Source of the DNA: Dichotomocladium elegans | Lineage: Eukaryota; Mucoromycota; Mucoromycetes; Mucorales; Lichtheimiaceae | Assembly (NCBI GenBank): GCA_025716815.1 | Contig: JAIXMN010000004.1 | Location: 1,612,001 to 1,676,000, forward strand | Length of the DNA stretch: 64,000 nucleotides | Direction of reading: 5' to 3' | Part shown: positions 1 through 64,000 of the stretch, piece after piece | Layout of the letters: the number at the start of each line of letters is the position of its first letter | How positions within the stretch are numbered: position 1 is the first letter of the stretch | Notes under the pieces: model-generated | The model's input: the letters and a program-made list of their open reading frames with translations, nothing else | Told to the model about the DNA's origin: nothing | Database searches by the model: none | Position numbers and translations under genes: made by a program

Positions 1-139
1 CCCGAAATTTGGGGTCCATTTGGAGAAGCCACCATCATTTATTTACGGTTTAAAGTTAACCGAAAAACTTCTGGGCATGGCAGAATAAGTCATATAATGG
101 TGTCAGTATTGACGAGTCGTAATTAGTAGAAACTGGTAG

Positions 140-532
140 TCGACTGTTCAAAAGAGAAGATCGTATATGGAGGCACAAGTTGAGAGTCCTACGTCAGGCT
201 GCATATTTTGGTGGACGCGAGCAAAGCAAAAGCTGCTGTTAAGCCGGGGACGCTCCGAAACTTTGGCAACATCAAATATATCTTCAAGCAGAGCTATTTA
301 TGAAGTAAAGACTCCCGAAGTTGCGAGAAACTAGTTGCATTCGTGGAACTATTCAAGATCGGATGGCAGCACAAGAAGATACGTTGTGGTAGAAGTGAGC
401 GATATATTTGGAGTTGTGGTACGCGCCAAAAGACCTGGTACAAGGGAGTATTTGTATTGGTCTCAGGAAAATTGCCATTCTAAACGTGAGGCTCCCAATG
501 ACTATGATTTGAAATATATTCCATATCAATAA
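140..532 (+). pseudogene. Unrecognised reading frame interrupted by one in-frame TAG
   Basis: A single frame runs from after a stop at 137-139 to the TAA at 530-532 and is broken once, by a TAG at 332-334. The first ATG is at 167. The downstream half is rich in charged and aromatic residues (VVVEVSDIFGVVVRAKRPG) and looks protein-like, but I do not recognise a family. It may be the last exon of a decayed element gene that begins left of the window, because it sits directly before the GGCC repeat array. The frame could also be open by chance. Confidence 0.25.
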
Positions 533-554
533 AATTTTCACATATATTTTTTTT

Positions 555-930
555 TGACTAGGGTAAAATGGCCACCTCGCCACTCTCTCTTCTTTTTGAC
601 TAGTGTAATAAAATGGCCGCCTGGCCACTCTCTCTTTTTTTTACCAGTGTAAAATGGCCACCTGGCCACCCTATTTTTTTTTACTAGGGTAAAATGGCCA
701 CCTGGCCGCTCTCTCTTCTTTTTGACTAGTGTAAAATGGCCGCCTGGCCACTCTCTCTTTTTTTGACTAGCGTAAAATGGCCACCTGGCCACTCTCTCTA
801 TTTTTTTTTACCAGGGTAAAATGACCACCTGGCCACTCTCTCTTCTTTTTGACTAGCGTAAAATGGGTCTCTCCTTTTTTTGCCCAAGATAAAATGGCCA
901 CCTGGCCACTGTTCTTCTTTTTTTTTACCA
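555..930 (+). repeat. Tandem array of about 8 units around a GGCCACCTGGCC core
   Basis: Roughly 40-50 bp units each carry GTAAAATGGCC(A/G)CCTGGCCAC, then CTCTCTCTT and a T-rich tract ending GACTAG or ACCAG. The core is nearly palindromic (TGGCCACCTGGCCA). About eight copies lie directly upstream of the gene at 957, with one to two point changes per unit. A reverse-orientation copy lies downstream of that gene at about 2243-2296, so the repeats bracket the gene as inverted subterminal repeats. All six frames through the array give low-complexity ORFs that should not be annotated as genes. Confidence 0.85.
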
Positions 931-956
931 CTTTTTTACCACTTTTTTTACCAACT

Positions 957-2075
957 ATGACAATCATATTATCTGCAGCTGATGCTGCTTGTTCGATTTA
1001 TGGACTCGAAATCACTATGGAGAATCAACTTTCAACATTACAACAACTTAAAGATGCTGGTTTGGAACCTGTTACGTTAGTCAATGGCGATCCCACCGTT
1101 GCAGTTGCCATGTCAACAAAGAAAGTGAACTTGGAGCCTTGGAGATACCAGCGTCTCCCACAGAATACCGAACAAGAACAACAATGCGACGATAGCAACA
1201 GTAGTGAATCCTTTATTGTTTCCATACCACCATCACGATCAGCAGTTCTTGATCTTGTGGCTAAGATTATGCCTTCCACACCCATCCCAGGCATAACTGA
1301 AGAGCATTTTCTTTCGGAAACTGAAGTCCATGACCTTGTTTCAGCTTATATTCCAAAGGATACTGTCAGGTCAGCTGACCTTTCCGCCTGGATGTCAAAA
1401 GATGGCAGATGGAGTACGACTATTCGAAAGCAATCTAATAATAAAAGAAAACGTGGCCGTTTGCTCAATGTCGTCAAAAAAGTTTACAGAGGTAATGCCC
1501 GGAAAGTATCTATCTATTTTTTATTAAAAATATTCTTCTTATTTTGATTAGATTTTACTTGGGATGATCTTTCAAATATTCAGGAATATAGGTCACTGGT
1601 CAAATCGTCAATGGCCACCAAATGTACTATCGGTTATGTACGAAAATCAAATACCAATGAACATGACAAAACCAAAAAGAAGCTAGTAAATCTCCAAATC
1701 TACAAGATGAAGACGAAGCTCTTATGTGAAGATGTATTTGTGTCTTACAACACTTCTGCCGACGACCCAATTGCCGAACGGGATGCAACAACTCCACCAT
1801 ATACTTTCGACGATTGCTCTGGTAATACACAAGACTTAATCAGCAAGATCACAAAATCCGCTCGACAAATTCGCCTTGTGGTAATTGACTATGCCGGATT
1901 GTCGACCAATCCTGACGACATCAGGTTATTCATATCTTTGAATAAGTCCATACGAGAAGTGGTAGTGGATATTGGTCATAAGGTTGAAGTATATTCTCGT
2001 TATGACTTGCTCAAGAACACCAAGATCCTCAACAAATTTCGATGTCGGAGAGAATGTGCAAAGCGATCGCGATAG
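957..2075 (+). CDS. Serine-recombinase-like (resolvase-fold) mobile-element protein, two exons
   Basis: I place exon 1 at 957-1491, a GTAATG...TTAG intron at 1492-1551, and exon 2 at 1552-2075. Exon 2 begins its domain with CTIGYVRKSNTNE, resembling the beta-strand plus nucleophile region of serine recombinases (IGYxRxS). It continues into a DVFVSYNTSADDPIAERD segment and LVVIDYAGLSTNPDD, where resolvases have the DRLSR motif; the second pair of catalytic arginines is not visible. The family match is inference from pattern. After codon NKF (about 2037) the other frame continues plausibly (FDVGENVQSDRDSYCSSCN, to 2220), so the true C-terminus may be frameshifted. Start chosen at the first ATG after the repeat array. 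Upstream and downstream GGCC repeats suggest the gene is the core of a mobile unit. It could be enzymatically inactive or domesticated. Confidence 0.5.
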
Positions 2076-2242
2076 TTATTGCAGCAGCTGCAACAGCACT
2101 GTAGCCACCACATCAACCAGCAAAAAAAAGTCTGCTACTCCTATCATGTATATCTCTTCACCCTTATCCTCAGTACCATTTCATTTACAAGTAGGAGATC
2201 TTCCACAGATCAAAAAATAAAATAACCAAGGTTAGGCAACCC

Positions 2243-2296
2243 TCTTTACGCTGGTTTGAAAAGAAAAGAGTGGCCAGGTGGCCCACTTTGCACTGG
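2243..2296 (-). repeat. Inverted copy of the GGCCACCTGGCC repeat unit
   Basis: Read on the minus strand this block is CCAGTGCAAAGTGGGCCACC followed by TGGCCACTC, a T-rich tract and ACCAGCGTAAAG. That matches the unit of the 555-930 array in reverse orientation. It lies between the 3' end of the serine-recombinase-like gene and the stop codon of the IS630-type relic on the opposite strand. Confidence 0.75.
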
Positions 2297-2298
2297 AT

Positions 2299-3491
2299 TC
2301 AACCTTGTAACTTCTCTTTATTGAGGCATATAGCGAAACATTTAGCAGAATGAGTTACAAAGCCTTTGAAGTCACTCATATATAAATTATCGCATGCCTC
2401 ACTGATTCTTGTCATTAGCGATTCCTTTTCCAAAAACTTATTCCGCTTAACTTTACTCTTGATAACTGACCAGAACTGCTCAATTGGATTTAGTTCAGGA
2501 AATATGGAGGAAGATAAACGCAGCGATATCCTCGAGAGTGAATATACTTTCCTATATCAATTGAGCTATGGTTTGGAGCATTATCCATAACAAGATAATG
2601 CCCTGTCACTGTTCCTATACTATAACCATCAGCTTCGCGTCCAACCTTTCTCTTTTTAATACGTTTTGGAACTCTCAAACTAACATTAATTAAGCCAGTG
2701 ACAGATATGGCACCTAAGATCGATGTTGCATTCGCTTTAGTTGTAGGTACTGTAACTATTGCTGGAGTTCCCTTCTTTGACCAGGCCATACCTCGTTTCA
2801 AATGAATGTGAAAAGCTGATTCATCCAGAAAGACGCAATTTGTTGTAAAGTCCATGTCAGTTTGCTGCCACTTTTGTACCCAATCGTACCTTTGTTGAAT
2901 CTTTTCTTCGCTATTTCTTTCTACAGGCTGGAATTGTGCCTGCTTAACAGATAAACTACACTCAGTTGCCATGAAGTTATAAATTGTGCTACGAGAAACA
3001 TTAAGATCCACAAAGTTTTGCGTTAAAATTTCTGCCACTTCAATTTAAAAGAAACTGCTTATGCTCCTCCGCAAGAATACGACGTCTACCTGGCTTTTTC
3101 TTCTTCTCAAAGATGCTTTCAGGGTCATCGTAATAACGTTTGACCCATCTCTGTGCTGCTCGGATATGAATACCTAATTGTCTCGCAGCAGCAGAAGGAT
3201 TCAAACATTTGCTGAAAAAATCTCGTCTTGTCTTCATCAGAGTAAAGTGTATAACGTCACTTATTGCATAACTCCATATCAACGTCTTCATTGTTCCTTA
3301 CATTAGTAACTGGATGTATTACAGGATTACATAGAAGGACTTTCCAGAGGTTTATTCATTAGGAATTGAGTACGACAACTTAGTGTTTCGATAGCGAATA
3401 ACTCCTCGTCAACAACAAAATCCATAGGCTCAACACCGTTCTCATCAAAAACGTGTCCTTGTCCATCTTCATAAAGAAATTGCACATTCAT
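2299..3491 (-). pseudogene. Tc1/IS630-type (DD34E) transposase, broken copy 1
   Basis: Relative of the intact transposase at 51207-52502. The N-terminus (MNVQFLYEDGQGHVFDENG) begins at 3491. The helix-turn-helix (AAARQLGIHIRAAQRWVKRY), the first catalytic Asp (VFLDES), the second (YLVMDNAPNH) and the PIEQFW Glu are all present, but in different frames. Damage visible: a stop near 3320, a frame break around 3039, a one-base deletion in PPYSPELN (about 2490-2500), and an in-frame loss of about 21 residues where two GHYL-encoding stretches have collapsed into one. The right TIR-like end with a TA dinucleotide is at 3714-3715. Not expected to be functional. Confidence 0.9.
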
Positions 3492-3639
3492 TCTGAATGT
3501 CTGTTGTAAACCGGAAAAAGAAACCGGAAAAAAACTATTTCAAAATCGCCTTCTTTTATAAAAATAAAAGTGCCAAGGCTTATTGCTTAATTACTAAGTT
3601 CATGGCACGTGAACACGACTTTATTTTTGGATCAGTCGA

Positions 3640-3715
3640 CATCATTGTTGAACACGAATTTTTTGCACGACATGAAATTCAAAAATCAACGACTTCACTT
3701 TCTGAAATGACTGTA
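3640..3715 (-). repeat. TIR-like end of IS630 copy 1
   Basis: Read inward on the minus strand this starts TACAGTCATTTCAGAAAGTG followed by AAGTCG. That parallels TACACTCTTTTCCAAAACC plus AAAGTCGCAC at the end of the intact element (52698). The distance to the transposase start is also comparable (about 200 bp). Confidence 0.6.
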
Positions 3716-3785
3716 ATTGGATCATTGAATTCAAAGGGGTACACACACGTTATCTACGCTCTGTGCTAAAACTATATCTCTGTGT

Positions 3786-5527
3786 TCACCGCCTGTCACG
3801 GCGTCTACTTTTGTCTCCACTTCTATCACCACTTCGGTCTCGGCTTCGTTCGCTCTCACGCTCGCGGCTCCGATATTTGGACGAATGATGGCGTGAGCTG
3901 CGATGGGACCGCGAGGATGAGTGACGGTCCCGATGGGAACGAGGTGACGTGGGGGACTTCTCGTCTTGAGGGACGGTTGATGATCGGCGGCCTGACTGGG
4001 ACCTAGATTCGCTTGGGGAACGCCTGCGGCTGCTCCGTTTTGGCGACCGCGATCGCGAGCGGCTTGGTGAGCGTCTTCGGTGATGGGTATCGCGTCGAGG
4101 AGAGCGAGATCGAGATGGTGTGCGGGAGCGTCGGCGGTGAGATCGGCTACTGCTAGGTCTGTATCGGCCCTGAGATTGAGCATAGCGTTCACGGTCGGCG
4201 CGGGGAGCTGTGGGGATTGCCTCGTCTGGACCCGCCATGTCCACGGCCGTTGCCGCCCGCTCAGCAGGCTCTCCTTCGTCATCACCACGTTCTCGTTTGC
4301 CACTTGTTGTTGTCGATCCCTCGCCCTCCCCAGGAGGCTGGTCTCCCCGGCGCCGTGGAATCATGTTGGGATAAATGCGCCCACCTCGCGCCCCGCCTCG
4401 GCCACGGCTGCTACCACCAAAGCCTCCTCGGGGATTGAACGCCATGGGATTAAACGGCATCATCCCGTCCGGAGGAGGCATACCAGGCATCGGTCCCATA
4501 CCGCCGCTCCACATTTCTTCGGGTCCTCCGAAACCACCTTGAAAAGCTGGGTTCAGCAGAGGCATTCGAGGCATTCCAGGAATGCCCATTTCCATATCTG
4601 GAGAGAAGTCCTGTCCCATTCCTACAACAAAACAAGTCAAATGAACGTCCCGGCCACCGGAAAGGAGGTAGAAAACAACACATACCATCGCCCATGCCTC
4701 CAAAATTCATCCTCATCATGGCCGCTGCAGCAGCCGGATTGATTCCTGGAGGCATTCCCATCATCCAGTTCATGTCACCTGGCGGGCCGCCCATCATCAT
4801 TGGATTGCCGGCAAATGGCGGCGCACCGCCCAAGGTATCAGGCATCATGGCGTCTTGGGGTTTATGTTTACCTCGAGGTGCCCGTTCTTCTGACTCGAAG
4901 ACCTGGATAGGCATTCCTCCTTTATTCGGGCCTGCGCCTCGTGGCTGCTTTGAATGCTTTGTTAGACGGGAACATTCGCATGATATACAAGAATTCACGT
5001 CGCCTCACCTCATGTTCCGAACCGCCTTGCTGTTGCTGCTGCAGCGATTGTTGACGCTGTTCATTGTGTTGTTCCTCCGAAAGTTTGCTCTCCGTTGTTC
5101 CATCCTTCGCTTCCAACCCAGCCCCTGTAATGTCTCCTCCGCTTGTTGGTTCTGAAGATGATTTGATTTCTTCGTTGGCAGCGGCGGCAGCAGCAGCAGC
5201 GGCTTCCTCCTCCTTTGCATGCTGTTCCTTAAACGCCTGGACAGTGCTTCGCAGAGATCGATTGGGAATCACCTGACTGGCGTCAAGCCCTTCCTTATTA
5301 CACACCGGGCACTTGTGTGTCTCGTCGAACGTCTTGGTGATACCTAACGAACCATAAGCGCAAAGACGTTAGGCTGATGCTGCTAAAGACCTTAACCCGT
5401 CCAAATTCCTCGCACTCGTTAGTGGAAATTGTTGTTTCCCATCATAAGGTTCACTGCTACGACTGCGGGCAGCTTTCATTTTCTCCCAACTTCCTCTCAT
5501 CTCCTTGCACACACACACACACACACA

Positions 5528-5569
<42 letters not shown>

Positions 5570-6677
5570 CTCTGTAGCCTGTCTCATGTATCTTCTTCCT
5601 TCTGGGAGACCTGTATTCCTCCTCCTGTTCGAACCACTACCCAAGGTAGAATAATAGCAGCATAATTGGCAAAAAGCATGCAGTCCGAATATCTTCTGAT
5701 AGAAAGCCCTCTTGACAGGCAACCCCACCCAGTTCGGTGTCACCATTCAAACCCTCGCTCAAGGATATTAATATACAACTTGAAGATACTAGTAGTGGCA
5801 GTCGTAGCAGCGAACAACTATGCAATCTCCAAAGCATTCGCCGGCCCAGGTGTACGAGCAAAATTGATAATACTTTGAAAATACCGTTATACGTACATTC
5901 TTTACAGAACGACTTTCCGCAACATGGCACCAGGACTGCATCCCTCATTAGGCTTCCACAAATACGGCATGTTAACTCGGTTGGCTTCTGTCTCTTTTGT
6001 GTTTCTTGCATCGTGCTGCCACTGACTCCAACACGTTGCGGTTGGTTACTACCAGAGAGATGTATCCATATTAGTGAGGAAGATCATCGATTGCACTTCC
6101 TACGCGTATTTACCTTCCATTCATGCCTGGACGTGGTACAAACTGCCCTTTGGGTACGTTTGGACAATAATAAATCCAATGGCCTGTGAAGGACGAGACC
6201 GTTAACGATTCGTTATATACACGCTGAGTAAAGTACGATTACCTGGCTGCCTGCATTTGAAACACACATATCCCACGGGTGGCTTCTGTGTCTCTGGTGG
6301 AATAGTAGATTGTCCTCCCATGGCCGGTCGCGTTTGTTGCATTTGCTGCATTTGTTGCTGCATCATCATTTGGAACTGCAATTGTGGATTCATCATGGCG
6401 AAATTCAGCATTGGATTGAATCCTGGTGGTACCCCCATCATGGGATTGCGGAACTGCTGAGGCGATCGCACGGGAGGTTGAGAACTCGCACTGTTCCCAT
6501 AAACCAAAATGCTAGCATTAGAGATATCCATTTGCACCCGCAGCTTCGTTTATTTTTTTCTGAAAAAAAAAGGACCTACACTGGAAATTGATCCTGCTGT
6601 TCATCCCATTGATCGGAGCTTTGTTGCAGCATGGCTTGGATCTTCTCTTCTTCAGTCTTGGAATCGGGATCAGCCAT
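3786..6677 (-). CDS. MPE1: Mpe1/RBBP6-like pre-mRNA cleavage and polyadenylation factor
   Basis: Multi-exon gene for a zinc-knuckle plus RING protein of the Mpe1/RBBP6 family, a subunit of the cleavage/polyadenylation machinery with ubiquitin-ligase-like features. Start MADPDSKTEEEKIQAMLQQ at 6677. A Met/Gln/Pro-rich stretch follows, then a CCHC knuckle split by an intron (CFKCRQPG at the end of one exon, HWIYYC at the start of the next, about 6165). The RING finger reads CRIC...PCCGKSFCKEC and is completed by ITKTFDETHKCPVC after a 553-nt intron (5344-5896, donor GTACGT). The C-terminal half is Met/Gly/Pro-rich, then RGG-like, and ends in a long Arg/Ser tail with SRS repeats, as in animal RBBP6. 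Odd: the N-terminal ubiquitin-like DWNN domain normally present in this family is not visible upstream. Exact borders of the first intron are uncertain. Confidence 0.9.
5508..5565. repeat. (CA)n(TC)n microsatellite in an MPE1 intron
   Basis: A (CA) run of about 12 units is followed directly by about 17 TC units. It lies inside the 553-nt intron that splits the MPE1 RING finger, so its length does not affect the protein unless splicing is altered. Confidence 0.95.
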
Positions 6678-7348
6678 TATAGGAAGATAAAGAAAGCGAA
6701 AAAGTTACAATAAGGAGGAAAAAAAAGCGGCGGCGGGGTGATAAGTGGCGTCCTTCCAAGCGCGGTAAATGACGTAGTCCAAGTCCGCTGTCCGGTCGAC
6801 ACTAGCACAGCAGGAAGCTTTATTTCTAAGCAATACAAGAATCGTAGATGGACATTATGGAGCAATTAATCACTGGCTTACCAACCAGTCCTTTAGAAAA
6901 CAGTGGATAATCAATGACAATGCACGTATGGAAGGCTACAATATCAGGTAAAAGCGAATTTTGCTAGACAATGAGCACCTAATATTCGTTGCTTAATGTT
7001 TATCCTCGTATTTTGACGATGGAATATGTACTGTACACGTAGGAATGAATACAGACAACCTGAAAAATAGTAAGGATTCCTATAGCACACGCGTTCTGTA
7101 TCATCTATAATTGACCTGGTTTGTCCTTTTTTCTATTAGCATAGTTTTATCAACATTCTTTTCGAGTATAATTATTCACCTTAGGTTCTTATGCGCAATA
7201 ATGCATACAGCTCCTTATTATTTATTTCAATGATGAGGTAAAAGATATAACAAGAGAGGAAATATCAATCAGTTCGAAAGAGAATGATGAGGCAGCTAAA
7301 GTGAAAGTATGAACGAGAATCGTAGCAATATGGAGAGGGCATTTGCTA
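6678..7348. other. Intergenic: MPE1 upstream region and CK1 3' flank
   Basis: No protein-like frame. The MPE1 promoter side (6678-6900) carries CT/purine-rich stretches. No sequence resembling a DWNN domain exon was seen on the minus strand here. Confidence 0.5.
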
Positions 7349-9056
7349 TCAGGGCTATAGTCTCGCAAACAGATAGGAGGAATGAGGAAAACATGCGGCG
7401 ATGCTATTGATTAGTAAAGCGATAGTAAACGTACAATAGATAGAAGACTCACATTCGCGGAAGATACATGACGGGCGGCTGGCGATGTCAACGGGCTGTT
7501 ATTGGCTTTGGTCAGTCCAGGCACACCCGTTTTGCTAGCAGTGGCGGAGCGGCGAAATGACGACGATGCATTAGCGGCATCCGAAGCCATCGCGGTGCTC
7601 TGGCCCAGCTGTGGTGCCCGAGAAGAGGCGGCAGCAGCGTTTCCACCAGCAGCATTAAAGCGCCGAGTGAGTTGTGCTCTGGCATAGTCATCGGCGTATT
7701 CTATTTGGTCATCCTGCTGCTGCTGTTGTTGTTGTTGCAGTTGCAGTTGCTGCTGTTGTTGCGCTTCTTGTTGTAGTTGTTGTTGTTGCTTATGATATTG
7801 TTGTTGCAGTTGACGTTGCTGCTGGATGCCTTCTTTCTCCTACAAAGGAAATCTGATCAGTCGAACCGTTATTCATAACGCTGTTTCAGGCCATTTAACC
7901 CACCATCTTGAATACGGTCCAGTCGAAAACATAGTCGTACTGGAATCCTTCCCGAACAAACAAGTCCCTGAACAGCTTACGAAGGTAACTGTAATCTGGC
8001 TTGTCATCAAATCGCAGGGAGCGTGTATAGTTTAGGTAAATGGCAAATTCGCTAGGGAAACCTCGACAAAGAAGTTCTGTGGGTGTGGTCATTTTCTTTT
8101 CCATGATGCGGTCGTATTTTTGCTTTTTTGTGGCAGCCTTAAGGCCTTGCCAAGGTAGCTGACCACGGCAAAAATACATAAGTACATAGCCCAACGACTC
8201 CAGATCGTCTCGCCGTGATTGCTCTGTAATTCATTCGTGTGAGACGCATAAATTCTCCATATTTACCCCATTTACCGAACTTACCGACGCCGAGATGAGT
8301 GTTAATGCTTGCATAACGTGCTGTACCCGTAAGATTCTTGTTTTCTCTATAGGGAATATGGAGATGCGTTCGAGGGTCGCGATATTTCTTTGCTAAACCA
8401 AAATCAATCACGTTGACCTGGTTGCCTCGTTTTCCGATTCCCATTAAAAAGTTGTCGGGTTTAATATCACGGTGGATAAAGTTCTTGGAATGGATGTATT
8501 CAATGCGGGAAAGCTAATCGATAGGGTATCGTCTTGAGAAGCTATATTTCTTCCTTTCTCGTGGATAAAAATCTCCTTTACCATCTGATCTGCAAGTAAA
8601 AGCACCGTCTTAAGGCTGAATTTGCGGTTACAGAAGTTGAACAGATCTTCCAGCGACGCTAAAGAAGGCAAGTTGCGTCAGAACTCATTCTGTGTAATTT
8701 ATACACGTATAGATATACAAACACACATACGTCCCAGCAGGTCAATCACCATTGCGTTATAATCACATTCCGTGCCGTACCAACGAACAAAGGGTAAGCC
8801 GACACCGCCTTGCAATGATCGGTACACCTTTGCCTCGTACTCTAGCTGTGGATGCTTTGCTTTGACTGATTCAAGTTTGATAGCAACCTCCTCATTGGTA
8901 ATTATGTTGGTGCCTATTCCGCATGGATGTAAGGTACACTGAGCACAGGAAATATGACGGGGCAGGGAGCATCAGCTTACCCAAATAGATGTCACCAAAG
9001 GAGCCTGAACCGATTTTTCGGCCAATACGGTACTTGTTACCAACACGTAAATCCAT
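7349..9056 (-). CDS. Casein kinase I (Hhp1/Hrr25-type Ser/Thr kinase) with poly-Gln tail
   Basis: Starts [20 protein letters not shown] at 9056, with the Gly-rich loop [11 protein letters not shown]. Following exons give [21 protein letters not shown] (catalytic Lys), [33 protein letters not shown] (catalytic loop), [12 protein letters not shown] (DFG) and [15 protein letters not shown], then [15 protein letters not shown] and [20 protein letters not shown]. The kinase core is that of the CK1 delta/epsilon group, which phosphorylates substrates in DNA repair, vesicle traffic and clock-like circuits. After the kinase domain comes a Gln-rich tract (about 7700-7840) and a Ser/Ala-rich tail. The 3' end is inferred: a GTGAGT donor near 7453 and an acceptor at 7355 would end the protein with Pro-stop at 7349. 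If unspliced it ends slightly later. Confidence 0.92.
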
Positions 9057-9637
9057 AGCTGATTGTTGATTAAATGTAGAACAAAGCACCAATCTTATTT
9101 GTTGTTATGACTCGAGGAGTGCGCAGATAAGGCCAGTGCGAATCCAAGCGGGATGGACACGCTGGTTGTGTATGTAAAAGAAAAAAGAAAGAATAAAATG
9201 AGGCAGGAGACCCAGCAAACCTTCTTGTCACCTTACTCTTTTCATATTCCGCGAACCAGCCGGGCGGCCCAGCTGTACTTCCGCAGTCTGAATTAGCATC
9301 TCTCCCTTTCATGACAAGGGGACTGTCCTCGAGCTATAACCCCTTTCTCCATGCTCTTATCCGTTCTTACATTAAATGTCTCGGCAGCTAATCCTAGCGT
9401 TGCTTCTCTGGAATGGAGAATCATTGCGTCCTTGTTACAGTTTGGTCATGCATCCTTGTGTACCGTGCCAACCCGACCTTACATCATCATCTGTTTTCCC
9501 CTACGCCTTGTGTTCCAGGGAAAGAGGGCTTGCGAATAATAGTGCTTTGAAAAGCCCATGCCTGCACCTCTGATAATTCATCTCATCCTCGAGCTGCTCT
9601 CCTTGCCCAAGAAGCAACGTATGATGCCAGAGAGACA
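9057..9637. other. Intergenic upstream of CK1
   Basis: Contains CK1 5' flank and about 300 bp of unassigned sequence. Short frames on both strands are not recognisable as proteins. Confidence 0.4.
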
Positions 9638-9769
9638 TACACTAGTTTCCAAAATCGAAGCCGCACCCCTGCCAGTTCTGAAGTCGCGTTTTGCCCAGAA
9701 TACGCATGCATCCACGGAAAGATGTCGCACAAAAAAGGCTTGGCAACTCCATCACCATAAAAATTCCTC

Positions 9770-10665
9770 CTTTTGACTCTTTCTCTTTTATACACTTTTA
9801 CATTCTGAAATGAATAACCTATTTTCAATGAAGATGGCCAAAGTCATGTTGATGATGAAGAAATATGCTCTCTGCAATCCAGTTGTTCTCGCACTGAATA
9901 TCGGCGTGGCATATCTTGCAGAGATAAACTCTGATCTTACTACCGCACATATTCCCAAGCGAAACGATACAGACATTCGGACGAAAGAAGCGGGGATCAA
10001 GCACAGTGACCTCATACACTGACCAAAACAAGGTCAGATTTTTCAAACGGATATTTGAGAAGGTCTTGAGTGCATCAGCTGCTAGGAATCCATGTTCCTT
10101 CAGCCCAGCGATATGCGTTACAGTACGAGAAAGAGCACCTTTAAGAAACCTAAAGCGGTGGTTGTTCTCCTATTCTCAATGAGGAGCCTAAGAGCATTAA
10201 TTTAGAGTGCGTTGATCAGAATCCATCGGCTGTACTAGAGCAGCTGATGGATCAACTGCTCCAGAGAGTCGAGGACCTCAAAGTATCTAAAACCACGCTC
10301 TATCGAATTATTGAAAAACGAATGCAATTTGTCATTGGAAATGGTTCAGTTTCAGTCTGTAGACAGGAATAGTGCTGCTTAAGATCCGAGAGCGCCTTGA
10401 CTGGATGCGCAAATGGGACAGGACCGACATTGACTTTAGAAAAAACTGCGTTTTCCTTGATGGGTCTGGATTCCATATTAATATGAAACGCAGCATGGCA
10501 TGGTCCAATAAGGGGCTCCTGCAGTGGCCATAATACAAAAGACAAGAGCAAAGACAACCACCATCTTGGGAACAATCTCAGAATCATGGGTCGTTATAGC
10601 TTGAGACTCCCACAGCCCCCATTCAAGAAAAGAAAGAGGGCAGGTCAATCTGAAGTTACGTACTG
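9770..10665 (+). pseudogene. Tc1/IS630-type transposase relic, copy 2
   Basis: Heavily damaged relative of the transposase at 51207-52502, same strand throughout. Recognisable pieces are IPKRNDTDIRTKEAGIKHSD (about 9950-10010), a helix-turn-helix remnant around 10080-10130, LLKNECNLSLEMVQFQSVDR (about 10310-10365), a degraded VFLDES region near 10450, and KTRAKTTTILGTIS (10540-10580). It stops abruptly near 10660, within the GQSE segment, so the catalytic C-terminal third is missing. Confidence 0.85.
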
Positions 10666-10779
10666 CCACTGTTGGCTGGGTCTCCTCTCCTTATTCTTTA
10701 GCAAAATCTGCTGGTCATTCCTGGGGCACTTGGGCCTCATAAAGTATTAGGATCTCAGTACACGTAGACAACCAGGCAT

Positions 10780-12056
10780 TTCTAGCAGAATCTAAACAAT
10801 TGGCAGTACAGCAGGCGCAAAAGGAGGTTTATTTCAAGAGCTTGGGTAGTTCATCAACCTCAAGAAATTGGCTTTGACCCATTCTCGGCAGTTAAAACAC
10901 TTCTGTTTTGTATTGAATATCATCTACATGACGGCACTCTTCCTCCACAGAATATTCGACACAACCGTCGATTAATCAAATAGGATCTCGAGAACCCAGA
11001 TCGCCAACTGCTCATAAGGACACAGACTGCGATTCTGACTTTTCACGGTCGACTATACACTCAACATCTAGCTCTACTACAAGAATCAGACAATATGGGG
11101 CGAGAGAGACTGGGATCGACCTTGTGGGCTAGGTCGACCCAGTATACAGGAACTTCAATGGTGGTTCTACAGTCTTGTCAATGAGAACAGTCGCTTGATA
11201 CTCCCCACTACCCATTTTCAAAAGCTGTTTGTCGATATCAACAACACTGGTTGGTGCGGCAGGATTATCCACCGAGAACATGCGATGACGCACTTAGTCC
11301 TCAGGGCATTTCGCGTGCCAAAAAATTTCACGGTTCTCATTAGGCCAGACGACACTGCAATCTGGCATATGTACATCAATAGAATGGAAGGATCGAATCT
11401 CTTCCACCTCTAGAAGCAGCAGATATGTCCCAGAATTGGTTCTCTGAATCGCAACGTCGTGTTCCAGATGTAACGCAACCGAGGAGTACATAATCATACT
11501 GCGGATATGGATCCTCAACGCCAATACTTAAGCATCAGTGGCTGATCAAACCACCAACTTCCCACCAACGAAAGAGTATCCAAGGACCATTTTCATCAAC
11601 CCATTTATAGAAGGGACGATCATCTTGCAACCGTAATCCGTACCCTGGCTTTCAAACCCGGAAGTTAGCCATACTATTGTACTATCGTCCTTGGAAGCAT
11701 TTGACAAACTGTTCGCGAATCTTCCTTTCAACTTAATCTCGCGCATATGACAAAAAACATCAACGAGTGTGCTACTCGCATAACCTTGGTAGCCCCTTTT
11801 CTTTTGGTCCAACGTGGTTTGGTTTTCCTACATCAGCACTTAGCTCGTTGTCAGCCCTTAATTCTTCCACCTCAGGCGGTTCAGACAGCCCCACTCAAAG
11901 CACCGTATCTTCCCTCTTCCCAAAAATTGGAATTTCTCCGTGAGGCTGCTATCAAGTACAAATTGGAATTATACCAACGAAATGTACGAATAACGGAGAG
12001 AGAATCTCCTCCAGCAACTTCTGCTTTCGACATCAACCAATCGAAACTATTGTGAA
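10780..12056 (+). pseudogene. DIRS-like retrotransposon remnant (RNase H and connector)
   Basis: Frames interrupted by stops contain IQELQWWFYSLVNENSR and then LFVDINNTGWCG (11227-11263), where RNase H domains of DIRS/tyrosine-recombinase retroelements have a TDASNTGWG motif. TVLIRPDDTAIWHMYINRM (11330-11385) corresponds to the RTDNTT...YINRQGG segment. Further on, ITLVAPFLLVQRGLVFLHQ and LARCQPLILPPQAV (about 11775-11880) resemble the hydrophobic connector before the recombinase domain. No tyrosine recombinase catalytic motif was seen. Assignment rests on motif recall, not alignment. Confidence 0.55.
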
Positions 12057-12218
12057 AATCAACTTCATTGCTTGGCTTGGACTCAATAACAAATATATTG
12101 TCTTATGTATGCGGCGTTTTCGGATGTACTGATTTGCTCAATTTTCTCACTTCTATTCGGCAAGCCATAACTTGTCATCACTATTCTGAAGACTATGCGG
12201 TGGTGAAGGCTCCTTTAC

Positions 12219-12680
12219 ATGATAACTCGGGGAAGCAGGCCCGTGGCGAATACTAGATGTGATGAATCTATGTGTGATATAGGCTTGGGGCAGTTATTAA
12301 ATAAGAAGAGCTGCAATGTGTACTTAATCGACGAGTATAAAACCAGCAAGTGTTGCCCTGCGTGCGATAATGAGAGCTTTACGGCCTATAAACTGGATGA
12401 CCCGACAACTCTATCACCACCAACTGTCATGGTCTGTTATGGTTTGGAGGGCTATCAAGTTTTGTTCTATTCCAAAAGATTCTAATATTTTAATGTTTCA
12501 ATAGATGCTCATTCAAACTGTACTACAGCAAACATGGCAGAGAGTATCTGTCGACCACTGTTATCTATGAAACCAGGATCTGGAAACGACTCAACATGCA
12601 TCGTATACTCGGTGGCCTCGGGATTGACGACGGTGGAAGGCCAGGTGCATCTGAACAAAAGCGGCAGAACGTATCACCAC
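12219..12680 (+). pseudogene. Fanzor (eukaryotic TnpB-like nuclease) C-terminal fossil
   Basis: The frame CNVYLIDEYKTSKCCPAC (about 12310-12365) is nearly identical to VYLIDEYKTSRCCPTC of the intact Fanzor at 48071-50295. MVCYGLEGYQ parallels MVLCHGLLRYK, where the intact gene has its intron donor. A TTTCAATAG acceptor ends at 12504 and is followed by ATGCTCATTC, matching TGCAG plus ATGCATAAAT in the intact copy, so the intron position is shared. The next exon reads IWKRLNMHRI against YWNRDLAACLNMHAI: the RuvC-III catalytic Asp and its neighbours are deleted. The donor GT also appears lost. A dead copy. Confidence 0.8.
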
Positions 12681-12923
12681 GACACGACAAGGCCAGAATA
12701 TCACGAGGTACAGCTCGGGTTGATTGAGACGACCGCTGATGCACTCAGGATGACCAAAGCCCTTTGGGAAGCAAACCCTCTTTTCTTGGTAGGACAATAC
12801 GTTGTATAAGTTAGCCAAGATTTGTTTTGCCATAAGCTAACGAATTTCAACCGATACCAATATGACAACCCGGTACATTTATGCGACTTTTTACTTTGTG
12901 CGAAATCAATCTTTTTGAAAGTA

Positions 12924-13303
12924 TGGGTTACTACCATTAAGAATTCCCGGTCTCCCGCATGCAATTGTTAGAGCAGCGCGTTTTCTAAACCAAAAAAAAA
13001 TAATTCGGGTGGTGAAACGGGCGAGAACACAAGAAAGATTTTTTTTTACTCCTTGAGAATTTTCATCTAGCAAGACGAGCAACAATGAAGAAGAACTGGA
13101 CAAATAAAAATCAGAGGTAAAAGCAAGATCCAGGGATTGTATACCATCTACTCTTTGAGAAGGCCGAACTGGTCGCGTTAAAGACTAAGATCTGGAAAAA
13201 CCGAGTCCCCATTTATCCTCCCTTTTGTGTCACGGAGGAATCAGTTTAAAGTGCCGGACGAATTAACCCCTTTTCCCAGCTTTTCTAATCTTTACCTAAT
13301 TCC
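12924..13303. other. Intergenic, T/A-rich flank
   Basis: Flank between the decayed element and the small gene at 13304. It holds short A and T runs (12990-13045) and no recognisable coding signal. Confidence 0.4.
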
Positions 13304-13690
13304 ATGGAGGAACAAGGCCCTGCAATCATCTCGCCTTTGCCTATACGGCCTACTGCCATGGTCACAGTTCCTTGTCTACTAAATCAGTAAGTCTTGCGAA
13401 CACACGCTCTAATCACAAGAGGACAGAAATCGGCTTATACGTGGTTATGTAGATGGGCAGGATCAACAAACGAGCAGGCTGAAGCCCACGCGGAGCTTTT
13501 GGCTATTATGGCTCCTCATCGGGACACAAGTGCCTCTCCGGTTTATCGCACCCTGAATCCGCTACCCCATGATGCCACCTTCACTACTGTTGCAGCTGCG
13601 ATGATCTCTATGGCGGTAGCAGCTGCAGCCGATTCGGAACTGCGCCCCCGCTCCTACAGCGTAGGTGACGACCGTATTGCAACCTGTTAA
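13304..13690 (+). CDS. Small two-exon protein of unknown function (106 aa)
   Basis: ATG at 13304 opens MEEQGPAIISPLPIRPTAMV, to 13386, where a consensus GTAAGT donor (13387) begins a 66-nt intron ending TATGTAG (13452). The next exon joins in frame as QWAGSTNEQAEAHAELLAIM and continues through an Ala-rich segment (TTVAAAMISMAVAAAADSE) to TAA at 13690. Consensus splice sites and a frame kept across the intron support a real gene. I recognise no family; the middle could form a short amphipathic or membrane-associated helix. It might be the 5' part of a longer gene with further introns. Confidence 0.5.
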
Positions 13691-14353
13691 GCCAAAGAGA
13701 CAAATGTACATACACGCTGCTATCCAATGCAGCACCCTTCTTGTATACAGCCCCCCACACACACACACATACACAAACGCACTTATGCACATATGCACGC
13801 ACGCACATACATAAGCAACATACTACATTCTATACATTTTCCTCTGTCTATACTTGCTGCTCTGTCCATATCTTCGATGTGTAGAAAGACTTATATAAAG
13901 TATTTGGAGCTTTTTGGCCCTTAATATCAAGGTATATCGGTGTCAAGCCGCACAAACCTGTCGGTTAAAAGGTACCTGGAAGATGCGTGATGCCTCTTGG
14001 AGTACGTACAGAGAACCAGTACCCTCTCTTGTCTATTGTATTAATACGACCCAGGGAAGCGCAGGTCAAGGGTCTATGTCAATGAAGGTATTAGGGTGAC
14101 TATGTGTATAAACATACCTCTGGAAGATAAATGGCGATGGATCCATAAGCTCATCACATCCTTTTCCACCGAGACGATGGCAGTGTCCAGGCACCAAACT
14201 GGTTCGGGGATGATCAGCACTGGATCGCTTCCAGTTTCACGTCCGCTTTGGTCTTGTTTTATCCTCTTGTCCATAATGTTTATTACCACAATGCTAACGA
14301 TGCTCCGTATATTGTATCTTATGAACCACGAAACTTTCAATGGTTGGATCTGG
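13691..14353. other. Gene-poor stretch with (CA)n tract; unassigned open frames on both strands
   Basis: A CACACA/ACGCAC-rich run lies at about 13747-13810. From 14074 to 14425 both strands stay open (minus frame EKDVMSLWIHRHLSSR and upstream). Either could be an exon near the PEX16 3' end, but neither resembles a family I know. Confidence 0.35.
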
Positions 14354-15416
14354 TTATTGTACTGCTCTTGTCGCGCTCTGGCTGCGGATAAGAACGGATG
14401 GACGTATTGCTGCTACACTCCATAGAACAAAATCTAAATAATGATAGAGCCAATGGAAAACCCCAATGCAAGTGTTATTGGTTAAACAGTAAGCACAAGA
14501 CGAATAAGGAAAAGAAATCCTGGTGCTGAGTAGGCATTGATTGTTCATGACCCAGAAGTGTAGAAATAGGACTGTTCCCAGAAAGGCCTATAGTCATTCA
14601 GTGCAGCTGGGAACGCAATTCATTAGGTGGGCGTTGATGGAAAGCGACCCATTTCTATACGTACTTCCGATGATTGATACGAGTGGGCGGTGCTCCGTCG
14701 CATCGCAAAACATGTCTAATAAGCGTCTACCACCAGGATTCATCATGTCAAGCAACATTCCGGAAAAGAGAGTGATCACATGCAAACGTACTTTGTACAG
14801 AGCGTATACACAGGGCCACGTAGCAAATAGTAGAGCAAAAGATAATCACGTCGAGTAAACTCCTCATGCTCAAGCGCCGACGCGGCCTGAGTAGAACGCA
14901 CAACCCGTGCGGCTACGTCTATCAGCGCCGATACAAGCCAAGGTTGCCAATGGTTTTCAGCATCCTTCTCCTTGTCCTCATCTTGACCATCATCCGTTTC
15001 TGGCTTTGGTTTGTATCTTACTCTATGCAGAATCAACAGAGCTATGGGATTTCTTGTGATTAGGTACGTAGCTCACGGCGTTGTGTCTCGCGCTATCATT
15101 CCGCGACCGTTCAGAACTTACAATAGATGACTGGCCGGGTAATCCACATGATTTCGCCCAAAAGCGCCAATCCGCGTCTTGGTTTCATTGTGTATCTACC
15201 AAGCAAACCTGTTGATGGAAGACCGCTGCGTGGATCGAGAGTTGCAAGTTCATGTTTCTCTGTCTGGCTGATCTCAAGCGTGGCTGGATCCGTGTTGCGG
15301 ACCAAATGGGTTGGATGCACGACGGTACGGCGCCCTGATCGGCACAACAGGATCAGGCGCAAGATAGCCCTAGACAAGAGAATGAGGTATGCAGTTACAA
15401 CAGAGTCGGCCCAGGG

Positions 15417-15455
<39 letters not shown>

Positions 15456-16004
15456 CCTAAATTGTTGTTCATATACTTGCTTGAGGGTCTCAAGGCCAGC
15501 AATCCACTGCCAACGCTTTGCCTTGTTTTGTACGCGGCGCGCAAGAAGCATCTCAAAAACCACTTCAGTATATGACACTACACTTAGTACACGTGACGCA
15601 GCCTTGGAGGGCCATTCCGATAGGTAATAGGTCTCGACATGCTTATTGAACACAAACAAATCGCTCTTGTCGACTCGATGGCGTGCCAGCAGGTGAGTGT
15701 GATAATGGAGAAAGAGATTCAAGACCGAAATGACTAATCACTATTAGATGTCTTTCCCTTCATCGTGGCCCAGGAACTTGCTTGATTGTGAGACTAGCTC
15801 AGAATCCTCAAAGCGGCCTATACAAGAGGGGAGTTAGGCTCTTTTAATGTCTATCCTTTGGCCAGCATTCATGCTGTAGAAGATACCCGGAAGAACAAGC
15901 GAGATCGCTCGCAAAAGGTCCTCTACAAGCTCGATATTTCTGGGATAGTAGCTGTCATAGTAGCGACGAACGGTGGATGCCCGCAAGGGAGTGCTGAACA
16001 TCAT
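14354..16004 (-). CDS. PEX16: Peroxisomal membrane biogenesis protein Pex16
   Basis: Start MMFSTPLRASTVRRYYDSYY at 16004, then PRNIELVEDLLRAISLVLPG | RFEDSELVSQS across an intron, matching the LPGRF.D.EL hallmark of Pex16. Later exons give LNLFLHYHTHLLARHRV, YTEVVFEMLLARRVQNKAKR, WQWIAGLETLK, ALRLILL.RSGRR, ALLGEIMWITRPVIY, ENHWQPWLVSALIDVAARVV and RRDYLLLYYLLRGPVY, all in Pex16 order. Pex16 acts as a receptor for peroxisomal membrane proteins at the ER/peroxisome membrane. One intron holds an 18-unit CA repeat (15418-15453). The last exon or exons after LLDMFCDATEHRPLVSIIG are uncertain, so the 3' limit of 14354 is provisional. Confidence 0.88.
15418..15453. repeat. (CA)18 microsatellite in a PEX16 intron
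   Basis: Uninterrupted CA dinucleotides directly after CCAGGGAA. On the minus strand this is a GT run inside the intron following the WQWIAGLETLKQ exon. Confidence 0.95.
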
Positions 16005-16293
16005 TGAGTGGAAAGAAGGAAGAGAAATGCCGTGTTTACTTTATTTAGCGGCCTCACTTCTTTTACTCATTGTGATTATCAACCGGTGCAACGTGAAATG
16101 CCAATAAAAGTTCACTTTAGGCCGGTTTGGCCTCAACTCTGATAAATAAATACAGAAGAATAGAAAAATCACTGTAAATTGATGCTTACGTTGGAAGGGT
16201 CAGAATTGAGTGTATATGCTTCGCGGAAAATTAAACGAAGAACGATATGTGTGTGCGTGTGTATATGTGGGGAATGCAGTTGAACGGACATGT

Positions 16294-17345
16294 CTAAAAG
16301 AAGAGCTTCTTGAGAATGGTCATAGTGTCCTTTGGAGAGGTAACCGAGTGACCAGTCACATCGGGGTGGGAGTAGATCTCATAGTCATTTCCGCCCTTGG
16401 TGGTCTTGTCGCCGAAGAAATGAATCTTCTTGAAGCCGTCCTTCTGGACATGGCGCAAGCAGAAGGTCTTATCCCAGCCCGTGGGGAACACGTCAAAGGA
16501 GATCTGGCCACCAATCGAATAAGTTAAGGCCAAATGTGGAAAAGCAGCCTTGAGATCTTCGACAAACTTAGCACGAATGCCGTGCTGCAAGTCGTACTTC
16601 TCAAATTCAATGCGCTCTTCTTGGGAGCAGTTTCGGCCAATGGGTGAGACGTTGATCATACCGTTACGGAACTCGATGAAGGTACCACTATCCACATAAC
16701 ATAAGTCTTAGCTTCTTAGGCTCTCTTTTTCCCTTTTTCACTAAAGATTACCGCTTTTTAGGAATATCCAGATCAGCAATATAGTGAAGAATGAACTTGA
16801 CAAGCTTGTTGTATTCCTCGTCGCCGATCCATCCAATGAAACTCTGTGACACCCACACCGGCCGAGAGAAAGTTAGCTCTAGATCAAGGGACACAGTCCA
16901 AAGCGCATACATGTGCATTACCTGTGAAGATAGTTTCTCACCAAGACGGTAGGCAGTGAGGCCGTTTTCGGCAAAGCAATAGTCAAAGTTATTCAAAACT
17001 ATGAGAGAAAGAAAAGAAAACTAATCCTCAGGAACATGGCCACCATCTCGAAAAAGGACGCATCTTACCATTAGGGCCAAGCTGCTCCACTTGCTTCTGA
17101 AGATCAGAACCACCAACAAAGCCGATGACAACCTTCTTCCGAAGCTCGGCCAGGGTGTCCAGCACTTCCTGGGTGACGCCCTTTTAAAAAGACTGACATT
17201 AGCATTGAACGCAGCTGTTAAGGAAAGTGGGCTTTTCGAATGTGAATATGCTTACGAGACGAGCAGCGGTCAACGTGCCATCGACATCGAAGAGAACAAT
17301 GGTGTCGGGATGAGAGCGCTGGGAGAAATCAGTAATGGGAGCCAT
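16294..17345 (-). CDS. SEC53: Phosphomannomutase (Sec53/PMM)
   Basis: Converts mannose-6-phosphate to mannose-1-phosphate in the cytosol, feeding GDP-mannose for protein glycosylation and GPI anchors. Start [19 protein letters not shown] at 17345, followed by the HAD nucleophile motif DVDGTLT. Successive exons give [85 protein letters not shown] (substrate-binding region), [20 protein letters not shown], and [18 protein letters not shown] with the Mg-binding Asp. It ends LKKLFF at 16294. Length and order are as expected for PMM. An upstream in-frame ATG exists, but MAPITDF best fits family N-termini. Four or more short introns. Confidence 0.96.
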
Positions 17346-18722
17346 GGATGCCAGGATGAAAAAAGCGAAGAAAAGGCGGAGAACACCAGCGAGTGGTTCT
17401 ATTTGAAGGGAAACTCCCATTTTTGTAAGCGCGGGTGTTACAGACACACTCCGCTGCGAAGCTCGAGACTAAAGAACCATGCCTGTCATAACCAACCGAA
17501 GGGATAAATGACTTGTTCCTAGACTAGCCACGTATGATCTGCTTCTCATTCCTTGAGCACATCAGATGCACAGCAAAACGAGTGCAACCGTGCGCCTGTA
17601 CGTGGACTGTACCTATTGGGTCACTCTTAACCGTAGATCAGCTTATTGATCTCAGACATAGATTTGAGAATTAAATGGTCTTTCTCTGCCATCCCTGCCC
17701 CCCATAAATATATGTTTGACATATTGGAGCAAGTGCACATGTGATGGACGCTTGTAAACGGTGGGTGAGTGTGTACATGGCTGCAAGGCTGGTGCAACGC
17801 CCAGGAAGATCTACTGAATTTATTGGAAGATGTTTCTTCATAGAATTCATCCTCCGCTCACCTAAAACATTTTAGTGCTAACGTCAATAAGACTACGCAC
17901 AAAAGTTAGGCCACATTTAGATGTATTAGGTTAGCAAAGTCCTCATTTCTCCATGCATCGCGTTGCCTTGGCTGCCATCCAACCAGCAAAATAGTGTCTC
18001 AGGGCCGCTGCTGAAGAACACGACGTTCATGAATTTTGAATGCCCGTCAAATGGTGGATGCCAAAAGAAGCATCCATCGCGCTTGTCATTTTCTCCTATT
18101 CTAACTTATATGCGTATCAGTTCCTTAGAACATCTCGATATGCTGTCATTTCCTTCTTACCGCCGCACACACAGAATTCTCACGTATTACATGCGTTTGT
18201 CTCTTCAATCGATAGGGTCTTCAAGTTTGAATTTCCCCAATAAGAAATTCTATTGTGTTGGCTGTGTCACCTCTGGCCCGTTCGGGGGCTCATCCGGCAA
18301 TAAACAGTATTAGAGGCGAGCAATTTAAGTTCAAAAAGAGGAAGCAAAGAGAGCAAGAGAAGAAAAACAGATAGGGTTGATAGCCTTTGAATTAAGGATG
18401 TGGCTATGGAGTGGTGAGGAAGAAAATCCTTCCATGAATATTCTTATTCCATCCCATCGTTACATTATCGCAGCCTCCCTTAACAAAATAAAGCAAGTTG
18501 GCCTGGTTCCCTGCGGTCCGTCTACAGGTAGCGCGTTCCTGATTTAGGGTGCCCCGTCGAAGAAATTCTCTTTTCCTCTTTCTCTCTCTCTCTCTCTTTC
18601 CCTCTGGTTTTTGTACAGCTCTACCTATCCGCGCTTACTATTATCCCTCCCTCACCTTTTCTACATAAGAAAAAGAAAGGCGACAAAGGCACATTCCCCT
18701 TTTACTTTATCGTTCCTTTTCC
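17346..18722. promoter_or_regulatory. Divergent intergenic region between PMM and RasGAP genes
   Basis: Both flanking genes are transcribed away from this 1.4-kb stretch. A TC-rich tract (about 18572-18605) precedes the RasGAP start and is typical of fungal core promoters. A frame at 17963-18313 is open but looks like no known protein. Nothing else recognised. Confidence 0.4.
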
Positions 18723-21651
18723 ATGGTGCAATCATTAGGATACTCTGCTAGTGCGGGCACCATTGTGTCAAGGGCGGTTGCCGCTGCAGCTGCCAACAAT
18801 CATCATTCAGGTCGAAAGGCAGGCCGCACTTCGAAACGGTACTCCGTGTCGGCATTTTACTCCATGGCTGCAGAGCAGGACAATGAAGTCGAAGATGAGC
18901 TTGCTCAAGGCAATATCTCACTACCGCCATCACTTATTGTCACCGTTTGCAATGTTTGCTCATACAATCTATTTGACAGCTCAGCGCCGATTACGAGATT
19001 TGAAGAGCAAGATCTCGGCCCAGTCAAAGAAGAACTTTGTCCTCGAGCGAGACGTACGTTATCTCGACTCACGTATCGCCCTATTGATCCAGAACCGTAT
19101 TGCTCTAAGTGAGGTGAGGTTAATGGTTTATTGCCTCAGAGAATTTGTTTTTACTGACGACGACGGGCATAGCAAAACGAGATGGTTGCTCACTTTGAGG
19201 AGCATGGGGAGGGAGATAGCGATTCCTATCCAGACGACCGCAAGATTCAGCTCTACGGAAACCTTTTTTTTATACTCCAGAGTGAGCCAAGGCACATTGC
19301 GACTCTGTGCCGTCTAGTGAACCTTGCTGAAATTGATACGTTGCTCCAGACGGTGATGTTTACGCTTTATGGGAACCAGTATGAAAGTCGAGAGGAGCAC
19401 CTGCTGCTGACTATGTTTCAGGTAGCTGAAGTTCGAGATAATAAGGGGATATTGGATTGGAAAGAGAGAAAGAGAGAGAAACCTGTGGATTCGCCGTGAG
19501 TGACACTGACCCCGGCACATCTCCCTATTTATTACTAGAATGTATTGGCTGCTCAGTTCGAAACGTCAACAGAATTCGGTTCCTTGTTGCGAGCCAATAC
19601 GCCTGTATCTCGAATGATGACCACCTACACTCGACGTGGTCCTGGGCAGTCCTATCTAAAGTCAGTGCTCTCTGAAAAGATCAACAGCCTCGTAGAACAC
19701 AAGGACCTCAACCTAGAAATCAACCCCCTCAAGGCAAGTGTTTTTATATGCTCTTCAGAGGCGCACCTCTTATCAGTTTTATACATGTTTTAGGTGTACG
19801 AGCAAATGGTTGCCCAGATTGAGCAGGATCGCGGTCATCTTCCTTCGGATATGCCTCGTAGCGTCACGCCGGAAGTAGCCGCTGCGAATACAGATGTGCA
19901 GGCTATTATACAGCCTCGGCTCAAAATGCTGATTGAGATCGCCGAAAGTTTTCTATCGACTATTCTGACATCCACCGACGCCGTGCCCTACGGTATTCGT
20001 TGGATTTGCAAACAGATTCGGTCTTTAACCAAGCGCAAAAACCCAAACGCGTCTGAATTCTCAGTATGTTCGATGATCGGCGGGTTCTTCTTCCTGCGCT
20101 TCATCAATCCAGCCATCGTCACACCCAGAGCCTATATGCTTTTGGAGAATCCGCCAAACAAGTACCCACGCCGGACCCTCACCTTGGTAATGAGATGGCA
20201 ATACAACAACGGAATGGTCACAGAAGACTAATTTGCTGTCCAGATCGCAAAGATGCTCCAAAATCTTGCGAATAGACCGTCATACGCCAAAGAAACGTAT
20301 ATGCTTCCCACCAATCCTTTCGTTGAAGCCAATAAGCAGCGAATCAACAGATTTCTTAACGAACTGTGCGAAGTCAGCGATTTTTATGAGACTCTCGAGA
20401 TGGATCAGTACATGGCACTATCGAAAAAGGACATCGTACTCAACATCACGCTCAACGAGATCTACAGCACCCAATCTTTGATACTTCAGCATCTGGATAC
20501 CCTGGCACCCAAGGAAAAGGACCACATCCGTATTTTGGTGAGTGAGATCGGTCCATCCATCCCGCAAGTGTCCCGCAAAGAAAATAAAGCGATTGAGCTG
20601 CCCTTATTCAGTCGGTGGGAGGTACCCATTCAAGGTATAAGGCGACAGGAACTTAGGCAGTAATGGGTCCGAAAGAGAAGAACTAAAATGGTATGCGGTA
20701 GACTTGACGACCGCGCTCATGTCCGAAAACAACATTACACAGAACGATATTCTGTACATGGAAACAAAAGCTATTTACGTGCAGTTGATTCGCTCACTGC
20801 CTCACCTTGCTGCTGCGGTTGCCTCAGGTACTCCGCTGGACCTGGACTATATTGCCGAGACTGCAGCCACCACAAAAGACACCCAGCTGGTCCGGAAAGG
20901 TATCAAGGTGAAGGACATGTTGCGCGAACTCGAAGATGCTGGCATCGTCGACCATCGAGATGGATATAAGCTACTTGTGGAGGAAATCACGCAGGAGCTT
21001 GCTCATCTAGGCAACCTTAAGGAAAAGGTGGTAGAGGAACTGGAGTCCTTAGAAAGCGTCTATAAAACAATTCTGGATCACAACACCTTTTTGCGCAGCC
21101 AGCTGGAGAGCTATAAGGCCTATCTCCAGAATGTGCGTATCCAGAGTGGTAGCGACAAAAAATCAAAGAATTCTGTCGGCATCGGCGTCGAGGTTGATGG
21201 TATGCCACGCAGGGCGCCCAAGAAACCAGCCCAATTGGGACCCGTCAAATTCACGCATGCCCAGATGGAAAGAGATGGTGTCATTGCAGAAAGCACCGTC
21301 CCGGAGAGCAGACGCCCCAATATTTTCTTTTTGATCGCATCGCCTCTGCCAGGAACATTTATCATTGGCATGCACTTTAAAGGTATGATAAAATGGTAAG
21401 TATAAGAAAAAGGAAGACTAAATGAAACATTCCTTAGGCCGGGAAAAACCCATCCTGGAAATGGACCTAAAGTTGGACGACCTTCTGGAAAAGGTAAGAT
21501 ATGAAATCAATAAATGATTGTAATTGCTAAGATAGATTTTGTGATATAGCAACAAGACAACGTGGAGCTTTTGGATTTGGAATATGTGCGACTTAATGTG
21601 TCAAAGATCCTCACCCTACTAAACAAGACGTTTGTCACACGCCAAAAGTAA
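18723..21651 (+). CDS. Ras GTPase-activating protein, Gap1/Sar1 (IQGAP-related) type
   Basis: Stimulates GTP hydrolysis on Ras-like GTPases. Exon 1 ([20 protein letters not shown]...) ends at 18909 and appears to use a GC donor (AAG|GCAATA) with acceptor ...TTTGACAG at 18979. This joins AQ to [19 protein letters not shown] and a coiled segment. The GAP domain follows: [46 protein letters not shown] (arginine-finger region), [10 protein letters not shown], and [20 protein letters not shown] (the FLRFINPAI hallmark). The C-terminal RasGAP_C region runs from [11 protein letters not shown] through [20 protein letters not shown] to [19 protein letters not shown] and a stop at 21651. No calponin-homology or IQ repeats are seen, so it fits the shorter Gap1-like class. 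About ten short introns. Confidence 0.93.
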
Positions 21652-22726
21652 GGATTATTGAGTGCTTTTTTTTTCCTGGGGACAGGACAAAATTCAATCT
21701 TATTTGATGCTTATGGTAGGGCCGGCTTGTTTTCTTGATGGGTATTAGGGTGACCATCCACAAGATGAAGCTATTCAGCTGTATCACTACCCGCGAATAA
21801 TATTTTATTAATCCTTTCCTGACACTTTTTAATCGCTCGATATTATGTATACTTTCTATATTTTCTCCACCTCCGCACATCCCCCCCTTCCCTATCCGTG
21901 TCGTCTCTACGTACGTAATACTTTTTAGTTGTGGCAATGCAACCCGGATATACCATCCCTATCTTTACAACAGTACAGTAACAAAAACCTCATTTTCTTT
22001 GTTGTGTTGGTCAAAGCAGCCCCCCTGACGAAAGGGGTTCGGTCCTTATCATGAGGGGCTACCATGATTATTTTCGGACATAAATTTCGTACATGAGATA
22101 AAATAACGACCGCGTCGATGGATTGATATTCATTAATCTGCTGCTGCGAACAGCAACCCTTTCACTTCCACTCAAGGGTCCCGAAGGACCCAGGGGGTTA
22201 TCATGGGTAGTGTTGGCGATAAATGGGAAGGAGAGGAAGTGCCCGCACATCAGAAGAGAGGACAGCAGCAGCAGCAGCACCCAGAGTGCCAGACAAGGGG
22301 GGGGGCACAATACCTTTTTCTGTTCAATTCTATATTGTGATTGGGTCAACTTGAAGAAAAAGCAAGCAGAGCTCGGGTTGATCTAATACTGCTGTCTTTC
22401 TTCTGTTCATTCGTAGTCAAGACAGATCCTTTCCGAGCGGTCCCTGGTGTGTGTGTGTCAACCCACATAAACGAAACCAGATGGGCCTCACGTCGCATTA
22501 GTTCATTTGTCTCGTTCGCGTGCAGTTTATTTTTGTGGCTGATTACCTCAACGAAAGCAAGCCGATCCACACCCCAGAGGACCAGGCAACCAATATATAC
22601 AGGATCCTTTGTATGATCCAAAAACAAACGGTTGTCGGGGTAGCAGCGCCGCGCCTAAAGGCTGCTTCTTTTGTCTAAATCCTTTCGTTTGGGGAACATG
22701 CATATCTGTAAAGGACAGAGTTTCCC
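21652..22726. other. Intergenic downstream of RasGAP
   Basis: Contains T/C-rich runs and a GGGTCCCGAAGGACCC perfect inverted repeat (about 22168-22183), plus a CAG-rich patch near 22263-22282. No coding signal recognised. Confidence 0.4.
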
Positions 22727-22990
22727 CTGCAAGATAGACTACGCAGATATTTTGTGCGAAAACAAACGCACTGAAGAGAGTTCATTTCCTCATCAACGGT
22801 ATTGCCCATCTTGCGAACAATAGCTCTTTATCTCGGAATGTAAAATGGATAGAGACATGGAATTTCCATCTTTTTTTTTTGTGCCATATCTTTCGCCGTG
22901 CATGCGATATTGCCTTTGTCATCACGCGCAAAGGTTTCTAGGCAAAACCCCGTCTTTTATTTTTGTGATCCTGCAACTACCATTTGTCCT
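22727..22990 (-). pseudogene. Tc1/IS630-family fragment, copy 3 (5' end and terminal region)
   Basis: The plus-strand text GCAAGATAGACTACGCAGAT, ATTTCCTCATCAACG, GCCCATCTTGCG, TTGTGCCATATCTTTC and CATGCGATATTGCCTTTGTCATCACGC parallels 52350-52640 of the intact element block by block. It corresponds to the N-terminal coding region plus the subterminal region of the transposon, with the rest absent. Confidence 0.7.
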
Positions 22991-23308
22991 CACACGTTAA
23001 AGGTTACCAGACATTGGATGGTTTCCCCGCCAGCGATCAAAGAAGTCCGTATCGTGGAACATGGCTATACCACGATCACCAATAAGCACCGGCCCGACGA
23101 TGCCGTTGGTCTTTTTTCTTTTCTCAGGATTGGAAGGTGTTTTGCAAAAAAAACAAGCGATTTTTATTACCGCGTTTGGTTACCGCAAATAATGCAAGAA
23201 TATATGATCGTTGTTGATGATGTCGCTGTTGCTGTTGTTGTTGCTGCTGCGCTGGTATGTACTACTATTTATGTATAATGCTCATCATGTATTTTATACC
23301 TTAGAAGG
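22991..23308. other. Intergenic
   Basis: Short region before the SWD2 stop codon. It contains a GTTGTTG/GCTGTTG run (23207-23250) and nothing recognisable as a gene. Confidence 0.35.
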
Positions 23309-24782
23309 TCAATCGTCCTTCGGTTGCCAGAATGCCTGTAGTCATAGAGAGAAAAATTATTGACATCAATAAACCAGGCATTGGTTGTACTTCCCGTTTC
23401 CCAAAAGAATAGCCCCGGGGCCTCCGCTGTCTTTGAGAGACTGATAAAACAATGGAGCACTTACCAGTTCATCTGATCCGGTGACGAACATCATGTAATT
23501 CGGATTGAATCCAAACACGCGTACGTTTTCAGAATGTGGTGTTTTAAGGGTGACCATGGGTCGATTGTCGTGGATAGCACCTGCAGTCGATGCCGGCTTG
23601 TCTAGATCCCACATGCATAGACCGCCCTCGCGCGTGCCCGAAAACACGAATTGACCATCAGGAGAAAGCCCCACCTCCTCACCACACGCATCTACCGTTA
23701 AGCTCTTGTGACCGCTCAAGCGCTGCTTGATATTGCCATCATATGCATCGAGCAAATAATGTGTCTGGCCCGACGTTGTCAGCAGAATGTACTTCCCATT
23801 GTTCGTAAATTTTAAGCTTGTCCAGTCCGGCAAGCCCTTGGCGTAATAGTACGTGTCTTCTACAGGCCATGTCGCAAATGGGCCCTGTGGTATAATCCGG
23901 TTTTGTTCAGCTCCTTTCCCGGTGGCTAACCCATCTTCACGTCTTACCGAATCGTAGGCCCGGAGATCATACATATTCAACATACCCGAGTCGACACCAA
24001 CTGCAAAAACGAGACCAGCAGGATCAAATGCAGCCGTAGGTCGGCCATTCACATTGATAACACCCTGTGTGGTGGGCAAACATGAGTACTTTTGGCTCTG
24101 TTTGTTCACCGCTTTTTAGACCATCGAGTACCTGACAAGATGGCGATCGTAAATCCCACAATCGTACGGTTTTGTCAAGCGAACAGGACAGGAACTGGTC
24201 ATCCAAGGGCGACATTTCCAATGTGGTGACTCTAACAGATACTTTTGGATCAATCCCATGCCCTCTTTTTTTTTTTCCTGCGCTGCCATAATCCGGTTTT
24301 ACCGCTGTTTGTGGCCTCGAAAATAGCGAATGAATTTGTTATCATGCAGCGAAAGGTAACGAAGCGTGTCTGACAATAGATGGGCATCAGAAGAAGGTTT
24401 TCCCCGCGAATGAGTCTGGTCTGGTCTCCCAGCAATATACTACCATCTTCTTTGGTTGAAGCATAAATTACAGTGCTCCGCTGATGCGTGAATCGTGCAA
24501 AGTTGACGCCGTACTTCTTGCTGAGCAATGTCGTTTGCTGCCTGTTGCGATCACGTCAACACGAGACAATGGGACCAAAACGAGACTAATTGTTGACGAA
24601 TGCACGTACTTTCCATCGCGGCAGTTGTAAACGTTAAGACTTTCATCCTGAGCAGCTGTGACGCATAGCTCACCAGAAGCATCGAAACATAGCGATGTTA
24701 TTGGACGCTGGTTGTCTGTAAATGTTTTTGAGGCGATGCAGTCTTTAAGCAATGGCGCTGAGATAACGCGTTCATCACTCAT
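23309..24782 (-). CDS. SWD2: WD40 protein Swd2/WDR82 (COMPASS and CPF subunit)
   Basis: Start MSDERVISAPLLKDCIASKT at 24782. WD repeats in order: RPITSLCFDASGELCVTAAQ, ARFTHQRSTVIYASTKEDG, TTLEMSPLDDQFLSCSLDKT, VRLWDLRSPSCQ, RPTAAFDPAGLVFAVGVDSG, DWTSLKFTNNGKYILLTTSG, VGLSPDGQFVFSGTREGGLC. The last coding exon follows a GTAAGT donor after GSDEL and reads AFWQPKDD-stop (23309), matching the AFWLP ending of the family. Swd2/WDR82 serves both histone H3K4 methylation (Set1/COMPASS) and transcription termination with the cleavage/polyadenylation factor, which links it to the MPE1 gene in this window. Several short introns. Confidence 0.93.
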
Positions 24783-26064
24783 GGTTTCAATATAAAAAAA
24801 AAAAGAAGCAGATATCACGGGTGATACGTATTTTTTTGTACTCATTTTGACCCCGAAAGCCACCAGCAAGCAATGTCCAAAAATTGGTGGCCAACCGAGC
24901 TATAAAGTCATCTAGGCAATAACAACTTCAAACTCCTTGCCGGGCTTATCGCTCAAAGTGAACGAAGAATACCGGTACTCGCGCCGAGAGGAAGGGAAGC
25001 AGCGTATTGTTGCAGAGTATTCACAGGCAAAGAGGAAGCTGGTGTTTGATCTAGCAACAGATAAACCACTGTAGGAAAGTTTCGCATTGTTTCTCTATCC
25101 TATGCATTCAAGCTCAGTAATGTTCATGCGAGCAAAGCTTGATAGAAACGTCTATCGTTTTATCGGTGTGCCAAGATCACATGACGAACCTTTGTATTGG
25201 CCACACATGACTGATAGAATACGCGAGGTGAAAACTTCGAAACATGGCCATTTATGGCAGGGGAAAACTGATAAATGAAATCTGAGCAATATCCGTTCTT
25301 ATCTCGCCTAGGCTTCCCGACTGACACCGCGTAGTTTACAAACCTGTGGAGATGTGCGGAGATGTGTATAGGGCTTTCGATCTACCCAACCCAGAAACGA
25401 TCGCGGTTTTTCTTTAAAGATCCTGCAAGATCTACTTTCTAACTTGCCATAGCTAAATCCTTCCAGAATGTCAACAAAGCACAAACCAACGCGGGATCTG
25501 AGATATGTCAATCTGTCCAGCGATTAATATCCAAGTTTACCGGGTACTTTGCCCAAGTCGAAGCCCTCGAAGCGAGTAGGATGCACTACGTAGGAAGACA
25601 AGTCATTCATTTTCGCATTCTATTTGTTGTTGAACGTTTCCGATTGAACATGGAAAGAGTATTCTGCCGAGGTGATGAAACTCTTCAAGTTTGTAGAGAA
25701 GACATCCTTTTTATACGGGTCCAGGCGCCTACCAAGAGGAAATGAGCCGGGAAGGTAGGAGAACCACGGTCGCTTCGTTCTGCTCCTGCTCCTGCTCCTT
25801 CTCCGGCCCCTTCGGCAAATATGGAAGGTCGAGATCACCCTGGCTCACCGCATGTGTATCCCTCCTGGCAGAGAAGACGCGAGCTCAAACATGGGCTCTT
25901 TCGCGGCATACCCCCCAAAATGATGCCCAACCGAACATTCCTCTGTATGCAGATCGGAGGGAAATACGCCATGGAGGCAGAACGACGCAACGGCATCCAA
26001 TGCACGGTATTTGGTCGCTCAACCATCCCGGACCCCATGTACGTAGTTAGAAGCATTTGACATA
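24783..26064. other. Intergenic with a protein-like small frame at 24916-25074
   Basis: After a CATCTAG acceptor-like site (24915) the plus frame reads VNEEYRYSRREEGKQRIVAE and ends DLATDKPL-stop (about 25074), which looks like a genuine short exon. An upstream ATG (MSKNWWPTEL) lies near 24875, but I could not find a convincing donor to join them. From 25640 to 26060 the sequence may be further decay of the Harbinger relic to the right. Confidence 0.35.
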
Positions 26065-26500
26065 TTATCCAAGAGGAGATTGGCTTCGTCTGTGGAAGGA
26101 ACAGGATATCGGTAAGCTTCGAGAAGAAGGGAGCAGCAATCTTTTAGAAGAAGTATTGCTCATGGCTTCACCGTATACCACGCGCTTTCTCATTTGCGGG
26201 TGGTGGATGGTCCTCACGAGGATAGTATAGCTAGGATATATGCCATCTGCAAGGCAGTAACCGACAATGTATACGTGACCATTGACAGTGAAGGGTAAGA
26301 ACGGGCACTCCCTTTTAAGAACCTCACTGAACACCGGAGAACGATCCCAACACATCGATCTCATTCAACGATCCTGGAAAACCAAAAGAGAAGGTGCTTT
26401 GTCCGCAGACGGTGGAATGCCATGGCTACTATAATCAATCTCACGCTTTCGCGATCATCCCAACCATTTCGGACGTCGAGCTCAGTACCTCGGACATACC
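26065..26500 (-). pseudogene. PIF/Harbinger-type transposase relic
   Basis: Minus-strand pieces: FGFPGSLNEIDVL, DRSPVFSEVLKRECP, FTVNGHVYIVGYCLADGIYP and SYTILVRTIHHPQ. The VNG..Y..GYxLADGIYP segment is a hallmark of Harbinger/PIF-family DDE nucleases (often annotated plant-transposon protein). The first half is split by a frameshift near 26345. The downstream ERAFGVLQ-type segment is not intact. No TIRs were identified. Confidence 0.75.
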
Positions 26501-27479
26501 CTAAAAAAGAAGGGGAGTGCTACTATTAGGATGAGCAACAACTACCCAGGAATGATCAGGAATGGCGCAAACCTAAATTCTCTAGTAATCTTAAAAATCA
26601 TACGCAAACGTCGCGAAGACATGTAGGACCCGGGAAGTAGAGCGCGGTGTAGAAGTAGAGACAGTGAAAAGAACATGGCAAGAGACCAAAAGACAGCCAC
26701 AGACTGAAAATGGATTATGTAGCAGTGATGACACTTGCAACGGAATAGAAAGAAAGATGAGCAAGTTACTCGCAAATCAATGCTAACAGAACACAAGATG
26801 AAGGACAAAAGAAGAGTTACACTATGGCAGGGAATTAGTGTAAAGTATTTTCTACCACATCTTGCATCAAGCCAGAAAAGTACCAGGGACAAAGCAGAAC
26901 CAGAAGGACAGGTGGAGCAGGTCAATGGACCGAGACAATGATCAGATTAGGGCGATGATAGTGGGATAATGTTTTATACAATACAATATGTGGGTATTTC
27001 TACTAGATGGAACCAAGAGGCGGACGGGATACAGATTGACGTTCACTGCAGTCAAATAATTCAAGCAATATAGGATCATAGTATCAAGAGTGAACGCTCT
27101 TCATTAATCTCTTTTCTTTTGGTCACGACAGTAAGTACGGTAGAGGACGCTCTCAAATTCGATTATGGGACCGATATATGGCAGCCTTGAACAAGATTCT
27201 TTGGAAGACTTGTATACAGTCCCGAAAAATAAAAAGTGAGGCCATTTGATAGAGCACACCAAGCGTTTCAGAGAGGTAGCGAGAAGGCGGCCGTAAACAC
27301 GGGAGATTCCATGTCATTTCCAGAAAGCACTTGTTTGCATCCTCTTGTTATAAGTTAAACCTGTTGGGAGAACCATCATAACTTCTGTTGAATACCTCCC
27401 TTTGCTATAAAACGGTTGATATCATGAATAACTAAACAAAACAAATACCATGTGCCGACGGCGCTGGTAAATGGATGCC
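26501..27479. other. Gene-poor stretch
   Basis: Purine-rich in parts (26580-26940). Open frames exist on both strands, but none resembles a known protein and no splice pattern stands out. Confidence 0.35.
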
Positions 27480-27951
27480 GAGACATGTATTCCGGCTGCT
27501 TGGCAAAGTATCGCGGGAAAACCTGACCTTGTCTTGGTTAGTGTATGATGTAACTGCGCTTGATCCCGGCTTCTTTCATCCGAATATCTGTATCCTTTCG
27601 CTTGGGAATGTGTGTGGTAGTAAGATCAGAGTTATCTCTGCAAGATATGCTACGCAGATATTCAGTGCAAGAACAAACGTATTGCAGAGAGTACGTTTCT
27701 TCAACAACAACATAGTCCATAGATTCAGGCCAGCCACGCTCATCAACGACGTGACTTTGGTCATCTTTGTAAAAAAAAAAAAGTAGGTTGTTCATTTCAG
27801 AATGTAAAAGTGCACAAAAGAGAAAGAGTCAAAAGGAAGAGATGGAAGCGACATCTTTTCGTGGATGTTTGTGACATTCAAGCGTCTTATGGGCAAAACG
27901 CGACTTCAGAACTGGCAGGGGTGCGACTTTTGATTTTGGAAAATAATGCAT
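27480..27951 (-). pseudogene. Tc1/IS630-family fragment, copy 4 (N-terminal end)
   Basis: Minus-strand frame MNNLLFFFYKDDQSHVVDER continues through EETYSLQYVCSCTEYLRSIS and IPKRKDTDIRMKEAGIKRSY, matching residues 1-85 of the intact transposase. It then degrades near 27490. The terminal region to 27951 carries GCGACTTCAGAACTGGCAGG and TGCGACTTTTGATTTTGG, the same TIR family. The catalytic domain is absent. Confidence 0.85.
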
Positions 27952-28388
27952 GTTCAATTGGCTAATGAATTTCACTCGACTATAAATGCAGAGTCTCTTT
28001 ACCTGTTGATGCGGCTACTTTATAATAGTGTGTACGATAATAGGAGCAATGGAAGTATGTATCCTTTGGACTGTGATCAATGAGCAGTGCTTCCTTCAAT
28101 GTATGGCCACCAAGGAGAAGTGAGGATTACCGTCTTGCTTTTATTACTAGTTGTACTTTGGAACACGTTCTCGAGGGAGGTTATGTGGATAAACTACACC
28201 ACAATTTATTGCCTATACTGACTTGGTTTGGAAGGCTTTCGCATGTCTCTGGAAAAAATCGTTTACAGTTATTAAAGGGCGAGACAAGATAATGTTTGCA
28301 TGAGGGACATGGAAACTTCCGGCTGTCCTTCGGATCCAGTCCATATACAGGATGATTGTGTCTATGAATGCGTCTTTTCAGGAACGCG
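27952..28388. other. Intergenic
   Basis: The minus strand is open at 28181-28411 (CPSCKHYLVSPFNNCKRFF), but no family is recognised. It may be the 3' UTR of the NmrA-like gene. Confidence 0.3.
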
Positions 28389-29349
28389 TTAGTATGATAG
28401 ATGTTCATCAAGGTAGAGCGCTGAACACCAACCGTTCGGGGCCATCCACCGTGTGCTGTAGCTCAATGAGTCGTCGAGCGGGTCATGATAAGCAAGATGC
28501 CTTTCGTGCTTGATTCTGGCGTCGAACCAGATATTGTTCTTCAAATTTTCTAAAAGGTACTTCGCGTCCATGAGCCGCACAAATCTCTGCTTCATCACAG
28601 CGGCGCCGCTTGCTTTGGCCATGGAATGTATGATCTGTTTTATGGTGATCGTCTCTGGGCCGGTCAAAATGTAGACTTGACCGCTGTGAGCGCTGTCTTT
28701 AGCTATCGGAACAATAGCGTGCGATTTGATGTCTAGCACGAGTGCTTCTACAGCGCTGCAGACGTCAACAATATCGATTGGGCTTAACTCGGTCTGGGCA
28801 GGCAGAGGCATTGGCAGGCTGTTTTGCTGATCCACCAGCGAGGCCCATAAGAAGAAATGTTGAAGGATCCAATCGGGTCTATGGATACAGCGGTTGTTGA
28901 GCCAACTGGGACGCAGTGAACCCTCATAGACGATGACTGCCAAAGCCTGGTGAGTTGTACCTCAAAATAGTCCATTGGTAGTTCCCATCTGCCGCTATAG
29001 CAATAACATGGTCCTCAACGGCTGCGAAGTCGTCGAGCGGTCCAATAGCACCGGCATGTGAGACGCAGATCATCGACTTGATCCGATGACGTGCTGCAGC
29101 AAGACAGAGCTGGCGGTAATAGTCAACTCGGTTGCGTTCGTCACCGATGGCCATGACAACAGTGTCAACGCCCTGCATGGCCTGATCCATGTCATGGAAC
29201 AGGTTTAAACCTTTTCTAGAAAATGACAGACAGAGTTTTGCATCTGTGCTACAAAGGACCCTGATCCGCGAAACCAGATGGGTGTGGCGCGCAAGGTGGG
29301 AGGCAATGCAATAGCCCATGTAAGAATCTGCGCCTGTGATTAAAATCAT
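28389..29349 (-). CDS. NmrA-like / atypical SDR NAD(P)-binding protein
   Basis: Start MILITGADSYMGYCIASHLA at 29349, with a Rossmann glycine motif (GADSYMG). It is followed by VDTVVMAIGDE, IKSMICVSHAGAIGPLDD and YQWTILR, the usual order in NmrA-like extended SDR proteins. A short intron (GTACAA...CTATGAG, near 28920-28960) appears to join the second exon, which includes RPDWILQHFFLWAS, LSPIDIVDVCSAVEALV and HSGQVYILTGPETITIKQII. These correspond to the substrate-lid and C-terminal helices of the fold. It ends at 28389. The catalytic YxxxK of true reductases is not evident, so a redox-sensing or regulatory role is possible. Substrate unknown. Confidence 0.75.
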
Positions 29350-29883
29350 GGAAACAGGGAAAGAGTGTGTGTGTGCGTGGAATGTCCTAGCAGAGAATGA
29401 TGATGATGATGCGGTTTTTATACAAGCACAACTGAGCTCAGCCCCCTCCTCATGCCTCCCTCTCTCCCCCCCCTTGCACTTGATGCAACTTGCTCTGCCG
29501 CTGCTGCATATTCTACCTGAATGAACTGTGCTAAAAGGATGAAGTCAATGGCGCCAGAGAGTCCAAAAGATGTTGGTTATCGGCAGCATTGATGACTATG
29601 ATATTTATCCAAATACAATCTGTGCAATAATAGAGTCCATGAATGCTCAAATTATTTGGAGAGGATATGCATCTCTCCCTTTGCCCACGTACAGTTAGCA
29701 TGTTTCTCCGCCACATGCGCGGTTCCACGCCCTCTGATTTGTCGTTTATTCAAACTGCCCTATGTAGGACACATACATGATATTTCAGACGGGCAAGAGC
29801 ATCTAATGTATTAAAATAACTTGCTAAGATTAATTTTAGACGGGGATACTAAGAAAGGGCAATGATGGTATGGGATTTTATGT
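29350..29883. other. Intergenic
   Basis: Contains a GATGATGATGATG run (29398-29411) and CCCCTCC tracts upstream of the NmrA-like gene. No coding signal. Confidence 0.4.
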
Positions 29884-31959
29884 CTAGAGTCTGGCATCGT
29901 TGGGAAACTTCTTCATCGCCTGACGGATGCCCAGATCCGCCATGATTTCTTCGCTGCCTCCAAGGATTGATGAGAACTTGTAAGTGCGTTGAAGCGTTTC
30001 AATGGTGCGACCAAGCCCTGTCTTGGTGAGGGCTCGACCACCAAAGATTTGACAGGCATCATCGGAAACATCGTGCAGCATACGAGTGCACTGATACTTG
30101 CAGAGAGCAATTGGACCTGCGAGCTTGTCCGCTTGCTCGAAATAACTGGACAGATTTTCTTTTGCTTAGATCGAAGAAGATACGAGAGCGACATTGATGA
30201 TGAACTCACCTCATGTTGCACATCTGATAGGTGAGGTTTTCCACCCAACTGTGAACGCTTTCCACACTTGCGATCTAATTTTGCCATTATCAGCATATCG
30301 ATATAATATAAAGAACACTCCGTTTACCATCTTCGCGAGTTTGTTACGAATGACAGGTTGGTCAATCAGGCGCTTTCCGAAGACCTTGCGTTGCATTGAC
30401 CTAGAATTTTACTCAGCGTTTGGAGTCGAAATCAAGAATAAGCGCCCGTAGCGCAAATCATTTACCACTTGAAGCATTCTTCGATGGCATAACGGGCAGC
30501 CATTGTGGAACCTGTGAGCATAACCCAGCTAAAAATTGGGAAAAAGTTAACATGCAAGCCAGCAGCAAAAGAGATCTGCCTCAAGGCTATTTACCGTTCG
30601 TGGTTGAAGTTTGACCTGAAGGAACAACAAGTCAGTTTTTGAATAAGCATTGAACGGACCGCAACGAACTTACAGGACAACCATGAAGCCTTTTCCTTCC
30701 TTGCCAAGCAAATTTTCCACGGGAACCTTGACGTTCTCAAAGGTTACATACGCAGTACCGGCGCTTGGCGAATATGATGTCTTGATCAGTCTGGTTTCAA
30801 GACCCTCACTGCGCTCGACAAAAAGCATCGACATGCCCTTCTCAGTACGCACGGCCACTGAAAAGTAATCAGCCCAATGGCCGGTTGTGATCCACTTTTT
30901 CACGCCGTTGACAATGTAATATTTGCCGCATGGGGAGAGCTTGGCGGTCGTGCGGATGTTGGCGACATCGCTGCCAGCATAAGGTTCAGTGATAGCAAGC
31001 GCCATTCGTTTGCGACCAGACAGCACTTCTGGGATGACCTTTGCTCTCAAAGCATCGCTACCGAAGTTGATCACAGTCGGGAGTGAGATGGTCATACCTC
31101 CGATCAGACCGTCATCCGTGCCACGGACACCCCAGCGTGCCATTTCCTCGTGCACAATCATCTACATAATCAAGTGGTTGGAAGAGAAGTGATCTTGTTA
31201 GCCGAAGGCGTAACTTGATCAGTATTCCTCCTCTTTTTCACCTCATGGAAGTAGTCAAACTCCTCGGGGGCAACACCACCAGGCAGCCTAATGCCAGCTT
31301 CCTTGAGATGACGTCCAGGGCCGATGTTGGCGGCTAACAAACCAGTAGCGCCCATTTTTTGCTGGAATTCGTCTGAAGGACGCTCGCCAGCAGCCTCGAT
31401 CTCACGCGCCTCTTCAGCTAACTCGTCCATGATCTTGCGAACTGCATCACGGAACTTGAAGTGGGTTTCCCTATTTGGTAATATGTCAAAATCCATGCGC
31501 ATCGTTGCACACACACACACACGCAAAAGCCATCTTCACGCCGAGACTTGCTTGAAATAAGGTGATTTGAAACCCATCCATGCACTGGATTCGGCATAGG
31601 GAACCTTTGATAGGCTGCCTGGAGCGCGAACCTCGATCTGGGGCTTCTCGCCCTCGATCGTGCCCAGCTTGTAGCGGTTATATTTGACTAGCACTTCCTG
31701 GCGATGAAGGCCATAAAACGCCTCGGTGGCGTCCTTGCCGGCGTACTCCATAATCGGAAAAACGCCACCTGTAAGTAACAAGTGCGTTAATCTATCTGAG
31801 CGTCGAGGAGCGAGATCACACTTTCCGGGACATTGTACCTGGGTGAATGTCCAAAAAGTTGCTCATGTCATAAACGACGGAATCAATGACAATCCAAACA
31901 TCGTCTTCCGCAGCGTGTTTGCTGACTTCTTCGCGTGTAAAGGTCTTGAGAGGCGCCAT
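29884..31959 (-). CDS. Cytochrome b5-domain / acyl-CoA dehydrogenase fusion
   Basis: The N-terminus MAPLKTFTREEVSKHAAEDD at 31959 begins a cytochrome b5 heme-binding domain. The axial His lies in DIHPGG (split by an intron) and the second in FYGLHRQEV. After a linker (APGSLSKVPYAESSAWMGF) comes an acyl-CoA dehydrogenase: ETHFKFRDAVRKIMDELAEE, IVHEEMARWGVRG, MALAITEPYAGSDVANIRTT (FAD/acyl-binding signature), KYYIVNGVKKWITTGHWADY, VKVPVENLLGKEGKGFMVV, RKVFGKRLIDQPVIRNKLAK, DDACQIFGGRALTKTGLGR and SSILGGSEEIMADLGIRQAM. It would catalyse flavin-linked alpha,beta-dehydrogenation of an acyl-CoA, with the heme domain as a likely electron partner. Such fusions are known in fungi. No clear peroxisomal targeting signal (ends NDARL). 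About eight introns. Confidence 0.93.
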
Positions 31960-32621
31960 GTCGATTGAAGAGAGAGGGGAGGTGAAACGGGAATTGTTAA
32001 AAGCAAAGTATGCGGGTTGTCCGTCCTCTCTTTTTCTAGTTTGACATCTTGCTGAGTTTCAACAGAATTAGTCTTGGTAATTGAATTCAAACCATGGAAC
32101 AAACCGAAAACAAAAAGGAAAAAAGGGATGCCCCAGACGCACACTCACAGCCGCCCGTGTTGCAATTCTCGCAGCTACTCTTTTCTTTCTACACGCTTTT
32201 TCGCGCTTTTCCCAATATTAACAATTCATCGTCTTCTCTCACATCGAAATGGACAAAGGCAAGCATATGTAATATCCACGTGTCAATGAAACTGAGCTTT
32301 ATCCACTCGCTCCGCAAGAAAACAACCCAATTGGAATGTAAATTACGATTCAATAGCATCCATCTCTTTCAGCCAGTCATTTCCATGCGAGGTTCCTCTC
32401 TGACTAAGCTAGCTTCCTATCCCAGCGATTGGTGCATAAGCTAATGCTTGTATTGCGATCAAACTACGAATAGGGAAACAGTTTTACTCTCAGATTATTT
32501 TTTCCTTGATCTATCTTGTTTGGGTGTCAAGTACAAGTACAGAAATTTGTTAATTCTGGAGTAAACAAGAGCACATAGAACAGGCTTATCTATAGACGAA
32601 GCGGCCTTTCATCCTCTACGA
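31960..32621. other. Intergenic: ACAD promoter side and RhoGEF 3' flank
   Basis: A plus frame at 32094-32444 is open, but its composition (Ser/Lys-rich, no motif) does not suggest a gene. Confidence 0.4.
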
Positions 32622-35600
32622 TCACCACCCATTCCTGCTATTGTCGACCTTTATATACTGATAAATCTTGTTCGTTGTCTGCTCATCCTTCAGGTTGATC
32701 ATGTATACCATACTCGATTTTCCGGTCATTAGCAGAAATGTGAGTCGCTTGGTTCCGTTCCTCTCTACGTTGCAGCTTTGTACGACGGAGCTCACGAGCT
32801 TCGTCTTGCCGTTCTCAATATAAATGTGCATCTTATTACTCGGAAGCTGGAGCGATATCCTCAACGTGGCGCCGCCCAGAGAATTCCATGTGGCATGTTC
32901 TTGCTGCGCAAACAGCTTGCAGCGACAGCGGAACATTAACTTCAATGTCTGGGGTGCCTCCTCGCGGGAGGTTTTCGAGTCTGGTGGCAGGATCGACTCA
33001 GTCCGGCTCCTGTCGGTGGGTGAGAGCATGGGTGGGCTTTTCAATATTGATTTTGGCTGTGGGGTAAGTATCCGAACGGTCTCGTCAAACGCATGTAGAA
33101 GGGCATTATATAGCGGGGTGGTGTCCTGGCTGTCCTCCATGTGGATCAGGTATGTTTCCTTTTGGACGCCCATAATCACCGACAGACTCACGTCAGTCTT
33201 GCTTGTACACTGGATGAAGGTATTGGGTAAGATCCACGCATTTAGGTAGAGTTGACCCGAGTTGAGCAGTTGCATTGAAATACAGTAACGATTGGCGTTG
33301 GTGAGCCGAATCTGAATGGAACACTTGCTTTGGGCAGCATACCACGTTTGGTTCTTCCAATGAAAAACATCACACTCGTCATGGGTATATACAATCTTCC
33401 GAGTGGCGTTCGCAAAAGCACCGGGCTAGATAAAAGACAGCAATACCATGAGAGGCGGTCAATAGGACATAGTATCTAGTTACTTACACTTTGGGGTGGC
33501 GAACCGAAGTCTGAAGATGGCGATGATGGACTATAGGTGTCAATTCGAGGAATGGCGCCGGGTGGCAATCTTCCGCCCGCGATATTGTTATTGGGAAAAT
33601 GTGGAATTGACTTTGATTCTGGGACGACTTTGCTATCCTCAGTCCGTTCAGAATTAGACAACGATGCCTGTCGCATGGGAGGGAGAGTATGAGTAGGAGT
33701 GCCTCGATCTACAGTAGGTGGCAAGGGCCCATCTTTATAAGGCGAGTGTGGCGCTGGAGAAGTGGAGTTCGGTAGCGGCTGAGGAAATGGTCCTCCAGGC
33801 GACCCGTTGATCCCAGATCCGGAATATGTAGATGATGCCAGTACCGCAGGAGATGTGTCGATTGATAGCTCGAGCCCTGAACGGATATCATGCATGCTAA
33901 ATCCTGGCTTTTGAGCCACCACGTTCTTCTTGGAGGAAGATCGCGGAAGGCTGATGGGTGCGACGGTGACTGTAGGCGATCCTGATTCTACATTGATCGT
34001 ATGAACCGATGGTTGTATATATGTCATCTGAACAGGCGCTTTGGGCAGTTTCTTTTCTTTAGCTGCTTCGCTATCAACCTCAAGAGTCGAGAGTATTTTC
34101 ACAGCGCGGGGCGCAATACTAGCCAAATCTTGTCCATCTTGGTCAACATGAGGAATGGACTCGACGGGAGAATGGAGATATGGAACCCCCATTGCGGGCG
34201 GTGACGGTGATGGTCCTGGGACCTCAATGCGACCGCTATATAAATCCATGATAGTATCTCGAAAGGCATCACGCCGCTTCTGTGCTGACTCGGATCGCTG
34301 TTCAGGTTCGTCTTCATAAAGAGCGTATATTTCGCCGGGATCGGTCGTATCTCTATTTTCGATTCTTAGCAGTTGCTGCGCGATGACCGCTGTGAGCGGC
34401 CTCCGATCAAGAGTTGCCGCGTTCGGCGCATTCGCGCTTACGCCAACCCAGGCATTTCGGGCCTCACGACTATCGGCTTTAAGAGTAATCCGGTGCGAAC
34501 TGCGAATTTGAAAATTGACAAGGTACTCGTGTTCAGCAGGTGTAGATTGAACAGAAACATCTTGCGCGGGGAATGGCGGGTGCAGGAGTGAATATTTCGG
34601 ATTATCGGCCTCCCTTATGCGAAAGAGTGCAACTTCGCAGGGTGTTAAGACAAGGTGGACACCAAAGGAGCCACGAGGGGTAGTTAATACAAAGTCATCT
34701 TGAAGGATAATACGTGAATTTGCTTTTGAGGAGGGGAGAGGTCGATAGGCCTATTGGTAACGTGAGTACATGGTTAAGAATCCACCACCAGTATTACTCC
34801 CATCATCTACCACTGGTGATCGTGTGAAAAAGTCCATGACGCCTGTGCAATCTGATCTTTTTAGAAACGCAAACAAGGTTTCCTGTGGTGGTTTCAAAAC
34901 TGATCCTGTTGGCTGCTGTCTTGAAGGACTATCGGTCAGCTCGGAGACTTGGAGGAGGGCATCTATCCGTCTGTTGGCGCGTACAAGTAGATCGTGGTCA
35001 GCCCGTCCAGGCTTCGTCGCCTTCAAGAGCCTCTACAATGAAAAGTTAACTTGCCAACGAACTCCGTTTGTCAGATTCGGTAAGAATAGATTTACGCTAT
35101 AAAGTTCTTTGTAATAACTTAGTCGTTGCACAGGCGCATCAAATAAAGTTTTTAGCTTGGACGCATTAGATTCCGCTGAAGAGATACTCTAACCTCAGCG
35201 AATTAGTCCTCTCTGATGCTATCTTTGTCCATTCGCCTCCTACTTTACATCGAGACATGCACGTATTGATGGACTGTTTAAAATATCCATGCGACTGTCA
35301 ATTCCGCTGATGTAGTTCCTCAGAAAATTAGAGTAGGGCCTTTCAATATCCTCCACCTATCTCGCATTAATAGAAACTCATGCGTGTGATCATCCTCTCC
35401 CACCTACCCATTGCATCAATATATCACCCAGCTCTCGCATGGCATGTGGATCGCCCGCGACCTTCACCAGACTCTACGTATCGAAGCATACCCATTAAGC
35501 TCGATATTCCATTTCTATATAATTGTGCTTACGGTACAAAACCGTTTGTTGATGATCAGAATGGCATGTGCGTATGTGAGCTGTTCAGAGAAATCAGGTG

Positions 35601-35844
35601 CAGCTGAAGCTGTATGCTTCATCCATATTGATGCAATCTGTTAAATATCAAACGGATTACTCAGCATGTTTTTTTCATTGTTTCTGCGAATAACTATACG
35701 AAAACAGACTGAATCTATGAGTTTTAGTGTCTCGATATATGCTTGCTCGGTTCGTATGAGGTCAGTCAAAGGATTGGAAGATCCTGACTGGGATTGCTGT
35801 GATGGCAAAGAAGAAGGATTTGGACGAGATGCTGCAGAGAGCAT
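32622..35844 (-). CDS. DH-PH Rho guanine nucleotide exchange factor
   Basis: Start MLSAASRPNPSSLPSQQSQS at 35844. The DH domain begins LTDLIRTEQAYIETLKLIDS, continues over several introns with YSNFLRNYISGIDSRMDIL and LKTLFDAPVQRLSYYKELYS (matching the PLQRVTRYPLLL core helix), and ends LLKATKPGRADHDLLVRANR. A PH-like domain follows (IILQDDFVLTTPRGSFGVHL ... LKADSREARNAWVGV, with the conserved Trp). After a Ser/Pro-rich linker (33480-34250), a second PH/RanBD-like module is seen near the end (FRCRCKLFAQQEHATWNSLG ... YMINLKDEQTTNKIYQYI). RhoGEFs load GTP onto Rho/Cdc42-type GTPases for polarity. I cannot assign it to a named orthologue, and some middle-exon borders are uncertain. Confidence 0.8.
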
Positions 35845-36026
35845 CGCGATGCAAAACGACGAATGGAGGAAAAAGAAGTGGAAAAGAGTAAGAAGGCGAG
35901 AATCAATAAAACGAGAGCATTTGGTTAAGGAGAATGAGATAAAGTGTGTGCATGTGCGACAGAAATCCGATTGCCTCTCCCCGAAATAGAATAGCGCGCA
36001 GATTCTGGTCTCCCTTTTTCGTGCGC
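35845..36026. promoter_or_regulatory. 182-bp divergent promoter between RhoGEF and J-protein genes
   Basis: The two start codons lie on opposite strands about 183 bp apart, so both promoters must share this short interval or overlap the opposite gene. Confidence 0.6.
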
Positions 36027-36644
36027 ATGTCTCGGTTTTACTCCACTGTCGCAAAAAAGAGCCCATTTGAAATTCTGTCACTTCCTACAACAGCATCAAG
36101 TGCAGATATTAAGCGGCGTTATTATGAGCTAGCAAAAACGCTACACCCTGACAAACCCACCGGGAACGTGGAAGAATTCCAAAAAGTCGTACGAGCGTAT
36201 GAGCTCTTGTCTGATCCTGCTCGGAGATCTGTTTACTTGCGGACCGGCCTTGGTTGGGACATACAAGCACCTGCGAATGCTGGTGATCCTTGGGGTCGAG
36301 GTAACAGACCGACATCGTCTACGAACGCTTACTGGGCTACCGATGACCTGCGGTACAAGGATGGACCATGGTCGACCCATGCTAATCCTCGATTTATGAA
36401 GAATGGCACATTTATCTCCATTGTGGCTGGCCTGGCACTCGTTATTGGCATCGTACACTTTGCCAACGTCGTTGGCTCGCATTCACACTTTGTGAGTGCG
36501 GCAGACCGTCATCATATGAAAACCAGCGATGATCTCGCACGGGCTCGTACAGAGGCTCAATTATTTGGGAACCAGCGGGCGATTGAACGCGTGCTAGAAA
36601 ACCGAATGAAGTATTTTCGATCAGAAGATGGAAAACAACAATAA
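36027..36644 (+). CDS. Mitochondrial J-domain (DnaJ-like) protein with a membrane segment
   Basis: Single-exon gene, about 205 aa. MSRFYSTVAKKSPFEILSLP at 36027 looks like a mitochondrial presequence (basic, hydroxylated). The frame is open upstream to 35946, but the later ATG gives the better targeting peptide. The J-domain runs from FEILSLPTTASSADIKRRYY through LAKTLHPDKPTG (HPD motif that stimulates Hsp70 ATPase) to AYELLSDPARRSVY. A hydrophobic segment (GTFISIVAGLALVIGIVHFA) follows, then a charged tail. It probably recruits Hsp70 at an inner-membrane site. No zinc-finger or Gly/Phe region, so a class III J-protein. Confidence 0.88.
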   Translation: MSRFYSTVAKKSPFEILSLPTTASSADIKRRYYELAKTLHPDKPTGNVEEFQKVVRAYELLSDPARRSVYLRTGLGWDIQAPANAGDPWGRGNRPTSSTNAYWATDDLRYKDGPWSTHANPRFMKNGTFISIVAGLALVIGIVHFANVVGSHSHFVSAADRHHMKTSDDLARARTEAQLFGNQRAIERVLENRMKYFRSEDGKQQ

Positions 36645-36774
36645 AGTTGATTGTAAATAGGACTGAGCAACAAAGCGCTGAAGCAACAGATAGAAGAGAA
36701 GAAGGGTTGTGTCCGATCTCTTTTCTTTCTTCCGCGCTCTCCCTTCTTCCTCTCGTCCTCTCTCTATTGCCTTT

Positions 36775-37191
36775 ATGTCTGCAGAACAACAATATGCATC
36801 CACTTCTACCGATCCGGGAAATTTATCATTGTTCCACCAAGATGAAGAGCTTTCAATGAGAGCACAGGCGACATTACCACCACCACCTCCTCCTCCTCCT
36901 ACAGCAACAACGACAGGGAAACCCGATCGCCATCCTCCATCTCCATCAGAAAAGCCCGAAAGTCAGAAACCTCGGAATTCAGTGGGTAGTAGCATTATTC
37001 AGCGTTCGGCTACAAAGCACGCTACTGTAGTCTCCGATACATTGACAGGTCGTCCTTCTGTCCCACCAGGGACAGATCTCGGTACCATTGGTCAGATTGG
37101 CGTTTTCAGTGCCTCATCACCTAGTCTTCAAATACCCGACATGTTGCTTTGGATCATATTCATTGTATACTTGCTCAAGTTTTTTAGGTGA
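36775..37191 (+). CDS. Small proline-rich, tail-anchored protein
   Basis: 138 aa from MSAEQQYASTSTDPGNLSLF at 36775. The centre has a polyproline run (LPPPPPPPPTATTTG) and Ser/Pro/Lys-rich sequence. The last 16 residues (MLLWIIFIVYLLKFFR) form one hydrophobic segment with a basic tip, the layout of a tail-anchored membrane protein. A TC-rich tract directly upstream fits a fungal promoter. Homologues unknown to me. The residues before the start (36709-36774) are probably untranslated. Convergent with the Mid2-like gene, about 95 bp apart. Confidence 0.6.
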   Translation: MSAEQQYASTSTDPGNLSLFHQDEELSMRAQATLPPPPPPPPTATTTGKPDRHPPSPSEKPESQKPRNSVGSSIIQRSATKHATVVSDTLTGRPSVPPGTDLGTIGQIGVFSASSPSLQIPDMLLWIIFIVYLLKFFR

Positions 37192-37284
37192 TTCGCTCTT
37201 TTTTGTTTAATATTATACGTAGATAGTAAAGGTAGTAAAAAAAGTAGTAGTAATAAACCAGAACAAGTGAGGCAAAAGAGTTGA

Positions 37285-38672
37285 TCAATCTTTTGTATGA
37301 GGTACATCAGTCTGAACAAGGTGAGGTTGGTAATATCCGCCGTCAGAGGCAGGTTGATGAACTGGATACGGCTGGTAATAGTTAGCGCTGCCACTATAGT
37401 CCATGTACTGCTGTTGCTGTTGTTGCTGGTGGTAATTGTAAGAGGGTGTCCGATAGACGGATGTGCCTCCACCTGGTGTAGGACCAGCCGGGTCAGAGAG
37501 GGTGATGGGCTGCGGTGACTGTTGCTGTTGTTGATCGACAGCGTACGCTGCTGTTAGCATTCGGGTATCATAACCATAATTGGGATCTTGCTGGGATTGA
37601 TAGTAGTAGCCTTGTTGCTGTTGCTGAGATACTTGCTGTTGGTAGCCTTGGTAGACATCGTGCTCATAGGGCACGCCAGCGGCCATGATACGAGGCGTCT
37701 CAGCCATGACGGGCGTCGCTGTTGCTGATGTAGGCACGGGTGATCGATATTGCATTAGATCATCCATATCTTTGGAAGCACTACCGTGATTCATACGACG
37801 AGTGCGCTTTCTACGCTTCATTACAAAAAATGCGCAGAGTCCTATAGGCAGATGAATATATATATATATATATATATGTATAAGGAAATATAATTGGCAA
37901 TGCGCGCATTATTACCAAGTATTCCAAGAAGCAATAGACCACCGATCACGCCACCTGCAACCGCAGAGGACGGGGCAGATGAAGGGCTAGCAGGAATGTC
38001 ATCTTCTTCAGCGTCGGCAATGACAGTGGAGTAAGGCTTGTACGAGGTGGATGTGTAGGTATGTATCTTGCCATCGGTTGCCGTAGAAACGCCGACGACC
38101 TCCGTCGCACTAGACGCCATGATCGTCTTGCTATGTTTGACCTTGCTCTTATCGCTTGCAGATGAACTGTCATTACTTGGGCTCGGCGAGGATGCCTGGC
38201 TGGTTGGTTCGGCGGCATTTGGCGCGCTGTTGGGATTGGGGCTGGGATTAGAATTAGCATTAGGTGATGGCTGTTTAGTAGTCGACTAAAAATAATGCGA
38301 TGAGCGACAAGAGAGATGTAGACGTAAATAGGTCTATGAAATTACCTCGTTACTCTGCTCGTTATGATTATTGGCTTTTGATTGCGAAGGCGGGGAAGAT
38401 ACAGGTTCCGGCCCAGGACCAGAAGAGGGTGAAGGTTGGTTATTCGTTGATGAAGGCTGCGCTTGTGCTGGTGGAGGATTTGCAGAAGATGCTGGTGGTG
38501 AAGCTGATGTGGATGAACCGCTGTGTTGCCCTGGAGAATCGTGGGGCGCTGAATCATGAGCTGGGGGAGGGCTCGTTGGAGTTGATGATGTCGGTGTATC
38601 GGATGTTGGAGGAGCAGGTGACGGACCCGACGGAAGGAAAGGGTCCAGTAGACTACGAAGAGACATCTTCAT
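37285..38672 (-). CDS. Mid2/WSC-like single-pass cell-surface sensor
   Basis: Exon 1 from MKMSLRSLLDPFLPSGPSP (38672) and exon 2 are dominated by Ser, Thr and Pro (a likely O-mannosylated stalk). Then come GKIHTYTSTSYKPYSTVIAD and SSAVAGGVIGGLLLLGILG, a transmembrane helix continuing across an intron into LCAFFVMKRRKRTRRMNHG, a basic stop-transfer. The cytoplasmic tail is Gln/Tyr-rich (QQQQQSPQPITLSDPAGPTP, YNYHQQQQQQQYMDYSG), ending at 37285. This is the layout of Mid2/Wsc wall-stress sensors. Odd: no signal peptide at this start. A TTGTTCCAG acceptor-like site just before the ATG suggests an upstream exon may supply it. The TM-side intron holds an (AT)n run (37857-37877). Confidence 0.7.
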
Positions 38673-40844
38673 CTGGAACAAGAAGAAAGAGAAGAGGAGA
38701 GATATTCAAAGAAGTTGATGAGGAAGGAAGGGAGAGAAAGAAAGAAAACGTGGACAATGCTCCTCAGTAGGACCAAAAATAGCACGAAAAGTAGAGCTCC
38801 CTTTTTTCTAATGACCCCTTCTCTTTCTTGCAACCTTCTCTCTACCAACCTACTTGTATTTCTCATTTCTTCAAGTGACTCTCAGAAATCCCGCATTATG
38901 AAAAAGTCGTAGCATTCCTTGTGTACTTGACTATGCGTCAAATGCATAAAGAAAAAACAATAACGCATTGCCACTTACCTCATGTCCTAGAGTCGTTCCT
39001 TCTAGGGATTGTTACAGTAGTGTGCTTTTTAGCACGGGTAGATCTCTCCTTCTTTCTTTCATAGCTTCATGCATCCACTGTCTTCGATAGCTACCCCTTC
39101 CCCTTTCTACGGCTTCAATATATAGGTCTATTTTACGATTGAACAGCAGGGATTTAGCTTGTGCTGATATAGATCAATGGCCATTTGCTGTCTGAATAAT
39201 TACTAAACAACGAAATCCAAGTTTCCTAATGATCGCATTTCAAAAGCTTAAAAGTACATGAAATTTGAAAGCTACTCAGTCATTTTCAGTCCCGCGAATT
39301 AACTGACATGTGTATGCAGGGAAACGCTCGCTTGACAATTGAAACATCAGTTTTACCGGTGCTCTCTGTCTCCCTTAGAAAACGATCATGGACGACAAAC
39401 CATTAGCACTATTGCTGTTGATGACATTCACTCTAGCGTATATCTCGAAAATGTGGAGTTTTCAGTGGGTTCCTGCGGGTCGAAGACTTATTATAAGATT
39501 TTGTGGTGAGGAACAAGATTCTCCTATCTGGATGTGTGAAGATTTTGGTTAATTCGTGGTTCTTGGCTCGTTGATGAACTCGTGCGCGAGACACCGTCCA
39601 CAAGGAAGCAGATTTTCCGCTCAATTCTGGTAAGAGCATGTAAAATGTAAGTCGAATATCATAGCTATATCACTTAATATATAACAAGGAAGATATAGCC
39701 ACATACACATGTGTGCACAGTATTTTCTTTCAACCCCCATACCGCTGATAAATAGCGTATATTGCATATTCAATTACACCCTATCGTGCCTAACCAATAA
39801 GATATGTATATATACCCCGTGGAATCTAGGACTGCAGCAGACGAAAGGCATATAATCAGTGTGAAGCTTAGCACCTGAAAAAATACGTTGAACTTCTTGT
39901 TGGGTCTAGCACTGTCATTTACGTCTTTGAAAAGGATATCCTCACAGATACCTTATATTTTCGGTGTGCAAAGCACATAAAACAAGCTTGCCACGCTTTT
40001 TACTAAACGGGATATACATAGTCTGGACCATCCAGTTGACAAAGATATTAATCTACTTCCTTCGTTTATTGCAATATAATGGTACGTACGTTGCTTACAT
40101 CCTTTGTACGCTCCTTTATAACCGCTTAATAGAAACCACTATACGATCCGCCATCTTGACTGCCCCTGGTCTCCTATCTTCTCGACAGTCAACCTGCATG
40201 CTATACGCTAAGCCGCTTTATCGCTTGTAGATATCGATCGCCTTCCATGTACACTGTAAGTCTTGCCGAAAGGTATAGTTCTTTTTTTTGGGGGATGGGT
40301 ACTTTGCCGATCGAAGAAGTTCTCTCGGATGCCGCTGGTATCACCTCAGCGTATCTGACCATCAAAACTGACACGAGGGATCAACGAGAGATGATATGAG
40401 ACAGAGGCGGAGCCGAAAACACAAAGAGCGGAGAGCACAGACTTGTTGTTAGGCAGTTTACATATTTGCTGTCAGAAGTAGCTGACAAAGGCTATCGCAT
40501 AGCAAATCGATAACACCCATGCTGGTTTCCAGCAGCAAATAGTCGGGTGCTGTGGGAAGAAAAATGCCAAGTTAAAATATATAGTATCGTAGGTTACACA
40601 CGCAGCAGCGTTAATGAAAACACCACTGATCTGCCCGTCCCCCGTCATCTCTTCCCTCCTTTGGCATAGATCGTCATATGGACTCTGGTTAAAGAGACTC
40701 CCCCTTACTATTCCACTTTCCTTTTTGGGAATCTTGCCTCCTTATACCCACAGTGAGCAGCATCTTCCCCTTTTTCTTCCCTTTATTCTTTTATCACTCT
40801 TCCCGTTACGCTTCTTCTTTTTTCTCTTTTTCAGACAAATCATC
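38673..40844. other. 2.2-kb divergent intergenic region
   Basis: Lies between the Mid2-like gene and the G-gamma gene, both transcribed outward. The minus strand at 38780-38866 encodes a hydrophobic stretch (GALLFVLFLVLLRSIVHVFF) that could belong to a signal-peptide exon of the Mid2-like gene but is out of frame as read. The rest (38900-40600) is AT-rich with no recognisable gene. Confidence 0.4.
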
Positions 40845-41159
40845 ATGACCCGACAAACCGTATCAGAAGCTAAGCTGAAAAAAATTCTCGAGTTAAATGA
40901 CAAGCTCAAGGAACAACTTGAAATACCACGAATCCCCGTCTCTGAAGCAAGTCGATCGTAAGTCTTGCAGCGGCTAGCAACAACACACCATGGCTGACGC
41001 ATACACACTCGCATCCCAACACGCACGTGCTTCTTATGATATAGCTTGATCGAGTATTGCAAAGCAAATCCAGATGTAATGGTTCCAACAGCCGGGGGAA
41101 CACGTAACCCTGATCCTTTCGCAGAGCCCGTAGGAGAGTGCGCATGTCGTCTAATGTGA
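40845..41159 (+). CDS. Heterotrimeric G-protein gamma subunit
   Basis: 75 aa in two exons (40845-40957 and 41045-41159), joined by a GTAAGT...ATATAG intron. Exon 1: MTRQTVSEAKLKKILELNDK, then LKEQLEIPRIPVSEAS, the N-terminal coiled coil that pairs with G-beta. Exon 2: LIEYCKANPDVMVPTAGGTR, then NPDPFAEPVGECACRLM. It ends in a CaaX box (CRLM) for prenylation, preceded by another Cys that may be palmitoylated. Length and the NPDPFAE motif match fungal Ste18/Git11-type gamma subunits. It would tether G-beta-gamma to the plasma membrane in pheromone or nutrient sensing. Confidence 0.93.
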
Positions 41160-41675
41160 TAAAAAGTCTACAATATGCCAACGTTGACGGAGGAATCAGC
41201 AGCCTAACAAAACCATAATACCTCTTTGTATACACACTGTGCCCCATATCTATGCAGAGCTACATTTCTCATTTTGCAACCCATTACATGAACTATCTCA
41301 TTTGTTATCCTGGCTTTTCTAATCCCTGGACTTGTGGGAGAAAATACGGTAATACATAAACTGAACGGCCCTGGGTAATTTCCACAGCATCCATATGCCA
41401 GGATAATTCCTGCTATGAGCAATCTGGTTGATCATGGCCTCGCCATTTTGAACAAATGATACGTATCTATCTTTTGTATTCGTGAGTCGTAGATCATCCA
41501 CGCTGGCCTAACGGTCACGTGAGAATAAGACTCGGGGCAACAATGAATTGCCATTGGAGCGGAGTACTGCTTCCCGAAATACGGTTTTTGAAGCCCAACT
41601 TTCCATCGCCTACCATTCAGTGTAAAAATTTCAGCCAGCCATTTTTGACGCGACTCTTCCGAACCGTAGAAAGTA
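41160..41675. other. Intergenic between G-gamma and CSE1
   Basis: 3' flank and promoter. The minus strand is open at 41319-41501 (NQIAHSRNYPGIWMLWKLPR) without a family match. Probably chance. Confidence 0.35.
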
Positions 41676-44600
41676 ATGGAAATGAACGATCAAGCCTATA
41701 ATGCCCTGCAGCAATATCTTCAACAGACATTCGACCCTTCCACTCAGAAAGAAGGTATGGTCTTTTTCTCTCGCTCGCGGGCCTGCCTTTCAGCTCGTGG
41801 AACTCACAACGTCTTCCTTTCTCTTTACTCTCGCCAGCTGAATGCCAGCTTGCTGCAGTAGAAGTTCAACAAGGATTTGCATTCCTACTGTTAAAGCTGA
41901 TCACTGACGACAACATTAGCCTGGTGCTTCGTTTTGCCGGCGCTGTCTACTTTAAAAACTACATCAAGCGTCGCTGGGTCCCGGTAATTGCTCATTATTC
42001 CAGTTTCTTATTCCTGCGACGCGCAATGCATAAGCACATAAACTCAACGCTATTATTTCAGGATAACGAGCAGGATAATATTATTACACCTCAAGATCGA
42101 CAAGCAATTAAGGCAGACATTGTCCGGCTCTTGATTAGTGTTCCTGAGAAGCTTCAGCTGCAGATTAGTGACGCTCTTTCTATCATTGCTGCGGCCGACT
42201 TCCCTGACGAGTGGGACAATTTGATTGAAGTGAGTTTACCTGGGAAGTGAAGAATTAAAGAAGAGGACACGAAAGCAGGCAGAGATATCTAAGAAAAGCG
42301 TCGACATTTATAGCAACTCGTCAGCCATTTAAGCACGGAAGATTATAGAACGAACAATGGTATCCTCCAAATTGCACACTCTATCTTCAAACGGTATATA
42401 AGCCATCCGGAAAGAATCATAAGTGTATCACTAAAACGGCTTCTTTCGCAGGTGGCGATCACAGTTCGAATCAGATTCCCTGTTTTCCGATATCAAGTAT
42501 GTTCTTGATCGGTTTTGCCAACCGTATTTGCAGCTTCTGGAGGTAGGAGATCTGATAAAGAGATTTCAAAAGGTCTATAACTTATCCGTCTGCACGGCAT
42601 AGATTACGGATAAGGCAATCCGGGAGAACGCTACGAACGCTGTGGCGCTTGGACCGCTTTCTCAATCATTGATTCTGCTGATCAAAATCTACTATGATCT
42701 GAACTGCCAAGATTTTCCAGAATTCTTCGAGAACAATCTTCCTCAGTTTATGGAGTTCTTTAAAAATTATCTTGTGTACAACAATCAACTGCTGGACAAT
42801 AATGTATGTTGCGCTGAACAATGGAACCCCTTCAATTCAGGATCTGACCTTGCAGGTGATTTGCAGGATGACGAAGAAGCAGGTCCTCTCGAGCGTATTA
42901 AAACAGGCATTTGCGAAGTATTGGAGCTCTACACACAAAAGTACCATGAAGATTTTCCGCAGATGGTCGAATTCTTCCCTCTTGTTATGGAGTTGGTGTC
43001 CAACACCGGGGCTGAACCCAAATATGACACTGTAAGGATGAATGAGCAACCGACTATGAGTAATCGTTCTCATGGGTTAGCTAGATGGTCTGCAGAGCCT
43101 TGTCTCTTTTGACTTGTATGGTCAAGAATGAAAAGACTGCTGGCTTTTTCACCTCCCCCGAAGTTTTTAAGCAAGTATCTGAAAGAATTGCCCTGAAGAA
43201 CATTGCTATGAGAGGTGAGTTCGTCCTTTTTCTCAAGTCATAAAATTGACACTTTATCTACAGAGGTGGATGAGGAACTCTTTGAAGACAATCCTATCGA
43301 GTACATCCGCAGAGATTTGGAAGGATCAGGTATTCCTTTAAAACTGTATTCATTCAATGTCAAAAACTTACTCTACATATCAAGATACCGACACACGCCG
43401 CCGTGCTGCTGCTGATCTGATCCGTGGTATGATTGATCGCTATGAGGCGCAAACTACTCAGATCATGACCCAATACATCAGCTACTACTTGGAGGTAAAT
43501 TAAAGTGTACTAGAATGTCTTCTTGCGTTGCTCAGTATTTGTTAGCAATACAACATCAACCCTCAAGCGAACTGGAAAGATAAGAATACTGCCATTTTTC
43601 TACTTGTCGCTATCGCTGCTCGAACTTCAACCATTCAGGTAAAACTGCTACTTAGAATACGTATATTATTGTCTTTTGCTCATTTCCCAGTAGCTCGGTG
43701 TAACCCAAACGAACAACCTTGTTGATGTTGTTGACTTTTTCAGTAAACACGTTCTTTCTGACCTCCAGACCGACGTGAACGCCGGAAAGCCTATTCTCAA
43801 AGTTGACGCCATCAAATACCTGTATACATTCCGAAGTCAGGTATTTTATGGTGCTCGTTATTATTGATTTGAACATACACTTACACTTTTCATTTCTAGC
43901 TTACAAAGGAACAACTCTTGACCGTCTTCCCGCTCTTAGTCAAACATTTGGAATCCAACAACTATGTTGTCTACACGTACTCTGCTATCGCGATTGAGCG
44001 CATTCTTTTCATTCGCTCAGGAAAGACGATGCTGTAAGTAGTATTCGGAATGATAATGTTTTTGTGAGACTTACGCGCTGTAATCAGGTTCTCTTCTGCC
44101 GATATCAAACCATATGCGGAGACATTGCTTTCGCAGTTATTCCGGCTTATCGAAGCTGGTCAGACGCCTCAAAAGTTGTCTGAGAACGACTACTTGATGC
44201 GTGCAGTAATGCGTGTCATAATCACATGTCGCCAGGATATGATCCCTTATGTTAACGTGATTATGGGCAAACTGACGGGCATTCTGGCCGTCGTCAGCGC
44301 AAATCCTAGTAATCCGCGCTTCAACCACTATATCTTTGAGAGTATCGGCGCGCTGATCCGCTTCATCGGTCCAATCTCCGAGGGCGCAGTGACAGAATTT
44401 GAGAGCATGTTATTTACTCCATTCCAAAACATTTTGGGTCAAGATATTCAAGGTGAGGAAATTTTGATACTTTAGTGGAGGTGCTACATTATGCTGAAGC
44501 TACTTTCCTTTATAATAGAGTTTACTCCTTACGTGTTCCAACTTCTTGCTCAACTTTTGGAACAACATAAAGGACAAGAGCTAACAGAGGCTTATATCTC

Positions 44601-45600
44601 GCTCTTGTCACCACTGCTAAATCCTCCTCTTTGGGAACAAGGCAATATTCCCGCTCTCGTCCGTCTACTAGAAGCATATATGGCCAAAGGCATTCAAACT
44701 ATTCTGGCTGCCAATAAGCTCGAACCAATTTTGGGTATCTTCCAACAGAAACTTATTCACTCAAGGCATCATGACCAATATGCAATGGTCTTGTTCATTA
44801 GCATCATTAAGAATGTGCCACTGTGAGTACCAATTGTTGAGTATATTTCGATAAGTCGGGTCTAATTAGGTATCTATAGAGAGATTCTATCGCGATATTT
44901 GCCTACTTTGGTCACAGCAGTCCTTACTCGCCTCATGTCAAAGAAAAAGGGTGATCGGATCGTACGCGATCGCTTTACTCGGAACTTCACTTTGTGGTTG
45001 TGCAACTTCTTTTTGTCGGAGAAGCTCGGTGGGCCTGATACGGCCATTCGTGTATTCGATTCAATGCAACCAGGGTAATGTGGTGGGAAACAGAGGAATG
45101 GATCAGAATAATGCTAATATACATACAATAGGCTGTTTGGCCAGATTCTTCCGCTGTTTGTGACAGGTGATCTGAGCACCATCAGCGATCCTATCGATTT
45201 CAAAATATGTGCAGTTGGCATCATCAAGCTGCTGACGCAGAGCGATATTTTCCTTCAGGAGCCGTACAGCAGCCAGCTTTATAGTTCTACATTTACTGCA
45301 CTTCTTGGCATGTTGGAATTACCACCTGCAGTTTCTGAAGATGGTCCGGATGAGCTTTATACGTTTGATATCCAAGAAGAAGGCGGATACCAGACTGTCT
45401 TCGCTAAGCTGGCGACGGCATCACCTTCCCGCGATGATCCTACGGCATCTCTCCCTCCAAGCAATATCTACCTCGTGCAACAGCTGGTCTCGATGCCAGC
45501 AGAGAGACGAGCCCGTGTGAAGGCACTTCTTCCGGAAGAAGCAGCTCAGTTCCTTCCTAAATATTTTGAGAAAGCAGGTGTGCCCATGTCGCAGTTTTAG
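41676..45600 (+). CDS. CSE1: Exportin-2 / Cse1 (importin-alpha re-exporter)
   Basis: Start MEMNDQAYNALQQYLQQTFD at 41676. About a dozen short introns separate HEAT-repeat exons: AECQLAAVEVQQGFAFLLL (importin-beta N-terminal domain), FAGAVYFKNYIKRRWV, LQLQISDALSIIAAADFPDE, WDNLIE, ILQIAHSIFKR, DLNCQDFPEFFENNLPQFME, FLVYNNQLLD-like segment, DDEEAGPLERIKTGICEVLE, YTQKYHEDFPQMVEFFPLVM, EVDEELFEDNPIEYIRRDLE, FEDNPIEY onward, SVNPSNPRFNHYIFES-like block and LLLYHDQ-type C-terminal repeats. It ends RVKALLPEEAAQFLPKYFEK and GVPMSQF at 45600. Cse1/CAS binds RanGTP and importin-alpha in the nucleus and exports importin-alpha to the cytoplasm. The 3' flank is where the Fanzor/IS630 element is inserted (about 220 bp downstream). 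Confidence 0.95.
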
Positions 45601-45820
45601 GTTCGCGACGTAAGCTATGTTTGCATAATCGTTTTCCCCCTTACTCTTGACCTCCAACCGCAGTATACAGACGCACACACGGACAACTCCCCCTCGCACT
45701 CCATCTCTGCATGACCATTAAAAGAAGAAAAATAACACATGGGTTTTATTGGATGGAGAAACTTGAGGTTACAGTACTAGCATTGGCAAAATAAAATAAA
45801 ATAAGATGATACAACCAGTT

Positions 45821-45945
45821 TACTTTATTTTCAAAAATAAATTTCGTAAAGGAGGAAAATTATGACGCATACAAAGTAAAATAAATGCCGCACGAAAATA
45901 CATAATTTGTCGCATAAAAAATAAAATAAATGTCGCATGGATAAA
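45821..45945 (+). repeat. Left TIR-like end of the composite element
   Basis: Begins with TA and a T-rich CAAAAATAAATTTCG block resembling the inverted end at 12923 (CTTTCAAAAAGATTGATTTC). Four GNCGCA motifs follow at about 45867, 45888, 45909 and 45933. Confidence 0.55.
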
Positions 45946-48070
45946 GAAGACCGCAGAGATACTCGTTAGTCAACAGAAAATATTCTTACTCTTGAACTTA
46001 CCCCGAAGGTAGCTAGGTGTACCATTGCGATAACAATGGCGGAAAGGGAGGAAAGAAAGAGACCGGAGCTGTTGAGCGTCGACGGCGGATGCAGCGGCTG
46101 AAGGGTTGGAAGAAGGAACGAGGAGGAACGACGACGGACCAACGACAACACCAGCACCAGAAGCATCGGGGGGAAGCAACGGAGGAAGCAGACGAAGACA
46201 AAAGCACCTCGACGAAGCCATGGTGGGAGACCTGCGCGGGTGCAGCCAAACCACGGTCCCACCCAAAGCCCATATCCTCTCGTCTTGGTGCACTTGAGTT
46301 AGGCTGATATCGTTATCTACAGAGGATCTGGAATATTAGAATGGAACAAGTCGGTATGATAGGGCTGCATACCGTTCAAGACACAAGAGAGGAAGAGGAT
46401 GGATTTGGTAAAGAAAATCACTTGCCCAAGTCCCCGTTATTTATAATGAAAACGATCCAGAAATAATCAAATGCAGACACATTAAGGAGTACATGCAGAT
46501 ACATAAAGGAGTGCGCCCAACCACATTGTCACCACTGATACCACTTCAGTGTAACAACAAGACTGTAACAGTCCGAGCAACATCTATCATGTGGCTTTGA
46601 TTACCAAGCAGCACCTCAACAGGACTACTAAGAAATTTGATGGCCTTACCAAACAACACTATCCCCAAAGCTAAGCTTCCATTAGTTAGCAATACAATAA
46701 AGATCAGTTCCTGTTTTATTCCCTTGTTACGACGAAGTCCAGCATTACGCGCTTGTAGCACGAGAGTCTTTCTATGGGGGTTTGTGTTAGGTGGTTCTTT
46801 CCTTCCTTACTGAGATCACCCGCAGGTAACAATGTAGTGCAGGAGTAAACAGACAGAAGATTTTTGCTTTCTACTAAAAAAAACCCCTCCAAGAGTCTCC
46901 TTGTACTTTGACTGTCCCACAAACCTCGAAATGATCACAACCATCATACCGTAGTGGTCGCAACTACATCTTTATAGATGAAGTACCTCAGTAATCTCAA
47001 GAGTATCAATTCCATCTATAACACCCATACCAGAATTAACAAGTATTAAGTACCAAGAATCTTAGCAAAACCAATAAAACCAAGTTTTCTAACCTCCAAG
47101 CTATGTACTTGTTTTCTTTTTATGTCACTCAGTATTACATTGTGGCGACGACATCGTCACTAAGTCCCGCACGAGAACTCCTAGACGCTGTTCAGTTAAG
47201 AAAGTAAACAGAGAATAGAGACAAATTTCGAACTATTTTTACTCATCCTACCAAACAAGCGAGTAATGACATACAACCACATTAAGGAGTACATTCAATC
47301 ACTCGGGTATATTGTTTGTGATTGATGAATGCAGGCGTACTCATATTTGATGGAACGAACAAGAAAAGGCATTGCACTTCCGTAGTACTTACTAGGGGGT
47401 TTCACTATATGAAACATTTCAGGATGATTTCTCTATTCTATACTATGGGTGTTTATACTGTTTAACGGTTCTGGACTAATGATATCTAGTGCATACGAAT
47501 CGAATCTAATGGATGGTTAAGCCGTCCTTCCCAATGACATCTTCATCTTCCGATCCTTGGACATAGAATATTTACTCATCTCAGAACTCCGGTCAATTGG
47601 CTGCGCGTTAATGACAAACTGTTCCACTGGGCTTTTAAGAGGGTTTGCCGAATAGATGATACCACCATGTACCCCTGTAGTAATCGGTGGTTCACTCTCG
47701 TCAACAAATATAGCGCGATTAATCACTCCCTCTTTTTCGACCCCCTTTTTTTCAAATAAAAACAATCCACTAATTATCACACAGATGGAACCCTTTACTG
47801 TTAAATCACTGGAGACAAAACAAACGTTTTCCGGGCTCCTTATTTTCAATCTAGGGGAAATCAGATGAGTCAACATTCAGCAGGACCATCCTTGAGCGGT
47901 TGACCCCTGAAATATGTCATTAGCCATGGATATTTAAACAGAATTCTTCACCCCTTCTGTACAATTTCTGTAAACACTACAACTGCATCTTATAGTAAGA
48001 GTATGACTTTGGCCACCATACATGACTGCAGCATACTAATGTACGGTTATACTACCCCTAGATCAGAAAA
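45946..48070. other. 2.1 kb upstream of Fanzor inside the element; no recognised gene
   Basis: A GC- and purine-rich patch (46030-46270) is open in several frames, but these look low-complexity. The 17-mer CACATTAAGGAGTACAT occurs at about 46478 and 47279, with a diverged ACATAAAGGAGT at about 46501. Minus-strand frames at 46546-46761 (hydrophobic, LIFIVLLTNGSLALGIVLFG) and 47517-47876 are open but unidentified. The AT-rich 200 bp before 48071 probably hold the Fanzor promoter. Confidence 0.4.
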
Positions 48071-50295
48071 ATGACACATCAAATCCGTGTTTTAGCAGTC
48101 AAGACCTCGTTTGACAGCATTGGTTGGGCCGATCATCTTCGTCAAAAGCTGCAAGATTTGGTGAACATCACTCATATTACCACGACGCATGCCTATGCAT
48201 TTGCCAAGTTCATTTTCATCAACGAATTAGCAATCAATCCCGAGTTTGCGATCGCTACATACATCACTCCTGCGTTCTTTTCGCAAGTCTGGCTATCATT
48301 GATCGACAAACCTGAACACCGACTACGCCTAGGCTCTCCAGCCGATATCAACCGTCAGTTGATAAACAGACATCGTGCAGAGTATCTTCAGATCACCCAG
48401 TACAACAGGCAACCCCTTGCCAATTCTCAGCAGGTGTCCCTCTACGAGGGCAAGAAAATATATGTGGCCTACACCAACAACGTGAAAAATCGGTTCGGCC
48501 AACATTTCCGGCGAGCGCTGAATGTTATTTTGAACATCCGACAGCTGAAAGCAGATCTGAGACAGCGGTTGTCCGCTGAGGGCAGGAACGAGGAGGAAAT
48601 TCGGCGAGCCATCCACGAAACCATCACTTCGCCCTGTACAAGATTCAAGCTGGCCATCGGCCGCCAAGGTGTACGCAGAGAAGACATTGAAACTGATCCA
48701 CCATACCTCATATCGGCCTTCGATGCCATCCAGCCTGTTCTGAACAGTTATGACAGCCATTACCAATTCCAAAAAAGAAGCATCTATTACGATGCCAAGG
48801 CACGACCACAAAACCATTTCCGGGCATTTCACCAGCTTGCCATTCTCTTCCAAGGCCTAGACCTACCACTCTTCAGCTGCTTCCCCATCCGCCGATCACT
48901 TTCACCTTGCTACATGATGATCGATACCAAGATTTTATGCGAACAGTTCCTAGGCCACAAGATGCCACCAAAAAGACAAGTTCATCCAAGGATACACTGG
49001 GGACAGGTTGTTGACCTGGACAATGTAGTTTTCAGGAGCCAAGAGGGTGATACACTGCAATTCCGGTGGACCATATACACAGACGGGGTAGGAGTCACGA
49101 TTCTCAAGAGCGAGACAGATGTTGATCACGGACCCGAGCAAAGGCCAACTCCAGAAGTGGGGGATACAATGTACTATGGTGCCTTGACAAATCAGCAGCG
49201 CGAGGAGATTACAGGTCCACTGGTTACCATTGACCCAGGTAGAAGAGATCTTCTATTCTGTGTGGACGCTGGTTCCACTCCTCAGAACCCTTTGAAATTT
49301 CGGTACACCAAAGCCCAACAAGACAAGACCCGCAAGACCAAGAAGTATAAAAGAATTATCCGAGATCTCAAGCACGCGCGACCAGAAGTTGAGGCCGCCG
49401 AGCTCCGTCTGTCCGAAACACGAACCACCAGCCTTCTACCCAACGAATACAACGAATACTTACGTGTTAGCGCAGGCACACGCGAGATTCTCAGTGCCTT
49501 CTATGCTGGCACAACCACCAACCACGAGCCCACTCGCCCGCTCATTCGCAAGCTACGCCTGAACGCGTATATCAACAAGCAACGAGCTGATCAAAAGCTC
49601 GTCGACGATTTAAAAGAAAAATTTTCCATTGACTGCGTTTTGATCATGGGGAACTGGTCTGCACCCCACGTTCGGTACCACGAGCCCATCCGAGGCAAAG
49701 GCCTTCGTCAGATGCTGAAGTCCCATCACATACCTGTCTACCTTATTGACGAATATAAAACAAGCAGGTGTTGCCCCACATGTGAGGAAGACAGCCTGAG
49801 GACGTTCCGGTGGATTCATAACCCAAGACCGAATCCTGCACCTGGGAATGAGATGGTATTATGCCATGGATTACTCAGGTATAAAGTTTGAATTTTTACA
49901 AGTCACAATCCAACGCATTCTTTGAACTCTGCAGATGCATAAATACCAACTGCATGCCGGCCAACGAAGACGGTCAACAGCAATACCGGTATTGGAACCG
50001 TGATTTGGCAGCTTGTCTAAACATGCATGCTATTGCCAACAGTATCCGGGTCCAGGGCGAAGTACCAGCAAGATTCCGCAGAGTAGCCTTTGTTGAGGCG
50101 GTTTTCCCCGAGGCAGCGCCTGCTACTGGTGTTAGGGCTCATTCAGCCGAGCCAGAACAACGGAATGTAAGGCAGCGGCGAGAACGAGGGCGAGGACAAA
50201 GGCGAGGGCGAGGACAAGGGCGAGGGCGAGGACAGGGGCGAGGGCGAGCACACGGGCGAAGACGAGGACAGCGACGAAGACGACAAGAGCAATGA
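48071..50295 (+). CDS. Fanzor: eukaryotic TnpB-like RNA-guided nuclease, intact, one intron
   Basis: 722 aa from exon 1 (48071-49878) and exon 2 (49935-50295), joined by a 56-nt GTATAA...CTGCAG intron in phase 2. Start MTHQIRVLAVKTSFDSIGWA, the first ATG. The N-terminal 370 residues are the variable REC/wedge-like part. RuvC-I is VTIDPGRRDLLFCV (D388). At the RuvC-II position there is MGNWS (526-530) with no Glu; the conserved acidic residue lies about 34 residues later in IDEYKTS (E561), the rearranged active site described for Fanzors. Zinc ribbon: CCPTC (C568, C571) and, after splicing, RCINTNC (C604, C609). RuvC-III: YWNRDLAACLN (D626). The tail is a 40-residue Arg/Gly-rich repeat. Known family members use an omega-RNA to cut DNA. 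Lies with a DDE transposase between TIR-like ends. Fanzor1-like is my inference; the subtype needs phylogeny. Confidence 0.92.
50180..50290 (+). repeat. In-frame GAGGRCRAGGGC-type repeats encoding an RG-rich Fanzor tail
   Basis: Short units such as CGAGGACAAGGGCGAGGG repeat with small changes and encode RGQRRGRGQGRGRG and similar. The tail is strongly basic and could serve nuclear import or RNA binding. Its length is likely to vary between copies. Confidence 0.8.
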
Positions 50296-51206
50296 TAAGG
50301 AGAAGAATGATGTGGTCTGGACGAGCACAAATGCAACGGAGGATATGAACGCAATGATACTATTACTTTACCTTCTGTACACTATTCTTTACCAAGTATA
50401 ATTTTATTTACAATATATACAATACCTTAAGGGCTCAGTATCGAAAAGCCATGATGTGATCAACAATTGGTGTCTCTTCTGGTATCAATTTTGCCCTTCT
50501 CTTGCCTGAAGATTTACTCCTCGAAGGCATTTTTTTGTTGGCTTGATAATGAGTTGCATTTTCATAGTGACGGCAGGCGTTTCTACTGCTCCGTTTTCGC
50601 TACCTGGTCGTCCTAGCACCACCAATTTATTTTATATCACCAAGGTAGTTTTATAAAATTTCCATCCTACCGGCCCAAACGCCACGCCAAAGCCTTTCAA
50701 AAGTCTCCTTTCTCCATCGTAAAAACAGACCTCCTTGAACTCGGGCAAGAGCCTCCAGAAACCACCCTTCCCTTTCCCTGCACAACAATTGCCTTTGAAG
50801 CAACATCCGCCTGCCATTCGAGTCCGCCTTCCGACATTGATGAGGACGCTCTTTCATCAACCATCAGTTTCTTTAATCACGCTCCTTTGCGCCTTCAGAC
50901 GCCATGGCTGTCTTGTGCATACCGTCGACTCTTATTAGAATTTATTGGTACGCCCACAACCAGTTCATCCGCCTTCGTCCTCCATCAATACCATTACACA
51001 TACTCGTAATAACCATCACCAAAAGCTAGCTCCTTAATATTACATATGCTTTTTACATTATTCACGTCTTTAGTTGGTGCCATGTACGGAGATATTAGCG
51101 AGATAGATTTGTAAATCAACGCCGCATGCTGTACTTACTTTTGCTGTGTACCTTGAAACATCAAAGTTTGTATTTATGCTGCTCAGTGAAGTTATGGAAA
51201 GACGCA
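50296..51206. other. Spacer between Fanzor and the transposase; candidate omega-RNA region
   Basis: In TnpB/Fanzor systems the guide RNA usually overlaps or follows the 3' end of the nuclease gene, so this stretch is a candidate by position only; no structure was computed. The minus strand encodes a 31-residue frame MPSRSKSSGKRRAKLIPEET...FRY (about 50530 to 50438), perhaps part of a third element gene. C-rich open frames at 50632-50938 are not recognisable. Confidence 0.35.
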
Positions 51207-52502
51207 TCACAGTGGCTCTCGGTTACGACAGTTGGATAAACATCTAAAAGAATGAGAAACGAAACCTTCAAAATCACTCAGCTTTAAGCTATTGGATGTT
51301 TCACTGATTCGGGTTATCAACGTCTCGCTTTCCAAGAACCTATTGCGTTTTACTTTACTTTTCACAACTGACCAAAACTGCTCAATCGGATTGAGTTCAG
51401 GCGAGTATGGTGGAAGATAGGCACATCGATATCCTCGAGACTCGATGTATTTAGAGATATCCTCGGCTTTATGGATTGGTGCATTATCCATTACCAAATA
51501 ATGGCCCTTCATATGTTCATACTTATCCATCTCATCCATTGTTGCCTTAAGAAAGCTGAGATAATGTCCAGTTACAGTTCCTTTGCTCGCAGCTTCCGAC
51601 TGACCTGCCCTCTTTCTTTTCTTGGTTGGTGGCTGCGGGAGTCTCAAGCTACATTTAATGATGCCTGATGGGGAGATTGCTCCCAAGATTGTGGTTGTCT
51701 TTGCTCTTGTCTTTGGTACTGTGACCACTACAGGAGTCCCTTTCTTGGACCATGCCATGCTGCGTTTCATATTAATATGAAACCCGGACTCATCAAGAAA
51801 AACGCAGTTTTTTCTAAAGTCGATGTCGGTCGTGTCCCATCTGCGCACCCAGTCAAGGCGCTCTTGGATTTTTGCATTGCTATTCCTGTCTACAGGCTGA
51901 AACCGTGCCATTTTCAATGACAAGTTGCATTCGTTTTTCATAAACCGATGGAGTGTCGTTTTGGATACTTTGAGACCTTCGAATCTCTGGAGAAGTTGCT
52001 CCATCAGTTGCTCTAGAACAATGGATGGATTCTCATCAACACATTCTAAAATAACGCTCTTGTGCTCTTCATTGAGAATACGCGAACGACCCCTCGCTTT
52101 AGGTTTCTTAAAAATGCTGTCAGGGTCCCTTTCGTACTGTAATGCCCATCGCTGGGCTGAACGAACATGGATTCCTAGCTGTTTTGCAGCAGCTGATGCA
52201 CTTAAGACCTTCTCAAACATCAATTTGAAAAATCTGACCTTGTCTTGGTCCGTGTATGCTGTGTAACTGCGCTTGAAACCCGCTTCTTTCATCCGAATGT
52301 CTGTCTCCTTTTGTTTGGGAATGTGCGTAGCAACAAGCCCAGAGTCATCTTTGGAAGATATGCTACGCAGATATTCAGTGTGAGAACAAACCGATTGCAG
52401 TGAGTACATTTCCTCATCAATGACATAGTCCATAGGTTCAGGACAGCCACGCTCATCAACGACATGGCCTTGGCCATCTTCGTAGAAAAAAAGATTGCTC
52501 AT
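51207..52502 (-). CDS. Tc1/IS630-type DD34E transposase, intact (431 aa)
   Basis: Start chosen at MSNLFFYEDGQGHVVDERG (52502), because the related copies at 27795, 3491 and 9810 begin at the same place. The frame is open 42 codons further upstream into the terminal region, but that extension is not conserved. Domains: acidic N-terminal 80 residues, helix-turn-helix (ASAAAKQLGIHVRSAQRWAL), a second HTH (SKTTLHRFMKNECNL), then the DDE nuclease: CVFLDESGFHINMKRSMAW (first D), YLVMDNAPIHKAED (second D) and PPYSPELNPIEQFW (E), with 34 residues between second D and E. This should catalyse cut-and-paste transposition at TA sites. No frameshift or stop is visible, so it may be active and could mobilise the relics in this window. 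Confidence 0.93.
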   Translation of the reverse strand: MSNLFFYEDGQGHVVDERGCPEPMDYVIDEEMYSLQSVCSHTEYLRSISSKDDSGLVATHIPKQKETDIRMKEAGFKRSYTAYTDQDKVRFFKLMFEKVLSASAAAKQLGIHVRSAQRWALQYERDPDSIFKKPKARGRSRILNEEHKSVILECVDENPSIVLEQLMEQLLQRFEGLKVSKTTLHRFMKNECNLSLKMARFQPVDRNSNAKIQERLDWVRRWDTTDIDFRKNCVFLDESGFHINMKRSMAWSKKGTPVVVTVPKTRAKTTTILGAISPSGIIKCSLRLPQPPTKKRKRAGQSEAASKGTVTGHYLSFLKATMDEMDKYEHMKGHYLVMDNAPIHKAEDISKYIESRGYRCAYLPPYSPELNPIEQFWSVVKSKVKRNRFLESETLITRISETSNSLKLSDFEGFVSHSFRCLSNCRNREPL

Positions 52503-52559
52503 TTCAGATTGTAAAAGTGTATAAAAGAGAAAGAGTGAAAAGGATGAATTTTTATAGAA

Positions 52560-52698
52560 ATGGATTTGCCAAGCTTTTTTTGTGCGACATCTTTCCGTGC
52601 GTGCATGTGACATTCGATTTGTCATCATGCGATTCTATTTTTGCCATCCTGCGACTTCAAAACTGGCAGGTGCGACTTTGGTTTTGGAAAAGAGTGTA
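52560..52698 (-). repeat. Right TIR-like end of the composite/IS630 element
   Basis: Read inward from the TA at 52697-52698: TACACTCTTTTCCAAAACC, AAAGTCGCACCTGCCAG, TTTTGAAGTCGCAGGATGG, and ATGTCGCAC near 52590. The same blocks recur at 9638-9700 and 27880-27951. The end lies 9 bp from the stop codon of the medusa-type gene. Confidence 0.75.
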
Positions 52699-52706
52699 TG
52701 TTTCGT

Positions 52707-54416
52707 CTACAGATATCCTAGGGTAGAAGGTGGGTGATGCGTGTAGTGCTGGCCATGTTGACTATGCTGCTGCACGCCCGCCGTGCTGCTGTAGCTAGGT
52801 GTGTATTTACGGATGATTTTGCGTAAAGCATGGGGCAATGTCTTCCACGCAAAGACCTTGACGTCCTTTTCGATATTACGAGGCTTTGGGTGTGGAAAGC
52901 CCATGATGAGTTTGAAGAACTCTGCGCAATCGGGCTTGCATTTGCTGACGGTCAAGGGCCGGAAGCCCTCAAGATTGCGCCGGATTCGGTTCTTTTCCTC
53001 GACGGTGAACTGAACGCCGATCAATCCCTCGAGAAGATAAATGCAGTCTACTGATGTGATGTAATAGTCGTTTCTTTCGCGCCAATAGATGCATGATACG
53101 ACTAACGTTGTGTTATTAGCAGATGATGATAATGGTGATGGCGAAGACGATGCCGGCGATAATGTAGACGACACACTGTTGTTGTTGTTGCTGCTGCTAC
53201 TACTCATGCCTTGATGTCGCAGAGGATGTTGGCCCTCACTCGCAGCGGCAGCAGCGGCAGCAGCTACGGCGGCTGCTGCCGCGGCGGCCGCCATGTTTTC
53301 ACGCATCCGCTGCTGCTGGAGCTCCTGTTGGTCCATGGGTTGAAAAGAGCATGCGATCTGACTATGGCCCTCCAAGTTCTCGCCGTCTGCCTTGCGGATG
53401 AACTGGACGAGTCGGCGGCCGGCGGCCCATTCTTGCGACGTCCAGTTGAGGGTCATGTCACTCAAATCACCGCAGATCTTGAGATGCGCCTTGTTCAGTA
53501 CACCTGCAAAGTTTTGAGTGGTGTAGTAATAATTTGCAGTGGTGGAACTGGTGTCAGTGGTAGTAGCATTAGAAGCAGCAGACGCTTCAGTTGTTGTCGT
53601 GGCGATGGTGGTGCTCGAAGAATTCGAGCATGTGGGCGCGATAGGCGCGGTGTGTTTAAACTCTTGATTCGCGTACGGGGTCAAAAGCTGCAAGAGTTGA
53701 TAATTATCTGATTCAATAGTCAACAAGTGTCTTCTTTTTTCTGGGGGGGGAGGGGCGCCGTGTGTGTGTGTGTGTCCTTACCTGCTAGACTAGTGTGTGT
53801 GTTCTCCTTGAGAATATACGTAAAAGTGCCAAACGCAAAATGGTCGATGCGCTCGTCTGTGTATACGACAATGGATAGTGGCACCTGCCCAACGTCAATC
53901 TGGAGCGACGTAGGTGGCGGGACGCGGGCACACAGGTTAATCCACACGCGGGGTTCGCTATCTTCGAATGATGGAACGAGTTGGTGCTGCTGCATTGTCT
54001 CGACCACTACCATGCCAAACATGAGCTTCATGCGAGGGACGTGCGACAGTTTCTGCTCCAGAGTCACGGAAAGCATATTGTCTGCCGTGCCTTGCTGGGG
54101 ATACCATTGGACCACCCTTCGCTCGAGTGGCATGAGTATATCCTCAGGGTAATAACCTATATCTAACGAAGACACAGTTCAGGCTGATCTTTCTCATATT
54201 TGATGACGTCCTCATTACTATACCAAACGATGAAGATGCTCCAGATGCAGCAGCGGCAGCCACAGATTCGGACGAGGCGACTGTTGTCGGATCGGATGCA
54301 GTGATCGCATGCTGATGATGATGATGATGATGCTCGTGTTCGTCTTTGAAGGCAAGGACACTCGTCTCGTCGTGGTTTAGGTTGATGCCTAATTCGAATA
54401 TATTATAGCATGCCAT
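52707..54416 (-). CDS. Medusa-type (MedA-like) developmental transcription regulator
   Basis: Start MACYNIFELGINLNHDETSV at 54416, followed by a His-rich stretch and Ala/Ser-rich sequence. A middle exon has DILMPLERRVVQWYPQQGTA, LMFGMVVVETMQQHQLVPS and PLSIVVYTDERIDHFAFGTF. The last exon holds the conserved core: LKICGDLSDMTLNWTSQEWA, GRRLVQFIRKADGENLEGHS, DYYITSVDCIYLLEGLIGVQ, FTVEEKNRIRRNLEGFRPLT, VSKCKPDCAEFFKLIMGFPH, KPRNIEKDVKVFAWKTLP and RKIIRKYTPSYSSTAGV, the signature of fungal medusa regulators. It is interrupted by a poly-Ala tract (about 53230-53300) and Ser/Asn runs. Medusa proteins control conidiation or adhesion programmes in ascomycetes; the role here is inferred. The transposon end lies 9 bp from the stop codon. 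Confidence 0.85.
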
Positions 54417-55287
54417 GACCCGCGAAATAAGAAGAGAAGAAGATAAAGAGAGCGAGGCCTGTCAAGGCCCTCGCGTTATGGAAATAAGCAAAAAGGGGTA
54501 ACAAATATACAGGCTATTTGTTTGTCCTTGAATTTTTGACAGGGAAAAAACAACTTTATTTCTTATTGTCTCGGTGGAAAATATATACAACGAGGCGCGC
54601 GTGTCCTATCAATTATGAGGCTGCAAAGGGCATTATATTTTGCATGGGACACGGTCAGATATATCGGGCTATTGAGAATAAAGACATCTAGTGGGACCGA
54701 GGAGTAAAGCTAGCTGTTGCAATTTTTTTTTCCGTGAGCGTGGCAATGCAGCAGATGAGCGATAAGCGCCGCTGGAAGAATCCACTTGCAACGGAGCATC
54801 ATAATATCCATTGCTGTCTTTCATAAACTTCCCCCTCCCTCATTGCTAAGGCCATGTAAACGAGAACCTATCTAAAAATGTTCTATGAACGGTTTTGTAT
54901 AGGAGCACCCAGCTTCTTGGCTTCTTATGCGAGCAAGGACTACTCATAAGAAGGCCAAGTCCTCATATTATTCATGTAACCATTTGAACCTTTGAGCAAG
55001 TCAGCTTCTTTACCAATCCATCGTCACGTTCTTCTGAGTGGGCTTGAATTGGATGACCCTTTCTATCCACTCACGCATACAACTATAGCTATTCGGCTAT
55101 TCTTTATCGCTCTTGCTATGCAAAGGTGGATACAGTCAATGTCCCTTGTTCCCATTTATTCTATCGACAGTAAAAAAAAAAGAAAAAGAAAAAGGAAATA
55201 AAAATAAAGAACATGATGATGAGTTAAGTGCGATAAAGAAGGAAGGCGCTATTAGACCAACAGAAAGCAGGGGAAAAAAACGACGGA
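54417..55287. other. Intergenic upstream of the medusa gene / 3' of the HSF gene
   Basis: Includes an imperfect inverted repeat GAGCGAGGCC...GGCCCTCGC (about 54447-54471) and T/A runs. The plus frame at 54992-55201 ends in a poly-Lys stretch and is unlikely to be a gene. Confidence 0.4.
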
Positions 55288-56538
55288 TTACATTTGGCGT
55301 GGATGTGTATATTTCGCAGAGGGCGCAAGGCCAAACGCTAGGTCATCTCCGGACGTATGTTGCTCTGTGCTAGTTGCAGCTGCAGCTGCAGCTGCAATAT
55401 TCGCGGCTGCGGCGCCCGAACGGGAGGACGATGCGAACTGTTCCTGGTGATATACCCAGTCTTCAGACGGCGAAAGAAGTATATTGTCGTTGAATGCCAT
55501 TTCTGATTTTACACGAATGTTCGACTGCGGAAATAGGGTATACATCCCATCATTGGGTGACGGATGGCTGGTAAAATTATCATTGCCGACCATGTAATTC
55601 ATCTCAGATGGCCTTGTTTGTGGTTGTTCTGCGGAACGGTGGTGATGGTAGTGCTGTTGTTGCTGACTCAGCGGCGGCTGGTGAGACGGCTGATGTGGAT
55701 GTTGTGGATGCTGCTGCGCTTTTTGCTGATTACGTAGCAGTTCAGACTCCAGTAGTTGGATCCGTCGGCTCTGCGCCTCAATTAAATCAAAGGCATGCTT
55801 GATCTGGTTTGTCAATCGCTGATAACCTTCATCGATCTTGATAACATGGGCATGTATTTCACGTTCACGCATGGTCATTTCAGGAGGTGATGAAGGGATC
55901 TGATCTGGTAGTTGCAAGTGCGGTTGCGGTTGCGGTTGAGGCTGCGGCTGCGGCTGCGGCTTAGGCTGCTGCTGTTCCTGCTGCTGTTCCTGCTCTTGTT
56001 GATGCTCCTGCACCGGCGGTGTAGTTGCTGCAGAGGCTGCCTGTATAGTACCAGTAGTCCGCACGGCAATATTCGCTGCGGGAGCTGATGTGGGAGCGGC
56101 AGGGGCCAGATTCCCGTACACACCAGGAATAGGATCGATATAGCTGTCGTGGTGTTGCGATATGGCAGGCGAAGAAGCTGAAGACGACCGAGGCCGATCC
56201 TCATTAATCGGGAATTCGCTGTCTGAATCATCCCCAACATTGACTATTGTTTCCGGGTCCTCAAGTTTGACCCTTTTGCGGCGAGGATAGCGGGAAGCTT
56301 TGCGACGGATCAGATGGAATAGGTCCCGCCTGCCGGGTCGAAAATGCGGGTGATACCAGCGGCAGGACTCTTTATCTCTAGTATCTTTTGTCTTGCGCGC
56401 ATCTGTATCGCGTTGGAATCCATAAATCTAATGCCAAAATGAATTGATCGATCGAACGGACGTGTTTGCGTAGGGACGAGAGAGTGTGTGTGGGTGTGTG
56501 TGGGTGTTTTCATGTTCATGCTCACATGTACGTGATCG

Positions 56539-56579
<41 letters not shown>

Positions 56580-56931
56580 TTTTTCAGATGTACATCAAGC
56601 ATACTTACATTGAGCTGCCGAACAAAGGAGGCAAATTTGCAGTGCTTGAAAAGACGTGGCAAGACTACTTCAGTAAACTCTATGGAAAGTGCACATGTGT
56701 GAGGATGATTCGGTAGTCATGGGGAATCAGCAAGCGTAGAAAAGAAATAACGCGAAGAGGAATGAGAAAGTGGCCCTTACTTGGAATACATTCGATAATA
56801 AACATGTCTTTGCCATCATGCTTGCACCAGCGTGCGTACTTCTGCTCATCGTCAGGGGCCTGGAGGCTCCTTTTACGGAAGTGAGCAAATATGAAAATAG
56901 GCCAGTTCATGTGCGTGCGTGCACATGTGTG

Positions 56932-56964
<33 letters not shown>

Positions 56965-57559
56965 GTATACGTATGTATGTGTGTTTGTTTGCAGATGTGG
57001 GATAGAAAGAAGCAAAAAGCGCGAGATAGAGAGAGGGAGAGAGAGAAAAATGAACTCACTGATACAATTTTGACACGAATCCCGCAATGCCTCGTTCGGA
57101 ATGATTTGCTTCTATATTGTCCAAGTCGTGCGTATGCAACGAAGTATTAAGGAGTAATGGTGCCTGGGCGTGCCAATAATCTTGCATCACGCCGGGAGAA
57201 ATGTTCCTTCTCGTCAATTGTACGGAAGCTGCCAGGTCAATGGTGATGGCATTGGAGAGATTTTTGTTGGTTTTTAAATCGCGATCGTAATTATCCATAG
57301 AGGAAGGCCCAGTAGTGAGCATTTGCAAGTGCTGCTGCTGGGACTCGAGCGATGTCGATGAGGGGAAAGGGATGGTGTTCTGTGAGAAATTCAAGTCGTT
57401 GGAATGAGGCGAATGAGGATTGGCACCGGTGGGCGAGAAGGAGTTCATCGCAATAGGACGTAGCCGCTGCCGAAAGATACACTTCTCCGCTGTTGGAGAA
57501 GAGGTAACAGTGGAAGGAAAATGCGATGCTGCGTCCGCGGCATAATTATGATATTCCAT
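55288..57559 (-). CDS. HSF-type DNA-binding-domain transcription factor
   Basis: Start MEYHNYAADAASHFPSTVTS at 57559. The HSF domain is split by two introns and reassembles as FVSKLYQ | SLQAPDDEQKYARWCKHDGK, DMFIIECIP | EFTEVVLPRLFKHCKFASFV, RQLN | IYGFQR. This matches the helix-turn-helix core FVxKLY...VLPxxFKHxNFxSFVRQLNxYGF. Next come DKESCRWYHPHFRPGRRDLF, a basic stretch (RRKASRYPRRKRVKLEDPE) that could be an NLS, and a Pro/Gln-rich region. A coiled-coil-like segment (IDEGYQRLTNQIKHAFDLIE, RRIQLLESELL) follows in the usual place of the HSF trimerisation heptads. The tail is Gln/His/Ala-rich. HSF relatives bind nGAAn repeats in stress or morphogenesis programmes; whether it is Hsf1-, Sfl1- or Skn7-like is not settled (no receiver domain seen). 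MEYHNY is preferred over upstream Cys-rich sequence. Confidence 0.87.
56537..56581. repeat. (AT)n(GT)n microsatellite in an HSF-gene intron
   Basis: GTATATATATATATATATAT followed by GTGTGTGTGTGTGT, within the intron after the RQLN codons. Confidence 0.9.
56930..56985. repeat. (GTAT)n tetranucleotide repeat in an HSF-gene intron
   Basis: About eight GTAT/ATGT units, flanked by GTGT runs, in the intron that splits FVSKLYQ from SLQAPDD. Confidence 0.9.
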
Positions 57560-57992
57560 TGGACAGCAAGCCGGCAATCTTCGGCAAACACAGCACTGTT
57601 GTGCAATAAGAATCAATACACACACGCACACACAACATTCATATTCGCACTTCCAACTCCATCTATTCTCCCCCCCCTTTAATTTTTCTCTTCTAGCCCC
57701 GCACTACCTCGTTGAACCCGACTCACCTTGTTCTAATAAAGCAATGGAAGTTCAGAAAACTCTATTATAAGGAAAAAAAAGGTAGATATAGATAGACAGA
57801 TAGGAAAAGAAAAAGAGAAAGAACGAAGAGAAAGAGAGAGAGAATGTGAGAGAAGGAGAGAGAGAAAAAAGAGGGGAGAGAAGAAATGGAGAGGAGAAGT
57901 CCATGGTAGAGATAAAAAAAAACGTAAACCCCAGGTGAGTGGCTTAAAATTCTTGTATATGTCCCATTCATCTTGCAGGATTTCGAAAAGTA
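57560..57992. other. Purine-rich promoter-side region
   Basis: GAGAAAGAGAGAGAG-type sequence dominates 57800-57900 (TC-rich on the HSF-gene strand). No coding signal. Confidence 0.5.
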
Positions 57993-58528
57993 ATGTCGCT
58001 ATCCAATAGAATCTGTGTCAGTACCCAATCAGAATTAGCATTGTTGTCCAATCGGGCAATTGCCGAAGTGAATTACAAGATGCGAGTATTAGACTTCAAT
58101 AGCAGACCCCATGGAATTGAAGATAAAGACTCCAGTTCAACAATGGCGCAGGTGATCATGACTTATTCATCGGCTGATCCGAACCCACGCATTCGCCTTC
58201 CTTTCTTTTTCACTTACACAATCCTCAACTCACAAGCAAGTTACCTGTGTTCCTTTACACAAAACTCCACTATTACTACTGTATAATTCCAATCGTCTTG
58301 GAGCACGGGTTGCTTGACCTGATCGTCTCTGTCGACGGTGACAGGACCCGCTTTCTCCTTTTGCAAACCTTTTGCTACAATCACTTTCTCTAGACACGTT
58401 TTCGAAAATATAACAAGACCGATGAGGCCTGTTGTACGGGTGATTTACAACTTTATCAACAGCTGAAAAACCCTGAGCTTCCTGCACTGGCTGTCAAAGG
58501 AACCTCTTATTGTCATTCACCTGAATAG
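57993..58528 (+). CDS. Possible multi-exon gene, unknown product
   Basis: The plus strand offers MSLSNRICVSTQSELALLSN (57993), then RAIAEVNYKMRVLDFNSR, to a possible GTGATC donor after MAQ (about 58152). A later segment with GLLDLIVSVDGDRTRFLLLQ and a final one with ACCTGDLQLYQQLKNPELPA ends at TAG 58526-58528. The pieces look protein-like, but I could not join them with confident splice sites, and no family is recognised. Confidence 0.3.
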
Positions 58529-60175
58529 AAGCACACTTGGCATTTGTTTAAATGCCATGAATGAAGCGTTGTGATACTCTCCCATTATTTGGCTACAGGT
58601 AGCCATTTCTGCGAATCTGGGAAGTTTCATTTGTCTTATCCTGCCTGTGTTACTATCAATTGACCCACCAGACATTTCTCCCTCTTTCTTTCCCTATCCT
58701 GAACATTCGATCAACAAGCAATTGATTTTATTCTCAGTGTTTGTTCCCAAGGTCATTGAAGAACTTTGATACCAAATGATGGGATAGTATGTTTCCAGCT
58801 GCAAGCATGATGCGAGTGTGTTTCCACATCCATAACAGCAGTAAAGCGTGAGATCATGGACGATTTGACATTCAATGCTCTGTTAATGCAAATGAAAACA
58901 GGCCAACCGCTACGCAAAATAACGTGGGTTCGTTTGTGCATATCGATAAGCCGAGGAGAAGAACACCTCAAAGCCGTCTTTGGTAACCGGATTGTGAACT
59001 AAAGAGTTAGTTGACGATGCAACTAATAGGGTACCTTGGAGAACAAAGCCCCTGTCCTTGCATGTAGACATTGTCCCTCTCAATAAGTAATATTGTTTGG
59101 GAAATGCGAGAGATCGGTTAGGAGCCGATATTTAGCTCTCCATGCAATTCGCTGGGATATCATTCAGAATAGAGTTCGCCCATCTGACCGCCTGCAATGA
59201 GACAAGGACCTGAGCTACAAACCCGCAACGTATCCCCACGATATCAAATACCATATACATTATGTAACTACCAACCTGGGAGAAAATCCACGATTTACTC
59301 ATCCATCCAAGCTGGTCCATCATCGCACAAGGCTATGTTCCTGCTATTATCACTTGTGTCCACAATCGTTTCCTGAAGATGAACTTCTGATACAGAACAT
59401 GCTTGCTTAGACACCTGCTACTCTTCAACCTCGCACATACCTTTCTCCTTCCACCTCTCCAACTTCGTTCATCTCTCGGTAAACCTGACCAAATGGGTGT
59501 TGCCACCACGAGTTGGGAGCTTGTACTACTCCTAATAACCCGTTTTTTTTTTTACTGCACGATCCCACCCCCTTACTCCTTTTCTCTTCTCGTCTGGCAT
59601 CAATACCACTCTCCATGCCCACGTCTCCTTGACAGGGCGCCGATGCTGGATACCATTCATACCATGTGGAATACAGCTACCCAGCAGACACCTCCCTGTT
59701 CGCCGGCATCCGGCAATGGTATCGCTGTGTAGCCTTGTCGTGTTCACATCATCCCTCTGCGTTATGTCCATTCTATAAGATGGAACGCCACTTGGTTCAT
59801 CGAATGTGCACGTCTCAACATGTTCTAGCTAGCAGCATTACCATTTCCTCATGTTCTTCCCCTCCCTCCGGTCACTTAGGTCCATCTGTAGAATGCTCTG
59901 CACGTGCGATTCTCCTCTCTCGCTGACATTTTCCTCCTCCATCTGGCTACCCTAACCCTTATGTCTTCCCAGATATCGGGTCAAGGTACAGTATTCCCTT
60001 GGCATATTTATTAGGAGCGCAATGTTACATATCAGGAACGCATTTGCAATTTAACTTTTTATTTGCTCGTCCTTCAATGTCAAACATTACCGAAGCAACA
60101 CAGCTTGTCCTAAGTTTTTTTTTTTTATTCTGGGGAAGCGGAAGTCTTTAGAAGTTATTGCTGCTCAAAACCCGT
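58529..60175. other. Gene-poor stretch
   Basis: Open frames at 58753-58971 and 59132-59323 (minus) and 59403-59926 (plus) lack recognisable motifs. A T-run (60115-60126) precedes the CAC2 3' end. Nothing supported. Confidence 0.35.
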
Positions 60176-62082
60176 TCATGTTGAGGACGAAGGAGGGACT
60201 TTTGTTATCGTGGTGCTGATGAGTGTCGGTGCAATGCGACGCTTTTTGGGCTTGTCTAGAGGCTGTGTTGCGGGTGGTGAATTTGGTCGCTTTTCTATAC
60301 GGTTTGGCGGCGCTGGCGAGGCAATATCCATCATAGCAACGTCGCTTTCTAGGACAGTCGTCTGCTTTTTTGCTGTGGGTAATTCACATAATGTTCCAAG
60401 TTCGTTATCATTGAAGACAACCGCAGAGCAATATCCGTCGGCAGACGAAAACGCTAATATTGAGCCATCGTGAGACCTAGAGAATCAAGGATTGTGAATT
60501 CAGCTTCTTAAAAATTAAACTCGTGAGCCCTGAGAGAGTTATACCAAGTAACATCTGTGATGGGTGCAAAGTGCATCCCGGAAATGACACACAGCGGCTT
60601 CGCTTGCTGGGTATCATAAATGTATACAGCTTCTTGGCTGGCAACCGCATATATTAATCTGTATGACATAGCAAACACATTTGCTTTCTTCGAGGGACGT
60701 AGTTCGTAAGGATGATGCGACCAACGAATGGCAATAGATGGTTTGTTATGGTTACTAGTGTACGCAACTGGATGTCTATGTTTGTCTGTCAGATATCAAA
60801 GCTATACAAGTCTCCATATGGCTACTTCCTTACTTGCGTATCGTGTTTCGTGGGTATATGAATGCACAGTTCATAACACTATCTTCCTCGGAGTCGTCTA
60901 CTGAAGTAGGCATAATTCCTGCTGGTGTGACAAGAAAAGATCCATCCGGACTAAATGACAGCCGCCGGAAGAACGTGATAAGGTTTTCGTCGTGGTAAAG
61001 TCGGATAGAGGTTTGATCCACTGACTTATTCAGTTTGAGGTGTTTTTTGGCACTCCCAAATTGCAGTCGATTTGATGAATGTCTCTGGCATTTGTACACT
61101 GCTACAGATCTTGATGGCCAAAAACGTCAACAAAATGAACTCCTTCTTACATCTCTGGCTGGACCACCGGCACTTTTCTTACCTATCACTACTCTGGGTC
61201 GCTATATAATCTCCTAGTGGATCCCAAGCTACTCCCTGGACGTAATGAGTGTGATCCGTAAAGACGTGGATTGCACTGCCTATTTTCTCCTGTGAGCAAG
61301 CAGCATAAGCATCACCAAATTCCTTCCTTACGAGAGCTGACGCTCCACACCCGGGCCGTATTATCGATTGACGCTGTGATAAAATATTGACCGCAGGGTG
61401 ACCATGCCAAATCGTAGATTTCTTTGTTGTGTCCGCTGTTCGTGGTGATGAAGCCAATGACTTTGTTAGCATTCTTCTCTTTCTTGCGTCATCACATCGG
61501 GGTGACATCCTTACTGAAACATTTGCACTACACTCCACGTTTCTTTTTCAAATTCTGCATAATCTCGGCCAAACGCTGATTCGGCTGTTGCAGACCTCTT
61601 CCAAAGGATTATGCAGGAATCTACGGTGTTCGATTAGTCCCGAGCTCTAAATTACATTTTTATAATCAGCGCTCTGACCATCGCCTGCTGATGCAAGGTA
61701 TTCGCCTGAAGGTGAAAAACGCACGACATTCACCGGGCCCGAGTGCCGTTTGAGCTCGGATAAAAATTCAATATGCACTGGAAGCGGTTCCTTCCTGTTG
61801 TCCTCTTTGCTGTTCATATCCACTCTACGTCTGATACTCCACAACTATTTTTTGGCATTAGATTGACTGGGGATTGCTGCTCGAATGCTCTTTGTTAAAT
61901 GTTTTTGCCATACCCGCACCGATGTGTCAGCACCTGCACTTGCAAAACGGGTGCCATCGGAGGAGAAGTCCACAGAGTAAATAGCTTGACCGTCGTGCCA
62001 GTTAATTTCGATTGTCTGCATGATATGTCACAATAAGTATTTTACGTTTATATGTTAATTACTGACTTGCCTTTGCTTTCAT
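60176..62082 (-). CDS. CAC2: Chromatin assembly factor 1 subunit B (Cac2/CHAF1B), WD40
   Basis: Start MKAK at 62082 is followed by a 55-nt GC-AG intron (AAAG|GCAAGT...ATGCAG, 62016-62070). Then [88 protein letters not shown] and [12 protein letters not shown], with the spacing of CHAF1B. Later exons: [73 protein letters not shown] and [20 protein letters not shown], then a Pro/Lys-rich tail (KPKKRRIAP) ending at 60176. CAF-1 deposits H3-H4 behind replication forks. About eight short introns. The exon near 61380-61420 carries [15 protein letters not shown] repeat 4 and looks intact after splicing. Confidence 0.92.
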
Positions 62083-63480
62083 CTGAAAGAAAATAGTATG
62101 GAGGACGTAGCGTAAAGGAAAAATATCGCGTTTTCCCGAACGCGATAGAGTAAAGACGCGTCACAGGCACTGAAACACGGTGCCTCGATTAACCCACCCA
62201 GAAAGATCCGCCAATCATTGTGCTCATAAACTCTTAGTTACAAGCTCTACCTCGCTTAAAATCCGTATCATCGTCTTACATACACCGAACGGGGAGGGGC
62301 TGATCTTCGCGCGTATAAATGACAACAGCTTTGTTCATAGGAGGCATCCCTCTGGAAATATTTGCCTTTAATCATATGTTAGATGTTGCATGCACGACTG
62401 CAATATCGCACAAAGAAGGTTGGTAAAAATTTGAACTCCAATGATTATAGAAGCGGGACAGTTACTGTACTTCGACCAAGTTATCCGATTCTCTTTTTTC
62501 TTCATGCAAACGTACACTATGGTGATCTACGAAGAATTGCGTAGATGTACAAGGTCAGACTATAGCCCCCTCCCGCCACAATTGCTAGCTAAACATAGAG
62601 AGCAAGAGACGAAATTCTCGAGATCGATAATGCTCCAAAAGTTAGACGTTCTACTGACAGCCATCATCTACTACTCACTTTTCAAAAATATATTACGATT
62701 TCCTCTTTCCCCGTATTATTCAGGATGGGATATTTAATATATCGTCGGTATCTGAGAGGACCTGTTTTCACTTATTCCATTTATTAGCGTCTTCGGGAAT
62801 CGAACGATTACCCTGCCACTCAAGAGCACGTTTTATTAATAGTTAACACGAACAACGACTGATACCGGAATGATCCTGGTCTATGTTCCTAAACAAAAGC
62901 AATAAACATGTTCGCAAACTTGAATGTCCAGTCATCTCTCGATTTACCGGTCACCATATATACTGATAGAGTATTTACCGATTGTTTTTTTTTTTTTAAA
63001 AAAAAACATGCATCTTTTGACGATAAATAAGATTGTCGGTGGCCGTCGGGGCTCTCCATACATAACACTAAGATTTGTCCAATAACCCGATCTATCTCAA
63101 CTAGGTTTCTCAGTCCTATTACCTGTCTTGTAAATCTGCGTAGCTTTTGATATCTCAATCCGGACACTATCAGAATCTCCAAAAAAGATGTGCAAGGTTG
63201 CTGCCTCGATAGACGGGAAAAAGTCTATTTTTTGAACGGTTGGGCGTGCAACAGGTCAAAGAATAGGATAACGTGCCTTACATTTGCCGTAGCCGAAAAC
63301 AATCGCGATTAAAGTATCCGGACTGCGTAATTAAAACGAATATCAATGTATAGCCCAGTTTGGCAGTGGCATTCGCTTTATCAAAGCCGTTCACTCCATC
63401 TCTTTTTTGCCTTAGACAGCATGCAGCCCCGTTTTACTGACTTGTTCTATTCTGCAAACTTCTAACGTGTTTCGCATCCT
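62083..63480. other. Gene-poor stretch
   Basis: Contains a near-perfect T-run/A-run palindrome (about 62985-63007). Frames at 62441-62737 (+) and 62889-63182 (-) are open without recognisable motifs. Might hold the 5' parts of the Fanzor relic at 63.5 kb, but none was identified. Confidence 0.35.
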
Positions 63481-63486
63481 TTGTAG

Positions 63487-63600
63487 ATAAAGCACATATC
63501 TAACTCAAGTCCTTCTAGACGGGAGAATATCGAGTATTGGGTGGGACCGCGATTTGGCAGCATCCGCATAGCGTCCCACCATGGGATCGTCGAGGTGCTG
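63487..63600 (+). pseudogene. Short Fanzor 3'-exon relic
   Basis: TTTGTAG (63487) followed by ATAAAGCACATATCTAACT parallels the intron acceptor and exon-2 start of the intact Fanzor (CTGCAG, ATGCATAAATACCAACT). Further on, GGGACCGCGATTTGGCAGC (about 63544-63562) differs by two bases from GGAACCGTGATTTGGCAGC, which encodes the RuvC-III motif, and reads WDRDLAAS. A TAG follows two codons later and the frame is broken upstream. Only this exon is recognisable. Confidence 0.45.
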
Positions 63601-64000
63601 CCGCTGTTTTCCTCCTCTCACCGGCCATTGCTACCATCAATGATATTTCTAGCTACATTTGGAGGAAGAAATAGGGTTGAGGCTTTCCCGTAACTGATAG
63701 TTATCTTTTCTTTACTCATCCATCAGACGACGTTATATTTTTTCGTCCGACGTTTTACCTTGTATACGCCATAATTTCCTTTCCCCTTTGTGAATTATAT
63801 TTGAAAATGTGTAGGCGGTATGTTGTTGCACGCAACTCGCTACGAAACTATTGTGTTGTGTCCATTGCTATATGCTATTCATGCCATGGTAACAAATAAA
63901 AGCGGGAGCTCTCTGTTTGGAAGACGTAAATGGAAAAGGGGAGAGCGCTGTATTTTACGTACATGAGATGGATACCACGAAAGTTATGCTTTTGAGGCAT
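63601..64000. other. Right edge, nothing recognised
   Basis: AT-rich sequence with no open frame of note up to the window end. Confidence 0.35.

Follow-up and report, generated by a model that had tools for sequence, protein, structure and literature searches.

By its transposase and its ends, the segment analysed here is a 6.9-kb Tc1/IS630 (DD34E) transposon of a mucoralean fungus, and we propose that it makes its guide RNA by splicing. In this model of a two-gene transposon, to which we give a probability of about 0.6, a guide-RNA scaffold encoded in one end would be spliced at the terminal AG of the element, which would fuse it to TA plus the adjoining host DNA, and that host DNA would act as the guide. 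The element lies in a window of 64,000 nucleotides (the whole stretch of DNA that was analysed) and reads canonically from right to left, as LE, transposase, inverted Fanzor and RE, the left end of the window copy being the RE. The new part is this left end, with its guide-RNA-like scaffold and predicted intron; Fanzor genes in Tc1/mariner elements were already known.

Table 1. Features of the composite element, in window coordinates.
Feature	Position	Strand	Basis
Whole composite element, architecture D	45821..52698	.	two-gene Tc1/IS630 unit
RE terminus, hairpin TTTATTTTTGAAAATAAAG, with the predicted 3' splice site at its last AG; then TA (45822-45821) and flank	45823..45841	-
Predicted 179-nt intron	45823..46001	-	splice signals
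Guide-RNA scaffold (putative)	46002..46048	-	covariance-model match and pair counts
WDRGLAA, what is left of an older, canonically oriented Fanzor (C-terminal RuvC motif)	46241..46261	-	by eye
Fanzor1 exon 1	48071..49878	+	ORF and homology
Fanzor intron, predicted, GT..AG, 56 nt	49879..49934	+	same position in B and C relatives
Fanzor1 exon 2, with the WNRDLAA motif, a basic tail and the second half of the zinc finger	49935..50295	+	homology
DD34E IS630/Tc1 transposase, 431 aa	51207..52502 (start 52502)	-	NCBIfam and motif
LE, four inverted TCGCA motifs, terminus TACACTCTTTTCC	52583..52698	-	end comparison with relatives

An earlier note on this DNA had described an intact Fanzor and an intact transposase between paired ends, and the open reading frames, motifs and end alignment agree: the two genes are convergent, with the transposase on the minus and Fanzor1 on the plus strand, inside a single matched pair of ends. 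The transposase scored 164 bits against NCBIfam IS630 (NF033545; cut-off 100), and its triad (D237, D339 and E374, residues chosen by motif) has 34 residues between the last two, giving DD34E; its best named relative is from Rhizomucor pusillus (82% over 95% of the query). By this family assignment and its terminal inverted repeats, the element is a member of the Tc1/mariner-IS630 group.

Once its one predicted intron is removed, the Fanzor product has 722 aa. Its closest solved relative, with 655 of its residues used as query, is Fanzor1 of Parasitella parasitica (PpFz1; E 2.4e-125), and a second is SpuFz1 (E 1.4e-38). Between two aligned stretches PpFz1 has some 110 residues with no counterpart in the window protein, presumably the RuvC insertion of PpFz1. 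The motifs DPGRRD, DEYKTS, CPTC, CINTNC and WNRD align to PpFz1 and include what we take to be the RuvC acidic residues and the C4 zinc finger. By these residues and by homology over most of its length the protein is a Fanzor1, for which RNA-guided DNA cleavage is predicted. A Pfam match to GIY-YIG (E 0.052) was below the cut-off and was rejected as chance.

The two ends are related. Over the outer 28 bases, the left end and the reverse-complemented right end are identical at 19/28 positions without gaps; counting both strands and including the true one, 6 of 127,944 window positions match the right end equally well. The same ends are present in relatives. The GTCGCA-type motifs previously described at both ends were found as TCGCA, twice at the left (45910 and 45933) and four times, inverted, at the right (52583, 52628, 52650 and 52671). 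Between the genes we found no left-type end at up to 5 mismatches, as the earlier note had stated, except for a single 5-mismatch site within the Fanzor gene, which was taken as chance. The proposed TA edges stand in part: TA is present at both edges, but at the right edge it does not prove a clean TA duplication in the window copy, because the bases just outside the right-end TACAC are constrained in relatives. These bases were CA in 17, TA in 7 and TG in 1 of 25 non-C copies with a placeable end, visibly degenerate ends (C51, C35:1928910, C1:2089824 and decayed copies in the window) being excluded. A clean TA duplication was seen in the Fanzor-only family alone, in 20 of 21 copies by a scripted count. 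A search of the same assembly for the single-TA empty sites that the earlier note had suggested gave none for the 19 copies tried (7 D, A or B and 12 C copies, of 29 with joined flanks); no match bridged the joined flanks, and each half matched its own locus only.

The minus strand of the RE encodes a structured RNA that looks like a Fanzor guide-RNA scaffold. A covariance model that includes the window copy itself matched 46048-45973 with 89 bits. The first stem-loop, SL1 (about 46040-46021), has a 7-bp stem, the outermost pair being G-U in the window copy, and a UUAUCG loop; the second, SL2 (UACC-UUCG-GG, 46011-46002), ends at the predicted splice site, where the scaffold finishes with ...CTACCTTCGGG. 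In the 16 of 47 alignment rows used for pairing statistics, 91.1% of SL1 cells were paired and 5 of the 7 pairs had changed on both sides; over the whole structure 13 cells were double-changed against 3.3 in shuffles, none of 500 shuffles reaching 13. In one A copy (L014) no SL1 loop could be recognised. When both window strands were searched, the scaffold core and SL1 loop were found within the element at the left end only, with none between the two genes, and on this search a guide RNA downstream of the inverted Fanzor was rejected. Rfam gave a single match, below threshold (E 1.2), which we attribute to chance. That the scaffold is expressed as a Fanzor-bound RNA is predicted. According to the accessible part of PMC11423790, a 7-bp SL1 is a feature of the solved Fanzor1 guide RNAs, and that of PpFz1 has a 4-bp SL2 between SL1 and the guide; the closest solved protein thus uses an RNA similar in its 7-bp SL1 and short SL2, but that part does not describe guide-RNA splicing.

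At the edge of the scaffold lies the sequence GTAAGT (46001-45996, minus strand), followed by a branch-point-like motif, TTTTCTGTTGACTAAC (45980-45965), an AG-poor stretch down to 45823, and the terminal AAAG|TA. A 5' splice site, a branch point and exclusion of AG up to a 3' AG are what a spliceosomal intron would have, and splicing is predicted from them. After removal of copies in which either the terminus or the branch motif could not be recognised, 16 non-redundant copies of 41 contained 3 AGs between branch motif and terminus, against 40.6 expected; these were in two copies, one in C1:2089824 and two in C24:902198. GA was not depleted in the same stretch (64), and AG was close to expectation in the upstream 140 nt (73 against 72.6) and in the 5' part of the intron (50 against 50.9). 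For two reasons the nominal P of 1.8e-14 for the depletion is too small: the right-end control was itself AG-poor at 0.62 of expectation (52 against 83.3 expected; 11 non-redundant of 39), and the copies are related by descent. The final AG is present in 39 of 41 copies, partly by construction, since the search pattern for the terminus includes it. The 4 nt past CTAAC were excluded from the count; C and D copies have an AG within them. We considered a short intron ending at this AG, which C50 also has; it was rejected as a conserved acceptor because it is missing from B copies and from the counted A copies.

The splice signals and the terminus recur together. Genome-wide there were 161 exact GTAAGT-branch signatures, and the RE terminus with its TA likewise had 161 exact copies; neither pattern occurred reversed. 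Using 95 of 100 listed signatures and 98 of 100 listed termini, 45 of the 95 had an exact RE terminus 62-136 nt downstream on the same strand, and none had one on the opposite strand within 400 nt. A point against splicing is that introns in fungi seldom have a branch-to-AG distance as long as that seen here, which ranges from 46 to 142 nt across copies. This variable length bears on an alternative that we consider unlikely, namely that the guide RNA is not spliced at all and runs from the scaffold on through the inverted repeat, terminal hairpin included, the guide beginning after the TA, as in other Fanzor1 elements. Indeed, the hairpin (TTTATTTT-TG-AAAATAAA) is highly conserved, published Fanzor1 guide RNAs extend into the right-end repeat (excerpts of PMC10432273 and PMC10711439), and in one system the repeat and duplication are predicted to lie within the scaffold (PMC10711439, same excerpts). 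Scaffold, repeat, duplication and flank, contiguous in the published layout, are contiguous here as DNA, and in D, A and B types the GUA of an unspliced RNA would offer the same UA that splicing would bring in to close SL2. However, an unspliced RNA leaves unexplained why a 5' splice site and a branch motif are present, the former at the scaffold edge, and why AG depletion is strong solely between the branch motif and the terminus; nor would it account for the differing length of this stretch. The splice signals argue against scaffold and repeat being contiguous in the mature RNA.

A genuine intron ending at the terminus might instead process an mRNA, either in the 3' UTR of Fanzor or the transposase or in a fusion to a host exon. 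The splice signals themselves suit this, and C copies have the intron downstream of a same-strand Fanzor; we nevertheless regard it as quite improbable, as its upstream exon would be a structured RNA that resembles Fanzor1 scaffolds, shows compensatory base changes and persists in copies lacking Fanzor.

Copies elsewhere in the genome bear on whether the nuclease travels as cargo, as had been suggested. The convergent gene pair, whole or partial, occurs at 7 loci, so a multi-copy unit of the kind the earlier note had proposed looking for does exist: a collinear but decayed copy with both genes lies at C28:712798-720500, a fragment on C44 with a different flank differs from the window at 10 of 2704 aligned bases (99.6% identity), and four further loci have Fanzor pieces. 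Since the far end was not seen at those four, transit between exactly these borders is best shown by the window and C28 copies. The note had also held that it would be refuted if transposase copies had a left end of their own and none combined the two genes; at least 21 transposase-only copies with the same left end were found among the 40 of 1444 candidates scored, yet both-gene copies exist. The cargo idea survives in that the pair recurs within the ends. The two ends differ in kind, however: the left one holds a guide-RNA-like scaffold with its predicted intron, so Fanzor looks wired to one end, more than plain cargo.

If guide splicing is correct, the terminal inverted repeat, needed as DNA by the transposase, would be removed from the RNA as an intron, and after transposition Fanzor would cut the empty allele or sister chromatid, repair then copying the element. 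The Fanzor gene and guide RNA would be separable modules, since they lie on opposite strands in the window copy and the transposase-only copies that were read keep the scaffold; such copies could use Fanzor in trans. At about even odds we place the wider proposal that the guide RNA is assembled by the spliceosome, with the repeat as intron and the host DNA beside the terminal AG as guide exon, the 161 signature loci forming a self-written guide library served in trans by Fanzor genes at other loci; many of them probably lack an intact Fanzor. The many broken or Fanzor-less copies might also suggest that Fanzor and the RNA are passive relics and that the transposase alone matters. We think this very improbable: in 20 of 26 Fanzor-only copies the part matching Fanzor is free of stops (a single one of the 20 is frameshifted), the RNA is conserved, and by its substitutions (40 synonymous and 34 non-synonymous, where 22.6% synonymous is expected) Fanzor in the Fanzor-only family is under purifying selection.

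Splicing one role out would let a single transposon end serve both transposase binding and a guide-RNA scaffold, which would be a new route to guide RNAs in eukaryotes, with a sharp and cheap prediction: one junction read. The element also offers a natural pair of DDE transposase and Fanzor, both genes intact, which may give the ready experimental system that the earlier note foresaw, and it bears on the role of Fanzor within its transposon. In IStrons, splicing and the guide RNA are in conflict. There too a transposon end doubles as an intron end, but by group I self-splicing, according to the available part of PMC4227781; here the signals are spliceosomal, and splicing would make, not destroy, the guide RNA. 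Fanzor capture by DDE transposons, known in principle as the earlier note had it, is documented for PGv-1, PUl-1 and others (Bao and Jurka 2013, PMC3627910, in excerpt), where a mariner-type transposase and Fanzor1 share one inverted-repeat pair with TA duplications, and further elements have Fanzor only with mariner repeats. Those excerpts describe no guide RNA, whereas here one end has a scaffold and predicted intron, and Fanzor is inverted. Spu-1 Fanzor and ghost elements of Spizellomyces resemble ours in a right-end guide RNA kept by many Fanzor-less copies, but by the accessible text of PMC10432273 no transposase was found inside the repeats, and the guide-RNA region includes the right-end repeat. 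The SfAV Fanzor1 reRNA likewise lies at a transposon end, its boundary adapted to the transposase; it is predicted to retain repeat and duplication in the scaffold (PMC10711439, in part), whereas here the repeat would be spliced away and the TA alone kept. The word 'intron' is absent from the texts of PMC10432273 and PMC10711439, and 'splic' is absent from the latter and occurs in the former only in a reference title. In searches of an open-licence library, subscription papers lying outside its scope, we came across no account of Fanzor guide RNAs being made by splicing.

Two smaller observations concern insertion sites and older Fanzor sequence. Fanzor-only insertions favour WW-TA-TA, and in 19 of 21 the RE-side TA is followed by T; this was set aside as a Fanzor target motif, the choice by Fanzor not being separable from that by the transposase. 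The transposase-only A copy C57:644478 retains, by eye, a remnant of the Fanzor C-terminus, reading WNRDLAA, compared with the WDRGLAA of the window copy.

An intact Fanzor and an intact transposase lie within one pair of matched ends, as the earlier note had claimed for this part of the window, and both frames and ends were borne out (see table). The genome that holds the window spans 39.4 Mb in 122 contigs. Tc1-type elements with a Fanzor are already known, and this one, with its two intact genes and the Fanzor inverted, is a new member. The nearest solved relative of the Fanzor is that of Parasitella parasitica, and among the best 120 of 632 transposase relatives the closest named ones come from Mucorales: Rhizomucor pusillus (82%) and Rhizopus (up to 77%).

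Coordinates in the window of the element, its parts and neighbouring features
Feature	Position	Strand	Details
Element	45821-52698		imperfect matched ends, 19/28 outer bases identical
Fanzor1		+	722 aa, one predicted 56-nt intron
Transposase		-	431 aa, DD34E, IS630-type
Putative guide-RNA scaffold	46002-46048	-	
Predicted intron	46001-45823	-	179 nt
WDRGLAA, remnant of an older Fanzor C-terminus	46261-46241	-	by eye; upstream of scaffold
Covariance-model site, strong	46048-45973	-	E 1.3e-24; copy part of the training set
Covariance-model site, weak	63616-63691		E 0.017; in a decayed relative
Decayed relatives of the same transposon	2308-3491, 9638-10660, 22648-22928, 27518-27943, 63376-63808		
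Fanzor piece	12231-12458		
Open frame with DUF7082	52707-53726	-	E 2.7e-65

Searches of the same genome gave at least 107 DNA matches (40 of 1444 candidates scored) and at least 80 Fanzor protein matches (72 of 774 scored), and 86 loci were read. Apart from a few that fit none cleanly (e.g. contig C50 and C31:18759), the copies have four architectures. In A (at least 21 copies), a transposase without about its last 43 residues is joined to a 521-bp RE, the end opposite the transposase end (LE) and the left one in the window. In B (four loci) a Fanzor stands in tandem with the transposase on the same strand, and the transposase match stops at about residue 332-353. C accounts for 26 of 30 Fanzor loci retrieved; here the Fanzor is accompanied by the N-terminal part of a transposase, in most copies about 150 residues of it. 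D, the window type, has the two genes convergent and comprises seven loci: the window, C44, C28:712798 (decayed), C29:45724, and C32:190248, C46:799318 and C46:2059853, in which the Fanzor match stops near residue 366. Over 2704 aligned bases the copy on contig C44, with its Fanzor reduced to part of exon 2, shows 10 differences from the window; the four that fall in the transposase gene leave the protein unchanged. Since it is nearly identical to the window yet has a different flank, the D type has moved recently. Two further loci, C43 and C40:35700, seem to have arisen from D by deletion.

Blocks of the C copies are 90-99% identical to a reference copy, and the matched Fanzor stretch is stop-free in 20 of the 26 (one of these, L059, is frameshifted). 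Fifteen C copies whose frames have equal length were set against a single reference copy: 40 of the 74 distinct single-base codon differences were synonymous and 34 non-synonymous, against a synonymous share of 22.6% expected under equal rates (P 4e-9, shared descent ignored). The C family was probably moved by transposase in trans. It has the appearance of a burst of similar elements at unrelated loci, with Fanzor kept and transposase truncated (e.g. L032 with L061).

All four architectures share an RE block, aligned here from 27 non-redundant of 47 copies, that starts with a hairpin with the loop UUAUCG or UUACCG. Pairs were counted in 16 of the 47 aligned rows, omitting 25 C copies (scaffold longer and poorly aligned), the near-duplicates L020, L021, L027 and L048, L011 (a different region of stem-loop 2) and L014 (no recognisable loop of stem-loop 1). 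Stem-loop 1 has seven pairs, with 91.1% of cells paired and changes on both sides in five of the seven, and two pairs of the UUCG hairpin that follows were 81.3% paired. Pairing over the whole structure was 88.9%, falling to 31-46% when the partner was slid by 1-3 columns. This arrangement agrees with the published Fanzor1 guide RNAs (PMC11423790): three solved systems have a stem-loop 1 of seven pairs, and PpFz1 has a short stem-loop 2 of four pairs between it and the guide. A covariance model gave one strong and one weak site in the window, and matched copies beyond its training set too, for example L016 (E 2.5e-23) and three C copies (about 1e-8 to 4e-9). It matched 10 of the 20 loci given to it; several of the other ten stop short of the RE. 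On these sequence grounds the RE is a putative guide-RNA locus.

At the scaffold end stands GTAAGT, followed by the branch motif TTTTCTGYTGACTAAC and a stretch up to a terminal AAAG abutting TA, the signals of a predicted intron. At most 3 mismatches were allowed in the branch motif and 4 in the terminus; 41 copies had both, and copies lacking either were dropped. Of the 41, 39 end in AG, partly by construction. For 16 non-redundant copies (below 85% identity), AG was counted between branch motif and terminus, without the terminal AG itself or the 4 nt directly after CTAAC. Base composition predicts 40.6, but only 3 were present, one in one copy and two in another, while GA occurred 64 times. 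AG showed no such depletion in the 140 nt that precede the splice site (73 versus 72.6 expected) or from that site to the branch motif (50 versus 50.9). In human introns, distant branch points have been located by means of AG exclusion zones (PMC1431707). Because the right end read outwards, our control, is also AG-poor (52 versus 83.3 expected; 11 non-redundant of 39 copies), part of the depletion may be common to both ends; the two ends nevertheless differ strongly (Fisher P 1e-6, with copies that are not independent). Genome-wide, exact GTAAGT-N15..45-TTTTCTGYTGACTAAC occurs at 161 places and the exact RE terminus plus TA also at 161; each reversed pattern occurs at none. Comparing 95 splice-branch and 98 terminus places, from 100 listed each, at least 45 pairs lay on the same strand 62-136 nt apart, and none on opposite strands within 400 nt. 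The splice-branch places include recurrent near-identical stretches (GTAAGTTAAAGCGTATGGAGGAGTAGTG..., e.g. C1:525710, C13:725012 and C35:413305), a family that may represent a high-copy element carrying a guide RNA.

These signals are consistent with a model in which transcription into the RE would yield an RNA with scaffold, repeat and flank. Splicing would then take out the repeat, required in DNA form by the transposase, and join the scaffold, ending ...CTACCUUCGGG, to UA and the flank. The UA joined in this way would, in types D, A and B, close a UUCG hairpin of four pairs (UACC-UUCG-GGUA); this is not discriminating, since the unspliced GUA offers the same letters. The flank would serve as guide and bring Fanzor to the empty site; the element would then spread through repair that uses the filled copy as template, a mechanism put forward for TnpB (PMC10432273). 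The genes, the ends, the conserved scaffold, the splice signals and the AG depletion are seen in the sequence itself, whereas transcription, splicing, use of the flank as guide and a benefit to the transposon are inferred. As far as searched, such predicted spliceosomal assembly of the guide RNA is undescribed in the open-licence literature.

By script, 20 of 21 C copies are bordered by TA at both ends (the remaining one reflects an index offset), and T follows the RE-side TA in 19 of 21. The outer LE bases of 25 D, A and B copies, degenerate ends left out, were CA in 17, TA in 7 and TG in one, so that a TA duplication is not clear in these three types; in window-type and A copies CA (often AACA) stands outside TACAC at this end. 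Empty sites sought in the assembly for 19 of 29 copies were not found, each flank half matching its own locus only. The outer LE bases of C copies, among them L049, L046, L036 and L056, are often identical to the start of the RE-side flank (TATAC..); in each of these four a variant LE (TATAGC, TATACC) matches the copy's own flank.

In the window the scaffold and the Fanzor are on opposite strands, the gene pointing away from the RE, so that the putative guide RNA and the nuclease gene are separable. Fanzor-less copies keep the scaffold RNA, much like the ghost loci of Spizellomyces (PMC10432273). Because remnants of a Fanzor C-terminus lie upstream of the scaffold both in the window and in the A copy C57:644478 (WNRDLAA, by eye), the RE probably comes from an element with transposase and Fanzor in tandem, the intact Fanzor being a second, inverted one. 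Beyond the right edge of the element lies the DUF7082 frame, its stop codon 8 bases past that edge.
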